Assembly: GCF_003967275.1 (NCBI RefSeq)
Contig: NZ_AP018721.1
Span: 1,240,001-1,304,000, forward strand
Length of the DNA stretch: 64,000 nt
Source of the DNA: Sulfuritortus calidifontis
Lineage (GTDB): Bacteria > Pseudomonadota > Gammaproteobacteria > Burkholderiales > Thiobacillaceae
Direction: 5' to 3'
Part shown: in pieces, positions 1 through 64,000 of the stretch
How positions within the stretch are numbered: position 1 is the stretch's first letter
Layout of the letters: each line of letters begins with the position of its first letter
Notes under the pieces: generated by a model
Database searches by the model: none
Told to the model about the DNA's origin: nothing
Seen by the model: only the letters and a program-made list of their open reading frames with translations
Position numbers and translations under genes: made by a program

Positions 1-621
1 CATTACGTTTATCCATACCCCAGCGTCGACGACATCGTGCCGCTGATGGCGGAGGGCAAGATCCTGCCCTATCTCGACATCCCCTTCCAGCACGCCAGTC
101 CGCGCCTCCTCAAGGCGATGAAGCGGCCGGCGGCGGCGGAGAATACCCTGCGCCGGATCGAGAAGTGGCGCGAGATATGCCCGGAGCTGGTCATCCGCAG
201 CACCTTCATCGTCGGCTTTCCCGGCGAGACCGAGGACGATTTCGATGCCTTGCTCGACTTCCTGCAGGCGGCCCGGCTCGACCGCGTCGGCGCCTTCACC
301 TATTCGCCGGTGGCAGGCGCGGCGGCCAACGCCTTGCCCGACCCGGTGGACGAGGACGTGAAGATGGACCGCCTGGCCCGGCTGATGGACGTGCAGGCCG
401 ACATCAGCGCCGAGAAGCTGCGCCGCCGGCGCGGCCAGGTGCTGACCGTACTGATCGACGCGGTGGCCGGCGGCCGCGCCGTGGGCCGCAGTTATGCCGA
501 TGCGCCCGAGATCGACGGCGTCGTCCACATCGCCCAGGGCGCCGGGCTCAAGGTGGGCGACTTCGTGCGGGTGAAGGTCACCCGCAGCGACGATTACGAT
601 CTGTGGGGCAAGCCGCTGTGA
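1..621 (+). CDS. rimO: Ribosomal protein S12 methylthiotransferase RimO (3' part)
   Basis: The reading frame is open from the first base, so the 5' part of the gene lies outside the window; about 206 residues remain. RimO is a radical-SAM enzyme that adds a methylthio group to an aspartate of ribosomal protein S12. The visible part holds the end of the radical-SAM barrel (DIPFQHAS, then [16 protein letters not shown]) and a C-terminal TRAM-like region ([23 protein letters not shown]). The CX3CX2C cluster motif would lie upstream and cannot be checked. MiaB is the closest alternative, but the [25 protein letters not shown] stretch is typical of RimO. Its stop overlaps the start of the next gene (GTGA). 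Confidence 0.93.
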
Positions 622-1076
622 GCGAAACCATCTGGAAGCCGCATGTGGTGGTGGCCGCCATCGTCGAGCGCGACGGCCGCTTTCTGCTGGTCGAGGAAGA
701 GACCGACGAGGGCGTGCGCTTCAACCAGCCGGCCGGCCATCTGGAGGAGGGCGAGACCCTGCTTGATGCGGTGCGGCGCGAGGTGCTGGAGGAGACCGCC
801 CATCGTTTCGAGCCCGAGGCCCTGCTCGGCGTCTATCGCTGGCGCCACCCGAGCAAGGGTCGCACCTATCTGCGCTTCGCCTTCACCGGGAAGGTGCACA
901 GCCATGAGCCGGAGCGCGCCTTGGATACCGGCATCCTGCGCGCGGTCTGGCTGACCCCGGCCGAGATCGAGGCGGTGCGCGCGCGTCACCGCAGCCCGCT
1001 GATCCTGCGCTGCATCGAGGACTACCGGCGCGGCCAGCGCTTTCCCCTGGACCTGATCAGCGAGTTGCTCGAATGA
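618..1076 (+). CDS. Nudix hydrolase (NudJ-like)
   Basis: A 152-residue Nudix hydrolase, a family that cleaves nucleoside diphosphates linked to another group. The Nudix box is clear around residues 38-60: [20 protein letters not shown], matching the GX5EX7REXXEE metal-binding pattern. The GTG start overlaps the rimO stop and leads directly into a typical Nudix first strand ([19 protein letters not shown]). Position between rimO and mnmA, and the [11 protein letters not shown]-type second half, resemble NudJ (phosphatase/HMP-PP hydrolase), which lies next to mnmA in many proteobacteria. The substrate cannot be assigned from sequence. Translational coupling to rimO and a 51-nt gap to mnmA suggest one operon. 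Confidence 0.9.
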
Positions 1077-1127
1077 GGATTTTCCCTCGTTCCTCACGCC
1101 TCCCAGCAACATGAGCCGCATCGTGCC

Positions 1128-2198
1128 ATGAGTAGGATTGTCGTGGGCCTCTCCGGCGGCGTCGATTCCGCCGTCACCGCCTGGCTCCTGAAGCAGCAGG
1201 GGCACGAGGTGGTCGGCGTGTTCATGAAGAACTGGGAGGCCGACGACCTGGAGGACGACTGCCCGATCGAGCAGGACTTCAAGGACGTGCTGGCGGTGGG
1301 CGAGGTGCTCGGCATCGAGATCGAGCTGGTGAATTTCAGCCGCGAATACCAGGACCGGGTGTTCGCCTATTTCCTCCAGGAATACCAGGCCGGGCGCACG
1401 CCCAACCCGGACGTGCTGTGCAATGCCGAGATCAAGTTCAAGGCCTTTCTCGACCATGCGCTGACCCTGAAGGCGGACTTCATCGCCACCGGCCACTATG
1501 CGCGGCTGGAGGGCGAGGCGCCGAATCGGAAACTCCTGAAGGCGGTCGATCTCAACAAGGACCAGAGCTACTTTCTCTATCGCCTGCAGCAGCACCAGAT
1601 CGCCCGTGCCCTGTTTCCGCTGGGCGGCCTGCCCAAGCCCGAGGTGCGCGCCCTGGCCCAAAAGGCCGGCCTGCCCAATTACGCCAAGAAGGACAGCACC
1701 GGCATCTGCTTCATCGGCGAGCGGCCGTTCCGTGAATTCCTCCGGCGCTTCCTGCCGACCCGGCCGGGCGTGATGCGCACGCCCGAGGGCCGGGTCATCG
1801 GCGAGCACCTGGGCCTGATGTATTACACCCTGGGCCAGCGTCAGGGCCTGGGCATCGGCGGGGTGAAGGGGGCTAAGGAGGGCGTGCCCTGGTTCGTCGC
1901 CGGCAAGGACATGGCGAAGAACGAGCTCATCGTGGTCCAGGGCCACGACCACCCGCTGCTATTGAGCTCGGAATTGCAGGCGCACGATTTGAGCTGGGTC
2001 GGTCCGGTGGCCGAAGCCGGACGGCGCTACGGTGCCAAGACCCGCTATCGGCAGCAGGACGCCGCCTGCACGGTCGAGGCGATCTCCGGCACTCACCTGA
2101 AGCTGGTGTTCGACGAGCCGCAGTGGGCGGTGACGCCGGGACAGTCGGTCGTGCTCTACGACGGCGAGGTCTGCCTGGGCGGCGGGATAATTATTTAA
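1128..2198 (+). CDS. mnmA: tRNA-specific 2-thiouridylase MnmA
   Basis: A 356-residue enzyme that thiolates U34 of tRNA-Lys, -Glu and -Gln, taking sulfur from the Tus relay. The N-terminal PP-loop SGGVDS lies at residues 9-14. Two catalytic cysteines are visible, one in [12 protein letters not shown] (near residue 98) and one in [13 protein letters not shown] (near 194). The C-terminal beta-barrel contains WFVAGKD and the usual end near [17 protein letters not shown]. Length is normal for the family. It reads in the same direction as the Nudix gene and ends at a repeat-rich intergenic stretch. Confidence 0.97.
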
Positions 2199-2230
2199 GG
2201 AAGGTCTGATTAAGCCGTCATGCCCGGAGC

Positions 2231-2337
2231 GTGGTTGTTGCCGCTTTAGCGGCTATACAACCACGGCCTGTCCCTTACGGGTGCGCAGGCGGGCATCCAG
2301 TTTATTGATCTTTCTGGGTTCCCGCCTGCGCGGGAAC
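2231..2337. repeat. Intergenic palindromic repeat cluster
   Basis: Three nested inverted repeats lie between mnmA and the GST gene. The first is a two-part hairpin at 2231-2264: outer arms GTGGTTGT/ACAACCAC and inner arms GCCGCT/AGCGGC. The second pairs 2284-2300 with 2314-2330 (17-nt arms, 15 matching). The third is a short GTTCCCG/CGGGAAC hairpin at 2318-2337. The right part resembles the dispersed 'CGTCATNCCCGCG' type repeats of many proteobacterial genomes, and a related copy lies at 36347-36436. It may end both convergent transcripts. Confidence 0.65.
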
Positions 2338-2365
2338 GACGAAATCGGACTTTTTCAGAGGCCCC

Positions 2366-3019
2366 TTAAGCCGCTGGCGGGACGGTTTCTTTGAAGGCCG
2401 GCCGCTGCATCAGGCGGTCGTATAGCTCCGCCAGATTCGGGTGGCTGCGGCGCCAGTCGATCTCGTCCTTGAAACGCAAATCGAGATAGCCCAGGGCACA
2501 GCCGACGCAGATGTCGGCCAGGCTGTAGGCCTCGCCATGACACCAGTCGCGCTGGCCCAGTTCTTCGCTCATCTCTTCCAGCGCGCCGGTGACCTTCTTC
2601 ATCTGCCGTTCGATCCAGGCCTTGTCCTGTTGCTTGGCCGGGCGCTTGCGCTCCAGGAAGACCAAGGCGGCGGCATCGCACAGACCATCGGCCAGGGCCT
2701 CCCAGCGCTTGACCGCGATGCGGGCGCGGGCATCCTTGGGCAGCAGGTGGCTGACCGGGCTGATGCCGTCGAGATATTCGACGATGACGCGGGAATCGAA
2801 CAGGGCCTTGCCGTCCTCCGGCACCCAGACCGGCACCTTGCCCAGCGGATTGTGCTTGGGCACCTGGGTGTCTTCGTTCCAAGGGATGTCGACGACCAGT
2901 TCGTACTCGATGCGCTTTTCCGAGGCGACGATGCGCACCTTGCGGGCGAACGGGCTGGTCAGCGAAGCGATCAGCTTGGTCTTGTGGTTGGCGTTGCTTG
3001 TGGTCTTTTTTGCGGCCAT
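2366..3019 (-). CDS. Glutathione S-transferase family protein
   Basis: A 217-residue protein with the two-domain GST layout. The N-terminal thioredoxin-like domain contains SPFARKVRIVASEK (about residues 22-35), where the serine sits at the usual glutathione-activating position, and the later KVPVWVPEDGKALFDSRVIVEYLD with the conserved P and the E/S-D glutathione contact. The C-terminal helical domain has SLADICVGCALGYLDLRF. It resembles the YibF-like group. A lysine-rich N-terminal extension (MAAKKTTSNANHKTK) precedes the domain. The natural substrate is unknown. It converges with mnmA and lies downstream of gltX on the same strand. Confidence 0.88.
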   Translation of the reverse strand: MAAKKTTSNANHKTKLIASLTSPFARKVRIVASEKRIEYELVVDIPWNEDTQVPKHNPLGKVPVWVPEDGKALFDSRVIVEYLDGISPVSHLLPKDARARIAVKRWEALADGLCDAAALVFLERKRPAKQQDKAWIERQMKKVTGALEEMSEELGQRDWCHGEAYSLADICVGCALGYLDLRFKDEIDWRRSHPNLAELYDRLMQRPAFKETVPPAA

Positions 3020-3151
3020 TTTGCGTCTATCTACACCGATTCAACTACACCGCGGCCGAAAGTCTGCGCAATGGGTCATTGCTTATCGGCCACGCCCGTC
3101 ATGGATCGTGAGGGGTCTATTTTACCGGCTTGTGAAGTTCCGGGTTAACTT

Positions 3152-4570
3152 TCAGTTCGCCTGTGCCATTGCCTGGGCATGTGGCCAGGCCGCCTCGAAC
3201 CGGCGCAGGGTTTCCGCCCGGCCGAGCAGTTCCAGGGTCTGATCGAGCGAGGGGGTTTGGGCCGTGCCGAACAGCACCAGGCGCAGGGGGATGCCGATCT
3301 GGCCTAGCTTGAGATTGAAGGCCTTGGCGGTGTCCTTGAGCAACTGATTGAGGCTGGCAGCCTCCCAATTGACGCCGGCCAGGTCGACCTTGAGCTTTTC
3401 CATGGCCGGCATGGTCTCGGCGGTGAGCTTGGCCTTGAGTTCTTCGACCGGGGCCTCGGCTTGGCGGAAGAAGATGTGGCAGGCATCGGCCAGTTCCTCG
3501 ACCGTCGATACCCGGTCCTTCAGCAGCGCCATGAGCTTGGCCAGATCGGGACCGCCGTCGAGCGCAATGCCCTGCTTGTGCAGGAAGGGCAGGACCAGTC
3601 CGGCCAGCCGGTCGTTGTCGGCCTCCTTGAGATACTGCTGGTTCAGCCAGGCGAGCTTTTCCTGGTCGAAGCGGGCGGGGGAGTGGCTGACGTTGGCGGC
3701 GTCGAACCATTCGACGAACTGCTGCATGGAGAATTTCTCGTCGTCGCCGTGGCCCCAGCCCAGGCGGGCCAGGTAGTTGAGCAAGGCCTCGGGCAGGTAG
3801 CCGTCTTCCTGGTATTGCAACACCGACACCGCGCCGTGCCGCTTGGACAGGCGCTCGCCGTCGTGGCCGAGGATCATGGGCACGTGGGCGAAGATCGGCG
3901 GCTCGGCGCCCAGGGCGCGGTAGATGTTGATCTGGCGCGGGGTATTGTTGACGTGGTCATCCCCCCGGATGCAGTGGGTGATGCCCATGTCCCAGTCGTC
4001 GACCACGACGCCGAAGTTGTAGGTGGGGATGCCGTCGCCGCGCATCAGCACCAGGTCATCCAGCTCGCTGTTGGCCACGGTGATGCGGCCCTTGATCATG
4101 TCGTCCCAGCTGACGACGCCGTCGAGCGGGGTCTTGAAGCGCAGCACCGGGGTCACGCCCGCCGGCGGAGTGGGCAGCGCCTTGCCCGGCTCCGGCCGCC
4201 AGCGCCCGTCATAGCGCGGCTTCTCGCCCTTGGCGCGCTGTTCCTCGCGCATGGCGTCCAATTCTTCCTTGCTGGCATAGCACCAATAGGCCTTGCCCTC
4301 GTCGAGCAGACGCTGGGCGATCTCCTTGTACCGGTCCAGTCGCTTCATTTGGTAGAACGGGCCTTCGTCCCAGTCGATGCCCAGCCAGGCCATGCCTTCC
4401 AGGATGGCCTTCTCCGATTCCAGGGTGGAACGTTCCTGGTCGGTATCCTCGATGCGCAGGATGAACTGGCCGCCATGCTTGCGGGCATAGGCCCAGGAGA
4501 ACAGGGCGGTGCGGGCGCCGCCGATGTGCAGATAGCCGGTCGGGGAGGGGGCGAAACGGGTGCGAACCAT
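3152..4570 (-). CDS. gltX: Glutamate--tRNA ligase
   Basis: A class I aminoacyl-tRNA synthetase of 472 residues that charges tRNA-Glu. The HIGH-type motif lies near the N-terminus (FAPSPTGYLHIGGARTALF) and the KMSKS-type motif is RLSKR, near residue 240. The zinc-binding cysteines seen in some GltX enzymes are incomplete: WCYAS has one cysteine and YDGRWR follows where a C/H pair would be, so it is probably a zinc-free form. The C-terminal anticodon-binding part is complete. ATG at 4570 is the first credible start. tRNA-Val lies just upstream, divergent. Confidence 0.97.
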   Translation of the reverse strand: MVRTRFAPSPTGYLHIGGARTALFSWAYARKHGGQFILRIEDTDQERSTLESEKAILEGMAWLGIDWDEGPFYQMKRLDRYKEIAQRLLDEGKAYWCYASKEELDAMREEQRAKGEKPRYDGRWRPEPGKALPTPPAGVTPVLRFKTPLDGVVSWDDMIKGRITVANSELDDLVLMRGDGIPTYNFGVVVDDWDMGITHCIRGDDHVNNTPRQINIYRALGAEPPIFAHVPMILGHDGERLSKRHGAVSVLQYQEDGYLPEALLNYLARLGWGHGDDEKFSMQQFVEWFDAANVSHSPARFDQEKLAWLNQQYLKEADNDRLAGLVLPFLHKQGIALDGGPDLAKLMALLKDRVSTVEELADACHIFFRQAEAPVEELKAKLTAETMPAMEKLKVDLAGVNWEAASLNQLLKDTAKAFNLKLGQIGIPLRLVLFGTAQTPSLDQTLELLGRAETLRRFEAAWPHAQAMAQAN

Positions 4571-4681
4571 GGTGGGAAAATCGAACAGACGGAAAGGGCA
4601 GCATTCTACCGGAGGCCGGGTACTCGCCTCAAAAAGCTTTTGACCGCGATGGGGGCTGTGGGTAGAATTGCGGCCTCTTTC

Positions 4682-4756
4682 GGGCAGCTAGCTCAGCGGT
4701 AGAGCACCGCCTTCACACGGCGGGGGTCACAGGTTCGAACCCTGTGCTGCCCACCA
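4682..4756 (+). tRNA. tRNA-Val(CAC)
   Basis: A full cloverleaf can be drawn: acceptor arms GGGCAGC (4682-4688) and GCTGCCC (4746-4752), D arm GCTC/GAGC, anticodon stem CCGCC/GGCGG with loop TTCACAC, and T arm around TTCGAAC. The anticodon CAC (4714-4716) reads GUG valine codons. The 3' ACCA is encoded. No second tRNA follows. Confidence 0.97.
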
Positions 4757-4790
4757 AATTCCCCTCCCGAAGTTTTCCCGCTGATGCGGT

Positions 4791-5156
4791 TCAAACCGCG
4801 GTTTCGATGCGCGAGGCCTCTTTGGCCTCGGCCTTGATGATTTCCAGCGCGCCCTTGGCCGGCACTTGATAGATCAGCACGTCCTTATCGGTCACCTTCA
4901 TCACCGACCGGGTATCTTCGTATTCGAAATCGGTTTTCGTGCGCGAGATCAAGCCGGCATTCGGCTGGCTGGCGACCCTGGCTGGGGGGTTGGCCTGCTG
5001 TCGTGCCTGATTGAGCCGGGTCTCTTCCTTGGGGTTGGGCGTCGAGGTCTCAGGCTTGTTGGCGCTGACCGCCTGAGGCGTGGCCAAAGGCTGCGCTGCC
5101 CGATTCTGGATCGGGCTTTGGAAGCTGTAGTTGGTGGCCTGGATAGCGAGGTCCAT
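4791..5156 (-). CDS. Small protein, weakly FlaG-like
   Basis: A 121-residue protein. The first 75 residues are low-complexity, rich in Q, N, P and A. The C-terminal half (FEYEDTRSVMKVTDKDVLIYQVPAKGALEIIK) resembles the pattern of FlaG proteins: a 'F-x-x-x-E-D-T' strand, then 'V-x-K-V-x-D' and 'I-x-Q-[IV]-P-x-x-x-x-L'. FlaG proteins influence flagellar filament length, but no flagellar gene is nearby, so this is only a structural suggestion. It lies 23 nt downstream of another small gene of similar composition and probably shares its transcript. Confidence 0.55.
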   Translation of the reverse strand: MDLAIQATNYSFQSPIQNRAAQPLATPQAVSANKPETSTPNPKEETRLNQARQQANPPARVASQPNAGLISRTKTDFEYEDTRSVMKVTDKDVLIYQVPAKGALEIIKAEAKEASRIETAV

Positions 5157-5179
5157 TATGCTTTAGCTTGAACTCAAGC

Positions 5180-5464
5180 TTACGCGGCGGCCTTTTGATA
5201 GGCGGCGATCGCCTTTGCTGCTGTGCCACGCGGTTCCCGCTTGGATTCCGTTTCCTGCGCCGGGTTGCTGCGCTTGGCGTCTTCCGCTATGGATTGCTTG
5301 GCGAGTTGGCGCGCTTGTTCGCTGAGCTGAACTTCCTCGCGCTGGGTGTTCTTCCTGTTGGCGGCCCGCAGTTCATCCTCGGGACGGGAGCCGCGGCGCT
5401 GGGTATCTTCGGTCGCGTAGGTCTTGATCGCGCCGGCGGTGCTGGTAACGGATTCGATCGGCAT
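5180..5464 (-). CDS. Small hypothetical protein (94 aa)
   Basis: A hydrophilic, alanine- and glutamine-rich protein with no membrane segment and no recognised domain. The stretch REEVQLSEQARQLAKQ is the most ordered part and recalls the 'VxLSxxAxxL' helix found in small motility-associated proteins. Composition and proximity to the FlaG-like gene downstream (23-nt gap) suggest a two-gene unit. The AT-rich stretch just upstream (5495-5560) probably holds the promoter, because the DNA beyond it contains a bidirectional terminator. Function unknown. Confidence 0.6.
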   Translation of the reverse strand: MPIESVTSTAGAIKTYATEDTQRRGSRPEDELRAANRKNTQREEVQLSEQARQLAKQSIAEDAKRSNPAQETESKREPRGTAAKAIAAYQKAAA

Positions 5465-5640
5465 GAGTCGCTCCTTTCAGATATTCACAACCCCCACCTT
5501 TTTTGTTAATTAATTATAAGGCAATTTCCTGTTTGTAAAGTTCAAAATAATCAAGAGCTTTTGAGACTTCACTTTAAGTTCGAGGGGCAGGATCTTGCCG
5601 ATTATTGAAGAGTAGAGCCATCGAGAACAGAAATAAAAAA

Positions 5641-5665
5641 GGCCAGCAGATGCGCTGGCCTTTTT
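5641..5665. terminator. Bidirectional terminator, originally of tRNA-Asn
   Basis: The arms GGCCAGC (5641-5647) and GCTGGCC (5654-5660) form a 7-bp stem with a 6-nt loop. An A-run lies on the left (5635-5640) and a T-run on the right (5661-5665), so it can act on both strands. On the minus strand it directly follows the left att copy of tRNA-Asn 3' sequence. It was therefore probably the original tRNA-Asn terminator before the element inserted. Confidence 0.8.
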
Positions 5666-5672
5666 CGATTTT

Positions 5673-5717
5673 TGGCTCCCCGACCTGGGCTCGAACCAGG
5701 GACCTGCGGATTAACAG
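5673..5717 (-). repeat. attL: duplicated 3' half of tRNA-Asn
   Basis: A 45-bp sequence identical to 8703-8747. On the minus strand it reads from the anticodon loop to CCA of tRNA-Asn but lacks the 5' half, so it is not a functional tRNA. It marks the distal junction of the integrated element and adjoins the old tRNA terminator. Confidence 0.92.
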
Positions 5718-5821
5718 GCGTAGCTATTTCTAACTGTACTTTGTAAATCAATGCCTTGCATCACCCGTGCTCGGCATACGTAGCCACGTGAAGCCCGGAA
5801 ATCCGTCCGGGTGGTTTCTCA

Positions 5822-5843
5822 GTGGTTACGTTTTGGTTACGGT
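5822..5843 (+). promoter_or_regulatory. Possible integrase arm-type site (left)
   Basis: Two GGTTACG copies are spaced 11 bp apart (5824-5830 and 5835-5841), about one helical turn. The 22-bp block matches 8634-8655 at 20 of 22 positions in the same orientation. In the circular form the two blocks would flank the att core at roughly 50-105 bp, as arm-type integrase sites do. This is inferred from position and repetition. Confidence 0.5.
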
Positions 5844-5850
5844 GAACAGT

Positions 5851-6051
5851 ATGAAAATCAAGATTGACGAGGAACGCGTTGAACAGATGCAGACGCTTAC
5901 CACGATTCCGATGCTACCTGAGCACGTTGAGTATTTCGCCGATTTTCTTATGGAGGTCGGATTTGCCACGGTGAACGAGGCAATGCGCCGGCATCCCGGT
6001 TTGACCTTCGGTGATTTGGTGATGATCCGCTTTCGCATCAATCACCACTGA
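5851..6051 (+). CDS. Small element-encoded protein (66 aa)
   Basis: The ATG at 5851 gives a 66-residue protein, MKIKIDEERVEQMQTLTTIP..., with a short predicted helix around LPEHVEYFADFLMEVGFATVNEAMRRHP and no cysteines or membrane segment. The frame stays open upstream to 5767, but 5851 begins a better amphipathic start. No strong Shine-Dalgarno sequence is visible. It is the first gene of the integrated element and might be a regulator or copy-control protein; nothing in it is recognised. Confidence 0.5.
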   Translation: MKIKIDEERVEQMQTLTTIPMLPEHVEYFADFLMEVGFATVNEAMRRHPGLTFGDLVMIRFRINHH

Positions 6052-6157
6052 GCGTTATCCACATATCCATAGCCCGAAGCCCTGGGCGCGCGTGGCGGAC
6101 GCCACGCACCAGCGCGCCCAGGGGCGCGAAGCGCGGCTGTGGGTATGTGGGTAACGC
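6052..6157. other. 106-nt cruciform, candidate replication origin
   Basis: Three nested stems share one axis. The outer arms (6052-6074 and 6135-6157) are 23 nt with 20 matches; the three mismatches would be G-T wobbles on one strand. The middle arms (6080-6091 and 6112-6123) are 12 nt and perfect. The inner stem CGTGGCG/CGCCACG has a 2-nt loop. It lies upstream of the replication initiator gene, where a rolling-circle double- or single-strand origin would be expected. A structured leader RNA is the alternative. Confidence 0.6.
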
Positions 6158-6384
6158 GGCCAGGACTTGACAGATGCATTTTTAATGCCATAGGCTTAAA
6201 GCGTCTGTCACAAGACGGTATTGAGACGACCCAAATAACGGGACCCGAAAAAACGGGAGCGACCGTAGCCCAGGGATGCATTAGCCTATTAGAAGCAGCG
6301 CAAGGGGGAATGCAGCAGCGGCAAATAGACAGAGGCTTGCGCCCCTGTCTTGTGACTTCATCAATGCTATTCGATGAGGTCGCC
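6158..6384 (+). promoter_or_regulatory. rep leader region with weak promoter
   Basis: A TTGACA box at 6167-6172 is followed after 18 nt by TAGGCT (6191-6196), a weak -10. Downstream, GTCACAAGAC (6207-6216) and GTCTTGTGAC (6346-6355) are perfect 10-nt inverse copies about 130 nt apart. A local hairpin AGACAG/CTGTCT lies next to the second copy. The leader could therefore fold into a long-range structure before the rep start. No credible gene lies in this stretch. Confidence 0.4.
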
Positions 6385-7449
6385 ATGCCTGCCACACATC
6401 CACCTGGCATTCCGCCAGGACAGAACTTCCCCATTAGTGAACATTCGGGCACGGCCCCTGAGCCTGTGCATACTGGCGAGCGCGCAGGCGCCGGCGGTAT
6501 GCGCGGGCGAAGGGCCTCCCCCCGTATAGTAACTACGGGGGGAAACTCTTTCCCCTCGGAAAATCCCTCCGGGGCCTTGCCCCGGTTGGCTCACGTCGAT
6601 TGGTTGGCCTTCACCATCGCCCCGCCCGAGGTCGATCCCATCCGCTGGCTACTTCCCCATCTTGCGGCCCTGTTCGGTGTTTCCTCCCTCACATCGCGTG
6701 GCAAGGGGGCCTTCGGTTACTCGCAGTCCTACGACCTGGGCGGCCACGGCATCCTTGCAGTAGGGGGGAAAGGTCAGAAGGGGACGGCCTACGTTTCCCT
6801 GACCGGTGCCGGCTGCGCCCACGTCAAGGACTGGCAGGCGGTCCAGGATTGGCTGGAAGCCAACGGCGCACGGCTCAAACGTGTAGATGTCGCCCATGAT
6901 GACCATGACGGCGAAACCCTCAGCATCGAGCGTGCGGTGGAGTGGTACAACGCGGACGGATTCAGCACCGGAGGCCGCCGCCCTGGGCACCAGGTCAAGG
7001 GCGATTGGCTCACCGCGGGTAGCCCCAAGGGCCGAACCCTCTACATCGGCAACCGCGCCAACGGCAAAATGGCCCGCATCTACGAGAAGGGGAAGCAGCT
7101 AGGCGACCCGGAAAGCCCCTGGGTCCGGGCCGAAGTTGAGTTCAAGGATCAAAGTCGAGTGCTGCCCTATGACATGCTCACGCGGCCCGGCGTCTATCTG
7201 GCCGGGGCTTATGCCTGCTTCGGCTTCCTCTCGATCATCCAGGAGAAGGTCCGCACTATCGCCAAGGCCGCCAAGATCGCACTAGGTGCCCTGGTCCACT
7301 ATGCCAAGCAAGCCTATGGTCCCCTGGTGAACGTCCTTATGGCGAAGCATGGCAAGAACGCCGCCGCTGTGGTCGCTGAGCTGATCCGCCCCGGTGTGCC
7401 GCGCCGGCTCGCTGATTACCCGCCAGGATTGGCAGGGGCCGCGACGTGA
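6385..7449 (+). CDS. Replication initiation protein, filamentous-phage RstA type
   Basis: A 354-residue protein of the Rep_trans-like family (replication initiation factor), which starts rolling-circle replication by nicking the origin. Recognisable stretches are LAHVDWLAFTIAP, KRVDVAHDDHDG (aspartates and histidine near a metal site), TLYIGNRANGKMARIYEKGKQLGD (the Y-x-K motif with a candidate catalytic tyrosine), WVRAEVEFKDQSRVLPYDML and a C-terminal PGVPRRLADYP. The ATG at 6385 was chosen because GAGG lies 6 nt upstream; the frame stays open further upstream to 6139. The stop overlaps the HTH gene start (GTGA). The first 80 residues are poorly conserved in style. Confidence 0.82.
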   Translation: MPATHPPGIPPGQNFPISEHSGTAPEPVHTGERAGAGGMRGRRASPRIVTTGGNSFPSENPSGALPRLAHVDWLAFTIAPPEVDPIRWLLPHLAALFGVSSLTSRGKGAFGYSQSYDLGGHGILAVGGKGQKGTAYVSLTGAGCAHVKDWQAVQDWLEANGARLKRVDVAHDDHDGETLSIERAVEWYNADGFSTGGRRPGHQVKGDWLTAGSPKGRTLYIGNRANGKMARIYEKGKQLGDPESPWVRAEVEFKDQSRVLPYDMLTRPGVYLAGAYACFGFLSIIQEKVRTIAKAAKIALGALVHYAKQAYGPLVNVLMAKHGKNAAAVVAELIRPGVPRRLADYPPGLAGAAT

Positions 7450-7745
7450 AAACCCTCGACCTGCATGCCGCTGCCGACTTGCTCCATATCCACCCCGTAA
7501 CCCTGCGGGAAAAGGCCCGCTGCGGTGAAATTCCAGGGGCCAAGATCGGCAAGAGCTGGGTATTCGTGGACGTTGATCTGATCGATTACATCCGCGCACA
7601 ATACCCGGCGCGGGTGATGCAGGGTGACCGACAGGAGAAATCCGAATGTCACTCTACAAGCGTAAGGACTCTTCCGTCTGGTGGATCAAGCTCCGCCACG
7701 CTGGAAAGGTCATACAAAGAAGTACTGGGACTGACGACAAGCTGA
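7446..7745 (+). CDS. HTH (AlpA/excisionase-like) protein
   Basis: A 99-residue product starting with GTG that overlaps the rep stop. Residues 1-55 form a MerR-type/HTH_17 DNA-binding fold: LDLHAAADLLHIHPVTLREKARCGEIPGAKIGKSWVFVDVDLIDYI. Such proteins act as excisionases or as regulators of integrase in small integrative elements. The last 35 residues overlap the start of the integrase gene by 100 nt and look unstructured. The long overlap suggests the conserved part is the functional unit. Confidence 0.8.
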   Translation: MKTLDLHAAADLLHIHPVTLREKARCGEIPGAKIGKSWVFVDVDLIDYIRAQYPARVMQGDRQEKSECHSTSVRTLPSGGSSSATLERSYKEVLGLTTS

Positions 7746-8668
7746 AGGCCCAGGAGTACCACGACCGGTTAAAAGCCTCGTTGTGGGAGCAAGTGCGGCT
7801 CGGGGCAAAACCCCGGCGCACTTGGCAGGAAGCGGTAGTGCGCTGGCTGTCGGAAACCGCCGACAAGCGCACCCATCGCGAAGATGTGCGGAAGCTGAAA
7901 TGGCTCCATCCCTTCCTCGGGGCGCTGCACCTGGACGAAATCACGCTCGACGTGATCGACCAAATTAAGGCGGCTCGGCTCAAGGAGGGCTCAAAGTCTA
8001 CGGCGAACCGCTACTTGGCCCTGGTGCGGTCCATCCTCATTCGCTCACGCGACGAATGGGAATGGCTGGACAAGGTGCCCAAGGTGAAGCTCTTTAAAGA
8101 ACCGGAAGGACGCGAACGTGCCCTCACGCCTGAGCAGGCTAGGCGGCTCTTGGAAGTCTTGCCCGCCCATCAGCGGGATGTGGTGACCTTCGCACTCCTG
8201 ACGGGATTGAGACAGTCGAACGTGTTGGGTCTGCAATGGTCGCAGGTCGATCTGGAACGGCGATTCGCCTGGATCGAGGGATGGCAGTCGAAAAACCGCC
8301 GTCCGATCCCGGTGCCTCTCAGCGAGGAGGCCGTAATGGTCTTGCTCCGCCAGGTCGGCAAGCATCCTGAGAAGGTGTTCACCTTCAATGGCAAGCCGAT
8401 CAAACAGGCCAACACGAAAGCATGGCAGGAAGCGCGCAAGCGGGCAGGCATCGAGGATTTCCGCTGGCACGATCTGCGCCATACCTGGGCGACGTGGCAC
8501 CGGCAGGCGGGAACGCCTACGCATGAGCTGCAGCGCCTGGGAGGCTGGAGAACGGCTTCGATGGTCGAGCGATATGCGCACCACGCGCCCGACCAGCTAG
8601 CCGCCGCCCCGGCCCGTCTCAATGCGGTAATTGGTGGTTACGATTTGGCTACGGTAGGCCAGAAATGA
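7646..8668 (+). CDS. Tyrosine recombinase / integrase
   Basis: A 340-residue phage-type integrase. An N-terminal arm-binding region (YKRKDSSVWWIKLRHAGK) is followed by a SAM-like core-binding domain and the catalytic domain. Catalytic residues are complete: R189 (TGLRQSN), K216, H275 and R278 (HDLRHTW), W301 in place of the usual second histidine, and nucleophile Y310 (VERYAH). AGGAG lies 9 nt before the ATG. It sits beside the intact tRNA-Asn, as expected for an integrase next to its attachment site. The right arm-type repeat overlaps its last codons. Confidence 0.95.
   Translation: MSLYKRKDSSVWWIKLRHAGKVIQRSTGTDDKLKAQEYHDRLKASLWEQVRLGAKPRRTWQEAVVRWLSETADKRTHREDVRKLKWLHPFLGALHLDEITLDVIDQIKAARLKEGSKSTANRYLALVRSILIRSRDEWEWLDKVPKVKLFKEPEGRERALTPEQARRLLEVLPAHQRDVVTFALLTGLRQSNVLGLQWSQVDLERRFAWIEGWQSKNRRPIPVPLSEEAVMVLLRQVGKHPEKVFTFNGKPIKQANTKAWQEARKRAGIEDFRWHDLRHTWATWHRQAGTPTHELQRLGGWRTASMVERYAHHAPDQLAAAPARLNAVIGGYDLATVGQK
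8634..8655 (+). promoter_or_regulatory. Possible integrase arm-type site (right)
   Basis: This block matches 5822-5843 at 20 of 22 positions and has the same internal pair (GGTTACG and GGCTACG, 11 bp apart). It lies inside the 3' end of the integrase gene, about 50 bp from the att core. Together the pair would bracket the core in the excised circle. Confidence 0.5.
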
Positions 8669-8694
8669 AAAAGCCCCGCATTGCTGCGAGGCTT
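8668..8694 (-). terminator. Terminator downstream of tRNA-Asn, brought by the element
   Basis: Arms 8671-8680 and 8685-8694 form a 10-bp stem with one mismatch and a TTGC loop. The A-run at 8668-8672 becomes a T-run on the minus strand, so it terminates tRNA-Asn transcription. On the plus strand there is no T tail, so it would end integrase transcription only weakly. Confidence 0.75.
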
Positions 8695-8702
8695 AGTGCA
8701 TC

Positions 8703-8747
8703 TGGCTCCCCGACCTGGGCTCGAACCAGGGACCTGCGGATTAACAG
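8703..8747 (-). repeat. attR: 3' half of intact tRNA-Asn
   Basis: Identical to the 45 bp at 5673-5717. Here it completes the functional tRNA gene, so integration preserved the tRNA by supplying its 3' half from the element. Confidence 0.92.
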
Positions 8748-8778
8748 TCCGTCGCTCTACCGACTGAGCTATCGGGGA
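8703..8778 (-). tRNA. tRNA-Asn(GTT)
   Basis: On the minus strand it starts TCCCCGA and ends TCGGGGAGCCA. The D arm is GCTC/GAGC, the anticodon loop reads CTGTTAA with anticodon GTT, and the T arm is CCTGG-TTCGAGC-CCAGG. The 3' CCA is encoded. It is the integration target of the element at 5673-8747. Confidence 0.97.
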
Positions 8779-8837
8779 ATTGAGAGGCGCGTATGATAGG
8801 CTGTTGGCCGTTTTCGGTCAACAGATGTGATGCACGA

Positions 8838-10160
8838 ATGCAGCTTGCGAAGCGTTGGAAGATCGCCCTGATCAGTCTATCGGTAGTGCTGGGCGGTCTG
8901 TTGGTTCTACCTTTTCTCATCCCGACAGAGAGCTATCGCATCCGCCTGCAGGAAGCGGCTTCCGAGAAGTTGGGCGAGCCGGTCGATATCGGCCGGCTGA
9001 GTTTCACCTTGTTGCCCTGGCCTGCCGCCACCTTGGCCGATCTCAGTATCGGCGCAGAGCAAGCCGTGAAGCTGGGGGCGGTGACGGTGACGCCGGACCT
9101 GTTTTCCCTATTCGACGAGGTCAAGGTGATCCAATCTGTCGCCGTGCGGGAGGTTGCGGTGAACCCGGCCTTGCTTGGCCGCATTGCCGAATGGGCCAAG
9201 CCTCGGCCCGGACCGCAGACGGTACTGGTCCGCCGCGTCGAGCTGCGCGGCATGAATCTGGATTTGGGCGCCCTGAAATGGGGGCCTTTGCAAGCCGAGG
9301 TCCGCATGAACATGGCTGGCCTGCAATCGGTCCAGGCTGGGCCGGAGGATGGCAGCATGACATTGACTCTATTGCCCGAACCTGAAGAGCGCTACCGGGT
9401 GGTGCTCGAAGGCCGCCAGTTCAAACTGCCGATCAAGCCCGCACTGCTGTTCGACAGCCTGCAGGGCCAGGGCAGGCTGACCAAACAGGGGCTCGATCTG
9501 CTGCAATTGAATGCCCGCCTCTATGGCGGCGATTTACAGGCCCCGATCCGCCTGGATTGGCGGGATGGCTGGCAGGTGGATGGCACAATCAAGACGACAG
9601 GCGTGGAGGTGAGCCAGATCGTGCACATGCTGAGTCCGTCCAGTGCCTTCAGCGGTCGGCTTTATGCGGATGGCCGTTACCGGATGGCGGCACCTTCGCC
9701 GGGTGAACTGGCCGACAGGCTGCAAGCCAAGGTGAATTTCGAGGTCAAGGACGGCGTGCTCGACAAGGTCAACCTTGCCCAGGCGGCCAAGCTGCTGACC
9801 CGTCAGGGCAGCCGTGGCGGCCAGACCCGGTTCGATCGGTTGAGCGGTGTGGCCGAGGTCGAGGGCAGGCAATATCGTCTGCGCGAGATCGAGATCAGTT
9901 CCGGTATCTTGAATGCCAAAGGCGATGTCGCCATCAGCCCGGCCAAGGAGCTGTCCGGGCAGGTGACGGTGGAATTGAAAGCGACGGCCACCCTGGTGGC
10001 GGTGCCCTTGAACGTGAGCGGCACGGTGCATGACCCCCTCCTGTTGCCGAGCGGCATGGCGGTGGCGGGGGCGGCGGTGGGCACCGGTCTGCTGGGGCCG
10101 GGCCTGGGTACGGCGATTGGTTCCAAGGCCGGCCAGGCCCTGGAAAAGCTCTTCAAATAG
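8838..10160 (+). CDS. AsmA family protein
   Basis: A 440-residue protein with one N-terminal membrane anchor (WKIALISLSVVLGGLLVLPFLIP) followed directly by the AsmA signature region (YRIRLQEAASEKLGEPVDIGRLSFTLLPWPAATLADLSIG). The rest is beta-rich and periplasmic, ending in a glycine-rich stretch. AsmA-like proteins bridge the inner and outer membranes and affect lipid traffic. The ATG at 8838 places the anchor at the N-terminus; an upstream ATG at 8793 is in frame but adds an unlikely cysteine-rich lead. It is alone on its strand, between tRNA-Asn and a convergent aminotransferase. Confidence 0.85.
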   Translation: MQLAKRWKIALISLSVVLGGLLVLPFLIPTESYRIRLQEAASEKLGEPVDIGRLSFTLLPWPAATLADLSIGAEQAVKLGAVTVTPDLFSLFDEVKVIQSVAVREVAVNPALLGRIAEWAKPRPGPQTVLVRRVELRGMNLDLGALKWGPLQAEVRMNMAGLQSVQAGPEDGSMTLTLLPEPEERYRVVLEGRQFKLPIKPALLFDSLQGQGRLTKQGLDLLQLNARLYGGDLQAPIRLDWRDGWQVDGTIKTTGVEVSQIVHMLSPSSAFSGRLYADGRYRMAAPSPGELADRLQAKVNFEVKDGVLDKVNLAQAAKLLTRQGSRGGQTRFDRLSGVAEVEGRQYRLREIEISSGILNAKGDVAISPAKELSGQVTVELKATATLVAVPLNVSGTVHDPLLLPSGMAVAGAAVGTGLLGPGLGTAIGSKAGQALEKLFK

Positions 10161-10162
10161 AT

Positions 10163-11353
10163 TTAGGCGAGGGCCTTGGCGATGCGCTCCAAGGCTTTTT
10201 CCAAGTTCTGCATGGAAGTGGCGAAGGACAGCCGGATATAGCCCTCGGCGCCGAAGGCCGATCCGGGCACCACGGCCACGCCGTGGTCGAGCAGGTACTG
10301 GCTCAGGGCCATGTCGGTCCTGGCGGTGAGCTTGCCGGCGGCGAACAGGGCGTCGATGGCATCGCGCACGTCCGGGAAGGCATAGAAGGCGCCGCCGCTT
10401 TCCACGCACTTCACGCCGGCGATGGCGTTCAAAGTATCCACCACGAAACGATGGCGCTCCTTGAACGCGGCCAGCATGGGCTGGATGCAGGCCTGGTCGC
10501 CGTTGAGGGCGGCCTCGGCCGCCACCTGCGAGATCGAGGTGGGGTTGGAGGTGCTCTGCGACTGGATGTTCTCCATGGCCGCGATCAGGTCGGCCGGACC
10601 GGCGCTATAGCCGATGCGCCAGCCGGTCATGGCATAGGCCTTGGACACGCCGTTGAGCACCACGGTGCGTTCGTACAGGTCCGGACAGGCGTTGAGGATG
10701 TTGACGAAGGGGGTGTCGACCAGGCGGATGTGCTCGTACATGTCGTCGGTGGCGATCAGCACCTTGGGGTGCTTGCGCAGCACCTCGCCCAGGGCCTTGA
10801 GTTCGTCCAGGCTGTAGAGGGCACCGGTCGGGTTGGACGGGCTGTTGATCACCAGCATTTTGGTGTGGCTGGTGATGGCCCTTTGCAGCTGAGACGGCGT
10901 GAGCTTGAAGCCCTGCTCGATGCCGGCCTCGACGATCACCGGCTTGCCGTCGGCCAGCACCACGATGTCGGGATAGGACACCCAGTAGGGCGCCGGGATG
11001 ATCACCTCGTCACCCGGGTTGATGTAGGCCTGGACCAGGTTGTAGAAGCTCTGTTTGCCGCCGCAGGAGACCAGGATCTGCTTCGGCAGGTAGTCGAGGC
11101 CGTTTTCCCGCTTGAACTTGGCGACGATGGCCTGCTTGAGCGAGGGGGTGCCGCCGACCGCCGTGTATTTGGTGAAGCCCTGGTGGATCGCCGCGATGGC
11201 GGCTTCCTTGATGTGCTGCGGGGTGTCGAAATCGGGCTCACCCACGCCCAGGCCGATGATGTCGCGGCCATCGGCCTTGAGCTTGGCCGCCAGGGCCGAC
11301 ACGGCCAGGGTGGGGGAGGGCTTGATGTTCTTGACGCGGTGGGAGAGTTCCAA
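10163..11353 (-). CDS. Class I pyridoxal-phosphate aminotransferase (aspartate type)
   Basis: A 396-residue fold-type I aminotransferase. It begins in the usual way (ELSHRVKNIKPSPTLAVSALAAKL) and contains GLGVGEPDFDTP, the NSPSNPTGA motif, and NGVSKAYAMTGWRIGY with the PLP-binding lysine. It closely resembles bacterial AspC/AspB-type aspartate aminotransferases of the 1-beta subgroup, which may also act on prephenate. The frame is open upstream, but TTG at 11353 has AAGG about 10 nt before it and matches the family's N-terminus. It diverges from uvrB. Confidence 0.92.
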   Translation of the reverse strand: MELSHRVKNIKPSPTLAVSALAAKLKADGRDIIGLGVGEPDFDTPQHIKEAAIAAIHQGFTKYTAVGGTPSLKQAIVAKFKRENGLDYLPKQILVSCGGKQSFYNLVQAYINPGDEVIIPAPYWVSYPDIVVLADGKPVIVEAGIEQGFKLTPSQLQRAITSHTKMLVINSPSNPTGALYSLDELKALGEVLRKHPKVLIATDDMYEHIRLVDTPFVNILNACPDLYERTVVLNGVSKAYAMTGWRIGYSAGPADLIAAMENIQSQSTSNPTSISQVAAEAALNGDQACIQPMLAAFKERHRFVVDTLNAIAGVKCVESGGAFYAFPDVRDAIDALFAAGKLTARTDMALSQYLLDHGVAVVPGSAFGAEGYIRLSFATSMQNLEKALERIAKALA

Positions 11354-11435
11354 GATAGGGCCTTTGCAAATCGTCGCGCGTGAAGGGGGGCCGACCTGAT
11401 AACATTGATCGGTTTTCGCGCGCGAAATTCTACCC

Positions 11436-13505
11436 GTGATCGTCACCTTCCCCAATAGCCCCTTCGAGCTGCACCAGCCGTTCGAGCCCTCGGGCGACCA
11501 GCCGACCGCCATCGCCCAGCTGGTGGCTGGCATCGAGCAGGGCATGCGCTGCCAGACCCTGCTCGGGGTGACCGGCTCGGGCAAGACCTACACCATGGCC
11601 AACGTGATTGCCCGGACCGGCCGGCCGGCCTTCGTCATGGCCCCGAACAAGACCCTGGCGGCCCAGCTTTATGCGGAATTCCGCGAGTTTTTCCCGAACA
11701 ATGCGGTCGAGTACTTCGTGTCCTACTACGACTACTACCAGCCCGAGGCCTATGTCCCGGCGCGCGACCTGTTCATCGAGAAGGACTCCAGCATCAACGA
11801 GCACATCGAGCAGATGCGGCTGTCGGCGACCAAGGCCCTGCTGGAGCGGCCGGACTGCGTGATCGTGGCTACGGTTTCGGCCATCTACGGTATCGGCGAC
11901 CCCTCGGAATACCACCACATGATCCTGCATCTCAGGCAGGGCGACAGGGTGCCGCAACGGGAGGTGATCCGCCGGCTGACCGAGATGCAGTACCAGCGCA
12001 ACGAACTGGAGTTCAAGCGCGGGGTGTTCCGGGTGCGGGGCGATGTGATCGACATCTTCCCGGCGGAAAACGCCGAGACCGCCGTGCGCTTGTCGCTGTT
12101 CGACGACGAGGTGGAGGCCATCTCGGTGTTCGACCCGCTCACCGGCCAGGTGCTGCACAAGCTGCCCCGGTTCACGGTCTATCCTTCCAGCCACTACGTC
12201 ACCCCGCGCGAGACCACGCTGCGGGCGATCGAGGGCATCAAGCTCGAACTGGCCGAGCGGATCAGATTCTTTGCCGACAACGGCAAGCTGGTCGAGGCCC
12301 AGCGCATCGAACAGCGCACCCGGTTCGATCTGGAGATGCTGTCCGAGTTGGGCTTCTGCAAGGGCATCGAGAACTACTCGCGCTATCTCTCGGGCCGCAA
12401 GCCGGGCGAGCCGCCGCCGACCCTGATCGACTACCTGCCGGCCGATACCCTGATGTTCCTGGACGAATCGCACGTCACCGTGCCGCAGATCGGCGCCATG
12501 TACAAGGGCGACCGCGCGCGCAAGGAGAACCTGGTCAATTACGGCTTCCGCCTGCCCTCGGCCATGGACAACCGGCCCCTGCGCTTCGACGAGTTCGAAC
12601 GCATGATGCGCCAGACCGTATTCGTCTCGGCCACGCCCGGCCCCTATGAGGCCAAGCACCAGGAGCAGGTGGTGGAGCAGGTGGTGCGGCCGACCGGCCT
12701 GATCGACCCCGAGGTCATCGTGCGCCCGGTCACCACCCAGGTCGACGACCTGATGAGCGAGATCAGTCTCAGGGTGGCTCAGGGCGAGCGGGTCATGGTC
12801 ACCACCCTGACCAAGCGCATGGCCGAGGATCTGACCGAGTACTACTCGGACCACGGCATCAAGGTGCGCTACCTGCACTCGGACATCGACACCGTGGAGC
12901 GGGTGGAGATCCTGCGCGACCTGCGCCTGGGCGTGTTCGACGTCCTGGTCGGCATCAACCTTTTGCGCGAGGGGCTGGACATCCCGGAGGTGTCCCTGGT
13001 GGCCATTCTCGACGCCGACAAGGAGGGTTTCCTGCGTTCCGAGCGCTCGCTGATCCAGACCATCGGCCGGGCGGCGCGCCACATCAACGGCACGGCCATC
13101 CTTTACGCCGACGAGATCACCGATTCCATGCGCCGGGCCATGGACGAGACCAAACGCCGCCGGGCCAAGCAGAAGGCCTACAACGAGGCCCACGGCATCG
13201 TGCCCAAGGGCGTGCAGAAACGGATCAAGGACATCATTGACGGCGTCTACGACATCGAAGAGGCCGAGAAGGCTTTGCATGTGGCGCAAGAGCGCGCCCA
13301 TTACAAGAAGCTGGGCGAGAAGGAAGTCACCAAGGAGATCAAGCGGCTGGAGAAGGAAATGATGGAGGCTGCGCGCAACCTGGAATTCGAGAAGGCCGCA
13401 AGCCTACGCGACCAGATGCACAGCCTGAAAAAGCTGATGTTCGGGGTGGAAGAGCGCGACGCCGAGCCGGGGCAAGCCGGCTCGGGGACATCCAAGCGTC
13501 TATAA
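11436..13505 (+). CDS. uvrB: UvrABC system protein B
   Basis: The damage-verifying helicase-like subunit of nucleotide excision repair, 689 residues. The Walker A motif (GVTGSGKT) is near residue 43, the beta-hairpin [12 protein letters not shown] near residue 100, and motif II lies in [10 protein letters not shown]. Motif VI is QTIGRAARH. The C-terminal UVR domain ([26 protein letters not shown]) that binds UvrC is present. A 9-bp hairpin lies inside the last codons (13462-13485). No SOS box was identified upstream by eye. Confidence 0.98.
13462..13485. terminator. Hairpin in the uvrB 3' end
   Basis: Perfect 9-bp arms CCGAGCCGG and CCGGCTCGG with a 6-nt loop lie within the last codons of uvrB, about 20 nt before its stop. 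uvrB and the DsrC-like gene converge here. No T-run follows on either strand, so a role in RNA 3'-end stability is more likely than classic termination. Confidence 0.4.
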
Positions 13506-13508
13506 GGC

Positions 13509-13841
13509 CTAGCCCGTGCTCCAGGCCCGCGGCCGTTTCATGCCCGCGATCTTGCAGGCCTGCTTCACATAGCCGTAGGGGAACAGCTCGAACAGCTTGT
13601 TGCGCGAACCCGGGCCCAGGCGTTCGGTGAGATGCTTGATCACGAAGCGGGCATCGGCGGCGACCTGGTGTTCCTCGTAAAACTCGCGCATGAAGCGGAT
13701 GGCGTCCCAGTGATCCTCGTTCAGCGTGATGTTCTCCTGGCGGGCCAGTTCCTCGGCCACGGCCTCGTTCCAGTCCCGCGGTTCGATCAGATAGCCTTCC
13801 TCGTCCAAGGGCGGCAGTTCGAAAGCGACTTGCATGTCCAT
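13509..13841 (-). CDS. DsrC/TusE family sulfur-relay-like protein
   Basis: A 110-residue protein with the DsrC/TusE fold signature: LDEEGYLIEPRDWNEAVAEELARQE, DHWDAIRFMREFYEEHQ and LFPYGYVKQACKIAGMKRPRAWSTG. DsrC uses two C-terminal cysteines; TusE uses the last one. Here only the upstream cysteine (QAC) is kept, and the penultimate catalytic cysteine is absent (ending AWSTG). It therefore cannot carry out the standard TusE or DsrC trisulfide chemistry unchanged; variants lacking this cysteine have been proposed to be regulatory. It diverges from a MarR gene across an AT-rich operator-like stretch. Confidence 0.88.
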   Translation of the reverse strand: MDMQVAFELPPLDEEGYLIEPRDWNEAVAEELARQENITLNEDHWDAIRFMREFYEEHQVAADARFVIKHLTERLGPGSRNKLFELFPYGYVKQACKIAGMKRPRAWSTG

Positions 13842-13907
13842 ATTCTCATCTCCTTATCCAGCGGCCGGTTTTCGGCCGTCGAGCTTGGCAAACAGAGAGT
13901 TACGGTT

Positions 13908-13952
13908 TCAATATATCACAGATTGATATTATCAGAATTTGATATATATCAA
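13908..13952. promoter_or_regulatory. Palindromic operator between dsrC-like and marR genes
   Basis: Two inverted repeats sit in a markedly AT-rich stretch. One is ATATCA-CAGA-TTGATAT (about 13911-13928). The other is the perfect 14-bp palindrome TTGATATATATCAA (13939-13952). Both share the TTGATAT half-site. MarR proteins bind such palindromes, and the neighbouring MarR gene starts 28 bp away, so autoregulation with co-control of the DsrC-like gene is likely. Confidence 0.6.
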
Positions 13953-13979
13953 ACAAGACAAACCGGCTAGCATTGGCCC

Positions 13980-14414
13980 ATGAAGAGCAAATCCATGACC
14001 AAAAGAGAGTACGAGGCCCTGTCCGACTTCCGTTACCAGCTGAGGCGTTTCCTGCGTTTCAGCGAATCGGCGACGCGCAAGAAGGGCATCACCCACCTGC
14101 AATACCTGCTCCTGCTGCATCTGAAGGGTCATCAAGGGCGTGAATGGGCGACGGTGGGCGAACTGGCGGAGCGCCTGCAGGCCCACCACCACGGCGTGGT
14201 CGCCCTGGTTTCGCGCTGCGAAAAACTGGAACTGGTGCGCCGCGAACCGGGACGGCACGACCGGCGCGAGGTCGAGGTGCATCTGACGCCAAAGGGCGAA
14301 AAGCTGGTCGAAACCCTGGCCCGCCTGCACCGCGACGAACTGCTGACCCTGCAGGGCATCTTCAAGGTGCCAGGCGCGGACGAGTTGTCCACCACACAAG
14401 CGAACGAGTCATAA
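13980..14414 (+). CDS. MarR family transcriptional regulator
   Basis: A 144-residue winged-helix regulator. The recognition region is TVGELAERLQAHHHGVVALVSRCEKLELVRREPGRHDRREVEVHLTPKGEKLVETL, which contains the wing motif DRREVEVHLTPKG typical of MarR. The N-terminal dimerisation helices (YQLRRFLRFSESATRKKG) are present. No cysteine sits at a known redox-sensing position. It is divergent from the DsrC-like gene with palindromic sites between them. The ligand is unknown. Confidence 0.9.
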   Translation: MKSKSMTKREYEALSDFRYQLRRFLRFSESATRKKGITHLQYLLLLHLKGHQGREWATVGELAERLQAHHHGVVALVSRCEKLELVRREPGRHDRREVEVHLTPKGEKLVETLARLHRDELLTLQGIFKVPGADELSTTQANES

Positions 14415-14452
14415 GCCCTATAATCGCCGGTTTTCAATCGGCGGGTTTCTCG

Positions 14453-14938
14453 ATGAATCAGGACAGCAAGGTTTCGGTGCTCTTCGTCTGCATGGGCAAC
14501 ATCTGCCGCTCGCCCACGGCCGAAGGGGTATTCCGGCGCATGGTGGCGGAGGAGGGGCTGGAACATCGGGTCCGGATCGATTCGGCCGGCACCCACGATT
14601 ACCACATTGGCAAGGCGCCGGACCGGCGCGCCCAGGCGGCCGCGATCGGCCGCGGCTACGATTTGTCGCCCTTGCGCGGCCGTCAGGTTTCCCGACGCGA
14701 TTTCACCGAGTTCGATTACGTCCTGGCCATGGACCTCGATAACCTGGCCAATTTGCAGCGCATCTGCCCTGACGATCAGCGGCACAAGCTGCAGCTTTTC
14801 CTGGCGTTCAGCGAACGGTTCAAGGGACAAGAAGTCCCAGACCCCTATTACGGCGGGGCGCAAGGCTTCGATCTGGTGCTGGATATGGTGGAAGACGCCG
14901 CCCGGGGCCTGCTGCAGGCGATCCGGACGGGCGCTTGA
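14453..14938 (+). CDS. Low-molecular-weight protein-tyrosine phosphatase
   Basis: A 161-residue LMW-PTP. The P-loop CMGNICRS (C-X5-R-S) lies near residue 17 and the general-acid loop is PDPYYGG near residue 127. Such enzymes dephosphorylate protein tyrosines, in bacteria often with a role in polysaccharide export or stress responses. The ATG at 14453 starts just ahead of the first strand (VSVLFVCMGNICRSP). A TATAAT hexamer at 14419-14424 just upstream may be its -10 box. No partner kinase is nearby. Confidence 0.92.
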   Translation: MNQDSKVSVLFVCMGNICRSPTAEGVFRRMVAEEGLEHRVRIDSAGTHDYHIGKAPDRRAQAAAIGRGYDLSPLRGRQVSRRDFTEFDYVLAMDLDNLANLQRICPDDQRHKLQLFLAFSERFKGQEVPDPYYGGAQGFDLVLDMVEDAARGLLQAIRTGA

Positions 14939-14947
14939 GTTGAGACT

Positions 14948-14963
14948 GCCCCGGAGCCGGGGC
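14948..14963. terminator. Short GC hairpin between convergent genes
   Basis: GCCCCGG and CCGGGGC form a 7-bp stem with a 2-nt spacing between the phosphatase gene and the end of rne. No T-run follows, so it is only a possible terminator for the two converging transcripts. Confidence 0.35.
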
Positions 14964-14970
14964 GGCGGGT

Positions 14971-17595
14971 TTAGGCGTTAGCCTGATCCGACGAGGTGGA
15001 TTTGGTCTCCACCATCACCAGGGGTTCCGAAGTGGCTTCTGCCTCCTGGGCCGGGCGGGGACGCCGGCGCGGCTGGTCGGTCGGCATCGTCGGCTCGGCT
15101 GCCTGGGGCTCCGACGGGGCGGACTTGGTTTCCACCATCATCAGCGGTTCGGCCGGTGCGGTTTCCACGCTCGGGCGCGGCCGGCGACGGCGCTGCTGAC
15201 CGGCTTCGCCGGCCGGGGCCGCTTCGGCGGCCGGCACGCTGGCGCGGGTTTCCACCAGTTCCAGGCCGGCCTGGCTAAGGTCGGGGGTGGGCATGCTCGT
15301 CGGGGCCGGCTTGGGCTCGGGGGCTGCGACCGGCGTCACGACCACCGGGGCGGCTTCCTGCACCGGGGCAGGGGCCTGCTTCACTTCCATGGCGGGTTCC
15401 ACCGTCACCACGACCGGGACGGTCGGGGCAGGGGCGCTTTCAATCGCTTCGCTCGTCGGCGCGGCGACTTGCTGTTCACCGACCATATCCTCAGGACGAC
15501 CCTCGCCGCGGCGGCCGCGGCCACGGCCGCGGCGGCGGCCGCGGCCTTCGCGTTCCTGACCGGCCTCGCCGGCCACCGCCTCGATGGCCGGGGCAGTGGC
15601 GGGAGCCGCCGGCTGGACCTCGCGCGGGGCGCGCTCAGGCCGCTCGCGGCGTTCCTGCTGGCGCTCGCCACGTTCGGCGCGTTCAGTACGCTCCGGGCGC
15701 TCCTGACGCTCGCCCCGAGCCTGGCGCTCGCCACGTTCGGGGCGCTCGCGGCGTTCCTGACGTTCGCCACGCTCGCCGCCTTCGCCGCGCTCTCGGCGAC
15801 CGCGGCCTTCGCGACCTTCGGTCTGGCGGCCACGACGACCCTCGTTGCGCTCGCGCCGGCCTTCCGCCTTCTTGGGCTGGGGCTTGGCTTCCGGCTTGGC
15901 CTTCAAGCCGCCCAGCCAGCCCAGGATGCGGCCGAACAGGCCGGGCTTGCCGGCTTCTTCGGCCTTGGTAGTCGGCATCGGCGCTGGCTGCGACGGGGTG
16001 ATGCCCTGGACCATGGGCTGGGCGCGCTCGGGTTTGGCCGCAGCGGCAGCGGCTTCCGCCTCTTCGCTGGGCTTTTCCATCATCTGGTAGCTGGGCAGCA
16101 TGGTCTCGGTCAGGTTGAGCTGGTCGTGACGCAGGCGCTGCAGGACATAGCGCGGGGTCTCGAAGTGGATGTTCGGGATCAGCATGACCTCCACCTTGTG
16201 CCGGGCCTCGATGTTGAGGATGTCGGTCCGCTTCTCGTTGAGCAGGAAGGTGGCGACCTCGACCGGGGCCTGCAGGTGGATGGCGCCGGTGTTTTCCTTC
16301 ATCGCCTCCTCCTGCAGCATGCGCAGAAGGTGCAGGGCGAAGGACTCGGTGCTGCGAACATGGCCGGTGCCGGCGCAGCGCGGGCAGGTCACGTAGCTGG
16401 TCTCGCCCAGGCTGGGTTGCAGGCGCTGGCGCGACAGCTCCATCAGGCCGAAGCGGGAGATCTTGCCCAGCTGGATGCGGGCGCGGTCATGGCGTAAGGA
16501 ATCGCGCAGGCGTTCCTCCACCTCGCGCTGGTTCTTCTGGTTTTCCATGTCGATGAAGTCGATCACGATCAGGCCGCCCAGGTCGCGCAGGCGCAGCTGG
16601 CGGGCCACTTCCTCGGCCGCTTCCAGGTTGGTGTTGAAGGCGGTCTGCTCGATGTCGGCGCCCTTGGTGGCCTGGGCCGAGTTGACGTCGATGGCGACCA
16701 GGGCCTCGGTGTGGTCGATCACGATGGCGCCGCCGGAGGGCAGGGGCACGGTGCGCGAATAGGCGTTCTCGATCTGGTGCTCGATCTGGAAGCGGGAGAA
16801 CACCGGCACGCTGTCGGTGTAGAGCTTGACCCGGTTCACATTGTTCGGCATCACGTGGGCCATGAACTGGCGGGCCTGCTCGTAGATGGCCGGGGTGTCG
16901 ATCAGGATCTCGCCGATGTCGGCGGTGAAGTAGTCGCGGATGGCGCGGATGACCAGGCTGGATTCCTGATAGATCAGGAAGGCGCCTTTTTGCGATTTGG
17001 CCGCCGAGTCGATGGCCTGCCAAAGCTGCAGCAGATAGTTGAGGTCCCACTGCAGTTCCTCGACCGAGCGGCCGATGCCGGCGGTGCGGGCGATCAGGCT
17101 CATGCCGCTGGGGACTTCCAGCTGGGCCAGGGCGTCGCGCAGCTCGTTGCGTTCCTCGCCTTCGATCCGGCGCGAGACGCCGCCGCCGCGTGGGTTGTTC
17201 GGCATCAGGACCAGATAGCGGCCGGCCAGGCTGATGAAGTTGGTGAGAGCGGCGCCCTTGTTGCCGCGCTCGTCCTTTTCGACCTGGACGATGAGTTCCT
17301 GGCCTTCCTTCAGGAAGTCCTGGATGCGGCCACGGCCGAGTTCGCCGCCCTCGGCGCCGGAGAGGGCGGAACGGGCGATTTCCTTGAAGGGCAGGAAGCC
17401 GTGGCGCTCGGCGCCGTAATCGACGAAGCAGGCTTCCAGGCTGGGCTCGACCCGGGTGACGACACCCTTGTAGATGTTGCCCTTGCGTTGTTCCTTGCTG
17501 GCGGACTCAATGTCGAGGTCGATCAGTTTCTGGCCTTCGACAATGGCGACGCGCAGTTCTTCCGCCTGCGTCGCATTGAATAACATGCGTTTCAT
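14971..17595 (-). CDS. rne: Ribonuclease E
   Basis: The main endoribonuclease of mRNA decay and rRNA/tRNA processing, 874 residues, starting [30 protein letters not shown]. An S1 domain (about 37-120) is followed by the catalytic region, with metal aspartates in [16 protein letters not shown] and [11 protein letters not shown], then the Zn-link CPRCAGTG near residue 410. From about residue 530 the protein is disordered: an RER/ERxER-rich arginine region of about 120 residues, then proline/alanine-rich sequence with three repeats of a VET(R/K)xS motif separated by RRRPRP boxes. These tails act as degradosome scaffolds. AGGGG precedes the ATG. It diverges from rluC. Confidence 0.96.
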
Positions 17596-18073
17596 GTTTT
17601 ACCCCTGCGCCATGCGCCCCGGGGCGATAAACCCGCCGCGAACCTGGGTCGCGGCAGCAAAGCGAGCAGGGATCAGCAGACTGGTTGGTTTCGGTCTTGT
17701 TCTGTCACGTGCATGGTTTCGGGTTCATCCTTTGCCCGCCGGCCAGGCCGTCGGAGGGTATCCGGGTGCAAATCGCGCTATCAAATACGTTACCATTGGC
17801 CCCGGCCGTTCTTCCGGCGTTCTCCTCGATCGAGTCGAGGGCTACGCGCAGTCCGCGCCGAAGCTCCAACTTCACTCAATTTGGCTGACCGGTTCGCCGT
17901 GCAGCCCCCGAGCGACCTTCTTTTAATGCGAATCACGCTCGTTAAGACAACCTGCGAGGCCGGAGGCCCTTAGCCGGCGAGTGAAACAACCGGCACTTTC
18001 TCGGTGCGGCGCGGGCAGGTTCTTCAACGCCCTGTTTGCCGGCTCTGAAAGTGGCAAGAAGTATAACAGTGAA
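17596..18073. other. Divergent rne-rluC intergenic region
   Basis: A 478-nt stretch without a supported gene. In E. coli the long rne leader mediates RNase E autoregulation, and a structured leader is likely here as well. A GC-rich hairpin (GCCCCGGGGC) lies about 20 nt upstream of the rne start. For rluC, TATAAC at 18063-18068 is close to the start. No confident promoter could be placed for rne, and no terminator is seen. Confidence 0.6.
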
Positions 18074-19084
18074 ATGAAAGACTTAGGTAACAAACCTGCA
18101 AAAAAACCTGCCAAAGCCATGCAGCCGTCATCGGCGCCGGCCCCGGCCCGGGTGGTCAGGGTGGTGATCGGGCCGGAGGAGGCCGGCCAGCGCCTGGATA
18201 ACTACTTGTTCAAGAAGCTCAAGGGCGTGCCCAAGACCCGCATCTACCGGATCTGCCGCGACGGCGAGGTGCGGGTGAACGGCAGGCGGATCGAGCCGGC
18301 CTATCGCCTGGTGGAGGGCGATGAGCTGCGCATCCCCCCGGTCCGGCTGGCCGAGCGCCCGGACAAGACCCCGGTGCGGGTGGTCAAGCCCCTGCTCGAC
18401 CGGGTGATCTACCGCGACGACAGCCTGCTCATCATCGACAAGCCGGCCGGCATGGCCGTCCATGGCGGCAGCGGGGTGAGCCAGGGGGTGATCGAGCAGT
18501 TGCGGGTGGAACTGCCCGAGGCCCGCTTTCTGGAACTGGCCCATCGCCTGGACCGGGAGACCTCCGGCGTCCTGGTCCTGGCCTTGAAGCGCGCGGCCCT
18601 GGTCGAACTGCACCGCATGCTGCGCGAGGGCGAAATGCGCAAGCGCTATCTCGCCCTGGCCACCGGTCACTGGCGCGACCCCGTGCGCAACGTCCGCCTG
18701 GCCCTGAAGAAATACGTGACCGGCGAGGGCGAGCGCCGGGTCGCGGCCCAGCAGGACGGTCAGGCCGCCCACACGATATTCAGGCTGGTCGGGCACTATC
18801 CCGGTTTCAGCCTGCTCGAGGCGGAACTCAAGACCGGGCGCACCCATCAGATCCGGGTCCATCTGGCCGCGCTCAAGCACCCCATCGCCGGTGATGACAA
18901 ATATGGCGATTTCGAGTTGAACAAACGCTTGAAATCCCAGGGGCTCAAACGCATGTTCCTGCATGCCGCGGCGCTGGAGTTCAAGCATCCCCTCACCGGC
19001 AAGCCGCTCAAGCTGGAGGCGCCGTTGCCGGATGATCTGCAAGGCTTTTTGAATTCACTGAAAACGGAATCCCGAATTGGCTAA
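18074..19084 (+). CDS. rluC: 23S rRNA pseudouridine synthase RluC
   Basis: A 336-residue RluA-family synthase. An S4-like RNA-binding domain (about residues 30-95: QRLDNYLFKKLKGVPKTRIYRICRDGEVRVNGRRI) precedes the catalytic domain with HRLDRETSGVLVLA, whose aspartate is the nucleophile. C-terminal motifs are KTGRTHQIRVHLAALKHPIAGDDKYGD. RluC modifies U955, U2504 and U2580 (E. coli numbering). Opposite orientation to rne, as in many proteobacteria, supports RluC rather than RluD. The ATG at 18074 gives a lysine-rich N-terminus; ATG 18119 is an alternative. Confidence 0.93.
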   Translation: MKDLGNKPAKKPAKAMQPSSAPAPARVVRVVIGPEEAGQRLDNYLFKKLKGVPKTRIYRICRDGEVRVNGRRIEPAYRLVEGDELRIPPVRLAERPDKTPVRVVKPLLDRVIYRDDSLLIIDKPAGMAVHGGSGVSQGVIEQLRVELPEARFLELAHRLDRETSGVLVLALKRAALVELHRMLREGEMRKRYLALATGHWRDPVRNVRLALKKYVTGEGERRVAAQQDGQAAHTIFRLVGHYPGFSLLEAELKTGRTHQIRVHLAALKHPIAGDDKYGDFELNKRLKSQGLKRMFLHAAALEFKHPLTGKPLKLEAPLPDDLQGFLNSLKTESRIG

Positions 19085-19733
19085 ACGTTTCGACCTGCTC
19101 ATCTTCGACTGGGATGGCACCCTGCTGGATTCGGCCGGCACCATCGTCGCCAGCATCCAGGCCGCCTGCGCCGACATCGGCTGGCCGGTGCCCAGCCGCG
19201 AGGCGGCCAGCCACATCATCGGCCTGGGCCTGAAGGAGGCCATCGCCGCCCTGTTTCCAGACATGCCGGAGGCGGAACAGCCGCGCCTGGCCGAGCGCTA
19301 CCGCTACCACTATCTGGCCCAGGATCAGGATATCCCCCTGTTCGACGGCGCGGCGGAACTGATCGCCGAGCTGCACAGCCGCGGCTTCCTGCTCGCCGTG
19401 GCCACCGGCAAGGCACGGCGCGGCCTGATCCGCGCCTTCGAGCACAGCGGCCTGGAACCGTATTTCCACGCCTCGCGCACGGCCGACGAGACCTTTTCCA
19501 AGCCCAACCCGACCATGCTGATCGAATTGCTCGACGAACTCATGGTCGAGCGCGAGCGCGCCCTGATGATCGGCGACACCAGCCATGACCTGCAGATGGC
19601 GCAGAACGCCGGGGTGCCGGCGCTGGCCGCCGGCTACGGTGCCCACCCCGCCGACAGCCTGCATGCCTACCGGCCGCTTGCCGTCTGCCACCGCTTCGAG
19701 GAGCTGGCCGAATGGCTGAGAACCCACGCCTGA
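19077..19733 (+). CDS. HAD-family hydrolase (phosphoglycolate-phosphatase-like)
   Basis: A 218-residue HAD hydrolase. Motif I is FDWDGTLLDS (nucleophile aspartate), motif II VATGKA, motif III lysine in FSKPNPTML, and motif IV MIGDTSHDLQMAQNAG. The cap domain is the helical Gph type. It is a paralogue of the gph gene at 62.1 kb. In other genomes this gene follows rluC. TTG at 19077 overlaps the rluC stop by 8 nt, implying coupled translation. The substrate is unknown. Confidence 0.9.
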   Translation: MAKRFDLLIFDWDGTLLDSAGTIVASIQAACADIGWPVPSREAASHIIGLGLKEAIAALFPDMPEAEQPRLAERYRYHYLAQDQDIPLFDGAAELIAELHSRGFLLAVATGKARRGLIRAFEHSGLEPYFHASRTADETFSKPNPTMLIELLDELMVERERALMIGDTSHDLQMAQNAGVPALAAGYGAHPADSLHAYRPLAVCHRFEELAEWLRTHA

Positions 19734-20056
19734 TCTGCGCGGCGAGCGATCTGCAAGATGGCGGCAGGGGGGTGCGCTTCGAGGCGCAATGGGGCGGCCA
19801 GCCGACCCCGGCCTTCGTCATCCGCTTCAAGGGCCGGGTCTATGGCTATCTCAACCGCTGCGGCCATATCCCGGTGGAGCTCGACTTCCAGCCCGGGGAG
19901 TTTTTCGATGACAGCCGGTTATACTTGGTCTGTGCCACCCACGGCGCCCTCTACGCCCCGGAATCCGGCGCCTGTCTGGGCGGCCGCTGCGAGCGGCGGG
20001 GCCTGCTGCCGCTCGAGGTGATCGAGCGCGACGGCGGCATTTATGTGAAGGAATAA
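19712..20056 (+). CDS. Rieske [2Fe-2S] protein
   Basis: A 114-residue stand-alone Rieske ferredoxin-like protein. The first ligand pair is CGH (NRCGHIPVELD) and the second is CATH (YLVCATHGALYAPESGACLGG), giving the CXH-X(n)-CXXH pattern. It has no signal sequence and is probably cytoplasmic. It overlaps the HAD gene by 22 nt and is followed after 3 nt by sppA, so the cluster rluC-HAD-Rieske-sppA-rof is probably one operon. The electron partner is unknown. Confidence 0.9.
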   Translation: MAENPRLICAASDLQDGGRGVRFEAQWGGQPTPAFVIRFKGRVYGYLNRCGHIPVELDFQPGEFFDDSRLYLVCATHGALYAPESGACLGGRCERRGLLPLEVIERDGGIYVKE

Positions 20057-20059
20057 TAC

Positions 20060-20995
20060 ATGGCCGAAGGTCAGGAAAACTGGGAACGCGACGCGCTCGA
20101 ACGGCTCCTGCTCGAGCAGATCCGGGAGCAGCGCAAGGCGCGGCGCTGGAGCATCTTCTTCCGCTCGCTGCTGTTCATCTGGCTGTTTTTGGTGCTCATC
20201 ATGATCGCCGCCAAGCAGGACGGCGAGCTCAAGCCGGGGCCGCATACCGCCCTGATTGACATCCAGGGCGAGATCGGCGGCGGCGACGTGGTGGCCGACG
20301 ACATCGTGGCCGCGCTCAACAACGCCTTCGAGGACAAGCGCAGCAAGGCCGTGGTGCTGCGCATCAACAGTCCGGGCGGCAGCCCGGTGGCGGCCGGCAT
20401 CATCTATGACGAGATCCGGCGGTTGCGCGCCAAGTATCCCAATACCCCGGTCTATGCCGTGGTCGAGGATCTTTGCGCCTCCGGCGGCTATTACATCGCG
20501 GCGGCGGCCGACCGGATCTATGTCGACAAGGCCTCGCTGGTCGGCTCCATCGGCGTGCTGATGGACGGCTTCGGCTTCACCGAGTCCATGAAAAAGCTGG
20601 GCATCGAGCGCCGCCTGCTCACCGCCGGCGAGAACAAGGGCTTCCTCGACCCCTTCTCGCCCGAGGACCCGAAGCAGGTGGCCCATGCCAAGGCCATGCT
20701 GGCCGAGATCCACCAGCAGTTCATCCAGGCCGTGCGCCAGGGCCGGGGTCAGCGCCTGAAGGAGACGCCGGAGCTGTTCAGCGGCCTGGTCTGGAACGGC
20801 AGCAAGAGCATCGAGCTGGGCCTGGCCGATGCCCTGGGCAGCCTCGACTACGTGGCGCGCGAAGTGGTCCAGGCCGAGGACATCCTGGACTTCACACCAC
20901 GGGAAAACCTGGCCGACCGCCTGGCCAAGCGCCTGGGCAGCGCCATCGGCGAGGCGGTGCGGCCCTGGGCCAGGGACCAGCTCGGTCTGCGCTGA
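20060..20995 (+). CDS. sppA: S49 family signal-peptide peptidase
   Basis: A 311-residue SppA of the short type, which cleaves remnant signal peptides in the membrane. One N-terminal membrane segment (IFFRSLLFIWLFLVLIMIAA). The catalytic serine lies in DLCASGGYYIAAAADRIY and the lysine in LTAGENKGFLDPFSPED, the Ser-Lys dyad of the family. Length corresponds to a single catalytic repeat (the E. coli enzyme has two). Its stop overlaps the next gene's start (TGATG). Confidence 0.93.
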   Translation: MAEGQENWERDALERLLLEQIREQRKARRWSIFFRSLLFIWLFLVLIMIAAKQDGELKPGPHTALIDIQGEIGGGDVVADDIVAALNNAFEDKRSKAVVLRINSPGGSPVAAGIIYDEIRRLRAKYPNTPVYAVVEDLCASGGYYIAAAADRIYVDKASLVGSIGVLMDGFGFTESMKKLGIERRLLTAGENKGFLDPFSPEDPKQVAHAKAMLAEIHQQFIQAVRQGRGQRLKETPELFSGLVWNGSKSIELGLADALGSLDYVAREVVQAEDILDFTPRENLADRLAKRLGSAIGEAVRPWARDQLGLR

Positions 20996-21231
20996 TGGCC
21001 GAGCCCTACCAGCCCATTCCCTGCGCCTTACACGAGCGCCTGGAATTCGCCGTACTGCGCCGGCAGCGCCTGCGCCTGCGCTACCGGACCGAGGCCGGCG
21101 AGGTCGAGGCCGTGGTCCTGCCCACCGATGTCGCCACCCGCGCCGGGGCGGAGTGGCTGAGCTTCCAGGCCGAATCCGGCGCCAATCAGGTCATTCGGCT
21201 GGACGCCATCGTAAGCGCCCGGCCGGCCTGA
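20995..21231 (+). CDS. Rof-like Rho-binding antiterminator
   Basis: A 78-residue protein beginning AEPYQPIPCALHERLEFAVLRRQRLRLRYR and ending VIRLDAIVSARPA. The layout, with YxPIxC near the start, a basic middle and a final LDxIxS strand, matches Rof (YaeO), a small protein that binds the transcription terminator Rho and inhibits it. Translationally coupled to sppA. A sigma-32-type promoter for grpE begins just after its stop. Confidence 0.75.
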   Translation: MAEPYQPIPCALHERLEFAVLRRQRLRLRYRTEAGEVEAVVLPTDVATRAGAEWLSFQAESGANQVIRLDAIVSARPA

Positions 21232-21238
21232 CTGCCCT

Positions 21239-21266
21239 CTTGAAATCGCCGGGAGTGCCCCCATTC
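21239..21266 (+). promoter_or_regulatory. Sigma-32 heat-shock promoter of grpE-dnaK
   Basis: The -35 box CTTGAAA (21239-21245) matches the heat-shock consensus completely. A 13-nt spacer follows, then CCCCATTC (21259-21266), one base from CCCCATNT. The grpE start lies 37 nt further on. Box quality and spacing make heat induction of grpE-dnaK very likely. Confidence 0.85.
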
Positions 21267-21302
21267 CCTACGCAGGTTTAATTCCGAAGGGCGCCATCGA
21301 AC

Positions 21303-21824
21303 ATGCAACAAGAACAGAACACCCCCGAGTCCGCCGAACCGGCGGTTGCCGACGAGAACAAGGAAGTCACCCCCAGCCTGGAAGAGATGCTGCGCCTGGC
21401 CGAGCTCAAGGCCGAGGAGCATCACGATGCCTGGCTTCGGGCCAAGGCCGAGACCGAAAACGTGCGCCGGCGCGGCCTGGAAGAGGCCGAGAAGGCCCGC
21501 AAGTTCGCGGTCGAGAAGTTCGCCGGCGAGCTCCTCGCCGTGAAGGACAGCCTGGAGGCCGCCCTGGCCACCGGCGACAATGCCACCCTGGACAGTCTCA
21601 AGAGCGGGGTGGAACTGACCTTGCGCCAGCTGGCCTCGGTGTTCGAGAAGCAGAATCTTATTGAAATCAACCCCTTGGGTCAGAAATTCGATCCCAATGT
21701 GCACCAGGCCATCGGCGTGGTGGAAGGCGAGGGCGAGTCCAACACCGTCGCCAACGTGCTGCAGAAGGGCTATCTGCTCAACGACCGCGTGCTGCGCCCC
21801 GCCCTGGTTCAGGTTTTCAAGTAG
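21303..21824 (+). CDS. grpE: Nucleotide exchange factor GrpE
   Basis: A 173-residue GrpE. It has a long N-terminal coiled coil (about residues 20-80) with the typical [32 protein letters not shown], and a C-terminal beta-wing domain ([46 protein letters not shown]). GrpE releases ADP from DnaK and acts as a thermosensor. First gene of the heat-shock operon; dnaK follows after 70 nt. Confidence 0.97.
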
Positions 21825-21894
21825 GCCCACTTGAAGCCAGGGATTTGAACCACATATCAGCCACAGTTGAACTTGTATTCAAAGGAATAAAGAC

Positions 21895-23817
21895 ATGGGA
21901 AAGATCATCGGCATCGACCTGGGTACCACCAATAGCTGCGTCGCCATCATGGAAGGCGGCAAGCCCAAGGTCATCGAGAACGCCGAAGGCGCGCGTACCA
22001 CGCCCTCGGTGGTGGCTTACACCGACGACGGCGAGATCCTGGTCGGCGCCCCGGCCAAGCGCCAGGCGGTGACCAACCCGAAGAACACCCTGTATGCGGT
22101 CAAGCGCCTGATCGGCCGTCGCTTCGAAGAGAAAGAGGTGCAGAAGGACATCGACCTGATGCCCTACAAGATCGTCAAGGCGGACAACGGCGATGCCTGG
22201 GTCGAGGTGCGTGGCGAGAAGAAGGCTCCGCCGCAGATCTCGGCCGAAGTGCTGAAGAAGATGAAGAAGACCGCCGAGGATTACCTGGGCGAGCCGGTCA
22301 CCGAGGCGGTGATCACCGTGCCGGCCTACTTCAACGACAGCCAGCGTCAGGCGACCAAGGACGCCGGCCGCATCGCCGGCCTGGAGGTCAAGCGCATCAT
22401 CAACGAGCCGACCGCGGCCGCGCTCGCCTTCGGCATGGACAAGAAAGAGGGTGACCGCAAGATCGCCGTGTTCGACCTGGGCGGCGGCACCTTCGACATC
22501 TCGATCATCGAGATCGCCGAAGTCGAGGGCGAGCACCAGTTCGAGGTGCTGTCGACCAACGGCGATACCTTCCTGGGCGGTGAGGACTTCGACCAGCGCC
22601 TGATCGACTACATCATCGAGGAGTTCAAGAAGGAGCAGGGGGTCGATCTGTCCCGTGACGTGCTCGCGCTGCAGCGTCTGAAAGAAGCGGCCGAGAAGGC
22701 GAAGATCGAGCTGTCCTCCACCACCCAGACCGAGGTGAATCTGCCCTACATCACGGCGGACGCCAGCGGTCCGAAGCACCTGGTGATGAAGATCACCCGG
22801 GCCAAGTTCGAGTCCCTGGTCGAGGACCTGATCGAGCGCACCATCGAGCCGTGCAAGGTGGCGATCAAGGACGCCGGCATCAAGGTCTCCGACATCAGCG
22901 ACGTCATCCTGGTGGGCGGCCAGACCCGCATGCCCAAGGTGCAGGAGAAGGTGAAGGAGTTCTTCGGCCGCGAACCGCGCAAGGACGTGAACCCGGACGA
23001 GGCCGTGGCCATCGGCGCGGCGATCCAGGGCGGCGTGCTGCAGGGCGAGGTCAAGGATGTGCTGCTGCTCGACGTCACGCCGCTGTCGCTCGGCATCGAG
23101 ACCCTGGGCGGCGTGATGACCAAGCTCATCCCGAAGAACACCACCATCCCGACCCGGGCTTCGCAGGTGTTCTCCACCGCCGACGACAACCAGACCGCGG
23201 TGACCATCCACGTGCTGCAGGGCGAGCGCGAGATGGCGGCCGGCAACAAGAGCCTCGGTCAGTTCAACCTGACCGACATCCCGCCGGCGCCGCGTGGCAT
23301 GCCGCAGATCGAGGTCACCTTCGACATCGACGCCAACGGCATCCTGCACGTCTCGGCCAAGGACAAGGCGACCAACAAGGAGGCCAAGATCACCATCAAG
23401 GCCAACTCGGGTCTTACCGAGGACGAGATCAAGAAGATGGTGCATGATGCCGAGGCCAACGCGGCCGAGGACCACAAGGCCTTCGAACTGGTCAACGCCC
23501 GCAACCAGTGCGATGCCATGATCCACTCGGTGAACAAGGCGCTCAAGGAGCACGGCGACAAGGTGCCGGCCGACGAGAAGGCCAGGATCGAGGCCGCGGT
23601 CAAGGCCGCCGAAGAGGCGATCAAGGGCTCGGACAAGGCCGAGATCGAGGCCAAGACCCAGGCCCTGGCGGAAGCCAGCCACAAGCTGGCCGAACAGATG
23701 TACGGTCAGCAGGGCGGCGCCGAGGCCGCTGCCCAGCCAGGGGCCGGTGCCGCCGGCGGCAAGAAGGCCGACGAGGACGTGGTCGATGCCGAGTTCGAGG
23801 AGGTCAAGGACAAGTAA
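21895..23817 (+). CDS. dnaK: Chaperone protein DnaK (Hsp70)
   Basis: A 640-residue Hsp70. The ATPase domain shows [26 protein letters not shown] and [13 protein letters not shown]; the substrate domain follows the linker [18 protein letters not shown]. The C-terminal lid ends in the usual acidic tail ([15 protein letters not shown]). AAGGA precedes the ATG. In most betaproteobacteria dnaJ follows directly; here a strong terminator and about 9.5 kb of stress genes intervene before dnaJ. Confidence 0.98.
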
Positions 23818-23857
23818 TCCGCGTCCCTGCCGGCCCGCGCCGGACCGCCCGATCGAA

Positions 23858-23887
23858 AACGCCGGTGTTCACACCGGCGTTTTTTTT
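23858..23887 (+). terminator. Rho-independent terminator of grpE-dnaK
   Basis: Perfect arms AACGCCGGTG and CACCGGCGTT with a TTCA loop (23858-23881) are followed by a T-run to 23887. It ends the grpE-dnaK transcript and so separates it from the stress genes and dnaJ downstream. The stop of the degP-like gene lies 8 bp further on, on the other strand. Confidence 0.93.
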
Positions 23888-23894
23888 CGGCGGT

Positions 23895-25019
23895 TCAGAC
23901 GCCGGGCTGCAGGGTCACCGTCAGTTCGATCTTTCTGTCCCCGCGCAGGATGGTCAGCTTCACCGTGTCGCCGACCTGGTGATCGTCCAGGGCGGCTAGC
24001 AGCTTGCCCACGCTGTCCACCGCCTTGCCCTCGACCGCGAGGATGGTGTCGCCCGGCACGATGCCGCCGTCCCGGCTGATGCGCGCGCCCTGCAGCCCGG
24101 CCGCCTCGGCTGCCGAGCCCGGCTGCACCCGCAGGATGACCACGCCGGCCACGCTGCGCAGTTGCGCCAGCCGCTGGTTGAGACCCTCGTCCACCTCGAT
24201 GCCCAGGGCGGGGCGGATGTACTTGCCCGACTTGATCAGCTGCGGCACCACGCGGTAGACGGTGTCCACCGGAACGGCGAAGCCGATGCCGGCCGACGCC
24301 CCGCTCGGGCTGTAGATGGCGGTGTTGATGCCGATCAGGCGCCCGGCCGAATCGAGCAGGGGGCCGCCCGAGTTGCCCGGGTTGATCGCGGCATCGGTCT
24401 GGATCAGGTGCTCGATGGTGTTGCCGTTCTCCTCGCCGAGCGAGCGGTCCAGCGCCGAAACGATGCCGGTGGTGAGCGTCCAGTCCAGGCCGAAGGGGTT
24501 GCCGATGGCGAATACCTTCTGGCCCACCTTCAGATCATGGCTGGTGCCGATGGGCACCGGTGGCGGGCGCCGGAAGCCGACGCCGATCTTCAGCACCGCG
24601 ATGTCGTGGGCCGGCGAGGCGCCGACCAGGGCGGCCCGGAAGCTGCGGCCATCGGCCAGCTTCACCGTCGCCTCGCTGGCGTTTTCGATGACGTGGAAAT
24701 TGGTGATGACGTGCCCCGCATCGTCCCAGATGAAGCCGGAGCCGGTGCCGCGCGGCACGGAAAAGACGTTGCGGCTCCACAGATCCATCACCTGGGCGCG
24801 GGTGCTGATGTACACCACGCTGTCCTTCGCCTTCTCGAACAGCTCGATGGTGGCCTTTTCGTCGGCCGCCAGCTCGCCCCGGGGCGTCACCAGGCGCGGC
24901 TCGCTCGGGGGTGCCGGGGCGAACCAGCCGGCCAAGTCAGGCACGCCGCGCCAGAGCAGGATGAGGAAGGTGGCGGCCAGAGTGATCCAGAACAGGCGGG
25001 CGAGAAAACGGTCGGGCAT
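23895..25019 (-). CDS. DegP/HtrA-like periplasmic serine protease
   Basis: A 374-residue S1C protease with an N-terminal membrane anchor (LFWITLAATFLILLWRG). The catalytic triad is H109 (TNFHVIE), D139 (PAHDIAVL) and S217 (NPGNSGGPLL). One PDZ domain occupies about residues 265-370. Size with a single PDZ is DegS-like, but the context matches the degP gene that closes mobile heat-resistance loci. It would degrade misfolded envelope proteins. It is the last gene of the minus-strand arm ftsH-IS-trxC-kefB(pseudo)-degP and converges on dnaK. Confidence 0.92.
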   Translation of the reverse strand: MPDRFLARLFWITLAATFLILLWRGVPDLAGWFAPAPPSEPRLVTPRGELAADEKATIELFEKAKDSVVYISTRAQVMDLWSRNVFSVPRGTGSGFIWDDAGHVITNFHVIENASEATVKLADGRSFRAALVGASPAHDIAVLKIGVGFRRPPPVPIGTSHDLKVGQKVFAIGNPFGLDWTLTTGIVSALDRSLGEENGNTIEHLIQTDAAINPGNSGGPLLDSAGRLIGINTAIYSPSGASAGIGFAVPVDTVYRVVPQLIKSGKYIRPALGIEVDEGLNQRLAQLRSVAGVVILRVQPGSAAEAAGLQGARISRDGGIVPGDTILAVEGKAVDSVGKLLAALDDHQVGDTVKLTILRGDRKIELTVTLQPGV

Positions 25020-25129
25020 GCTGAGGGGCTCCTTTGCCTTGCGGCGGCTGATCCGGTCAGGTGTTGGATTCGCGTGTGGCCTGGTGCAGCGCCACCTTGC
25101 GGAAACGCTGCAATGGGGAAGGGCGCGGT

Positions 25130-25902
25130 TCAGTCAGGGCGAAAATCCTCGGGTTGGCCGAGCCCGGATTGTAACCGTTCGCGCAGGCTGGCGATGTAGC
25201 GGTCCGCCCCCTCGGCCGAGATGCCGGCGGTGAGCAGGGTCCGCTCGGCCAGGGCAAGCCCCGCCGCCAGCCGTTCCACATAGACCCGCACGCCGGCAAT
25301 GCCGAGCAAGCGCTGCGCCTCCTGGTCGCTCAGGCTGGTGGCGAGCAACGGGATTTCGGATGAGTATGGCGCAGCCAATGGGCGATGCGCAGGGCCTGTT
25401 CCGGCCGGTGGAAGGTGATCACCACCAGGCGCGCGCGCTCCACCCCGGCGGCGCGCAGGGTGTTGATCCGGCTGGCATCGCCGTAATGCACCGGCAGGCC
25501 GGCGCGGCGCCGGCTTTCATCCTCCTCTTCCTGGGGCGGGGCGGGCAGGGCGGCCGACCGCGTCAGGCATCCGAACGCGCCAGGCCGGCCAGCCGCAGGG
25601 GCGGGCCAGGTGAGCAGCATCTTCACCGGCAGCAGCGCCAGCCAAGCCAGCACAGCGAGGGGCGCGGCGAGCAGCCGGCCGGCATCCAGCTACAGGCCGA
25701 TGGTGATGAAGAACAGGCTGGTGAGCACATCGCGGAACGGCCGGATGTCGTCTTCCATGCGGTGCCGGAAATCGCTCTCGCCCAGCACCACGTCGGCACC
25801 GAGATAGCCGAGCAGGGTGGGCAGGCGCAGCCGTGCCGAAACGGCGGCGGCGAGGCTGCCGGCCACCAGCAGCACGAAAGAGAAGGAAAACAGATCCTGC
25901 AC
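25130..25902 (-). pseudogene. KefB-type cation/proton antiporter remnant
   Basis: Pieces of a CPA2-family antiporter appear in the right order but with large gaps. The N-terminus (DLFSFSFVLLVAGSLAAAVSARLRLPTLLGYL) jumps straight to the mid-protein segment VLGESDFRHRMEDDIRPFRDVLTSLFFITIGL. The next codon, where CAG is expected, is TAG (25690-25692). The same frame continues (LDAGRLLAAPLAVLAWLALL...), jumps again into the TrkA-N part (RAGLPVHYGDASRINTLRAAGVERARLVVITF), then shifts frame before the C-terminal YVERLAAGLALAERTLL. About 0.77 kb remains of a normal 1.8-2 kb gene. Not functional. Confidence 0.85.
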
Positions 25903-25928
25903 GGTTCGGCCTCAGGCGGCCGCGCCGA

Positions 25929-26366
25929 TCAGGCAAGCTGCGCCCGCACCCAGCGCACGATGTCCTGCGCCCCCATGGCGCCGGCCTGGCGCGCGAGCTC
26001 GCGCCCGCCCGCAAACAGGGCCACGGTGGGGATGCTGCGGATGCCGTATTGGGTGCCCAGCATCTGTTCCGCTTCGGTGTCCACCTTGGCCAGGCGCACC
26101 TGAGGTTCCAGGAGGCGCGCCGCCTGCTCGAACTGGGGCGCCATCATCTTGCACGGCCCGCACCAGGGCGCCCAGAAATCCACCAGCACCGGAATGTCGT
26201 TGCGCTCGACATGCTTGGCGAAGGTGGCGGCGGTGAGCGCCACCGGGTGCCCGGTGAACAAGGGCCGGTGGCATTTCCCGCAGTTGGGGCCCTGATTCAG
26301 GCGCGCGACGGGCACGCGGTTCACCGCGTGGCAATGGGGGCAGACGATGTTGAAGGTATCGCTCAC
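25929..26366 (-). CDS. trxC: Thioredoxin 2 (TrxC type)
   Basis: A 145-residue thioredoxin with an N-terminal zinc finger (C9, C12, C29 and C32 in CPHC...CGKC) and the active site WCGPC at residues 68-72. The conserved cis-proline occurs in IRSIPTVALF. TrxC reduces disulfides during oxidative stress and is cytoplasmic. A trx gene of this type belongs to the standard set of the mobile heat-resistance locus. The start is GTG at 26366. An insertion sequence sits immediately upstream and could impair expression from the ftsH side. Confidence 0.93.
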   Translation of the reverse strand: MSDTFNIVCPHCHAVNRVPVARLNQGPNCGKCHRPLFTGHPVALTAATFAKHVERNDIPVLVDFWAPWCGPCKMMAPQFEQAARLLEPQVRLAKVDTEAEQMLGTQYGIRSIPTVALFAGGRELARQAGAMGAQDIVRWVRAQLA

Positions 26367-26399
26367 GATGGCTCTCCGAAAATTGATTGTTTTTTTATT

Positions 26400-27231
26400 G
26401 GTAATTCCTAACGAATCTGGACCAATTTTGGGCTGATATCCTGGATGCTGGTGGTCTTGAGAAGCTTGACCAGCAAGGGTTTCAGGTCATCAGTCCGGTG
26501 GTTGAAACGGTAACAAACTTCCCCAAGGTAAAGATGGAAGTATTTGCGAGGCACTCCCCGGTAAGGATACAACCAGTTCTTGGCATAGCTCCAGAAGCCC
26601 TCGATGCCGTTGATATGGTCCCGCCCCACCGGCTTGCCTTTCTCCTTGCGGATCACCACGTGCTCACCCCGCAGCTTCAGTGTCGCGTAAGCTTGCCACT
26701 CGTCGGTGTAGTACAACGCGCCCTCCCGGGTATGGGCCTGGATGTGGCGCATCACCTCTGCCCGGCTGTGAGCCGCGATCGGCATCGCCTTGACTTGGCC
26801 GTTGCGCTTGACGATGCCAAACACGATCACTTTGCCGACCGCACCCCAGCCCCGTTTGCCGTGCCGAGCCCCGCCAAATGTGGTCTCGTCGCATTCGACC
26901 GCCCCGGCAAAGGGTTCTCGGAACTCCTCCGCCCACGCCATGCAAGCACGCACCAGCCGGTAAAAGCGTTCGATCGCCGGCGCACTGGCCAAGGCGCCGA
27001 AGCGCTGCCGGTAAACCGGCACGCCCCAAACGAAGCGACGCAGCAGTTCGTGCTTGGTGGCGTCGCTCAGCCGGCTGGCCGACCACGCGCTACGCCAGCG
27101 AAAGCGATGGCCGCAGCGTTTGCATTTGTGGCGGCCATCAGCCAACTGATACAGTCGACTGTAGCCACAACCAGGGCATTTCTTCATGACCAAATCCTTC
27201 CAGATTTGGTCCAGTTTGGTTAGGTATTACC
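26400..27231 (-). mobile_element. IS1595-family insertion sequence
   Basis: An 832-bp element with imperfect terminal inverted repeats; the first 32 bases of the two ends agree at 27 positions and begin GGTAAT. It is flanked by the 8-bp target duplication TTTTTATT (26392-26399 and 27232-27239), the length expected for this family. One transposase gene fills it. It landed exactly at the ftsH stop codon, which lies inside the duplicated target, so ftsH is unharmed. Confidence 0.93.
26408..27187 (-). CDS. IS1595-family transposase
   Basis: A 259-residue DDE-type transposase. The N-terminal zinc ribbon is CPGCGYSRLYQL...CKRCGHRF. The catalytic domain has the first aspartate in VECDETTFGGARHGKRGWG, the second in YTDEWQAYATL and the third acidic/N-H region in HINGIEGFWSYAKNWL. 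The IS1016-like layout fits the IS1595 family. TTG at 27193 is possible but ATG at 27187 is favoured. The coding region is intact, so the element may still be active. Confidence 0.93.
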   Translation of the reverse strand: MKKCPGCGYSRLYQLADGRHKCKRCGHRFRWRSAWSASRLSDATKHELLRRFVWGVPVYRQRFGALASAPAIERFYRLVRACMAWAEEFREPFAGAVECDETTFGGARHGKRGWGAVGKVIVFGIVKRNGQVKAMPIAAHSRAEVMRHIQAHTREGALYYTDEWQAYATLKLRGEHVVIRKEKGKPVGRDHINGIEGFWSYAKNWLYPYRGVPRKYFHLYLGEVCYRFNHRTDDLKPLLVKLLKTTSIQDISPKLVQIR

Positions 27232-27234
27232 TTT

Positions 27235-29082
<1,848 letters not shown>

Positions 29083-29092
29083 GGCTGTTTCC

Positions 29093-29243
29093 TTAACAGG
29101 CCGTTGAAAAACTACTGCGGTGGGCCATCTGCGGCGTTGCGCGGTGCTCGCTCCCTCGCCTATCTATTCGATATGTCTCGGTCGCTGCGCTCCGTGCGCC
29201 TTGCATCTGGCCATCCTCGCTACGTTTTTCAACGGCCTGTTAA
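29093..29243. repeat. MITE-like repeat, copy 1
   Basis: A 151-bp element with perfect 20-bp terminal inverted repeats (29093-29112 and 29224-29243) beginning TTAACAGGCCGTTGAAAAAC. The interior matches, in inverse orientation, the copy at 56375-56587. It contains no gene; short frames inside are not credible. It fills the gap between the M48 protease gene and ftsH and separates cbpA-cbpM-M48 from the rest of the arm. Confidence 0.85.
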
Positions 29244-29245
29244 TA

Positions 29246-30172
29246 TCAGCGCCAGATGCCGCCCAGGCGCCAGCGTGGGGCGCCGGCGGGCGGATGCGGC
29301 CAGCTCCAGGGTTCCGCGGCCCAGGACGCCTGGGTTTCCTGCAGGGCCTGCAGGCGGGCGATGCGTTCCCCGGTGGCAGGATGGGTGCGCAGCCAGGACG
29401 GCTCCGGGTTGCCCCAGCCCGGCATGAGCCAGGCGCGCCAGGAACGGCTGGCACGCTCGATCCGGGCGAGGGCGGAGGCCAGACCGGCCGGGTCGCCGGT
29501 GAGCCTGACCGCGGTCAGATCGGCGTCGAACTCGCGCACCCGGGACAACCCCAGTTGCGCCAGCAGGGCGATCTGAGGGGAAAACAGCAGCCACAGCAGG
29601 CCCGGCCAGGGCAGCTCCAGCCTGCCCATGGCCCAGGCAGGCAGAAAAACGAGCAGCATCAGCTGCGCACTCAGGGCGAACAGGCTGGTCAGGCGGCTCA
29701 GATAATCGGCCAGGCCCATCACCCGCAGATCGCCGTGGACGATGTGCGCGGTCTCATGGGCGAGCACGCCGGCCAGCTCGCGCAAAGAGAGGCCATGCAG
29801 CAGGCCGTCGGTGAGCACGATGTGGGCCTGCGCGCGGCTGCCCACCGCGAAGGCGTTCGCCAGCGGGCTCGCCACCCGATACAGCCGCGGTACTTGGGGC
29901 AGGCCGGCGCGTTGGGCCAGTTCGGCCATGATCCGGGTCAGGGCCGGCGCCTCGTTCGGCGCGAGCGGCTGCGCCCGATACAGCGCCAGGGTCAGCCGGC
30001 TGGCCGCGGCCGGTTCGATGAGCAGGGCCAGGGTGCTGGCGCTGAGCGCCAGCCACAGCCCGGACTCACCGAGCCAGAGCCAGCCCGCGGCGGCGGCGAT
30101 GGCCAACAACAGACCCACCAGCAGCAGGGTTTGCAGGCGGTTGGCCAGGGCGTGGCGCTGCCATTCGGCCAC
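29246..30172 (-). CDS. M48 family metalloprotease (HtpX-like)
   Basis: A 308-residue membrane zinc protease. The active site HETAH (residues 139-143) and the third ligand in SRVREFDADLTAV are intact. Hydrophobic segments lie at about 16-34, 38-52 and around 165-205, so it is an integral inner-membrane protein like HtpX, which works with FtsH in membrane protein quality control. GTG at 30172 gives this length and lies 2 nt after the cbpM stop. An M48 gene of this kind is part of the TLPQC/heat-resistance set. Confidence 0.9.
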   Translation of the reverse strand: MAEWQRHALANRLQTLLLVGLLLAIAAAAGWLWLGESGLWLALSASTLALLIEPAAASRLTLALYRAQPLAPNEAPALTRIMAELAQRAGLPQVPRLYRVASPLANAFAVGSRAQAHIVLTDGLLHGLSLRELAGVLAHETAHIVHGDLRVMGLADYLSRLTSLFALSAQLMLLVFLPAWAMGRLELPWPGLLWLLFSPQIALLAQLGLSRVREFDADLTAVRLTGDPAGLASALARIERASRSWRAWLMPGWGNPEPSWLRTHPATGERIARLQALQETQASWAAEPWSWPHPPAGAPRWRLGGIWR

Positions 30173-30174
30173 GG

Positions 30175-30483
30175 TCAGTCCCCGGCCAGGCAGCGCAGCC
30201 GTGCCCGCAGGCGATCGTTTTCCTCCAGAAGGTCGGCCACCAGGGCGGCGAGTTCGGGCACGGCCTCGAAGTCGCGCTCCAGCCGCCGCATGCGCCGGGC
30301 GCGGGTGAGCGCCGCCTCGGCGAAACGCCACACCCCGGCCACGCTCTCGGCCTGGGGGAAGAGGCCGGCCTCGAGACGGGCCAGGAGCCAGTCCGCCTCC
30401 ACGTCGCAGGCGGCGGCCATCTGCTCCAGGGTGAGCCAGCTTTCGTCCAGGAGGACGCCGATCAGGACATCTTCATCGCTCAT
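30175..30483 (-). CDS. cbpM: Chaperone modulator CbpM
   Basis: A 102-residue MerR-like helical protein (LTLEQMAAACDVEADWLLARLEAGLF ... FAEAALTRARRMRRLERDFEAVPELAALVADLLEENDRLRARL). CbpM binds the J-domain of CbpA and inhibits its co-chaperone and DNA-binding activities. Its position 2 nt downstream of cbpA matches the classic cbpA-cbpM pair. Confidence 0.88.
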   Translation of the reverse strand: MSDEDVLIGVLLDESWLTLEQMAAACDVEADWLLARLEAGLFPQAESVAGVWRFAEAALTRARRMRRLERDFEAVPELAALVADLLEENDRLRARLRCLAGD

Positions 30484-30485
30484 GT

Positions 30486-31430
30486 TCAGCTCCCGGCGCG
30501 CGGGTCGAAGGCGAGCTCCCGCGCCATGGTTTCATAGAGTTCCTTCGCCCGCGGCGTGTCGGCGGGCGGCAGCACCACCTGCAGGGTGATCAGAAGATCG
30601 CCCGGCGTGGTGCCGGGCAGGCCCTTGCCGCGCACCCGCAATTGCCGGCCGGCCTGGGCCCCTTCGGGGATGCGCACCTTGACCGTGCCGTTGGGCAGGG
30701 GAATGGCGATCACCGCCCCCAGCGCCGCCTCCCAGGGGGCGACCGGCAGGGTCAGGTGCAGATCGCGGCCTTCCGCCCGGAGGCGGGGATGGGGCTTGAA
30801 GTGCACCTCGAGCAATAGATCGCCGGGCGGGCCGCCGCCCAGGCCGGGCGCGCCCTGGCCGGCCAGGCGGATGATCTGGCCTTCGCGCATCCCCTGGGGG
30901 ATCTTCACGTTCAGGGTGCGGTTCTCCAGGATCACCCGGCCCTGGGCATCCAGCTTGGGCACGCGCAGACCGATCTGGCGGGTCGCGCCGGTGAAGCTGT
31001 CCTCGATGTCCAGATAGACCTTGGCGTGATGATCCTCGCCCTGCATCCGGGCCTGGCGGCCCGCGCCCCGGTGCGCGCGCGCGCCGCCCAGGCCGCCGAA
31101 CAACTGCGAGAAGAAATCGGAAAACTCCGCCGCCTCGTGCGGCGAGAAGCCGTGGCCGGAAAACTCGAAGCCTGCATCCCAGCCCGGTGGCGGCTGGAAC
31201 TCCTCGCCGGGACGGCGGCCTTGGCCGAGCTGGTCGTAGGCCGCGCGTTTTTCCGGGTCCGAGAGCACGGCATAGGCCTCGTTGACCTCCTTCATGCGCA
31301 ATTCGGCGTCGGCCTCTTTCGAGACATCCGGATGGTATTTGCGTGCCAGGCGCCGGAAGGCCTTCTTGATCTCGTCTGCCGTCGCCTCCCTGGGCACCCC
31401 GAGCACGGCGTAATAGTCCTTGAATTGCAT
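30486..31430 (-). CDS. cbpA: DnaJ-class co-chaperone CbpA
   Basis: A 314-residue type B J-protein. The N-terminal J-domain has HPD at residues 33-35 ([14 protein letters not shown]). A G/F-rich linker follows, then two C-terminal beta-sandwich domains ([42 protein letters not shown]). The cysteine-rich zinc region of true DnaJ is absent. It delivers substrates to DnaK. First gene of the minus-strand arm, with a perfect CTTGAAA heat-shock -35 box upstream. Confidence 0.95.
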
Positions 31431-31469
31431 GGCGCTCCCTTGCGTTCGTTCGAACTTTCTCAGGAATTG

Positions 31470-31493
31470 TGTGCGGCCCGCGGTCTTTTCAAG
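31470..31493 (-). promoter_or_regulatory. Sigma-32-type promoter of cbpA arm
   Basis: Read on the minus strand, CTTGAAA (31487-31493) matches the -35 consensus fully. A CACAATTC-like -10 follows after about 15 nt, a weaker match (4 of 7 defined positions). The cbpA start is about 55 nt away. The box stands back-to-back with the plus-strand promoter, separated by 2 bp. Confidence 0.65.
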
Positions 31494-31495
31494 AT

Positions 31496-31523
31496 ATTGA
31501 AATCCTGCGGCCCGGCCCCACTT
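31496..31523 (+). promoter_or_regulatory. Sigma-32-type promoter of the sHSP operon
   Basis: ATTGAAA (31496-31502; 6 of 7 to CTTGAAA), a 13-nt spacer, then CCCCACTT (31516-31523; one base off CCCCATNT). The first hsp20 start lies 51 nt downstream behind a strong Shine-Dalgarno sequence. Geometry equals that of the grpE promoter. Confidence 0.8.
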
Positions 31524-31574
31524 CGTTTGCAGGAGCAGCCAGCGCTGCTCGAAAGAACATGAAGGAGGATTCAA

Positions 31575-32006
31575 ATGATATATCGTGCATTCTTCCCCCG
31601 AGACATTTTCTCGGAGATGGAACGGCTGCAACGGGAACTCGCCCAATCCTTCGAATGGCCGACCAGCATCCGCGGCCTGGCCCGGGGCTTTCCCGCGCTG
31701 AACGTGGGCAGCACGCCGAAATCGGTGGAAATCTATGCCTTCGCACCCGGCCTCGATCCGGCCGCCCTGAACGTGCAGATCGAGAAGGGCGTGCTCACCG
31801 TGGAAGGCGAGCGCGCGGCCGAGGCGGTGCCGGAGCAGGCCACCGTGCACATCGACGAGCGCTTCCGGGGGCGTTTCCGCCGCGTGGTCACCCTGCCCGA
31901 TGACATCGACCCCAATGCCGTGAGCGCGAAATACCGGGACGGCGTGCTGCACATCAGCGTGGCCCGCAAGGAGGCTGCCCAGCCGCGCCGCATTGCCATC
32001 GAATAA
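31575..32006 (+). CDS. Small heat-shock protein Hsp20 (first copy)
   Basis: A 143-residue alpha-crystallin-type chaperone. The domain spans about residues 38-143 ([42 protein letters not shown] ... [33 protein letters not shown]). sHSPs hold unfolding proteins for later refolding by DnaK. AAGGAGG precedes the ATG. The '[10 protein letters not shown]' strand is the usual dimer element. First gene of a four-gene operon with the two sHSPs and DsrC-like gene downstream. Confidence 0.93.
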
Positions 32007-32026
32007 GTGAGATAAGGAGGCCAGAC

Positions 32027-32398
32027 ATGAGCGAACAAAGGCAAATCAGCGAAGCGCGGCAGGAACAGGCCGCCCTGCTGCCGCCGGTGGACGTGATCGA
32101 GGATGCCAACGGCATCACGCTTTATGCCGATCTGCCCGGCGTGCCCAAGGACCGGCTGAACGTCCAGGTCGAGGCCGATACCCTGACCATCGACGGCGAG
32201 ATCGCCCTGACGATGCCGGAAGGGATGGAGGCCAGCCATACCGAGATCGGGGTGCCGCGTTACCGCCGGGTCTTCACCCTGTCCAAGGAGTTGGACAGCG
32301 GCAAGATGGCGGCGCAGTTCAACCAGGGGGTGCTCAAGCTGCGCATCCCGAAAGCGGAGCACGCCCAGCCGAGGAAGATCAGCGTCCAGATCGAGTAA
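32027..32398 (+). CDS. Small heat-shock protein Hsp20 (second copy)
   Basis: A 123-residue sHSP with a short N-terminal arm and the crystallin domain ([41 protein letters not shown] ... [31 protein letters not shown]). It differs strongly from the first copy, so the genes are not a recent duplication. Strong Shine-Dalgarno (AAGGAGG); 20-nt gap from the previous gene. Confidence 0.93.
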
Positions 32399-32449
32399 GG
32401 CCGAGGCTCGGCGCAGTCCGGGCCGGCCATGGCTATCTTGGAGGTCAAT

Positions 32450-32956
32450 ATGAAACTGGAACAAGTGAAAGAGAGCGTGCAATCCTTCTGGGACAACGTG
32501 GCCGAGGGCTGGCGCCATCTCTGGCACTCCGCCTCCGGTGCGCTCACCCGCTTCAAGCCCGGCGACAAGACCGATTTGCCGGGCCCCGTCGAGGTGGACG
32601 ACGTCAGCTGGTTGCCCAGCCGGGGCTGGTCCATGCTGGGCGGCGATGTGTTCGAGGATGACAAGCGCCTGGTGGTGCGGCTGGAAGTGCCGGGCCTGGA
32701 AAAGGAAGACATCGACATCCAGGTGACCGACGACGCCCTCATCGTGTCCGGCGAGAAACGCTTCCAGAAGGAGGACACCCAGGGACGCTGGCGCGTCATG
32801 CAATGCGCCTACGGCAGCTTCCGGCGCGTCGTGCCGCTGCCGCTGCCGGTCAAGGCCGAGGCGGCGCGGGCCAGCTATCGCAACGGCGTGCTCAAGGTGG
32901 AACTGCCGAAACAGGTGGAAAGCCGCCCCCGCGCCATTTCCGTCAAGATCGACTGA
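32450..32956 (+). CDS. Small heat-shock protein Hsp20 (third copy)
   Basis: A 168-residue sHSP. The N-terminal arm is amphipathic and tryptophan-rich (VQSFWDNVAEGWRHLWHSASGAL), followed by the crystallin domain (GGDVFEDDKRLVVRLEVPGLEKEDIDIQVTDDALIVSGEKRF ... SYRNGVLKVELPK). The ATG at 32450 was preferred over 32429 because GGAGG lies 5 nt upstream. The W-rich arm suggests membrane or hydrophobic client contacts. 51-nt gap to the previous gene. Confidence 0.92.
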   Translation: MKLEQVKESVQSFWDNVAEGWRHLWHSASGALTRFKPGDKTDLPGPVEVDDVSWLPSRGWSMLGGDVFEDDKRLVVRLEVPGLEKEDIDIQVTDDALIVSGEKRFQKEDTQGRWRVMQCAYGSFRRVVPLPLPVKAEAARASYRNGVLKVELPKQVESRPRAISVKID

Positions 32957-32968
32957 AAGGAGGGCAAC

Positions 32969-33337
32969 ATGACCAATCCCATTCTCGCCTCGGTGGAAGG
33001 CAAGCAATTGATCCGGGACCACTACGGCAATCTGGTGGAGATCGACGAGTGGTCGCACGACATCGCGCGCGAACTCGCCCGCGCCGAGGGCATCGAACTG
33101 AGCGATGACCATTTCCGGGTGCTCGATTACCTGCGCGAATACGTCATCCATCATGGCGGCAGCCAGGAAGACGCCCACCAGATCCTGCGCAACCTCGAAG
33201 GGCGTTTCGCCGCGGAAGGCGGCGGCCGCTGGCTCTACACCCTGTTCCCCGCAGGCCCGGTGCGCCAGGGCATGAAGCTGGCGGGGCTGCCCGAGGCACC
33301 CCATGCGGCCGACCCTTCCTTCGGCTCGGTCAGCTGA
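32969..33337 (+). CDS. Cysteine-free DsrC/TusE-like protein
   Basis: A 122-residue member of the DsrC/TusE family: LIRDHYGNLVEIDEWSHDIARELARAEGIELSDDHFRVLDYLREYVIHHGG and the C-terminal LFPAGPVRQGMKLAGLPEAPHAADPSFGSVS. In DsrC this tail contains the reactive cysteines; here QAC is replaced by QGM and the last cysteine is missing. The whole protein has no cysteine, so sulfur transfer is excluded. It is translated from a strong Shine-Dalgarno 12 nt after the third sHSP and is therefore a heat-shock-operon gene. Its role, perhaps protein or DNA binding, is unknown. Confidence 0.88.
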   Translation: MTNPILASVEGKQLIRDHYGNLVEIDEWSHDIARELARAEGIELSDDHFRVLDYLREYVIHHGGSQEDAHQILRNLEGRFAAEGGGRWLYTLFPAGPVRQGMKLAGLPEAPHAADPSFGSVS

Positions 33338-33380
33338 AGACGATGCCGGGGGCATCGACGGGGGCGGCATCGCCCGCCCC

Positions 33381-33409
33381 CTTGATTATTGGTAGTATCA
33401 CCCCCATTT
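33381..33409 (+). promoter_or_regulatory. Sigma-32 promoter of dnaJ
   Basis: CTTGATT (33381-33387; 5 of 7), a 14-nt spacer, then CCCCATTT (33402-33409), a full match to CCCCATNT. The dnaJ start is about 59 nt downstream. It gives dnaJ its own heat-shock start, independent of the terminated grpE-dnaK transcript. Confidence 0.8.
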
Positions 33410-33467
33410 TTCGCATCGGCCGACCGATGCCCCGCCGTCCCGACTCAGAAAACCATAGTCCTGCCTC

Positions 33468-34595
33468 ATGCCCAAACGCGATTACTACGAAATCCTGAGC
33501 GTGGTCAAAACCTGCTCCGAGACCGAAATCAAAAAGGCCTACCGCAAGCTGGCCATGAAATACCACCCGGACCGCAACCCGGGCAACAAGGAAGCCGAGG
33601 AACGCTTCAAGGAGGTCAAGGAGGCCTACGAGGTGCTGTCCGATCCGCAGAAGCGGGCGGCCTACGACCAGTACGGCCACGCCGGGGTCGACCCGTCCAT
33701 GGCCGGCGCCGGCGGCTTCGGCGGGGCGGGCATGGGCGGCTTCGCCGATGCCTTCTCCGACATCTTCGGCGACATCTTCGGTGGTGGCGGCGGCCGGCGC
33801 AGCAACGTCTATCGCGGTGCCGACCTGCGCTACAACCTGGAGATCTCGCTGGAGGAAGCCGCCCGCGGCACCGAGACCAAGATCCGCATCCCGGTGATGA
33901 GCGAATGCGAGCACTGCGACGGCACCGGGGCCAGGAAGGGCAGCGAGCCGGCCACCTGCCCGACTTGCGGCGGTCATGGCCAGGTCCGCCTGCAGCAGGG
34001 CTTCTTCTCCATCCAGCAGACCTGTCCGCGCTGCCATGGCAGCGGCCGCGTCATCACCGACCCCTGCAGCCACTGTCATGGCGAGGGCCGGGTCAAGAAG
34101 CACAAGACCCTGTCGGTGCAGATCCCGGCCGGGGTGGACGAGGGCGACCGCATCCGCCTGTCGGGTGAGGGCGAGGCCGGCATCAACGGTGGCCCGGCCG
34201 GTGACCTTTATGTCCAGATCCATCTCAAACCGCATCCGGTTTTCCAGCGCGACCACAACGACCTGCACTGCGAGATGCCCATCTCCTATGCCACCGCCGC
34301 GCTGGGCGGCGAGGTGGTCATCCCCACCCTGGACGGCCAGGCCAGCATCAAGATCCCGGCCGAGACCCAGACCGGCAAGGTCTTCCGCCTGCGCGGCAAG
34401 GGTATCAAGGGCGTGCGCACCGATACCCCCGGCGACCTGCTCTGCCATGTGGTGGTGGAGACCCCGGTCAAGCTGACCGAGCGGCAGAAGGAATTGCTGC
34501 GCGAATTCGACGCCATCAGCCGTGAACACGAAGGTCAGCACAACCCCAAGGCCAAGGGGTTCATGGACAAAGTAAAAGAATTTTTCAATAGTTGA
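33468..34595 (+). CDS. dnaJ: Chaperone protein DnaJ
   Basis: A 375-residue type A Hsp40. The J-domain has [16 protein letters not shown] near residue 31; a G/F-rich region follows. Four zinc motifs are complete: [24 protein letters not shown] and CSHCHGEG. It stimulates DnaK ATPase and loads substrates. It is the native partner of the dnaK 9.6 kb upstream. The last codons and stop lie in one arm of a 21-bp perfect hairpin that begins a tandem repeat. Confidence 0.98.
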
Positions 34596-34612
34596 AAAAT
34601 TCTTTTACTTTG
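34568..34612. repeat. 21-bp perfect hairpin at the dnaJ 3' end
   Basis: Arms 34568-34588 and 34592-34612 are exact inverse copies with the 3-nt loop TAG. The left arm encodes the last residues of DnaJ (KVKEFF) and the right arm holds the stop codon. The stem is AT-rich and has no adjoining T-run, so it may stabilise the mRNA end more than terminate it. Confidence 0.85.
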
Positions 34613-34770
34613 CGGCGGAGGCTAAGGTGAGCGAAGCGAACGTTAAGGGCGCAGCCCGGCCGAAGCCACAAGGTGAAGGAATTTTTCAGCGCCTGAACAA
34701 TCCTTTCACTTGCGGTGCAGGCCAACGCGAGCGGAGCGAACGTTGAGGGCGCGGCCCGGCCGGCGCCACG
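34571..34770. repeat. Two-unit tandem repeat with 100-bp period
   Basis: Positions 34571-34670 and 34671-34770 align without gaps at an exact 100-bp offset; the last 70 positions of each unit agree at roughly 80 percent by eye. Each unit has the hairpin followed by a GC-rich part containing GAGCGAACGTT-like and CCCGGCCG motifs. The first unit's hairpin is perfect, the second degenerate. The rest of this gap (34771-34900) shows no gene. Confidence 0.8.
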
Positions 34771-34900
34771 AGCTCACGTCTAGATCATCGCCCGAAAGGC
34801 ATCTTAACTTGCGGCCTGGACGACGCCGCAAGGCGTCAAAAAACTGACATGCCGCCCTTATAACCTATGGCTTCCTTTCTTGTGAAGCTTGGAGGTAGCC

Positions 34901-35116
34901 ATGGAGGTGCGGATCATCCTGGGCAGCATCGATCTCCCCGATCGCAAGCACGCGGTCGGGAAATTGACCAACGGCTTGTATGCGGTCGGCCATTTGTTCC
35001 CTGGCCAGCGCATACCGCCTTCGCAACAGTTCGCAAGCCTGGACGCGGCGGCCGATCACTGGTTTGCCAGCTTGCCTGTTCGTCAGTCGGTCGGCAATAA
35101 GGCTGTCACAAAATAG
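34901..35116 (+). CDS. Small hypothetical protein (71 aa)
   Basis: ATG at 34901 is preceded by GGAGGT with ideal spacing. The product (MEVRIILGSIDLPDRKHAVGKLTNGLYAVGHLFPGQRIPP...) is soluble, has no cysteine and no recognised domain. The frame may be a real small gene because of the ribosome-binding site and the isolated position between dnaJ and the E2 gene, but there is no homology support. Confidence 0.5.
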   Translation: MEVRIILGSIDLPDRKHAVGKLTNGLYAVGHLFPGQRIPPSQQFASLDAAADHWFASLPVRQSVGNKAVTK

Positions 35117-35218
35117 CGAAATCTCCAGCGATCACGGCTTCACTCAGGGCCGCAAAGAAACGACCCTGCCACGCCAGCCCCTATAATCGAACGCAATCCA
35201 TCGATATAGGGCGTGTCC

Positions 35219-36328
35219 ATGCGCGTCGAGATCAAGGCCCCCGAACTCTCCGAATCGGTGCAGACCGGCACGCTCCTGGCCTGGCGCAAACAGGCCGGCG
35301 AGGCGGTCAGGCGCGACGAGACCATCGCCGACCTGGAGACCGACAAGGTGATCCTGGAGATCAGCGCCCCGGCCTCGGGCGTGCTGGCCGAGTTGCGCGT
35401 GGCGGAGGAGGCCGAGGTCCGGGCCGGCCAGGTCTTGGCCATCCTGGAGACCGACGAGGCGGTGGCCAGCCCCGGGCCGGTAGCCACGCCGAGCGAAGCC
35501 GCCCCGATTGCGCCGCCCCCGGCACCCGAGCCAGAACCGGCGGCACCGGCGCCTGCCAGCGCCGAGCCCGCCGTCCAGCCTGCCCGGCCGCCGGAGTGTC
35601 CGCCCTGTCCACCCTGTACCACCGGCGAGCGGGCCGAGCGCCGCGTGCCCATGAGCCGGTTGCGCCAGCGCATCGCCGAGCGGCTGAAACAGGCCCAGCA
35701 GACCGCCGCCCTGCTCACCACCTTCAACGAGATCAACATGCAGCCGGTGCAGGAGCTGCGCGGCCGCTACAAGGCGCGCTTCGAGCAGGAGCGCGGCGTC
35801 AAGCTCGGCCTGATGTCCTTCTTCGTCAAGGCCACCTGCCAGGCGCTCAAGCAGTTCCCGGCGCTGAACGCCTATGTCGATGGCCATGAGATCGTGCATC
35901 ACGATTACTACGACATCGGCGTGGCGGTCAGTTCCGAGCGCGGCCTGGTGGTGCCGGTGCTGCGCGATGCCGACCGCATGAGCTTTGCCGAGATCGAGCA
36001 GGCCATCGCCGATTTCGCCCGGCGCGCCAACAGCCTGGAACTCGCCCTGGAAGAGCTGGAGGGCGGCACCTTCACCATCTCCAACGGCGGTGTGTTCGGC
36101 TCGCTCCTGTCCACCCCCATCGTCAACCCGCCGCAGTCCGGCGTGCTCGGCCTGCACCGAATCCAGGACCGGCCCGTCGCCGAGAACGGCCAGGTGGTGA
36201 TCCGGCCCATGATGTACGTGGCGCTGACCTACGACCACCGCATCGTCGACGGCCGCGAGGCGGTGAGCTTTCTGAAAGCGATCAAGGACGATCTGGAAGA
36301 CCCGGCCCGGCTGCTGCTGGAGCTTTAG
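35219..36328 (+). CDS. Dihydrolipoamide acyltransferase (succinyltransferase-like E2) lacking the subunit-binding domain
   Basis: A 369-residue E2 protein. The lipoyl domain has [10 protein letters not shown] with lipoylated lysine 43. A proline/alanine-rich linker (about 80-140) contains an unusual [10 protein letters not shown] segment. The catalytic domain shows [17 protein letters not shown], with the active-site histidine, and [20 protein letters not shown], best matching 2-oxoglutarate-type E2 (SucB/OdhB). The peripheral subunit-binding domain that normally docks E3 is not seen, and the protein is about 35-40 residues shorter than usual. No E1 or E3 gene is nearby. ATG 35219 has AGGG upstream; TATAAT at 35182-35187 is a possible -10. 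Confidence 0.85.
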
Positions 36329-36346
36329 AGCCTGTCTCTTAGGGTT

Positions 36347-36436
36347 CGTCGCTCCCGCGAAAGCGGGAGCCCGGATTTGAATCGAACTGGATACCCGCTT
36401 TGGCTGCGCCGAAACTTCGTTTTCGCGGGTATGACG
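36347..36436. repeat. Intergenic palindromic repeat
   Basis: GCTCCCGC/GCGGGAGC forms an 8-bp hairpin (36351-36370). The outer ends form an inverse CGTC/GACG pair with the distal CGCGGGTATGACG. It belongs to the same dispersed 'CGTC-CCCGCGAAAGCGGG' type as part of 2231-2337. It lies between convergent genes. Confidence 0.65.
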
Positions 36437-36440
36437 AAGG

Positions 36441-37160
36441 TTAATGCGCAGCCAGTAGCACTCGGATCGCCCGGATCAGCGCGGTTGCCCTCTCCGTGTC
36501 GCCATGCACGCACAGCGTCTGGCCGGACAGCCGGACGCTGCCGCCATCCACGGTTTCCATCTCGCCGCTGAGCAGCCAACGTTGCAGGCGCGCCGTCACC
36601 CACGCCGGATCGTGCAGCACCGCTCCCGCCCGATCACGCGGCACCAGCTGGCCGTCCGCCAGATAGGCGCGGTCGGCGAACAGCTCCTCCCAGGCCTCGA
36701 TCCCGGCCTGCCGGGCGAGGCGGGCGACCCGCCCGCCGCTGCGGCTGTAGATTCGCACGCCCGGGAACTGCCGGCGCACCGTCTCGACATAGGCCTGGGC
36801 CAGTTCCGGCTCGGCTTCGCTCGCATGGTAGAGCGCCCCGTGTAGCTTGATGTGGTGCAGCCGGATGTTTTGGCGCGCCGCCAATTCCGCCAGGGAGCCG
36901 GCCTGCTCGAGCACCCAGCCTGCGAGTTGCTCGGGGCTGGGCTGTATCGCCGCACGGCCGAAATCCGCGCGGCTTGCCGGGCCGGGGTGGGCGCCGAGCC
37001 TAACCCCGAATTCGCCGGCCAGGCGCACGCAGCGCGCCATGCTGGCCATGTCGCCGGCATGGCCGCCACAGGCGACATTGGCCGAGCTGATCCGGCGCAT
37101 CAGGGCGCGGGTGCGGTTCGGGTGTTCGCCTTCACCGAGGTCGCAGTTCAGGTCCAGCAT
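36441..37160 (-). CDS. pxpA: 5-oxoprolinase subunit A (LamB/YcsF)
   Basis: A 239-residue protein of the LamB/YcsF family: MLDLNCDLGEGEHPNRTRALMRRISSANVACGGHAGD, GVRLGAHPGPASRADFGR and RLHHIKLHGALYH. With PxpB and PxpC it hydrolyses 5-oxoproline to glutamate using ATP. The usual signature GGYGRRxL is reduced to RADFGRAAI. The ATG at 37160 lies inside the 3' end of pxpC (13-nt overlap). Gene order on the strand is pxpB-pxpC-pxpA. Confidence 0.92.
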   Translation of the reverse strand: MLDLNCDLGEGEHPNRTRALMRRISSANVACGGHAGDMASMARCVRLAGEFGVRLGAHPGPASRADFGRAAIQPSPEQLAGWVLEQAGSLAELAARQNIRLHHIKLHGALYHASEAEPELAQAYVETVRRQFPGVRIYSRSGGRVARLARQAGIEAWEELFADRAYLADGQLVPRDRAGAVLHDPAWVTARLQRWLLSGEMETVDGGSVRLSGQTLCVHGDTERATALIRAIRVLLAAH

Positions 37161-37996
37161 CCGGGCATCCTCGTGAAGCGCACGCTCTGGCCCGGCCGGG
37201 TCTGAACCAGGCGATCCAGGTCGGCCGGGTCGATCAGGGCGATCTTGGCATAGCCGCCCACGGTCGGGCCGTCGTAGAGCGTGATCACCGGCTGACCGTT
37301 GGGCGGCACCTGGATCGAGCCGACGCGCACCGGCTCGCTCACCAGCTCGCCGGCCGGTGGCGCAATGGCCGCACCGACCAGGCGGTAGCCGGTGCGGTCG
37401 CTGCGGGCGGAAATCCGCCAGGCCTGGCCGAACAGCCCGCGCTGGGCCGCCGCATCGAACTGCGCCCATTGCGGACCGGGCCAGAGGCGCAACGAATCGG
37501 GGATGTCGAACTCGTCTTCCAGGGGGATGGGATGGCGGCATTTCACCCCGGGCGGCAGGGTGGCGGCCGGATTGCCCAGCCAGACGATGCGATCACCCTT
37601 GGCCAGGGCCGTGCCGATGCCGGCCCGGGCGCAAACGCTGGCGCTGCCGAGAAACCGCTCGGCGGCGACGCCGCCGGGCAGCGCCAGGTAATGCCAGACG
37701 CCGGCCAGGTTGGCCGGGAACTCGATGATCTCGCCAGGCTGCGCGGTCCACGCCAAGGCACCCCAGGCCCCGCTGGTGGCCACCGTCGTCTCGTTTAGCG
37801 CACGCAGGCGTGCCCCCTGCAGGCATTCCAGCACCGGGCAGTCGAGGGCGTTGTGCAAGAGGCGGTTGGCGTTTTGCCAGGCGGCGCGATCCATGGCCCC
37901 GCCAGGCGGGATGCCGAAGCGGCGCCAGCCGGGGCGGCCGCCATCCTGGACCGTGGTCAGCAGGCCGGGCGAGAGGACTTCCAGCCCCTCCATCAT
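37148..37996 (-). CDS. pxpC: 5-oxoprolinase subunit C (biotin-dependent carboxyltransferase-like)
   Basis: A 282-residue KipA/AHS2-type protein: GLEVLSPGLLTTVQDGGRPGWRRFGIPPGGAMDRAAWQNANRLL and the C-terminal PPNGQPVITLYDGPTVGGYAKIALIDPADL. Subunit C phosphorylates or hydrolyses the 5-oxoproline intermediate together with subunit B. ATGATG at its start overlaps the pxpB stop. Length is somewhat short but both conserved ends are present. Confidence 0.92.
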   Translation of the reverse strand: MMEGLEVLSPGLLTTVQDGGRPGWRRFGIPPGGAMDRAAWQNANRLLHNALDCPVLECLQGARLRALNETTVATSGAWGALAWTAQPGEIIEFPANLAGVWHYLALPGGVAAERFLGSASVCARAGIGTALAKGDRIVWLGNPAATLPPGVKCRHPIPLEDEFDIPDSLRLWPGPQWAQFDAAAQRGLFGQAWRISARSDRTGYRLVGAAIAPPAGELVSEPVRVGSIQVPPNGQPVITLYDGPTVGGYAKIALIDPADLDRLVQTRPGQSVRFTRMPGCWT

Positions 37997-38670
37997 TTGC
38001 CACCTCGCTTGGGCACGAAGCGCACCCGATCGCCCATTTGCAGCCAGCACATCTCGGCCTCGCGGCCTGGCCGGACGCGCGCCGGGTCGAACAGGGGAAT
38101 CTCGGTGCGGCCGATCAGGTTCCAGCCGCCCGGGCTGGGGATGGAATAGATGCCGGTATGCGCGCCGCCGATGGCGACGCTGCCGGCGGCCACCCTGGGC
38201 CGGGGCGTATCCAGCCTGGGCGTGTGCAGGCGCGGGTCGAGGCCGTCCAGATAGGGAAAGCCCGGGGCGAAACCGATCAGGGCGACGCGATAGATCGTCT
38301 CGGCATGCAGCTCGGCCACCGCGCGCGTCGACAAACCGGCGTGCTCGGCCACCCGGGGCAGGTCGGGCCCGTCGTAGACCACGGGAATCTCCCGGATCGG
38401 ACCGGGCGCGGCCGCTTGCCCGAGCCGTTTGCGCAGTCGGACCAGCAGGGCCTTGAGTTCAGGGGAATCGGCGGCCGTGGTGCCGGCGGCGAATTCCAGC
38501 AGCACGCTGGTATAGCCCGGCACGTATTCGAGCAGATGGGCCGGAGGCTCTGCCTCCAGCGCCTGGCTGATCGCCCGGGCCGCCTGCCAGGCCGCCTCGC
38601 CCGGTTGCTCGGCGAAGCGCAGCAACCAGGCGTCGGGGCCGTAAGCGGTGAGCGTCAGCCGTGCGGCCAT
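37993..38670 (-). CDS. pxpB: 5-oxoprolinase subunit B
   Basis: A 225-residue KipI/AHS1-type protein. Conserved parts are LLEYVPGYTSVLLEF, IPVVYDGPDLPRVAEHAGLS, YRVALIGFAPGFPYLDGLD and VAAGSVAIGGAHTGIYSIPSPGGWNLIGRTEIPLFDP. First gene of the pxpBCA operon; all three overlap or abut, so the subunits are made in equal amounts. dapD lies 10 nt upstream on the same strand. Confidence 0.94.
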   Translation of the reverse strand: MAARLTLTAYGPDAWLLRFAEQPGEAAWQAARAISQALEAEPPAHLLEYVPGYTSVLLEFAAGTTAADSPELKALLVRLRKRLGQAAAPGPIREIPVVYDGPDLPRVAEHAGLSTRAVAELHAETIYRVALIGFAPGFPYLDGLDPRLHTPRLDTPRPRVAAGSVAIGGAHTGIYSIPSPGGWNLIGRTEIPLFDPARVRPGREAEMCWLQMGDRVRFVPKRGGK

Positions 38671-38680
38671 GCGACGGCGG

Positions 38681-39520
<840 letters not shown>

Positions 39521-39562
39521 GGTTTTTCCTTCAGTGGGTTAGGCGGGATTCTGAAAGTTGGA

Positions 39563-40756
39563 TCAGGATTGGGATGAAACGAAATCGACGATGCGTTGCG
39601 CGGCCTCCTGACACTGGGCCAGGGTATCGACCAGGGCGATGCGCACGAAGCCTCGGCCCGGGTTGACTCCCCTGGCCTCGCGCGCGAGGTAGGCGCCGGG
39701 CAGCACGGTGACATGCTGCTGCCGGTACAGCTCGCGGGCGAAGCCGGTATCGTCGCCACCGGGTACCCGGGCCCAGAGGTAGAAGGCGGCGTCCGGCGCC
39801 TCGAATTCCAGCACGCCCTTCAGCATGGGCATGACCGCATCGAATTTCTCGCGGTACTGCCGGCGGTTGTCGACGACATGGGCCTCGTCGGCCCAGGCGG
39901 CGCTTGATGCGGCCTGCACCGCCGGGTTCATGGCGCTGCCATGGTAGGTGCGGTAGAGCAGAAACTGCCGGATCACCTCGGCGTCGCCGGCGACGAAGCC
40001 GGAGCGCAGGCCGGGCACGTTGGAGCGCTTGGACAGGCTGTTGAACACCACCAGCCGGGAAAAATCGCGGCCGAGTTCTTTGGCGGCGGTGAGGGCGCCG
40101 AGCGGCGGGGCCCCCTCGTCGAAATAGATTTCGGAATAGCATTCGTCGGCGGCGATGACGAAGTCGTACTCGTCGGCCAGGACGAACAGTTCACTCCAGT
40201 CGTCCAGCGTCATCACCTTGCCGGTCGGGTTGCCGGGCGAGCAGACGTAGACCATCTGCACCGTCTCCCACATATCCTCCGGCACCAGGGAGAAATCCAT
40301 GCGGAAGCCGTTCTCGGGCAGGGTGTTGAGGAAGTAGGGCTTGGCCCCGGCCAGGATCGCCGCGCCTTCGTAGATCTGGTAGAAGGGGTTGGGGCTCAAG
40401 ATGCGCTTGACGTGGCGGGTCTGGTCGATCACCGCCTGGGCGAAGGCGAACAGGGCCTCGCGGCTGCCGTTGACCGGCAGCACCTGGCTCGCCGGGTCGA
40501 GCTCGACGCCATAGCGGCGCTGGGCCCAGCCGGCGATGGCCTCACGCAGGGTGTCCGAACCCTGGGTCACCGGGTAGTGGGCCAGGCCGCCCAGGGCCTC
40601 GGTCAGGGCCTGTTTGATGAAGGCCGGGGTGGGGTGCTTGGGTTCGCCGATCGACAGATTGATCGCCGACAGCCCGGCCTCGGGCGTGACGCCGGCGAGC
40701 AATTCGCGCAATTTCTGGAACGGATAGGGCTGAAGCTGCTGGAGGCGGGGATTCAC
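39563..40756 (-). CDS. dapC: N-succinyldiaminopimelate aminotransferase
   Basis: A 397-residue class I aminotransferase acting one step after DapD. It contains AINLSIGEPKHPTPAFIKQAL, VCSPGNPTGKVMTLDDW and FNSLSKRSNVPGLRSGF with the PLP lysine. The N-terminus NPRLQQLQPYPFQKLRELL is typical of betaproteobacterial DapC, and the dapC-dapD pairing confirms the role. ATG 40756 diverges from the EamA gene 38 bp away. Confidence 0.95.
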   Translation of the reverse strand: MNPRLQQLQPYPFQKLRELLAGVTPEAGLSAINLSIGEPKHPTPAFIKQALTEALGGLAHYPVTQGSDTLREAIAGWAQRRYGVELDPASQVLPVNGSREALFAFAQAVIDQTRHVKRILSPNPFYQIYEGAAILAGAKPYFLNTLPENGFRMDFSLVPEDMWETVQMVYVCSPGNPTGKVMTLDDWSELFVLADEYDFVIAADECYSEIYFDEGAPPLGALTAAKELGRDFSRLVVFNSLSKRSNVPGLRSGFVAGDAEVIRQFLLYRTYHGSAMNPAVQAASSAAWADEAHVVDNRRQYREKFDAVMPMLKGVLEFEAPDAAFYLWARVPGGDDTGFARELYRQQHVTVLPGAYLAREARGVNPGRGFVRIALVDTLAQCQEAAQRIVDFVSSQS

Positions 40757-40794
40757 GGGTTCGCTCGATGGCTCTCGATGAAGGCCGGTATTAT

Positions 40795-41679
40795 ATGCCG
40801 ATGCGCAAGCAAAACCTCCTGCCGCCCCTCGGCCTGCTTACCGCCGCCACGGTCTGGGGCATCGTCTGGTATCCCTACCGCCTGCTGGAGGAGGCCGGCA
40901 TCTCCGGCAGCCTGGCCTCGCTCATCACCTATCTCATCGCCCTGGTGCCGGTGTTGCTCCTCTGCGGCCGCGATTTCCTGCGCCAGCGGGAGCAGCGCGG
41001 CTGGCTGGTCCTGGTCGCCCTGGCCACCGGCTGGACCAACCTGGCCTATGTGCTGGCCGTCATCCACGGCGAGGTCATGCGGGTGCTGCTGCTGTTCTAC
41101 CTGGCCCCGCTCTGGACGGTGTTCTTCGCCCGGCTGATCCTGGGCGAACGGGTAAATCAATTTGGTTATCTGGTCATGGGCCTGTCCCTGGCCGGGGCCT
41201 ACGTCATGCTCGCCCGCAACGGCGGCCTGCCGTTGCCGACCAATTTCGCCGAGTGGATGGGCCTGTCGGCCGGCGTCGCCTTCGCCCTGGCCAATGTGCT
41301 GTCGCGCAAGATGCGCGAGGTGGCCACCGGCGTGCGCAGCCTCTGGGTTTTCCTCGGCGTGGTCGGCATCGCCGCCTTCCCGGTCGGCTTCGAGGGCGGG
41401 GCGCTCACAGCCGTGGCCGGGCTCGATTCCGCCCACTGGCTGATCCTGATCGGGGTCGGCCTCCTGCTGGTGCTGGCCACCTTCGCCGTGCAATACGGCC
41501 TGGCCCACACCCCGGCCAGTCAGGCCATCGTCATCCTGCTCAGCGAACTGGTCATCGCCGCCATCGCCAGTCGCTTATTGGCGCATGAAGTGATGGACGC
41601 GCGCGAATGGCTGGGCGGCGCCCTGATCGTGGCGGCCAGCCTGTTCTCGGGCCGGATTCATCAAGAGACGAAAACATAG
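40795..41679 (+). CDS. EamA/DMT family transporter
   Basis: A 294-residue inner-membrane protein with about ten hydrophobic segments in two EamA repeats. The first has GLLTAATVWGIVWYPYRLLEEAGI and the second GLSAGVAFALANVLSRKM. The end of repeat two (VIAAIASRLLAHEVMDAREWLGGALIVAASLFS) is typical. DMT transporters export metabolites or amino acids; the substrate is not predictable. ATG 40795 and 40801 are both possible starts. Confidence 0.88.
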   Translation: MPMRKQNLLPPLGLLTAATVWGIVWYPYRLLEEAGISGSLASLITYLIALVPVLLLCGRDFLRQREQRGWLVLVALATGWTNLAYVLAVIHGEVMRVLLLFYLAPLWTVFFARLILGERVNQFGYLVMGLSLAGAYVMLARNGGLPLPTNFAEWMGLSAGVAFALANVLSRKMREVATGVRSLWVFLGVVGIAAFPVGFEGGALTAVAGLDSAHWLILIGVGLLLVLATFAVQYGLAHTPASQAIVILLSELVIAAIASRLLAHEVMDAREWLGGALIVAASLFSGRIHQETKT

Positions 41680-41685
41680 TCTGCG

Positions 41686-41756
41686 CCCTCCCCATTTAGG
41701 GGGAGGGCCGGGGTGGGGATTTTCCCCCTCCCAGCCTCCCCCACAGGTGGGGGAGG
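41686..41756. repeat. Pair of C/G-tract hairpins
   Basis: Two hairpins stand in the gap after the transporter gene: CCCTCCCC/GGGGAGGG (41686-41707) and a perfect 9-bp CCTCCCCCA/TGGGGGAGG (41735-41756). Their sequences are related to each other and resemble dispersed C-rich repeats of betaproteobacterial genomes. They may stop transcription ahead of the VOC gene. Confidence 0.6.
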
Positions 41757-41774
41757 GATGTTTGGGAAATTGGA

Positions 41775-42149
41775 ATGATCAAACTTACCTCGCTGCTGCA
41801 TGTCTCGCTCCTGGTCGCCGACCTGGCGCGTGCCCGCGCCTTCTACGAGGGCGTGCTCGGCCTCGCGCCCAGCCCGACGCGGCCCGAAATGGGGTTCGAC
41901 GGCGTCTGGTACGATATCGGCGCGGCCCAGATTCACCTGATCTGCCTGCCCAATCCCGACCCGGTCGAGGGCCGGCCGGCGCATGGCGGCCGCGACCGGC
42001 ATACCGCCCTGGCGGTGGAAGGCTGGGAAGCATTGAAGACCAAGCTCGATGCCGAGGGTATCGCCTACAGCCTCAGCCGCTCGGGTCGGCGGGCGCTGTT
42101 TGTGCGCGACCCGGACGGCAATGCCCTGGAACTGGTGGAAGCCATCTGA
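41775..42149 (+). CDS. VOC family (glyoxalase/bleomycin-resistance-like) protein
   Basis: A 124-residue protein with two beta-alpha-beta-beta-beta modules: LTSLLHVSLLVADLARARAFYEGVLGL and the C-terminal RRALFVRDPDGNALELVEAI. Metal-ligand positions are partly recognisable: H9 (LLHVSLL), H75-type (DRHTALAV) and the final glutamate (ELVE). Members include dioxygenases, isomerases and resistance proteins; specific function is unknown. The next gene starts 20 nt later. Confidence 0.88.
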   Translation: MIKLTSLLHVSLLVADLARARAFYEGVLGLAPSPTRPEMGFDGVWYDIGAAQIHLICLPNPDPVEGRPAHGGRDRHTALAVEGWEALKTKLDAEGIAYSLSRSGRRALFVRDPDGNALELVEAI

Positions 42150-42168
42150 AAACCGGGAGGAGAAGCCC

Positions 42169-43251
42169 ATGCCAAGCATCGAACGCCTTGCCCGCCTGAA
42201 CCGAACCATCGGCTGGAGTGTTTTTCTACTGAGCGCATGCCTGAGCGGCTCGGTCCACGCGCGCGGCGAGTGGATCGACGTGCATGTGCATCCGATCGCG
42301 GGCAAGGGCGCCACGCCGGAGGCCGTGGATCAGGCCGCCCAGACCCTGCTGCAGATCATGGACAGCCACAACATCCAGCAGGCGGTCATCATGCCGCTGC
42401 CCAACCCCACGCCGGCGGCGACCGCGCTCAACGAACACGTCGCCAGCATCGGAGCGAAACATGCCCCGCGCCTGGCCTTCATGGCCACGGGCACGCTGAA
42501 CCTGCTGCTGGACAAGACCAGCCGTCTGGAGGTGGTCCCGGACGAAATCCGGCAAAAGTTCGAGGCCGTGGCCGAGGCCCAGCTTGCCCGGGGCGCCATC
42601 GGCTTCGGCGAGATCGCGGCGCTGCATGTCTCGCACACCGCGACCCATCATTTCATCCAGACCCCGCCGGATCACCCCCTCATGCTGCTGCTGGCGGACA
42701 TCGCCGCGCGCCATGGCGTGCCGATCGATTTGCACTGCGACCCCGTGGCCGAGGACATGGCCACCCCGGCCAAGCTCATTTCGCCGCGCAACCCGCCGCA
42801 GCTCAAGGGCAACCTGGCGGCCATGGAGCGCCTGCTCGCCCACAACCGCAAGGCGGTCATCGTCTGGGCGCACATCGGCTCGCATCCGACCGACGCCTTG
42901 TCGCCCAAGCTCACGGGCGAACTGCTCGAACGCCATCCGAATCTGTATTTCAGCATTCGCCCGTTCGGGGGCAATGATGCCACCGATCTGGTCAGCTCGC
43001 GCGGCGGCGTCAACAGTGACTGGCTCGCGTTGCTGCGCGCCTACCCGGACCGCTTCGTCATTGGCACCGACAGCTTCATCGTGGCCCACGATTTCGCCGG
43101 CAACGATGCGGCAAGGACACTCTCGATGGGGGCGAGCAAGAACCGGGACGGCGTCTTCAAGCTGCTGCTCGCCTTGCCCGACGACCTGGCGCGCCAGATC
43201 GGCTATGAAAACGCCATCCGGATTTACAAATTGAAGCCCGTCACGCGCTGA
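42169..43251 (+). CDS. Exported amidohydrolase-like protein
   Basis: A 360-residue protein with an N-terminal signal sequence (TIGWSVFLLSACLSGSVHA). The mature part is a TIM-barrel amidohydrolase: metal motif WIDVHVHPIAGKG, IDLHCDP, VIVWAHIGSHPTD and FVIGTDSFIV with the late aspartate. It resembles amidohydrolase_2 (ACMSD-like) proteins. GGGAGGAG precedes ATG 42169. The cysteine in LSACLS could make a lipoprotein. Substrate unknown. Confidence 0.82.
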   Translation: MPSIERLARLNRTIGWSVFLLSACLSGSVHARGEWIDVHVHPIAGKGATPEAVDQAAQTLLQIMDSHNIQQAVIMPLPNPTPAATALNEHVASIGAKHAPRLAFMATGTLNLLLDKTSRLEVVPDEIRQKFEAVAEAQLARGAIGFGEIAALHVSHTATHHFIQTPPDHPLMLLLADIAARHGVPIDLHCDPVAEDMATPAKLISPRNPPQLKGNLAAMERLLAHNRKAVIVWAHIGSHPTDALSPKLTGELLERHPNLYFSIRPFGGNDATDLVSSRGGVNSDWLALLRAYPDRFVIGTDSFIVAHDFAGNDAARTLSMGASKNRDGVFKLLLALPDDLARQIGYENAIRIYKLKPVTR

Positions 43252-43265
43252 ACCTGGGTTTCCGC

Positions 43266-43781
43266 TCAATAGCCCGGCCGCCGGGCGTGCACCTCCCGCC
43301 GGTGCTGGCGGAACACCCATTGCTGCCAGAATTCCTCCAGTTCGTGGCCCAGTTCGGCCAGACGCACGGTCACCCGACCATCGCCGCTGGCGGTGACGTG
43401 GGCCGGCAGGCGCACGGGCAGGGGCAGGCCGGGGTTGAGGTAGAGCGCGACCACCACGGTGTCGCCGACGGCAGGCAGCGTGCCCGCTTCCTGCCAGCTT
43501 ACGATCTCCGGCCCCAATTCCACATTCACCGAGGTCGGCAGGGAGCGGCTGCCCTGCAGGTTCTGGGCCAAGAGGTGCAGGATGAGGTCGACCTTGGCGT
43601 CCAGCCTTTGCAGATGGGCGTTGTCACCGTCCGATTCGTGGAGCGGGCTCAGATCCATCAGGTTGAAGGCGTGCATCAGGAGCTGAGCCCCCTTTCTCAG
43701 GGCGGCCAGGGTCTGCGGCTCCATGGCCTGTTTTTCCCAGGCGATGGGCAGGAAGGCTTCGACGCGCAGGGTGCTGTTCAT
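43266..43781 (-). CDS. PilZ-like domain protein
   Basis: A 171-residue cytoplasmic protein. The N-terminal part is helical (QRLDAKVDLILHLLAQNL) and the C-terminal part is a PilZ-like beta-barrel (SVNVELGPEIVSWQEAGTLPAVGDTVVVALYLNPGLPLPVRLPAHVTASGDGRVTVRLAELGHELEEFWQQWVFRQHRREVHARR). The canonical c-di-GMP RxxxR box is not clear before the barrel, so binding is uncertain. Its start overlaps the kinase stop (ATGA), which indicates an operon. Confidence 0.65.
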   Translation of the reverse strand: MNSTLRVEAFLPIAWEKQAMEPQTLAALRKGAQLLMHAFNLMDLSPLHESDGDNAHLQRLDAKVDLILHLLAQNLQGSRSLPTSVNVELGPEIVSWQEAGTLPAVGDTVVVALYLNPGLPLPVRLPAHVTASGDGRVTVRLAELGHELEEFWQQWVFRQHRREVHARRPGY

Positions 43782-45058
43782 GTTTTCGATTGTAGAGGAA
43801 ACAACGCCGTGCCATGCAGGGCGAGCCGGGCCGCCCCGAAGGCAGCCTCCTGTTCCTGCGCCGTCGCGACCTCGACCTGGAGCAGACGCTGGCGGATGCG
43901 GCGATAGGTCTCGTTGCGGGCGCCGCCGCCGGTGGAGACCACGCGGACCAGCGGCGTGGCGCCGAGTTCGGCCAGGCGGGCGTAGCCTTGGGCCTCGATT
44001 CGGGCCAGGCCTTCGAGCAGACCGTGCAGGAACTGGCGGTCGGCGGCCGGCCGCGGGCTCAGCCGGGGCGGCAGGGCCGGGTCGTTGACCGGGAAGCGCT
44101 CGCCCGATTGGGGCAGCGGATAGTAGTCGAGGCCGCTGTCGGCCTGGGGGTCGATCTCGCTCGAGAGCGCCGCGATCCGGACATCGTCGAAGAATTGGCG
44201 CAGGACGCCGCCGCCGGCATTGGAGGCGCCGCCGGCCAGCCAGAGCCGGCCGAACCAATGGCTGTAGACGCCGTAGCGGGCCGCCTCGACCCGCTTTTCC
44301 GACAACAATTTCAGGACCAGGGTGGTGCCGAGCGAGGTCACCGCCTCGCCCGGGCGGCGCACGCCAGCGGCGAGGAAGGCGGCGATGGAGTCGGTGGTGC
44401 CGGCGCGGATCAGGCAATCGCCGGCAAGGCCGAGCCGGTTGGCCTGGGCGTGCTCGATCGGGCCGATGTCGCTGCCGGGGGCGACGACTTGGGGCAGGCG
44501 AGCCAGCGGCACCAACTGCCCAATCCAGACAGGCCAGCGCTTTGCCGCGACATCGAAGCCCAGCTTCAAGGCGTTGTGATAGTCGGACAGGCCGGCCCGG
44601 CCGGAGAGCAGGGCGGTCAGCCAGTCGGCCTGGTTGAGGTAGCAGCGAATGGCGCCAAGATCGGGCCGGGCTTGCAGCCAGAGCACCTTGGCCAGGCCCG
44701 AGCTGGCGCTGGCGGCGCTGTGTTCTGGACCGGCGATGTCGGCGATGCGCTCGGCCTCGACCCTGGCGCGGGCATCGTGGTAGAGCAGGGGCGGATGCAG
44801 CGGATCGAGTTCAGAATCACAGGCCAGCACTGTGCCCGAGGTGCCGTCGAGGGCAATGCTGCCGATACGCTTGCGCACGCCTTGAGGCAACATGGCGATG
44901 ACCTCGAACAGGCTGTCGCGCCAGACCCTTGCCGCCTCTTGCTCGGCCAGATGGCCGAAGTCAATGCGCTCGGCCGCCTCGATCTCTTCGGTGGGGGCCA
45001 GGGCCATGGCCCGCACCCCGCCGGTGCCGAAGTCGAGGCCGAGGGCGTAGCGAACCAA
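43778..45058 (-). CDS. FGGY-family carbohydrate kinase
   Basis: A 426-residue sugar kinase. The N-terminal phosphate motif is YALGLDFGTGGVRAMAL, followed by IGSIALDGTSGTVLACD, and the adenosine motif VRVVSTGGGARNETYRRIRQRLL near the C-terminus. The short length and GTSGT/YHDARA pattern match the cyanobacterial/plant D-ribulose (xylulose-like) kinase group. A link to ribulose 5-phosphate supply is possible but not demonstrated. Upstream of the PilZ-like gene in the same operon. Confidence 0.85.
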   Translation of the reverse strand: MVRYALGLDFGTGGVRAMALAPTEEIEAAERIDFGHLAEQEAARVWRDSLFEVIAMLPQGVRKRIGSIALDGTSGTVLACDSELDPLHPPLLYHDARARVEAERIADIAGPEHSAASASSGLAKVLWLQARPDLGAIRCYLNQADWLTALLSGRAGLSDYHNALKLGFDVAAKRWPVWIGQLVPLARLPQVVAPGSDIGPIEHAQANRLGLAGDCLIRAGTTDSIAAFLAAGVRRPGEAVTSLGTTLVLKLLSEKRVEAARYGVYSHWFGRLWLAGGASNAGGGVLRQFFDDVRIAALSSEIDPQADSGLDYYPLPQSGERFPVNDPALPPRLSPRPAADRQFLHGLLEGLARIEAQGYARLAELGATPLVRVVSTGGGARNETYRRIRQRLLQVEVATAQEQEAAFGAARLALHGTALFPLQSKT

Positions 45059-45073
45059 TTTGAATTCAGTGAC

Positions 45074-45493
45074 TTAGCCGCGGGTGTTCGATTGCGGCGC
45101 GAACTCGGCCAACTCGACGCGCGGCTGCGGCTGCCAGCCGGCCTTGCGGTGCTCGGCCACGACATTGGTGAAGATGCCGCCGCGCACGTAGAACTTGGCG
45201 GTCAGGCGCATGAAGCGGGGCTCGGTCGCGCGCACCAGGTCGTCGAGGATGCGGTTGGTCACCGCCTCGTGGAAATGGCCTTCGTTGCGGAAGGACCAGA
45301 TGTAGAGCTTGAGGCTCTTGAGCTCGACGCATTTTTGATCCGGGATGTAGTCCAGAAACAGGGTGGCGAAATCGGGTTGGCCGGTCTTGGGGCAGAGGCA
45401 GGTGAACTCCGGAATCTCGATATGGATTTGAAAATCGCGCGTAGGTGTCGGATTTTCAAAGGTTTCCAGGTCTTTTGTCGGCTGGCTAGGCAT
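45074..45493 (-). CDS. queF: NADPH-dependent 7-cyano-7-deazaguanine reductase QueF
   Basis: A 139-residue QueF of the short, unimodular type, which reduces preQ0 to preQ1 in queuosine synthesis. The catalytic cysteine lies in [17 protein letters not shown], and the NADPH motif is [29 protein letters not shown] 45493 starts ahead of the conserved region. No preQ1 riboswitch was recognised in the 58-bp gap to smc. Confidence 0.96.
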
Positions 45494-45551
45494 GGCGGAC
45501 GCAAGTGAAGTTAAAATGTGGCGCAATTATAAACGCCGATACCCATAAACC

Positions 45552-48500
45552 TTGCGTCTCAAGCACATTCACCTGGCGGGGTTCAAATCTTTCGTCGACC
45601 CCGTGACCATCCCGGCCCCGGCCCAGTTGACCGGCATCGTCGGTCCCAACGGCTGCGGCAAGTCCAACGTGATCGATGCCGTGCGCTGGGTGCTCGGTGA
45701 ATCCAAGGCCCGCGAGCTGCGCGGCGAATCGCTTCAGGATGTGATCTTCAACGGCTCGGCGGACCGGAAACCGGCCTCGCGCGCCTCGGTCGAGCTTCTG
45801 TTCGACAACAGCGCCGGCAAGGCCCCGGGCCAGTGGTCGCAATATGCCGAGATCTCGGTCAAACGGGTGCTTACCCGCAACGGCGACTCCAGCTACTACA
45901 TCAACAACGTCCACGTCCGCCGGCGCGACATCGCCGACCTGATGCTGGGCACCGGCCTGGGCGGCGACGCCTACGCCATCATCGAGCAGGGCATGATCTC
46001 GCGCCTGATCGAGGCCAAGCCCGAGGAGATGCGCGGCTACCTGGAAGAGGCGGCCGGCGTGTCCAAATACAAGGAGCGGCGCAAAGAGACCGAGCGCCGC
46101 CTGATCGACACCCGGGAGAACCTGGAGCGGGTCGATGACATCCGGCGCGAGCTGGGCGCCCAGCTGGAAAAGCTGAGCGGCCAGGCCGAAGTGGCCAAGC
46201 GCTACTTCGCCCTGACCGAGGAAAAGACCCTGAAAGAGCAGCTCCTGGCCCTGATGCGCCAGCGCCAGGCCCAGGCCCGGCAGGCCGCGCTCAACCAGGA
46301 TATCGAACGCAGCCGCACCGAGATCGAGGCCAAGATCGCCGACCTGCGCCGGCTGGAGAGCGAGCTGGAGGCGGCCCGGCTCGGTCAGTTCTCGGCGACC
46401 GAGGCGGTCAACCAGGCCCAGGCCGGCTTCTACGCCGAGAGCGGCGAGGTGGCCCGGCTCGAGCAGGCCCTGCAGATGCTGCGCGAGCGGCGCGAGCGGC
46501 TGGAGGCCGACCTGCGCCGCCTGAGCGAGAGCCAGAGCCAGACCGAGGCGGAAAAACAGCGCGCCGAGGAAGAATCCCGGCTCAAGGCACGGGAACTGGA
46601 CGAGGCCCGGGAAATGGCCCTGAGCCTGGAAGAGCAGGCCCGCGAACTTTCGGTCGAGCTGCCCGCGGCCGAGGCGACCCTGCGCCAGGCCCAGGCCCAG
46701 GTGGCCGAGGTGCAGCGCGAGCTGGCGAATCTGGAACAGACCGTGCAGTTGGAGCAGTCACACGTGAATCATGCCGAGCGGGTGATCGACCAGCTCAAGC
46801 AGCGCCACGCCCGCCTGGCGCGCGAGCAGATCGGCCTGGCCGCGCCGGCGCCGGAGGCGATCGCCCGCCAGGAAGTGGAAATGGAGACCGCGCGCGAGCA
46901 GGTCGAGACCTTCCGGGCCCAATTGGAGGCGGCCAAAGGCGCGCTGGCCGGCCTCGACCAGGCCCGGCGCGAAGCCGCCCTGGCCCTGGAGCAGACCGGC
47001 CGCGGCCTGCACAAGGCCGAGGCCGAGCTCGCCGCGCTGAAGAAATTGCAGGATCAGGCCGCCCAGGCCGAAAGCGAGGGCCGCAACTGGCTGGAGCGCC
47101 AGGGTCTGGCCCGCAGCCGGCGGCTGTGGCAGGCGGTGAAGGTCACCGCCGGCTGGGAAAACGCCTTGGAGGCCGCGCTGGGCGAGCGCCTGGCCGCCCT
47201 GGTGGCCGAGGCCCGCAGCGACTGGTTTGCCGCGCCGCCCGAGAGCCGATTCGATTTCATCCTGGCCGATGCCGGCCCGGCGCCCGCCAGCCCGGCGGCG
47301 ATCAGCGGCCTGACCCCGCTGCGCCAGCATGTCGCCACCGACGACGCCCTGGCCGGCCGCCTGCTCGATGATTGGCTGGCCCTGGCCTATGTCGCCGACG
47401 ATCTGAACACGGCCTTGGCCGCCCGCGGCCAATTGCCCGTGGGTGGCCTGATCGCCACGCCCCAGGGCCATGTCGTCACCCGCAGCACCCTCACCTTCAA
47501 CGCACCGGAGAAGGGCCATCACGGCCTGCTCGCCCGCGCGCGCGAGATCGAGGCCCTGCAGATCGAGGTCGATCGCCAGCAACTGGCCTACGTCCAGGCC
47601 GAGACCCGGAGCCAGCAGGCCGAGCAGGCGCTGCACGAGGCGCGGCGCCAGGCCGACCAGTTGCAGGCCGAGCTGAACCGGGCGCAGGCGCACCTGCACC
47701 AGGTGCAGATGGGACTGGTGCGCGACAGCGAGGCGGCCAAGCGGGCCCAGGAGCGGCGCGAGCAGCTGGAGCAGGAAAGCCAGGAGATCGCCGAGCAGCT
47801 GGCCGAGGAAGAGCTGCAGCGGGCCGAGGCGCAGGCGCGCCTGAACGAGGCCCGGACCCAAAGGGAATTCGTGCGCGAGCGCCTGGAAGAATCGGACCAG
47901 GCCCGGGCCCAGGCCGAACAGGCGCTGATGCAGTTGCGCGACCGGCTGCGCCAGGAAGAGCGCGAGGTGCAGGAGGCGGGTTTCCGCGTGCGCGCCATCG
48001 AGGCCCGCCTGCAGGAATTGGCCGAGCGCCGGGGCCAGGCCGAGCGGCGGCTGGAAGAACTGGCCCAGGGCCTGGAGAACGCCCGGGAAGAGCTGATGGG
48101 CATGGATCCGGCGGCCGCCCAGGCCGAGCTGGAGGCCGCGCTGGAACGCCGCCAGGCCGCCGAGCAGACCCTGATCGCCGCCCGCAACGCCCTGGAGGGC
48201 GAGAACCAGCGCCTGCGCGAGATGGAGCAGCAGCGCCTGAACACCGAGCGCGCGCTGGAGCCGCTCAAGGCCAACATCCAGGCGCTGGAACTCAAGCTGC
48301 AGGAGGCCCGGCTGCGCGAGGCCCAGTTCGCCGAGCAGCTGGCCGAGGTCGATGTCGAGGAACTGGCGGCCAAGCTGCCGGAGGGTGCCAGGGACTCGGA
48401 TTACGCGGCCGACATCGAGCGCCTGGGCCGGCAGATCGCCGAGTTGGGCGCGGTCAACATGGCGGCGGTGCAGGAACTGGAAGAGGCCCAGGCGCGCAAG

Positions 48501-49061
48501 AGCTATCTCGACGCCCAGGCCGAAGACCTGACCACGGCGGCCAACACCCTGGAAGAAGCGATCCGCCGCATCGACGCCGAGACCCGCTCACGCCTGAAGG
48601 CCACCTACGACACGGTCAGCCGCGAGTTCCGCAACCTGTTCACCGACCTGTTCGGCGGCGGCGAGGCCCAGCTCATCCTGACCGGCGAGGAGATCCTGGA
48701 TGCCGGCCTGATCGTGGTGGCCCAGCCGCCGGGCAAGAAGAACAGCTCCATCCACCTGCTCTCCGGCGGCGAGAAGGCGCTGACCGCGCTGTCGCTGGTG
48801 TTCGCCTTCTTCCGCCTGAATCCCGCCCCGTTCTGTTTGCTCGATGAGGTGGACGCCCCGCTCGACGACTCCAACACCGAGCGCTACTGCAACCTGGTGC
48901 GCAAGATGTCGGGCGAGACCCAGTTCATGTTCATCACCCACAACCGCATCACCATGGAAATGGCCCAGCACCTGGTCGGCGTGACCATGCCCGAGCCGGG
49001 CGTGTCGCGCCCGGTGGCGGTGGATGTGGAGGATGCGGTGCGCCTGGCCGAGGCGGCCTGA
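45552..49061 (+). CDS. smc: Chromosome partition protein Smc
   Basis: A 1,169-residue SMC ATPase that organises and separates chromosomes. Walker A is GPNGCGKSNVIDAVRW near residue 33. Two long coiled-coil arms surround a hinge (about 520-650, KVTAGWENALEAALGERLAALV ... GGLIATPQGHVVTRS). The C-terminal head carries the signature LLSGGEKALTALSLVFA and Walker B FCLLDEVDAPLDDSN. TTG start. Note the arms are extremely rich in E, A, Q and R. No scpA/scpB is in the window. Confidence 0.98.
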   Translation: MRLKHIHLAGFKSFVDPVTIPAPAQLTGIVGPNGCGKSNVIDAVRWVLGESKARELRGESLQDVIFNGSADRKPASRASVELLFDNSAGKAPGQWSQYAEISVKRVLTRNGDSSYYINNVHVRRRDIADLMLGTGLGGDAYAIIEQGMISRLIEAKPEEMRGYLEEAAGVSKYKERRKETERRLIDTRENLERVDDIRRELGAQLEKLSGQAEVAKRYFALTEEKTLKEQLLALMRQRQAQARQAALNQDIERSRTEIEAKIADLRRLESELEAARLGQFSATEAVNQAQAGFYAESGEVARLEQALQMLRERRERLEADLRRLSESQSQTEAEKQRAEEESRLKARELDEAREMALSLEEQARELSVELPAAEATLRQAQAQVAEVQRELANLEQTVQLEQSHVNHAERVIDQLKQRHARLAREQIGLAAPAPEAIARQEVEMETAREQVETFRAQLEAAKGALAGLDQARREAALALEQTGRGLHKAEAELAALKKLQDQAAQAESEGRNWLERQGLARSRRLWQAVKVTAGWENALEAALGERLAALVAEARSDWFAAPPESRFDFILADAGPAPASPAAISGLTPLRQHVATDDALAGRLLDDWLALAYVADDLNTALAARGQLPVGGLIATPQGHVVTRSTLTFNAPEKGHHGLLARAREIEALQIEVDRQQLAYVQAETRSQQAEQALHEARRQADQLQAELNRAQAHLHQVQMGLVRDSEAAKRAQERREQLEQESQEIAEQLAEEELQRAEAQARLNEARTQREFVRERLEESDQARAQAEQALMQLRDRLRQEEREVQEAGFRVRAIEARLQELAERRGQAERRLEELAQGLENAREELMGMDPAAAQAELEAALERRQAAEQTLIAARNALEGENQRLREMEQQRLNTERALEPLKANIQALELKLQEARLREAQFAEQLAEVDVEELAAKLPEGARDSDYAADIERLGRQIAELGAVNMAAVQELEEAQARKSYLDAQAEDLTTAANTLEEAIRRIDAETRSRLKATYDTVSREFRNLFTDLFGGGEAQLILTGEEILDAGLIVVAQPPGKKNSSIHLLSGGEKALTALSLVFAFFRLNPAPFCLLDEVDAPLDDSNTERYCNLVRKMSGETQFMFITHNRITMEMAQHLVGVTMPEPGVSRPVAVDVEDAVRLAEAA

Positions 49062-51272
49062 TCAGGCCGGGCCGTCTTGTTTCGCTTCCAGGAAAAAGCC
49101 CTGGGCATAATCGAAGCCCAGGCTCATGGCCTGATCCAGCATGCGCTGGTTCTCGATGCCTTCGGCCACCATCTTGTAGCCCGCGCTCCTGACCAGATGG
49201 GCCACTTCGCGCACCACCTGTTTCTGCCGGTCGTCCCCCTGTTCCAATAACCGCATCATGGTGATGTCGAATTTCACCAGATCGACTGGCATCGAGGCCA
49301 AGTAGCGCAGGGAGGAATAGCCGCTGCCGAAGTCGTCCAGCGCGATCAGGCAGCCGGCCTCGCGCAATTTGTGAATCTGCCGGGTCGCCTGGTCGATCTG
49401 CTCGATCAGCGCGGTTTCGGTGATCTCGACCACGATCTTGTATTCCGGGTAGACCTGCTTGAGCATGACCAGCATGTCGGTCACCTTGTTCGACAACAGG
49501 CCGACCGCGGAAACGTTGATCGAAATGCCCAGGTGCATCGGCACCCGGCCGAATTCCATGTCGCGCTGCACGGCCTGGATCACCGCCTGGTCGTACTCGG
49601 CGTCGATCCGCCGGGCCTGGACCACCGGGAAGATGTCGCCCGGCAGGATGATCTCGCCACCCAGCTTGATCCGGCTCAGGGCCTCGACATAGACCGGCTC
49701 CCGGCTGTCGAGCTGGACCACCGGCTGATAGCGCATCTCCATCAGGAAGGGGTCCTGGATGGTCTGGTAGATGGCGGAGATGCTCTTGTTGGCGAGCAGG
49801 GGGGAGGATTCCTGCAGCTGCTCGTCGTAGACCTCGATCTTGCTGCTGCTCGGCCGCTTGGCGGCATACATGGCGATATCGGCCTGCTTCTGCAGTTCGC
49901 CTAAGGTGGCCCCCGGCCCGGAGTGGGCGATGCCGATGCTGATGGTGACGGGCTCGTCGATGCCGTACTGGCGGAAATCGTGCAGCAGCACCCGCTCCCG
50001 GCAGCGGGTGGCGATGGCCTTGGCATTGGCCGCCTCGCCATCGACCAGGATGGTGGCGAATTCGTCGCCACCCAGCCGATAGAGCCGATCCTCGCTGCGC
50101 AGGGTTTGTTGCAGGGTGGTGGCGACGGCCCTGATCACGTTGTCGCCGGTCTGATGGCCGTAGGTGTCGTTGATCGCCTTGAAATGGTCGCAGTCGAACA
50201 GGATCAGCGCACAGCGCTCGACCTTGCGCTCGATGTTGAGGCCGCGCCAATCCTCATCGTAGGCCCGCCGGTTGAATACCCCGGTCAAGGGGTCGCGCCT
50301 GGCCTGGTCGTAGAACTCCTGGCTACTGGATTCCAGATTCCGGTTCAGGTCGGACAAGCGGGCGTGGTAGTCGTAGAAGGCGCGGCGCAGGTTGTCGAGC
50401 TCCTCGACCTGAATCTGGGTGGCGGAGGGAGTACGGCCGTTCTGGCGGTTTTCCCTCAGATCGTTGATCTCCCTTGCCAGGGACCGGATGGGCGAGACGA
50501 TGAGCCGGTGGATCAACCAGGAGGCGGCGGCCAGAATCAACAGCAGCAGGGCAAGCAGGCGCAGCAGGGAATCTTCGTAGATGGTGCTGAGCTGGTCGAA
50601 CGCCTGATTCGGCTTGACCGGGAAGGCGAGGTGGTCGGCCAGGGTGGCCATGTCGATCTGGCTGCCGTTGGGCAGGTTGGAGCTGATGTTGCTCAGGTCG
50701 ACATAGCGGAACTGGTGCTCGGCCTTGAGTTCATCGACCAGATCGAACTGAATGCCGCCGTAGCCCAGCCACTTTTCGCCACCGGGGTCGCTCGGGATGG
50801 GGAAGAAGGCATGGAGATGGTAATGGGCAACGCCATCCTCCAAGTCCTTGCTGAAGGTCATGACGGGCATGGCCTTGCCTTTGGGCAACTGCTTCGGCAG
50901 GTGGGTCCCCGCCGGACTGGGTGCCAGGATCCGGCCATCGAGGCCGTAGAGCGCCACGGTATCGATGGTTTTCGGCAGGATGCCGGCATCTTTCACCCGG
51001 ATATCCCGCCACAACTGGTAATAGTCGGTGTACATCAGCTGCTGCTTGGTCTCGTCCCAGAGCGCGAGATTTTTGCTCAGCGACTGAATCCGATTGGCCA
51101 CCGAATGGATGGCGGCGGCCATTTCCTGCCTGGCCAGGATTTTCTCCTGCTGGGCGACCCGGTCGGCCACATCGGCGATCTCTTTGCTGGTCAACGCCGC
51201 CAGCACTGCGACCACGACTGCGATGATCAGTGCATAGGCGATGCTGAAGTAGTGGACCTTGATCGCTTTCAT
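49062..51272 (-). CDS. GGDEF-EAL protein with CHASE4-like sensor
   Basis: A 736-residue c-di-GMP enzyme. Two membrane segments (about 8-28 and 235-255) enclose a periplasmic sensor with WDETKQQLMYTDYYQLW, resembling CHASE4. A HAMP-like segment follows, then GGDEF with intact RLGGDEF near residue 400, and EAL with VEALSR near 527. EAL key residues appear present: SINVS, EITETAL, DDFGSGYSS, VKFD, EGIEN and AQGFFL, so both synthesis and breakdown are possible. The stop abuts smc's stop with no gap. It lies 8 nt downstream of the alpha/beta hydrolase gene on the same strand. Confidence 0.93.
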   Translation of the reverse strand: MKAIKVHYFSIAYALIIAVVVAVLAALTSKEIADVADRVAQQEKILARQEMAAAIHSVANRIQSLSKNLALWDETKQQLMYTDYYQLWRDIRVKDAGILPKTIDTVALYGLDGRILAPSPAGTHLPKQLPKGKAMPVMTFSKDLEDGVAHYHLHAFFPIPSDPGGEKWLGYGGIQFDLVDELKAEHQFRYVDLSNISSNLPNGSQIDMATLADHLAFPVKPNQAFDQLSTIYEDSLLRLLALLLLILAAASWLIHRLIVSPIRSLAREINDLRENRQNGRTPSATQIQVEELDNLRRAFYDYHARLSDLNRNLESSSQEFYDQARRDPLTGVFNRRAYDEDWRGLNIERKVERCALILFDCDHFKAINDTYGHQTGDNVIRAVATTLQQTLRSEDRLYRLGGDEFATILVDGEAANAKAIATRCRERVLLHDFRQYGIDEPVTISIGIAHSGPGATLGELQKQADIAMYAAKRPSSSKIEVYDEQLQESSPLLANKSISAIYQTIQDPFLMEMRYQPVVQLDSREPVYVEALSRIKLGGEIILPGDIFPVVQARRIDAEYDQAVIQAVQRDMEFGRVPMHLGISINVSAVGLLSNKVTDMLVMLKQVYPEYKIVVEITETALIEQIDQATRQIHKLREAGCLIALDDFGSGYSSLRYLASMPVDLVKFDITMMRLLEQGDDRQKQVVREVAHLVRSAGYKMVAEGIENQRMLDQAMSLGFDYAQGFFLEAKQDGPA

Positions 51273-51280
51273 GGCGCCCC

Positions 51281-52117
51281 TCAGGCGTCCTTCAACTCGG
51301 CCAGCACGTCGTCGAGCAGGGTGAATTCATGCTCGCCATCCATGAAATGGTCGGCCCCCTCGACGATCACGACCTTGGCCCGCGTGAGCCTGAGCCGGTC
51401 GATCCAGTCGGGGCCGAACAGATCGTCCTCGCTGCCGACGATGAAGGTCATCGGCAAGGGAACCTGATTGATGGTGCTCAGGATGCGCTCTGGCGACCAT
51501 TCCAGATAAGACAGCAAGGACTGGGGCGTGCCCTGCAGTTGCTTGCAGAAAGTGAACTGATGTTTGACGATGGCCGTGTTCTGGTTGCGGGACATGGCGC
51601 GCAGCTGACGGATGATCTGTCCCCGTTTCTGCTCGCCGGCGTAGAGTCGCCCTTCGATGATGCTGACTCCTATCAGCTTGCGCACTGCGGGATCGGGGTG
51701 GGCCTGGAGATAGGCCAGAAGGTGCACGCTGCCGAAGCTGTGGCCGAGCAGCACGATCGATTTGCGCCGTTTCTTCAGCCAGTCCAGCCAGACCCGCAAC
51801 TCGCGGACCGCGCCGTCCATGATATGGGTGTGGATGGCCTCGCAGGACAAGCTTTGCCGGCGGTTGGGGATGTTGAGGCTGAGCGTGGGGGAGAGAACGG
51901 TATAGCCCTCGCCGGCCAGGTTGTTGGCCAGGCGCTGGGTGGTGGGAAACTCGTGGGTCTGCAGGAAGCCGTGTAGCATTAGCACTGCGGGCTTGTCCGG
52001 CTTGCCGGCGTGATACTCGGCCCGCGCCGTGAGTTTGCCGTTGACCGCAAGCGTGACGATTTCAGCCTGAGCCCAGGTACTTGTCAGTGCAAGCAGCAGA
52101 GATACCCAGATATGCAT
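51281..52117 (-). CDS. Exported alpha/beta-hydrolase
   Basis: A 278-residue protein with a signal peptide (MHIWVSLLLALTSTWAQA). The nucleophile elbow is GHSFGS, the oxyanion region LMLHGFLQTHEFP, the acid lies probably in VGSEDDLFGP, and the catalytic histidine in EGADHFMDGEHE. DUF3530-like and lipase-like proteins share this layout. It is probably periplasmic. Its coupling to a c-di-GMP sensor gene (8-nt gap) suggests co-expression. Substrate unknown. Confidence 0.85.
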   Translation of the reverse strand: MHIWVSLLLALTSTWAQAEIVTLAVNGKLTARAEYHAGKPDKPAVLMLHGFLQTHEFPTTQRLANNLAGEGYTVLSPTLSLNIPNRRQSLSCEAIHTHIMDGAVRELRVWLDWLKKRRKSIVLLGHSFGSVHLLAYLQAHPDPAVRKLIGVSIIEGRLYAGEQKRGQIIRQLRAMSRNQNTAIVKHQFTFCKQLQGTPQSLLSYLEWSPERILSTINQVPLPMTFIVGSEDDLFGPDWIDRLRLTRAKVVIVEGADHFMDGEHEFTLLDDVLAELKDA

Positions 52118-52152
52118 CGTTGTTTCCTACTGGTTAGGTAGTACTCGGTCTC

Positions 52153-54099
52153 ATGATCGCTCTAGATACCGCGTTTTCTGCCGATGGGCCGCTCGCGAGC
52201 GTTATTACCCATTATCGACCAAGAAATCAGCAAGTTGAAATGGCTCGCCGGGTCGAGGCGGCCCTGCATTCGCGAAGTGTTGCCGTTCTGGAGGCGGGCA
52301 CCGGCACCGGCAAGACCCTGGCCTATCTGGTGCCGGCCATGCTCTGCGGCGGCAAGACCATCATCTCCACCGGCACCAAGACCCTGCAAGACCAGCTCTA
52401 CCACCGCGATATTCCGGCCGTGCGCGAGGCGCTCAACGTGCCGGTCAGCGTGGCCCTGCTCAAGGGCCGGGCCAATTACGTCTGCCATTACCACCTGGAA
52501 CGCGGCCTGGCCGATGCCCGCCTGAGCAGCCGCGAGGTCGCCGGCCATCTGCGCCAGATCGCCCGGTTCGCCGCGGTCGACGACAGCGGCGACCGCATGG
52601 CCCTGAAGACCGTGCCCGAGGACTCGCCGGCCTGGGCCTACGCCGTGTCCAGCCGGGACAACTGCCTGGGCGGCGACTGCCCGTACCACCGCGACTGCTT
52701 CGTGCTCAAGGCGCGCAAGCGGGCCCTGGAAGCCGATATCGTCGTGATCAACCACCATCTCTTCTTCGCCGATGTCTGGCTCAAGGACGAAGGGGCAGGG
52801 GAGCTGCTGCCGGCGGCCAACGCGGTGATCTTCGACGAGGCGCACCAGCTGCCGGAGACCGCCAGCCTGTTCTTCGGCGAGAGCCTGACCACCGGCATGC
52901 TCTTGGAACTGGCGCGCGATGTGCGGGAGGAGGCCGACCAGGCGGCGGGCGACTTCCTGCAACTGAACCAGGCCGCGACCGACTTCGACCAAGCGGTGCG
53001 CCCCCTGCGCCTGCAGTTCAACGCTGCCCAGCAGCGCCTGCCGGCCGCGCGCGCCCTGAGCCAGCCAGGCTTCGCCGCCGCCCTGGGCGAATTGCAGACC
53101 CGGCTCGATCGCTTGCGGGCCTTGCTGGAGGCCCAGGCCGAGCGCTCCGAGGGCCTGAAGAACTGCCTGGAGCGGGCGACACAGTGCCTGGAACGACTGG
53201 CGCGCTGGCGCGGGCCCGATGATGAAAGCTGCATCCGCTGGCTGGAGGTCGGCACCCATGCCGTGATGCTCCATGTCACCCCGCTCGATGTCAGCGAGCT
53301 GTTTTCCCGCCAGGTCGAGGATGGCGCCCGCGGCTGGCTGTTCACCTCGGCCACCCTGGCCGTGCGCGGCGACTTCAGCCATTTTCTCGACCAGCTCGGC
53401 CTGACCGGGGCCGAGACCGGCTGCTGGGACAGCCCCTTCGACTACGACGGCCAGGCCTTGCTCTATGTGCCCCAGGCCATGCCCGACCCCAACACACCCG
53501 AATACACCCGGGCCGTGGTCGAGGCCGCCTGGCCGGTACTCGAGGCCAGCGGCGGCCGCGCCTTTCTGCTGTTCACCAGCCTTCGGGCCATGAACGAGGC
53601 ACACGGCCTGCTCCAGGCAAAGATGGCGGAAGCGGATCGGCAATTCCCCCTGCTGCTGCAGGGCGCGAAGAGCCGGACCGAGCTGCTCACCGAATTCCGC
53701 GCTCTGGGCAATGCCGTGCTGCTGGGCAGCCAGACCTTCTGGGAGGGCATCGACGTCGCCGGCGAGGCCCTGTCGCTGGTGGTGATCGACCGCCTGCCGT
53801 TCCAGCCGCCGGACGATCCGGTGCTGGCCGCCCGCATCGATGCCATGAAGCGGGCGGGCAAGAACGCCTTCTTCGACTACCAGCTGCCGCACGCCATCAT
53901 CAACCTGAAGCAGGGCGCGGGGCGCCTGATCCGGCGCGAGAGCGACCGCGGCGTGCTGATGATCTGCGACACCCGGCTGGTCGACAAACCCTACGGCCGC
54001 CGCATCTGGCAGGCCCTGCCGCCGATGCGGCGCAGCCGCAAGCTGGCCGATGTCCTGGCCTTTTTCCAAACGGAGCCGGCGCTTGCCGAGCCGGTCTGA
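52153..54099 (+). CDS. yoaA: ATP-dependent DNA helicase YoaA (DinG family)
   Basis: A 648-residue XPD-like superfamily 2 helicase. Motif I is LEAGTGTGKTLAYLVPAM; the iron-sulfur cysteines are in YVCHYHLERG and NCLGGDCPYHRDCF; motif II is FDEAHQLPE. C-terminal motifs include GSQTFWEGIDVAGEALSLVVIDRLPF and QGAGRLIRRESDRGV. Length matches YoaA, which works with HolC in repair of stalled forks. It starts an apparent operon with HIRAN, tsaB, rimI and UDG. Confidence 0.94.
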   Translation: MIALDTAFSADGPLASVITHYRPRNQQVEMARRVEAALHSRSVAVLEAGTGTGKTLAYLVPAMLCGGKTIISTGTKTLQDQLYHRDIPAVREALNVPVSVALLKGRANYVCHYHLERGLADARLSSREVAGHLRQIARFAAVDDSGDRMALKTVPEDSPAWAYAVSSRDNCLGGDCPYHRDCFVLKARKRALEADIVVINHHLFFADVWLKDEGAGELLPAANAVIFDEAHQLPETASLFFGESLTTGMLLELARDVREEADQAAGDFLQLNQAATDFDQAVRPLRLQFNAAQQRLPAARALSQPGFAAALGELQTRLDRLRALLEAQAERSEGLKNCLERATQCLERLARWRGPDDESCIRWLEVGTHAVMLHVTPLDVSELFSRQVEDGARGWLFTSATLAVRGDFSHFLDQLGLTGAETGCWDSPFDYDGQALLYVPQAMPDPNTPEYTRAVVEAAWPVLEASGGRAFLLFTSLRAMNEAHGLLQAKMAEADRQFPLLLQGAKSRTELLTEFRALGNAVLLGSQTFWEGIDVAGEALSLVVIDRLPFQPPDDPVLAARIDAMKRAGKNAFFDYQLPHAIINLKQGAGRLIRRESDRGVLMICDTRLVDKPYGRRIWQALPPMRRSRKLADVLAFFQTEPALAEPV

Positions 54100-54532
54100 C
54101 TGGCGGCGTCATCTGCTGGCCTGGCTGCTGATGCTGCCGGCAACGCTGGCGGCCGGCCAGATCGAGTTATTGGTCCAGACCTCGCCGGTGGCCGGCTTTC
54201 AATACCACGCCGGTCCCGCCCTCTGGCCGCTGATGCGGGCGGGCGATGCCCTGAGCCTGGTGCGCGAGCCGGGCAATCCCTACGACCCCAGGGCGATCCG
54301 GGTGGAATGGAACGGCGCCCCGATCGGCTTCGTGCCGCGGCTCGACAACCTCGATCTTGCCCGGCTGATGGACGGCGGCGTGAAGCCCGCGGCCCGCATC
54401 GTCCACCTGCAGGCCAGTCGCGACCCCTGGCGCCGGGTGCTCATCGAGGTCTATCTCGACCCGGAACCGGCTACAATCCCAGCCTCGTCCCAAGATCAGC
54501 GACCGGTTCAACAGCGTCCACCAACACCTTGA
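54083..54532 (+). CDS. Exported HIRAN-domain protein
   Basis: About 149 residues. TTG 54083 is chosen because GGAG lies 8 nt upstream and a signal peptide follows at once (RRHLLAWLLMLPATLAAGQ); ATG 54050 is in frame but would give a long arginine-rich lead. The HIRAN domain is clear: FQYHAGPALWPLMRAGDALSLVREPGNPYDPRAIRVEWNGAPIGFVPRLDNLDLARLMDGG. HIRAN domains bind DNA ends in eukaryotic helicases, but an exported one must do something else. It overlaps yoaA and tsaB (TTGA). Confidence 0.78.
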   Translation: MPSRSDWRRHLLAWLLMLPATLAAGQIELLVQTSPVAGFQYHAGPALWPLMRAGDALSLVREPGNPYDPRAIRVEWNGAPIGFVPRLDNLDLARLMDGGVKPAARIVHLQASRDPWRRVLIEVYLDPEPATIPASSQDQRPVQQRPPTP

Positions 54533-55218
54533 AAATACTGGCCTTCGACACCTCCACCGAATGGTGCAGCGTCGCCCTCGACCTGGATGGCACCTTGTCA
54601 AGCCGCGCCGTGCTGGCCGGCCAGCGGCATTCGGAATGGCTGCTGCCCATGGTCCAGGAATTGCTGGCCGAGGCCGGCTTGGTGCTGACCCAGCTCGACG
54701 CCCTGGCCATCGGCCAGGGACCCGGTTCCTTCACCGGCCTGCGCATTGCCTGCGGCGCGGCCCAGGGCCTGGCCTTCGGCGCCAACTTGCCGGTCGTCCC
54801 GGTTATCACCCTGGAGGCCATGGCGGCCCAGGCCCTGGCCGACAGCGAATTCGACGGCGCGGTGGTCTGCGTCGACGCCCGCATGAATGAGGTCTATGCC
54901 GCGGTCTACGCCAAGGCGCCTGCCGGCCTCGCGGCGCAAGTGGCACCCGGCCTGTTCGCGCCCAGTGCCGCTCCGCTGCCAGTCGCTGCCGGGCGTTATC
55001 TTGGCTGCGGCAGTGGCTTTGCCGCCTACGCCGAGCCGCTGGCGACGCGCTATGGCGACCGCTTGGCCGAGCTGCGGCCCGAACGCTATCCCCACGCCGA
55101 GTGGATCGCCCGGCTCGCCGCAGACAAGTGGCGCGCCGGCCAGGCGGTGGTCGCCGAGGCGGTCGAGCCGCTGTACATCCGCGACAAGGTCGCGCTCAAG
55201 ACCTGCGAACGGGCATGA
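54529..55218 (+). CDS. tsaB: tRNA t6A synthesis protein TsaB
   Basis: A 229-residue TsaB with the ASKHA fold: MKILAFDTSTEWCSVAL, GQRHSEWLLPMVQELL and GPGSFTGLRIACGAAQGLAF. It partners TsaD in making t6A37 of tRNAs. TTG start overlaps the HIRAN stop. The DxRMxEVY element (CVDARMNEVYAAVY) is present. Confidence 0.95.
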   Translation: MKILAFDTSTEWCSVALDLDGTLSSRAVLAGQRHSEWLLPMVQELLAEAGLVLTQLDALAIGQGPGSFTGLRIACGAAQGLAFGANLPVVPVITLEAMAAQALADSEFDGAVVCVDARMNEVYAAVYAKAPAGLAAQVAPGLFAPSAAPLPVAAGRYLGCGSGFAAYAEPLATRYGDRLAELRPERYPHAEWIARLAADKWRAGQAVVAEAVEPLYIRDKVALKTCERA

Positions 55219-55679
55219 ACGCCGTTTTGCCCAGCGCCGAACCGACATACCGGCCCATGACCGAGGCCGATCTTCCCGCCGTGCTGGCGATCGAACGCGA
55301 GGCCTATCCCTTCCCTTGGACCCTGGGCAATTTTCGCGACTGCCTGAATTCGGGTTATCGCTGCGAAGTGGTGGAGCAGGGCGGCGAGTTGGTGGGCTAC
55401 AGCGTGCTCGCCAGCGGGGCAGGCGAGGGCCACATCCTCAACTGCTGCGTCGCTCCGTCGAGCCAAGGCCGCGGCATCGGCCGCCAGTTGATGCAGCGGC
55501 TGATGGCCAGCGCCAAGGAGTACGGCATCGCTACCCTGTTTCTCGAGGTGCGTCCGAGCAACCGCCGGGCCATCGATCTTTATGAGCATCTGGGCTTCGA
55601 GCCGGTCGGGCTGCGTCGGGGCTATTACCCGGCGGCCCAGGGCCGGGAGGACGCCCTGGTGATGAGGCGCGCGCTATGA
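55215..55679 (+). CDS. rimI: Ribosomal protein S18 alanine N-acetyltransferase RimI
   Basis: A 154-residue GNAT acetyltransferase: AVLAIEREAYPFPWTLGNFRDCL, the acetyl-CoA loop VAPSSQGRGIGRQLMQRLM and LEVRPSNRRAIDLYEHLGFEPVGLRRGYYPA. The tsaB-rimI order is usual. ATG overlaps the tsaB stop (ATGA). Confidence 0.95.
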   Translation: MNAVLPSAEPTYRPMTEADLPAVLAIEREAYPFPWTLGNFRDCLNSGYRCEVVEQGGELVGYSVLASGAGEGHILNCCVAPSSQGRGIGRQLMQRLMASAKEYGIATLFLEVRPSNRRAIDLYEHLGFEPVGLRRGYYPAAQGREDALVMRRAL

Positions 55680-56377
55680 GCCTGGGCCGGGAGGAACGCT
55701 TCAGGGAACTCGGCCTCTGGCCGGTCTGGCGCCGGCGGGGGATCAAGCCAGCGCCGGCGGCGGCTGCCGACGCGCCCGAAGCGGCAGGCGACAGCGAACT
55801 GGCCCAGCTCGATTTGGCGCAGTTGCGCGAGGCCGTGCTCAACTGCACCCGCTGCGAGCTGCATCAAACCCGCAAGCAGGGCGTGTTCGGCGTGGGCGAT
55901 CCGAATGCCGATTGGCTCATCGTCGGCGAGGCGCCGGGAGCGGATGAGGATCGCTTGGGCGAGCCCTTCGTCGGCCAGGCCGGCAAGCTGCTGGACGCCA
56001 TGCTCGGCGCCATCGGCTTGCAGCGCGGGCGCAAGGTCTACATCGCCAACGTCCTGAAGTCGCGGCCGCCCGGCAACCGCGACCCGAGGCCGGAGGAGGT
56101 GGCGGCCTGCCTGCCTTATCTGGAGCGCCAGATCGAGCTGATCCGGCCCAAGCTCATCGTCGCCCTTGGCCGCATCGCGGCCCAGAGCCTGCTGGTCACC
56201 GACGCGCCACTGGCCCGCCTGCGCGGCAGGCTGCATGTCTACCGCGGCTTGCCCCTGGTCGTGACCTATCATCCGGCCTATCTGCTGCGCAATCCGGCCG
56301 ACAAGGCGCGGGCCTGGGAAGATCTGCTCCTGGCCCGGGCCACCATGCGCGGCTTGCAGAACAACGATTCGGCCTAA
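55676..56377 (+). CDS. Uracil-DNA glycosylase, family 4-type
   Basis: A 233-residue iron-sulfur uracil-DNA glycosylase. The first cluster ligands lie in [13 protein letters not shown]; motif 1 is [28 protein letters not shown]; motif 2 is [11 protein letters not shown]. It removes uracil from DNA. A variable proline/alanine segment precedes the domain. It overlaps rimI and its stop abuts the MITE-like repeat. Confidence 0.93.
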
Positions 56378-56587
56378 CAGGCCGTTGAAAAACGTAGCGA
56401 GGATGGCCAGATGCAAGGCGCACGGAGCGCAGCGACCGAGACATATCAAATAGATAGGCGAGGGAGCGAAAACGCAGTTTCGGCGCAGGCTAACCTCGGC
56501 GCCGCCGAGGTTAAGCGAAGCGGCCGAAGCCAGCACCGCGCAACGCCGCAGATGGCCCACCGCAGTAGTTTTTCAACGGCCTGCTAA
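56375..56587. repeat. MITE-like repeat, copy 2 (with insert)
   Basis: A 213-bp element with imperfect terminal repeats like those of copy 1 (AACAGGCCGTTGAAAAAC at the left, TTTTTCAACGGCCTGCT at the right). The interior is the inverse of 29093-29243, but about 62 bp are added near 56469-56531, including a palindrome CCTCGGCGCCGCCGAGG. No credible gene. It separates the UDG gene from lemA. Confidence 0.82.
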
Positions 56588-56619
56588 ATGTTGAAGAGAT
56601 CGAAATGAAGGAGGTCACT

Positions 56620-57249
56620 ATGCGCAAGCTCGCTCTCTGGCTCATCGCCCTGTTCGCCAGCCTCAACCTGTCCGGTTGCGGCTACAACACCCTGCAGGCC
56701 CAGGACGAGGGGATCAAGGCCGCCTGGTCCGAGGTGCTCAACCAGTATCAGCGCCGCGCCGATCTGGTGCCCAACCTGGTCAACACCGTGAAAGGCTATG
56801 CCGCGCACGAGGCCAAGGTGCTGACCGAGGTGACCGATGCCCGCGCCCGGGTCGGCCAGATCCAGGCTACGCCGGAATTGGTCAACGATCCGGCCGCCTT
56901 CCAGCAGTTCCAGGCCGCGCAGGCCGAATTGTCGACGGCGCTGGGGCGCCTGCTGCTGGTGGCGGAGAACTACCCGCAACTGAAGGCCGATGCGGCCTTC
57001 CGCGACCTGCAGGCGCAGCTGGAAGGCACCGAGAACCGCATCACGGTGGCGCGCAAGCGCTACATCGAGGCGGTGCAGGCCTACAACACCACGGTGCGGC
57101 AATTCCCGAGCAATCTCACCGCCATGCTCTTCGGCTTCAAGACCAAGGCCAATTTCGCGCTGGAGAACGAGAAGGCCCTGGCGGCGCCACCCAAGGTGGA
57201 CTTCGGCGGCGGCGAGCCGGCCGGGGCTGATATCTCCAAGGGTTATTGA
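56620..57249 (+). CDS. LemA family lipoprotein
   Basis: A 209-residue protein with a lipoprotein signal (ALWLIALFASLNLSGCGY). The LemA domain is a helical bundle: GIKAAWSEVLNQYQRRADLVPNLVNTVKGYAAHEAKVLTEVTDARAR and YPQLKADAAFRDLQAQLEGTENRITVARKRYIEAVQAYNTTVRQFPSNLTA. AAGGAGGT with ideal spacing picks ATG 56620 over 56605. lemA followed by two TPM-domain genes is a widespread cluster of unclear function in envelope or phosphate metabolism. Confidence 0.93.
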   Translation: MRKLALWLIALFASLNLSGCGYNTLQAQDEGIKAAWSEVLNQYQRRADLVPNLVNTVKGYAAHEAKVLTEVTDARARVGQIQATPELVNDPAAFQQFQAAQAELSTALGRLLLVAENYPQLKADAAFRDLQAQLEGTENRITVARKRYIEAVQAYNTTVRQFPSNLTAMLFGFKTKANFALENEKALAAPPKVDFGGGEPAGADISKGY

Positions 57250-58088
57250 GGCCGGTGAGCCTGCGCCGCGCGCTCGCTGCGCTTGCCCTCGCGCTGTTCA
57301 CCTGCACTGCCGCTGCCGAGGTGGCGGTGCCCCCGCTGAACGCGCGGGTGATCGATCTGACCGGCACCCTGAGCGCCGAGCAGCGCGGCGCGATCGAACG
57401 CAAGCTGGCGGCCCTGGAGACGGCCAAGGGCAGCCAGATCGCGGTGCTTGTGCTGCCGACCACCCAGCCCGAGACCATCGAGCAATATGGCATCCGGGTG
57501 GCCGAGACCTGGAAACTCGGCCGCAAGGGCATCGATGACGGCGCCTTGTTGCTGGTGGCCAAGGACGACCGCGCCCTGCGCATCGAGGTCGGTTACGGCC
57601 TGGAGGGCGTCATCCCCGACGCCGTGGCCAAGCGGGTGATCGAGGAGATCATCCTGCCCAGGTTCAAACAGGGCGATTTCGCCGGCGGCATCGACGCCGG
57701 GGTCGATGCCCTGATCGGGCTGGTGCAGGGTGAGCCGCTGCCCGCGCCGGCGCCGCCGGCCCCAGGTACCGACCTGCTGGAACAGGCGCTGCCGCTGGCC
57801 CTGATTTTCATCTTCGTCGTTGGCGGCCTGCTGCGCGCCATCTTCGGCCGTTTCCTCGGCGCCTCGGCGGCGGGCGGCATCGCCTTCTTCGGCGCCTGGC
57901 TGCTGCTGGGTTCGTTCGTGGTCGGCCTGGTCGTCGCCTTGGTCGTCTTCCTCATCACCCTGGGCGGCGGCGGCCACATCGGTCATCTCGGCGGCGGCTT
58001 CGGTGGTCGGGGCGGCGGTGGTTTCGGTGGCGGCTGGTCCGGCGGGGGCGGTGGTTTCGGCGGCGGTGGCGCCTCGGGGAGGTGGTAA
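57246..58088 (+). CDS. TPM-domain protein (YgcG family), membrane-anchored
   Basis: About 280 residues. A signal peptide (RRALAALALALFTCTAAAEV) precedes the TPM domain (RVIDLTGTLSAEQRGAIERKLAALETAKGSQIAVLVL ... DDGALLLVAKDDRALRIEVGYGLEGVIPD). Two or three membrane segments follow (about 180-240), and the end is a glycine-rich tail with repeated GGG-F motifs. TTG 57246 overlaps the lemA stop; GTG 57255 is an alternative start. Confidence 0.9.
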   Translation: MRPVSLRRALAALALALFTCTAAAEVAVPPLNARVIDLTGTLSAEQRGAIERKLAALETAKGSQIAVLVLPTTQPETIEQYGIRVAETWKLGRKGIDDGALLLVAKDDRALRIEVGYGLEGVIPDAVAKRVIEEIILPRFKQGDFAGGIDAGVDALIGLVQGEPLPAPAPPAPGTDLLEQALPLALIFIFVVGGLLRAIFGRFLGASAAGGIAFFGAWLLLGSFVVGLVVALVVFLITLGGGGHIGHLGGGFGGRGGGGFGGGWSGGGGGFGGGGASGRW

Positions 58089-58092
58089 GGCC

Positions 58093-58593
58093 ATGCAGTT
58101 CAGACGCATCCTCAAACACCTGTTCTACCCGGACTGGCTGGCCTGGCAGGCCTTTCCCAGCCGCAGCCGGCGCGCGATCGAGCGCGCCATCAGCGAATCC
58201 GAGGCGCGCCACGGCGGCGAGATTCGCTTCGCCGTGGAGCCCAATCTGCCGCTGCGGCCGCTGTTGCGCGGCATGAGCGCGCGCGAGCGCGCCCTGGAAA
58301 TCTTCAGCCAGCTGCGGGTCTGGGATACCGAGCAGAACAACGGCGTGCTGATCTATCTTCTGCTGGCCGACCGGGACGTGGAGATCGTGGCCGACCGTGG
58401 CCTGAACGGCCGGGTGGAAGCGGCGGAGTGGGAAGCGATCTGCCGGCAGATGGAGGCCGACTTTCGCCGTGGCGCTTACGAAGCCGGGGTGCGACAGGGC
58501 ATCCAGGCCATCGGCGCGCACCTCGCCCGCCATTTTCCGCCGCCGGCCGACAATCGCAACGAACTGCCGGACCGGCCGACGCTGATTGTCTGA
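58093..58593 (+). CDS. TPM-domain protein (second, cytoplasm-facing)
   Basis: A 166-residue protein with a TPM domain (AIERAISESEARHGGEIRFAVEPNL ... TEQNNGVLIYLLLADRDVEIVADRGLNGRV) but no signal peptide or membrane segment. Starts 4 nt after the first TPM gene. The lemA-TPM-TPM trio is a conserved arrangement. It converges with lplT, the stops being 1 nt apart. Confidence 0.88.
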   Translation: MQFRRILKHLFYPDWLAWQAFPSRSRRAIERAISESEARHGGEIRFAVEPNLPLRPLLRGMSARERALEIFSQLRVWDTEQNNGVLIYLLLADRDVEIVADRGLNGRVEAAEWEAICRQMEADFRRGAYEAGVRQGIQAIGAHLARHFPPPADNRNELPDRPTLIV

Positions 58594-58594
58594 A

Positions 58595-59902
58595 CTACTT
58601 GGAGCCCGAGCCGTGGTGCACGTGCTCGGCGGCCGCCAGCAGGCGCTCCAGTTCTTCCTTGTGCAAGGCCATGTTGGATTGGTGCCAGCGGCGCACCAGG
58701 TACATGGTCAGCGCGACGAACAGGCTGAACAGGATGATGACCGCATAGACCGACAGCTTGGCCCAGACCAGCAGGGCATAGAGCCCGAGCATGACCAGGA
58801 TGGACAGGTTCTCGTTGAAGTTCTGCACGGCGATGGAGTGGCCGGCGCCCATCAGGATGTGGCCCCGGTGCTGGAGCAGGGCGTTCATCGGCACCACGAA
58901 GAAGCCGGCCATGGCGCCGACGGCCAGCATGAGCACGATGGCCGGGATGGTGCCCTTGACGAAGACCATCAGGGCCGCGGACAGGCCCATGACGATGCCG
59001 ACCGTGATCACCTTGACCGACTGATGGATGGGGATCAGCCGGCCGGCGAGCACGGCACCGATGGCGATACCGATGGCGAACACCACTTGCAGATAGGCCG
59101 CCTCGTGCAGGGGTATCCGCAAAGCCTCCTCGGCCCAGCGCAGCATGATGAACTGCAAGGTGGCGCCGGCGCCCCAGAACAGGGTGGTCACCGCCAGGGT
59201 GATCTGGCCCAGCTTGTCGATCCAGAGCAGACGCACGCAGTGGGCGAAGTCACGGATCATGTAGAGGGGCGAACGGTGGGCGACCCGGTGGTCGACGCCG
59301 GTGTCGGGAATCCAGAGGTTGAAAAGCGCCGCCACCAGGTAGACCAGGGCGATGGCCAGCATGCTGTAGTCGAGCAGCGAGCCGAGCAGGCTGCCGTCGA
59401 TCAGCTGGCCGAACAGCATGGTGTCCACGCTTTGAAAGGCGCCCTGGATCAGGGGGCTGATCAGCCAGCCGCCGAGGATGGTGCCGAGGATGATGGCCGC
59501 CACGGTCAGGCCCTCGATCCAGCTGTTGGCCAGCACCAGTTTGCTGTGCGGCAGATACTCGGTGAGGATGCCGTACTTGGCCGGCGAGTAGGCGGCAGCG
59601 CCCAGGCCGACCACGGCATAGGCATAGAGCGGGTTGACCCCGGCGATCATCATCACGCAGCCGGCGATCTTGATGGTGTTGCTGATGAACATGACCCGGC
59701 CCTTGGGCATGGAGTCGGCGAAGGCGCCGACGAAGGCGGCCAGCACCACGTAGGAAATGGTGAAGAACAGCTTGAGCAGGGGCTCGTATTCGGCGGGGGC
59801 CTGAATCTCCCGCAACATGGCGATGGCGGTGATCAGCAGCGCGTTGTCGGCCAGCGCGGAAAAAAACTGCGCGGCCATGATGATGTAAAAGCCTCGATTC
59901 AT
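58595..59902 (-). CDS. lplT: Lysophospholipid transporter LplT
   Basis: A 435-residue major-facilitator protein with about 11-12 membrane segments. The N-terminus GFYIIMAAQFFSALADNALLITAIAML and the motif GLGAAAYSPAKYGILTEYLPHSKLVLANSWIEG are characteristic of LplT, which flips lysophospholipids inward for re-acylation. The usual acyltransferase partner aas is not next to it. Confidence 0.9.
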   Translation of the reverse strand: MNRGFYIIMAAQFFSALADNALLITAIAMLREIQAPAEYEPLLKLFFTISYVVLAAFVGAFADSMPKGRVMFISNTIKIAGCVMMIAGVNPLYAYAVVGLGAAAYSPAKYGILTEYLPHSKLVLANSWIEGLTVAAIILGTILGGWLISPLIQGAFQSVDTMLFGQLIDGSLLGSLLDYSMLAIALVYLVAALFNLWIPDTGVDHRVAHRSPLYMIRDFAHCVRLLWIDKLGQITLAVTTLFWGAGATLQFIMLRWAEEALRIPLHEAAYLQVVFAIGIAIGAVLAGRLIPIHQSVKVITVGIVMGLSAALMVFVKGTIPAIVLMLAVGAMAGFFVVPMNALLQHRGHILMGAGHSIAVQNFNENLSILVMLGLYALLVWAKLSVYAVIILFSLFVALTMYLVRRWHQSNMALHKEELERLLAAAEHVHHGSGSK

Positions 59903-60091
59903 TAACGGCTCGAGATCACGTTATCGTTTTCTGAGTCCTCCTTATACCACGCAGGGTGTGACGCCAGCCACCGATCATGCGGCTTGAAACGGCGTCTGAG
60001 GCAGTGGCATGAATGGACTACTCTTGCCAGACAAAGTGTGGTTGAATTGCATAATTAATTTTTATCTGACTATTAGCAGAGCAATAGAGCA
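59903..60091. other. lplT-LysR divergent intergenic region
   Basis: A 189-bp gap between divergent genes. The last 45 bp before the LysR gene are AT-rich (60045-60070, TTGCATAATTAATTTTTATC) and probably hold its promoter and operator, with T-N11-A-type half-sites possible. No credible gene. Confidence 0.5.
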
Positions 60092-61015
60092 ATGGCCGAT
60101 CGGCGCCTTCAAGTCTTCTACACCGTCGCCAAGCAGCTGTCCTTCACCAAGGCGGCGGAGCAGCTGTTCATGACTCAGCCTGCGGTGACCTTCCAGGTCA
60201 AGCAGCTGGAAGAGCATTTCAACGCCCGCCTGTTCGAGCGTTCGCACGGCAAGATCTCGCTCACCCCGGCCGGCGAGCTGGCGCTGGACTACGCCGAGCG
60301 CATCCTCAACCTGACCGCCGAGATGGAGGCCCGGGTCTCCGAACTGACCGGCCAGGTCAGCGGCCCGCTCCTGATCGGCGCCTCGACCACCATCGCTGAA
60401 TACATCCTGCCGCGCATGCTGGGCGAGTTCAAACAGATGCACCCAGAGACCCAGGCCCGCCTCACCGTGGCCAATTCGGAGACCATCGAGAACAAGGTGG
60501 CCGAACACACCCTGGACCTGGGCCTGATCGAGTCGCCCTCGCATCACCCCAACCTGGTCACCCGCGCCTGCTGCGAGGACGAACTGGTCATGATCTGCGC
60601 GCCCAACAGCGAGCTGGCCAGGCTGACCGTGGCCACCCCCAAGCAACTGGCCAGCCATCCCTATATCACCCGCGAGTCCGGCTCCGGCACGCGAGAGGTG
60701 ATCGACGACTATTTCAACCACAACGGCGTGCCGGCCGACGAGCTGAACCTGAGCATGGAGCTGGGCAGCCGCGAGGCGATCAAGGGCGCCGTGATCGCCG
60801 GCCTGGGCTTCGCCATCGTCTCCAGCACGACCGTGGCCAAGGAAGTGAAACTGGGCGAACTGGCGGCGGTGCCGCTCAACCCGCCGCTGCGCCGCCAGCT
60901 GACCCTGGTCTATCCCCAGGAGAAGTTCCGCAGCAAGCTGTTGCAGGCCTTCCTCGACTACATGGCGTCCTGTCCCTATCTGGTCGAAGTCACTCCCAAC
61001 AACAAAAAGAAGTAG
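60092..61015 (+). CDS. LysR-family transcriptional regulator (CbbR/CysL-like)
   Basis: A 307-residue LysR regulator. The HTH is LQVFYTVAKQLSFTKAAEQLFMTQPAVTFQVKQLEEHFNARLFERSHGKISLTPAGELAL. The effector domain (GPLLIGASTTIAEYILPRMLGEFKQMHPETQARLTVANSETIENKVAEHTLDLGLIES) resembles CbbR and CysL/YwfK. A role in carbon fixation or sulfur metabolism is possible but no target operon is beside it. The unknown gene 61019 follows after 3 nt. Confidence 0.9.
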   Translation: MADRRLQVFYTVAKQLSFTKAAEQLFMTQPAVTFQVKQLEEHFNARLFERSHGKISLTPAGELALDYAERILNLTAEMEARVSELTGQVSGPLLIGASTTIAEYILPRMLGEFKQMHPETQARLTVANSETIENKVAEHTLDLGLIESPSHHPNLVTRACCEDELVMICAPNSELARLTVATPKQLASHPYITRESGSGTREVIDDYFNHNGVPADELNLSMELGSREAIKGAVIAGLGFAIVSSTTVAKEVKLGELAAVPLNPPLRRQLTLVYPQEKFRSKLLQAFLDYMASCPYLVEVTPNNKKK

Positions 61016-61018
61016 GTC

Positions 61019-61369
61019 ATGACCCAGGACGAGCGCCGTCTCCTGCGGCTGTTCCGCAGCCTGAGCGAGAGCCAGCGCACGAGCCTGGTCGATTTCGCCG
61101 AGTTCCTGACCAGCCGTGCCAGCGAGGGCGCGGCGCCAAGCCAGCCCCAGACCCCGCTCGACATCCCGCGTCCCACCGAGGAAAGCTTGATCCAGGCGAT
61201 CAAGCGGCTGAAAGCGACCTATCCCATGCTCGCCGGCGACAAGCTTCTGCACGAGACCTCGGCCCTGGTCACTCAGCACATCCTGCACAAGCGGCCGGCG
61301 GCAGAGGTGATCGACGAACTGGAAGCGATGTTCCGCCGCCAGTATGAAAATCACAGCCATGGCGAATAG
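61019..61369 (+). CDS. Conserved-looking hypothetical protein (116 aa)
   Basis: A soluble, helical protein: MTQDERRLLRLFRSLSESQRTSLVDFAEFLTSRAS, a proline-rich middle, then TEESLIQAIKRLKATYPMLAGDKLLHETSALVTQHILHKRPAAEVIDELEAMFRRQYE. The first helix pair recalls a short 'SLVDFAEFL' element of small regulatory proteins. It starts 3 nt after the LysR gene, so they are co-transcribed. Function not recognised. Confidence 0.7.
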   Translation: MTQDERRLLRLFRSLSESQRTSLVDFAEFLTSRASEGAAPSQPQTPLDIPRPTEESLIQAIKRLKATYPMLAGDKLLHETSALVTQHILHKRPAAEVIDELEAMFRRQYENHSHGE

Positions 61370-61408
61370 CCGCATCCTGGGCGAAAATAGCGCGTCTAGG
61401 AGAAAACC

Positions 61409-62104
61409 ATGAGCAACGCCGATCAAGCCGAACTCGACAAATTCAGCGCCCTGGCCCATCGCTGGTGGGACCCGAACAGCGAGTTCCGCCCGCTGCACGA
61501 GATCAACCCGCTGCGCCTGGAATGGATCGACGGCCTGGCCCGGCTTGCCGGCAAAAGCGTGCTCGACGTCGGCTGCGGCGGCGGCATCCTGGCCGAGGGC
61601 ATGGCGGGCAAGGGCGCCCAGGTCACCGGCATCGACTTGTCGGAGAAGGCGCTCAAGGTGGCCAAGCTGCACAGGCTGGAATCCGGCGCCCAGGTCGACT
61701 ACCAGCTGATCGGCGCCGAGGCCTTGGCCGAGCAGCGGCCGGCCAGCTTCGACGTGGTCACCTGCATGGAGATGCTGGAACACGTGCCCGACCCGGCCAG
61801 CACCGTCGCCGCCTGCGCCCACCTGGCGAAGCCGGGCGGCTGGGTGTTCTGCTCCACCCTCAACCGCAACCCCAAGAGCTATCTGTTCGCCATCGTCGGC
61901 GCCGAGTACATCCTCAAGCTGTTGCCGCGCGGCACCCACGACTGGGCCAAGTTCATCAAGCCATCGGAGCTGGCCGGCTTCGGCCGCCAGGCCGGGCTGG
62001 AACTGGCCGAGGTCATGGGCATGACCTACAACCCGATCACCAAGGCCTACAAGCTGGAGCGGGACACCGACGTCAACTACCTCATGGCCTTCCGCAAGGT
62101 CTGA
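61409..62104 (+). CDS. ubiG: Ubiquinone biosynthesis O-methyltransferase UbiG
   Basis: A 231-residue SAM methyltransferase performing both O-methylations in ubiquinone synthesis. Motif I is [17 protein letters not shown]-terminal [33 protein letters not shown] is the family hallmark. [11 protein letters not shown] and [14 protein letters not shown] are also typical. gph follows after 4 nt, the usual ubiG-gph pair. Confidence 0.97.
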
Positions 62105-62108
62105 GCCG

Positions 62109-62786
62109 ATGGCGGGCAAGGCATACCGGGTCGTCCTGTTCGACCTCGACGGCACCCTGGTCGATACCGCGCCCGACCTCGGCTACGCCCTGAACCAGTT
62201 GCGCCAGCGCCGGGGCCTGCCCCCGCTGGCCGAGGCGGTGATCCGGCCCCAGGCCTCGCACGGTGCCCGCGGCCTCTTGCAACTGGGCTTCGACATCGGC
62301 CCGGAAGACAGTGATTTCGCCGCCCTGCGCCAGGAATTTCTCGCCCTCTACGAGGCCAACATCGTCCGCGCCTCGCGCCTGTTCCCCGGCATGGCCGAGG
62401 TGCTGGCCGACATGGAGGCGGCTGGCCTGCGCTGGGGCGTGGTGACCAACAAGCCCGAGCGCTACACCGTGCCCCTGCTGCGCGGCCTCGATCTCCTGGC
62501 ACGGGCCGCCTGCGTGGTCAGTGGCGACACCTGCGCCCAACCCAAACCGCACCCGGCGCCCATGCTGCACGCCTGCCACCTGGCCGGGGCCGAGGCGCCG
62601 CAATGCCTGTACATCGGCGACGCCGAACGCGACGTCGAGGCGGCCAGCGCCGCCGGCATGCCGACCCTGATCGCCCGCTACGGCTACCTCGGCGAGAACG
62701 ACCGGCCGGAAGAGTGGGGCGCCGCCGGCTTCATCGACCGCCCGGCCGATCTGCTGCGCTGGCTGGAAATTCGCGAATCGGCTTGA
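62109..62786 (+). CDS. gph: Phosphoglycolate phosphatase
   Basis: A 225-residue HAD phosphatase. Motif I FDLDGTLVDTAPDL, motif II VVTNKP, motif III in AQPKPHPAPM, and motif IV YIGDAERDVEAASAAGM. It removes phosphoglycolate formed in oxidative DNA-end repair or photorespiratory-type side reaction of Rubisco. Next to ubiG as usual; tmRNA starts 40 nt downstream. Confidence 0.93.
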   Translation: MAGKAYRVVLFDLDGTLVDTAPDLGYALNQLRQRRGLPPLAEAVIRPQASHGARGLLQLGFDIGPEDSDFAALRQEFLALYEANIVRASRLFPGMAEVLADMEAAGLRWGVVTNKPERYTVPLLRGLDLLARAACVVSGDTCAQPKPHPAPMLHACHLAGAEAPQCLYIGDAERDVEAASAAGMPTLIARYGYLGENDRPEEWGAAGFIDRPADLLRWLEIRESA

Positions 62787-62825
62787 ACTTTTTCGCCCGG
62801 CAGGCATCATAGAGGCCTGTACTGC

Positions 62826-63188
62826 GGGGGCGACCTGGTTTCGACGTGGGTTGCAAAGCAGTTAGGGCATACCGAGGAGCGGGCTACCTCGTTAATCCAT
62901 CCGTCATCAAGATAGTCGCCAACGACGAATCTTACGCTCTGGCCGCTTAAGGCCGGACGCTGCACCGATCGGCCTGCGGGTCGGGCTGGGTAAAACCAGC
63001 AGCAGCGTCATAAACAGCAGGAGCAAGGCAAGCCTGAGCCGCGGGGGCTTGCACGGAAACCTAGCGGATCGCTCGTAACCAGCCTGCCGGTCGGCGGGTT
63101 GCGGGTCAAATCAAACGACCAGGCTAAGTATGTAGAACTGACTGTAGAGGGCTTGCGGACGCGGGTTCGATTCCCGCCGCCTCCACCA
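62826..63188 (+). ncRNA. ssrA: Transfer-messenger RNA
   Basis: A 363-nt tmRNA for rescue of stalled ribosomes. The 5' end GGGGGCG pairs with CGCCTCC before the encoded ACCA (63185-63188). The T arm has GGTTCGATTCC. The tag frame runs 62918-62950 and encodes A-N-D-E-S-Y-A-L-A-A then TAA; the resume codon is GCC. The tag ends in LAA, the ClpXP/ClpAP degron. Its 3' end is a common integration site for islands. Confidence 0.97.
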
Positions 63189-63197
63189 CTTACCCAA

Positions 63198-63229
63198 AAC
63201 CCAACCCTTATCGGTTGGGTTTTTTTTTT
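63198..63229 (+). terminator. Rho-independent terminator of ssrA
   Basis: AACCCAACC (63198-63206) and GGTTGGGTT (63213-63221) form a perfect 9-bp stem with a 6-nt loop, followed by a T-run to 63229. Confidence 0.93.
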
Positions 63230-63451
63230 GCCCGTTCCCCCAGCGTTGGCGCGGCTCCCGGGCTTGGTCTCGCGAGCGCCACCCCTGCGAAGTCGGCGTT
63301 TTCGCCCCCGCTGACGCCTCTCTGTTCTCCGTTTTCTCTGGTGGTCACGCGAGCGTTCTCGAGGCCACTTCCTTTGCTGGCGCGGGTTTAGAGGCGGTCG
63401 GTTGTGGTTGGCAACTCCTGTAGCGGTGGCGACCGAGTGCCAAGCGGCCAC
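63230..63451. other. Gap downstream of ssrA
   Basis: About 220 bp without a supported gene, promoter or repeat. Short frames here are on average unlike coding sequence. No second copy of the tmRNA 3' end is visible inside the window. Confidence 0.5.
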
Positions 63452-63474
63452 AAAAAAACCGCCCGTAGGCGGTT
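63452..63474 (-). terminator. Rho-independent terminator (minus strand)
   Basis: AACCGCC/GGCGGTT (7 bp, loop CGTA) lies at 63457-63474, with a 7-base A-run on its left giving a T-run on the minus strand. It ends transcription of the gene at 63495-63968. Confidence 0.88.
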
Positions 63475-63494
63475 GCTGGCGCTGAGCGACGCGC

Positions 63495-63968
63495 TCACCC
63501 GGGTGGCACGAGCACCCGCATCTGGTCGCCCCAGGCGTTGGGCCAGGGGCGGCGCATCACCTTCTCCAGCACGGCGTCGGGCGAACCCGCCAGCCGTTCC
63601 ACGACATCCGGGGCCAGGAGCGTCAGCCGCATGACCCGGCGTACCTGCGTCACGTCCATGCCTTCGGCCTCGGCGATCTCGGCTACTGATGCCGCCCGCT
63701 GCTCATCCAGCAGGCGTTGCCAGTGGTGCGCCAGTCCTAGCGCCCGCATCAACGCGGTGTCCTGCGCGGCCGACCGGGCTTCCCGCTCCCGGGTGGCCTC
63801 GGACAGAAATTCCTGCGGCGCGTCCAAGGGCGTGATGACCTGCTTCTTCAGCCCCCGCTTCACCAGCGTCCAGGGCACGAAGGTTTCCAGTTGCACGCCG
63901 CCTGCCGGGCTCGGCAGTTGATAAGTGACCGGATCACCCTTGAACCGGCCCCGGTGCTTCTTGCTCAT
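63495..63968 (-). CDS. Accessory-element HTH protein (ParB/KorB-like helix)
   Basis: A 157-residue protein. The N-terminal half (GVQLETFVPWTLVKRGLKKQVITPLDAPQEFLSEA) and the helical C-terminal half (LGLAHHWQRLLDEQRAASVAEIAEAEGMDVTQVRRVMRLTLLAPDVVERLAGS) form a layout found beside site-specific recombinase modules in integrated elements; AEGMDVTQVRRVMRLTLLAP is an HTH of ParB/KorB type. Its start overlaps the stop of an upstream gene (ATGA). It suggests an accessory element begins here. Confidence 0.65.
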   Translation of the reverse strand: MSKKHRGRFKGDPVTYQLPSPAGGVQLETFVPWTLVKRGLKKQVITPLDAPQEFLSEATREREARSAAQDTALMRALGLAHHWQRLLDEQRAASVAEIAEAEGMDVTQVRRVMRLTLLAPDVVERLAGSPDAVLEKVMRRPWPNAWGDQMRVLVPPG

Positions 63969-64000
63969 GCGTCCTCCTCAAAGCGCTTCACGATCTGGCG
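63965..64000 (-). CDS. 3' end of an unidentified gene
   Basis: The last 11 codons (RQIVKRFEEDA) of a gene that enters from beyond the window edge; its TGA overlaps the next ATG. Too short to name. Partner of the accessory-element gene downstream. Confidence 0.6.
   Translation of the reverse strand, partial: RQIVKRFEEDA

What the first reader, a model, noticed from the sequence alone, without database searches (positions are those of the whole stretch)
5673..8747. Minimal 3,030-bp integrative element with a filamentous-phage-type replicator
Identical 45-bp att repeats at tRNA-Asn enclose just four genes: an unknown small gene, an RstA-like initiator, an HTH protein and an integrase. There are no coat or assembly genes. 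The combination of rolling-circle replicator and tRNA-targeting tyrosine integrase in 3 kb suggests a satellite of filamentous phages or a new class of tiny integrative replicons.
Basis: partly seen in the sequence, partly recalled or inferred. Interest (0 to 1): 0.72.

Follow-up and report, generated by a model that had tools for sequence, protein, structure and literature searches.

The report
Tiny coatless self-excising defence-cargo element
A 3-kilobase piece of mobile DNA that sits in a tRNA gene and carries little more than what it should need to cut itself out and copy itself belongs to a recurring family of coatless relatives of filamentous viruses, some of which carry genes that protect bacteria from viruses.

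Summary
Identical 45-bp repeats at 5673-5717 and 8703-8747, the right one inside tRNA-Asn, enclose Orf1, a Rep_trans initiator, an excisionase-like HTH protein and a tyrosine integrase. It is mobile: another species of the genus has it at the same tRNA with one difference between 5736 and 8747, while adjoining flanks are 51-77% identical per 100 bp. It is not a one-off remnant. Coatless Rep-(Xis)-Int elements of 2.9-7.7 kb sit at tRNA-Asn, -Lys, -Pro, -Thr, -His and one further tRNA-like site; four of ten delimited ones carry recognised anti-phage genes (BglII R-M, CBASS, GmrSD, dGTPase). Int and Rep show purifying selection. Two DNA features were missed: a nick hairpin inside rep, found in 15 of 15 coatless loci and shared with filamentous phages, and a covarying hairpin with DnaA-box arms, strong in 7 related loci, at best weak in 80 viral Rep loci. 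Best reading: an integrative rolling-circle replicon with an inovirus-type replicator and a cargo slot. Its vehicle between cells is unknown: the host genome shows no VirB4 and only one marginal Zot match.

The parts
5673..5717 (.). attL, 45-bp copy of the 3' part of tRNA-Asn
   Evidence: Identical to 8703-8747
5824..5841 (+). left arm-type repeat, probable Int/Xis binding site
   Evidence: GGTTACG(T/A)TTTGG(T/C)TACG-like sequence 151-155 bp from the left end in 6 of 6 elements scanned; in L206 and L236 with 5 mismatches of 18
5851..6051 (+). Orf1, 66 aa, function unknown; in the cargo slot
   Evidence: 52% identical homologue in L055, 32% in L206; other genes in its place in L056, L058, L236
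6052..6157 (+). large hairpin with TTATCCACA / TTACCCACA (DnaA-box-like) arms and GCGCGAAGCGC mini-hairpin; proposed single-strand initiation site
   Evidence: Fold z = -7.1 on this strand, -5.8 on the other; 9 pairs with changes on both sides, 0/500 shuffles
6207..6216 (+). left arm of a leader inverted repeat upstream of rep
   Evidence: GTC(A/G)CA(A/G)GAC in 5 of 5 aligned elements; not seen by eye in L058, which was not aligned
6347..6356 (+). right arm of the leader inverted repeat
   Evidence: GTCTTG(T/C)GAC; A-T to G-C compensatory change in L055 and L056; imperfect in L206
6385..7449 (+). Rep, Rep_trans rolling-circle initiator
   Evidence: PF02486, phrog_453; D154, R248/D250, T300/G304, Y315/K317 and W328/R330/E332 invariant in 11 aligned Reps, numbered from 6139
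6517..6543 (+). proposed double-strand origin: hairpin TCCCCCCGTA-TAGTAAC-TACGGGGGGA, nick predicted between 6530 and 6531
   Evidence: nic convention from PMC9371924 passages
7446..7745 (+). Xis, excisionase-like HTH_17 protein
   Evidence: HTH_17 and PHROG excisionase hits; 72-80% identical in L055, L056, L057, L058
7646..8668 (+). Int, tyrosine integrase
   Evidence: PF00589, phrog_1; R189, K216, H275, R278, W301, Y310 invariant in 8 aligned Ints (their catalytic role is recalled)
8636..8653 (+). right arm-type repeat
   Evidence: found in 5 of 6 elements scanned; not in L236 at that threshold
8703..8747 (.). attR, inside tRNA-Asn
8703..8778 (-). tRNA-Asn (GTT), the integration target, intact
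   Evidence: ARAGORN, Rfam

Best explanation
This is a complete, coatless, integrative rolling-circle replicon that shares its replicator with filamentous phages. Proposed cycle: (1) Xis and Int recombine the 45-bp att copies, bridged by arm sites on both sides, leaving an intact tRNA-Asn and a 3.03-kb circle. (2) Rep nicks the top strand at GT'AA in the loop of the GC-rich hairpin inside its own gene and starts rolling-circle synthesis. (3) On the displaced single strand the 106-nt hairpin folds, host DnaA binds its arms and loads DnaB and primase (as at an ABC-primosome A-site), and the complementary strand is made. (4) Circles reintegrate at a tRNA-Asn, at home or in a new cell. The stretch between the left end and rep is a cargo slot: Orf1 only here; anti-phage genes in some relatives. 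Shown by sequence: site, genes, recent transfer, recurrence, conserved structure, selection. Inferred: excision, nicking, DnaA role, any benefit to the host. Unknown: the vehicle between cells.
For: Recent transfer: in L054 (G001; held elsewhere as Thiobacillus sp. UBA2597) only 1 difference between 5736 and 8747 (at 7589), while the five nearest 100-bp bins are 51-77% identical on the left and 72-77% on the right. Element-free sites. Same four genes at other tRNAs: L055, tRNA-Lys, 3,010 bp, Orf1 52%, Rep 47%, Xis 81%, Int 77%; L206, tRNA-Pro, 3,092 bp. Sizes 2,944-7,732 bp over ten delimited elements. Int dN/dS 0.10-0.16, Rep 0.27-0.37. Nick hairpin with (G/C)TAA in the loop, 90-180 bp into rep, in 15 of 15 coatless loci. 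DnaA-box hairpin: 9 of 38 pairs changed on both sides, covariation score reached by 0/500 shuffles. Defence cargo.
Against: No excision, replication, nicking or transfer has been observed; no reads were available. Further out, flank bins reach 83-99%, so the contrast is with the adjoining stretches, not with all of the chromosome. The large hairpin could instead act in RNA, bind Rep, or be a packaging signal; only 5 sequences support the covariation, one of the five measures (pair types) was reached by 50/500 shuffles, and the search model was built from the same five. The opposite strand also folds well (-41.3 against -46.1 kcal/mol). No match to it in coatless L209, L207, L208, L006, L133, L213 (L209 has only a chance-level match elsewhere in the locus), which must use something else. 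The Gram-positive nic site is CT'AA, here GT'AA. Some copies look broken: L209 (int in two frames, no Xis found), L205 (int interrupted), L067 (partial int). Most genomes compared are MAGs or drafts.
Confidence: 0.72

Rival explanations
1. Satellite of filamentous phages: the excised circle is replicated by its own Rep, and its single strand is coated and exported by a helper inovirus, as RS1 is by CTX phage (mechanism recalled; RS1 is named as a satellite in PMC11389934 passages).
For: Rep and its nick hairpin are of inovirus type. A full inovirus (L247) carries a related Rep and an Int 69-71% identical to those of L236 and L206, so coatless and coated forms share modules. Prophages with Zot and a related Int occur in the same family.
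Against: 0 of 10 carrier genomes have a clear full-length Zot; 3 of 10 have partial or marginal matches. The conserved hairpin has no strong match in 80 viral Rep loci (best 27.5 bits); in 64 earlier sources the scores above 21 bits were in coatless elements and in four G358/G457 loci. The nearest phage-record matches of Int, at 48%, are Burkholderia phages of 36-39 kb, so this Int type is no mark of inoviruses.
Confidence: 0.3
2. Satellite or passenger of tailed phages, like PICMIs or the tmRNA islands moved by a jumbo phage: it excises on infection and is packaged by the helper, and its cargo defends the host.
For: Same minimal logic: PICMIs have three core proteins for excision and replication and protect against other phages (PMC10803314, abstract and passages). 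Our Xis falls in PF12728, one of the two Pfam models by which that paper recognises the PICMI protein AlpA, itself likened there to excisionases. A tmRNA island with an inovirus Gp2-like gene and type II R-M is moved by a jumbo phage (PMC12595487 passages). Four of ten elements carry anti-phage genes. Rolling-circle copying could make concatemers (inference).
Against: No primase, no fis or tmRNA site; no packaging site known. At 3 kb it would need concatemers.
Confidence: 0.28
3. Integrative mobilizable element: Rep doubles as a MOBT-like relaxase and a conjugative helper moves the nicked strand.
For: MOBT relaxases are related to Rep_trans initiators, and their nic site is CT'AA in the loop of a GC-rich hairpin (PMC9371924 passages); streptococcal IMEs with PF02486, some without a coupling protein, are common (PMC5357655 passages).
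Against: No HTH domain detected in Rep of the window, L058 or L206, whereas most MOBT relaxases from ICEs have an N-terminal HTH. VirB4 (PF03135) in only 2 of 10 carriers and not in the host. MOBT relaxases were not put in my trees, so kinship to them was not tested.
Confidence: 0.17
4. Degraded filamentous prophage that happens to keep a few genes.
For: Replicator and some integrases are shared with inoviruses. One coatless Rep (L209) groups with an inovirus (91/82), so losses may have happened more than once; the coatless elements are not one clade (p 2.9e-5).
Against: The same four-gene plan recurs at three tRNAs (window, L055, L206) with Rep 51-52% identical to the window's, purifying selection, recent transfer of the intact minimal form, and no Zot match in the coatless loci scanned, three of which are short or end near rep (L205, L213, L215).
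Confidence: 0.08

Closest known systems
Filamentous phages (Inoviridae) with Rep_trans/RstA-type Rep, some with a tyrosine integrase
   Same: Rep family, nick hairpin in the rep gene; L247 also has an integrase close to those of L206 and L236
   Different: No coat, Zot/pI, secretin or ssDNA-binding protein gene seen; the DnaA-box hairpin was not found strongly in them
AICEs such as pSAM2
   Same: int, xis and repSA in one operon, tRNA target, rolling-circle replication (PMC3218068 passages)
   Different: Rep_trans instead of HUH RepSA; no FtsK-like Tra; Gram-negative hosts. L057 and L078 do pair a related Xis-Int with an HUH-type Rep
MOBT ICEs and IMEs (ICEBs1, Tn916, streptococcal IMEs)
   Same: Rep_trans protein, hairpin nic site, integrase
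   Different: No N-terminal HTH detected, GT'AA instead of CT'AA, no conjugation gene seen
PICMI satellites of virulent phages
   Same: Three core proteins for excision and replication, one of them an HTH_17-class excisionase-like protein; small size; protection from phages
   Different: Rolling-circle Rep instead of primase, tRNA targets instead of fis, no known helper; 3.0 kb against about 6 kb (a 49-kb concatemer of 8 copies)
RS1 satellite of CTX phage
   Same: Coatless element with a Rep_trans initiator (recalled)
   Different: RS1 uses XerCD at dif and has no integrase (recalled)
tRNA/tmRNA genomic islands with defence cargo, such as I55
   Same: Tyrosine integrase, direct repeats, no transfer genes, R-M cargo (PMC12595487 passages)
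   Different: Those range from just under 20 kb to over 70 kb; the minimal form here is 3 kb

Membership tests
Integrative genomic island in a tRNA gene | tRNA gene restored, displaced fragment and direct repeat at the other end, integrase inside | tested here: met
Integrative genomic island in a tRNA gene | Element-free sites in relatives | tested here: met
   L070, L071 clearly; L069, L072 in short contigs
Inoviridae | pI/Zot morphogenesis ATPase | tested here: not met
   Families of the element's four proteins; host-wide Zot search rings only marginally and elsewhere; Zot profile negative in the coatless loci
Inoviridae | Rolling-circle initiator of a phage type | tested here: met
   phrog_453 1.8e-83; 74 of 80 kept IMG/VR relatives lie with Zot
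Filamentous phage satellite | Packaging by a helper inovirus | not testable with these tools
   No virion data; no clear Zot in carriers
Filamentous phage satellite | Packaging signal shared with a helper | tested here: inconclusive
   Hairpin model has no strong match in 80 viral Rep loci, but packaging signals need not be conserved in sequence
MOBT IME | PF02486 protein with nic hairpin | tested here: met
   loop has GT'AA, not CT'AA
MOBT IME | N-terminal HTH domain | tested here: not met
   Pfam scans of three Reps show Rep_trans only above cut-off; a divergent HTH could be missed
MOBT IME | Mobilisation by a conjugative helper | not testable with these tools
   VirB4 not found in the host
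AICE | rep-xis-int next to att in a tRNA gene | tested here: met
AICE | FtsK/SpoIIIE-like Tra | tested here: not met
   The four proteins have other families or none
PICMI | Integrase and AlpA (PF05930 or PF12728) | tested here: met
   PF00589 and PF12728; model list
PICMI | Primase, and site next to fis | tested here: not met
   Rep_trans instead of primase; tRNA-Asn site

The most novel reading that the evidence does not exclude
A long-lived class of capsidless elements, sharing ancestry with filamentous phages and keeping little more than Rep, Xis, Int and two DNA hairpins, which spreads through Burkholderiales by hitching on phages and carries exchangeable anti-phage modules; copying of its single strand relies on a DnaA-loading hairpin. 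It would be an integrase-bearing counterpart of RS1 and among the smallest complete integrative replicons.
Probability: 0.33. Interest if true: 0.8.

Novelty: new variant of a known kind. Interest (0 to 1): 0.62.

Why it matters
Surveys that look for inoviruses by the pI gene (as in PMC6813254, passages) would not see such elements, yet in 9 of the 23 sampled genomes of the order with this Rep at E <= 1e-30 the Rep lies with a related integrase gene and no Zot was found beside it (window and G001 included; in G829 and G847 int looks broken; G829, G640 and G631 lie on short contigs or near an end). They show how small a complete integrative replicon may be, tie filamentous-phage replicators to anti-phage cargo, and give a compact case for testing DnaA-dependent priming on a natural rolling-circle element.

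Tried and rejected
Orf1 function: Pfam, PHROGs and NCBIfam gave nothing convincing; an AlphaFold2 model from 3 sequences is all-helical with mean pLDDT 69 and was not searched further. Resident helper in the host: the only Zot match in G000 is marginal (20.9 bits against a cut-off of 20.3, 67 of 197 positions) and 4-5 of 14 control genomes also ring, so it was not counted as an inovirus. Sigma-70 promoter scan: none found, no use. Rfam: nothing but the tRNA above its gathering score. Exact nick-hairpin search in viral contigs: 0 matches; arm pattern there: 0; blastn of the large hairpin in plasmids and phages: none. Large hairpin as an inovirus-wide signal: not supported. Weak hairpin matches in G115, G650 and G581 lie in loci without Rep or Int by my profiles and were set aside; G079 was not looked at. 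Nick hairpin: not found in the Acinetobacter replicon L134. Strand preference by model score (113.7 against 41 bits) was dropped as an argument because the model was built on that strand; folding shows only a modest difference. Rows dropped: L008, L075 and L215 from the first Rep tree because the matched stretch was short or partial; L007 was not called coatless (contig end); the second tree used the first 40 of 80 viral Reps and 5 of the earlier inovirus rows. L221 (two Reps) and L328 (one Rep) had neither Zot nor Int by my profiles and stay unassigned.


Full report
Check of the observation. The 45-bp repeats are exact, 3,030 bp apart, and occur only twice in the window. The right copy is the 3' part of an intact tRNA-Asn on the minus strand. 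Four genes fill the element: Orf1 (66 aa), a Rep_trans protein, an excisionase-like HTH protein and a tyrosine integrase. In L070 and L071, gene blocks from both sides of the window bracket a tRNA-Asn without the element; L069 and L072 are short contigs with the tRNA, one long flank and no match to the element's proteins.

Recent transfer. Another genome of the genus (G001; the same contig is held as Thiobacillus sp. UBA2597) has the element at the same tRNA. Within 5736-8747 there is one difference, at 7589; in the 18 bp after attL there are five more. The five nearest 100-bp bins are 51-77% identical on the left and 72-77% on the right; beyond about 10 kb they reach 83-99%, and left of 4.8 kb, where the global alignment fails, a local one gives 91%. 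The element is thus more alike than any neighbouring stretch of its length, as expected for recent horizontal transfer.

A recurring family. The integrase search in 117 family genomes gave 21 with a match at E <= 1e-60. L055 has the same four genes in 3,010 bp at tRNA-Lys; L056 (4,022 bp, tRNA-Asn) and L058 (4,428 bp, tRNA-Lys) carry extra genes. Rep itself is rarer: 4 of 61 relatives, 23 of 399 sampled genomes of the order at E <= 1e-30, 3 of 360 of the class at E <= 1e-40, 4 loci in a pattern-based scan of genome contigs. In the order set Rep lies with Int and no Zot in 9 genomes, with Zot in 13 (two of these, L212 and L222, also with a more distant Int), and with neither in one, L221. Further delimited coatless elements: L206 (3,092 bp, tRNA-Pro), L209 (2,944 bp, tRNA-Thr), L006 (5,605 bp, tRNA-His), L207 and L208 (7,732 and 6,756 bp, same att sequence, tRNA-like by eye, twice in one genome) and L236 (3,880 bp, tRNA-Pro). 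By my profile no Xis was found in L209, L006 or L205. L213, L215, L133 and L205 could not be delimited.

Cargo. Of the ten delimited Rep_trans elements (window, L055, L056, L058, L206, L209, L006, L207, L208, L236; the G001 copy not counted again), four carry recognised anti-phage genes: BglII endonuclease (Pfam; not in PADLOC) with an MT-A70 methyltransferase (L058), a CBASS cyclase with two Cap15-type effectors (L207), GmrSD (L208), and a dGTPase (L006). L207 also has ParDE, and L208 near-identical genes by eye. L056 has two unknown proteins, L236 a PEP-CTERM protein. The window, L055 and L206 have Orf1 alone, and in L209 I recognised no cargo. A related Xis-Int pair also occurs with an HUH-type Rep (L057, L078), in L078 with an MqsA antitoxin. 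All these are profile matches; no function was tested.

Origin of the parts. In the first Rep tree the 13 coatless rows are not one clade (p-AU 2.9e-5). In a second tree, with 40 IMG/VR and 2 further genome rows and only 5 of the earlier inovirus rows, seven coatless Reps (window, L206, L055, L205, L236, L056, L058) group together (94/68), while L209 pairs with an inovirus (91/82). So the minimal form looks old in one lineage and probably arose more than once. An inovirus, L247, has an integrase 71% identical to that of L206, whose Int is only 33% identical to the window's. The window's Int is 48% identical to those of Burkholderia phages of 36-39 kb, so it is not a mark of inoviruses. In L236 a left end of the tRNA-Asn type (GCGGATTAACAG plus the arm site) lies inside a tRNA-Pro element, which reads as a fossil of an integrase swap.

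Nick site. Inside the start of rep lies TCCCCCCGTA-TAGTAAC-TACGGGGGGA (6517-6543). Hairpins with (G/C)TAA in or at the loop lie 90-180 bp into rep in 15 of 15 coatless loci, also in L007, in phage Cf2 (73 bp in), Dulem virus 61 and, further in, the prophage L068, but not in the Acinetobacter replicon L134 (rep starts are my ORF calls). A loose scan found at least one such hairpin in 46 of 80 IMG/VR loci, a few of them away from rep. Alone, the hairpin's folding energy is not unusual (z -1.9); its weight comes from conservation in place and form. Rep_trans and MOBT proteins nick CT'AA in such a loop (PMC9371924, passages). The motifs listed in PMC5714925 (passages) are invariant at their key positions, except that the last E of motif III is Q in the window.

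Large hairpin. 6052-6157 folds at -46.1 kcal/mol (z -7.1), the other strand at -41.3 (z -5.8). On five elements 9 of 38 pairs have changes on both sides; covariation score 0.266 against a shuffled mean of 0.131, reached by 0 of 500; slid structures score at most 0.121; the count of pair types was reached by 50 of 500. Several pairs are T-G on the rep strand and would be A-C on the other. The covariance model, built from these five, finds them by construction; beyond them it strongly finds the G001 copy and L236 (82 bits). In 399 order genomes 6 matched at E <= 0.01, two of them weakly. Among 82 further sources, 80 of them viral Rep loci, the best score was 27.5 bits. The arms hold TTATCCACA, the DnaA-box consensus (recalled). 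DnaA loads DnaB on a single-stranded hairpin with a DnaA box (PMC6127211, passages); this is the basis for step 3 of the mechanism, which is inferred. The same arms occur, with other loops, in two tRNA-linked phage-like elements of G358 and in six places of G457; the backward pattern had no match in 369 genomes.

Selection and regulation. dN/dS is 0.10-0.16 for Int and 0.27-0.37 for Rep; synonymous changes are near saturation in several pairs, and for Orf1 saturated. A leader inverted repeat upstream of rep, GTC(A/G)CAAGAC with GTCTTG(T/C)GAC, has a compensatory change in L055 and L056 and is imperfect in L206; it may control rep, which is inferred.

What moves it. In ten carrier genomes there is no clear full-length Zot (3 partial or marginal matches) and VirB4 in two. 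The host genome, complete in one contig, has no VirB4 match and one marginal Zot match. Any filamentous or conjugative vehicle would therefore most likely come from outside; tailed prophages were not searched for. Literature in the open-licence library: the listings of searches showed no description of Rep_trans-Xis-Int elements of this kind in Gram-negative bacteria; subscription journals and most preprints are not covered. The nearest published ideas are PICMIs and phage-moved tmRNA islands.

Verdict. A real, recently transferred, recurring class of minimal integrative rolling-circle elements with filamentous-phage replicators and an exchangeable slot. Membership in inoviruses fails (no pI/Zot); working like a satellite, of filamentous or tailed phages, remains possible and untested.

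Noticed in passing
L236:5784-6200: Fossil tRNA-Asn-type left end (GCGGATTAACAG and arm site) inside a tRNA-Pro element: sign of an integrase module swap.
   Followed up: partly
L207 and L208 (one genome, G624): Two related elements with the same att sequence, one with CBASS, one with GmrSD, both with ParDE-like genes.
   Followed up: partly
L057: Two integrases and two att copies at one tRNA-Lys, as in a tandem insertion; the first has the related Xis-Int but an HUH-type Rep.
   Followed up: partly
L170, L171 (G358) and L172-L177 (G457): DnaA-box hairpin arms like those of the element: in G358 in tRNA-linked elements, one with terminase and capsid genes, one with an SSB gene; in G457 six dispersed copies, mostly near contig ends.
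   Followed up: partly
L207, L208, L006, L215, L058: A conserved small protein upstream of rep (LESALGM-HIGHHLGWKVLYIIHSK-like, likeness by eye); the L207/L208 and L058 versions have no Pfam match.
   Followed up: no
window 6207-6356: Conserved inverted repeat in the rep leader, possible control of rep.
   Followed up: partly
L067 (G071): Partial int, 96% identical over the last 102 residues, at tRNA-Asn: a decayed copy of the element.
   Followed up: no
L205 (G829): int interrupted by transposase-like ORFs (by eye) while rep looks intact.
   Followed up: no
window 8787-10172: The gene to the right of tRNA-Asn has no aligned counterpart between tRNA-Asn and the next gene in L070, L071 and L072.
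   Followed up: no
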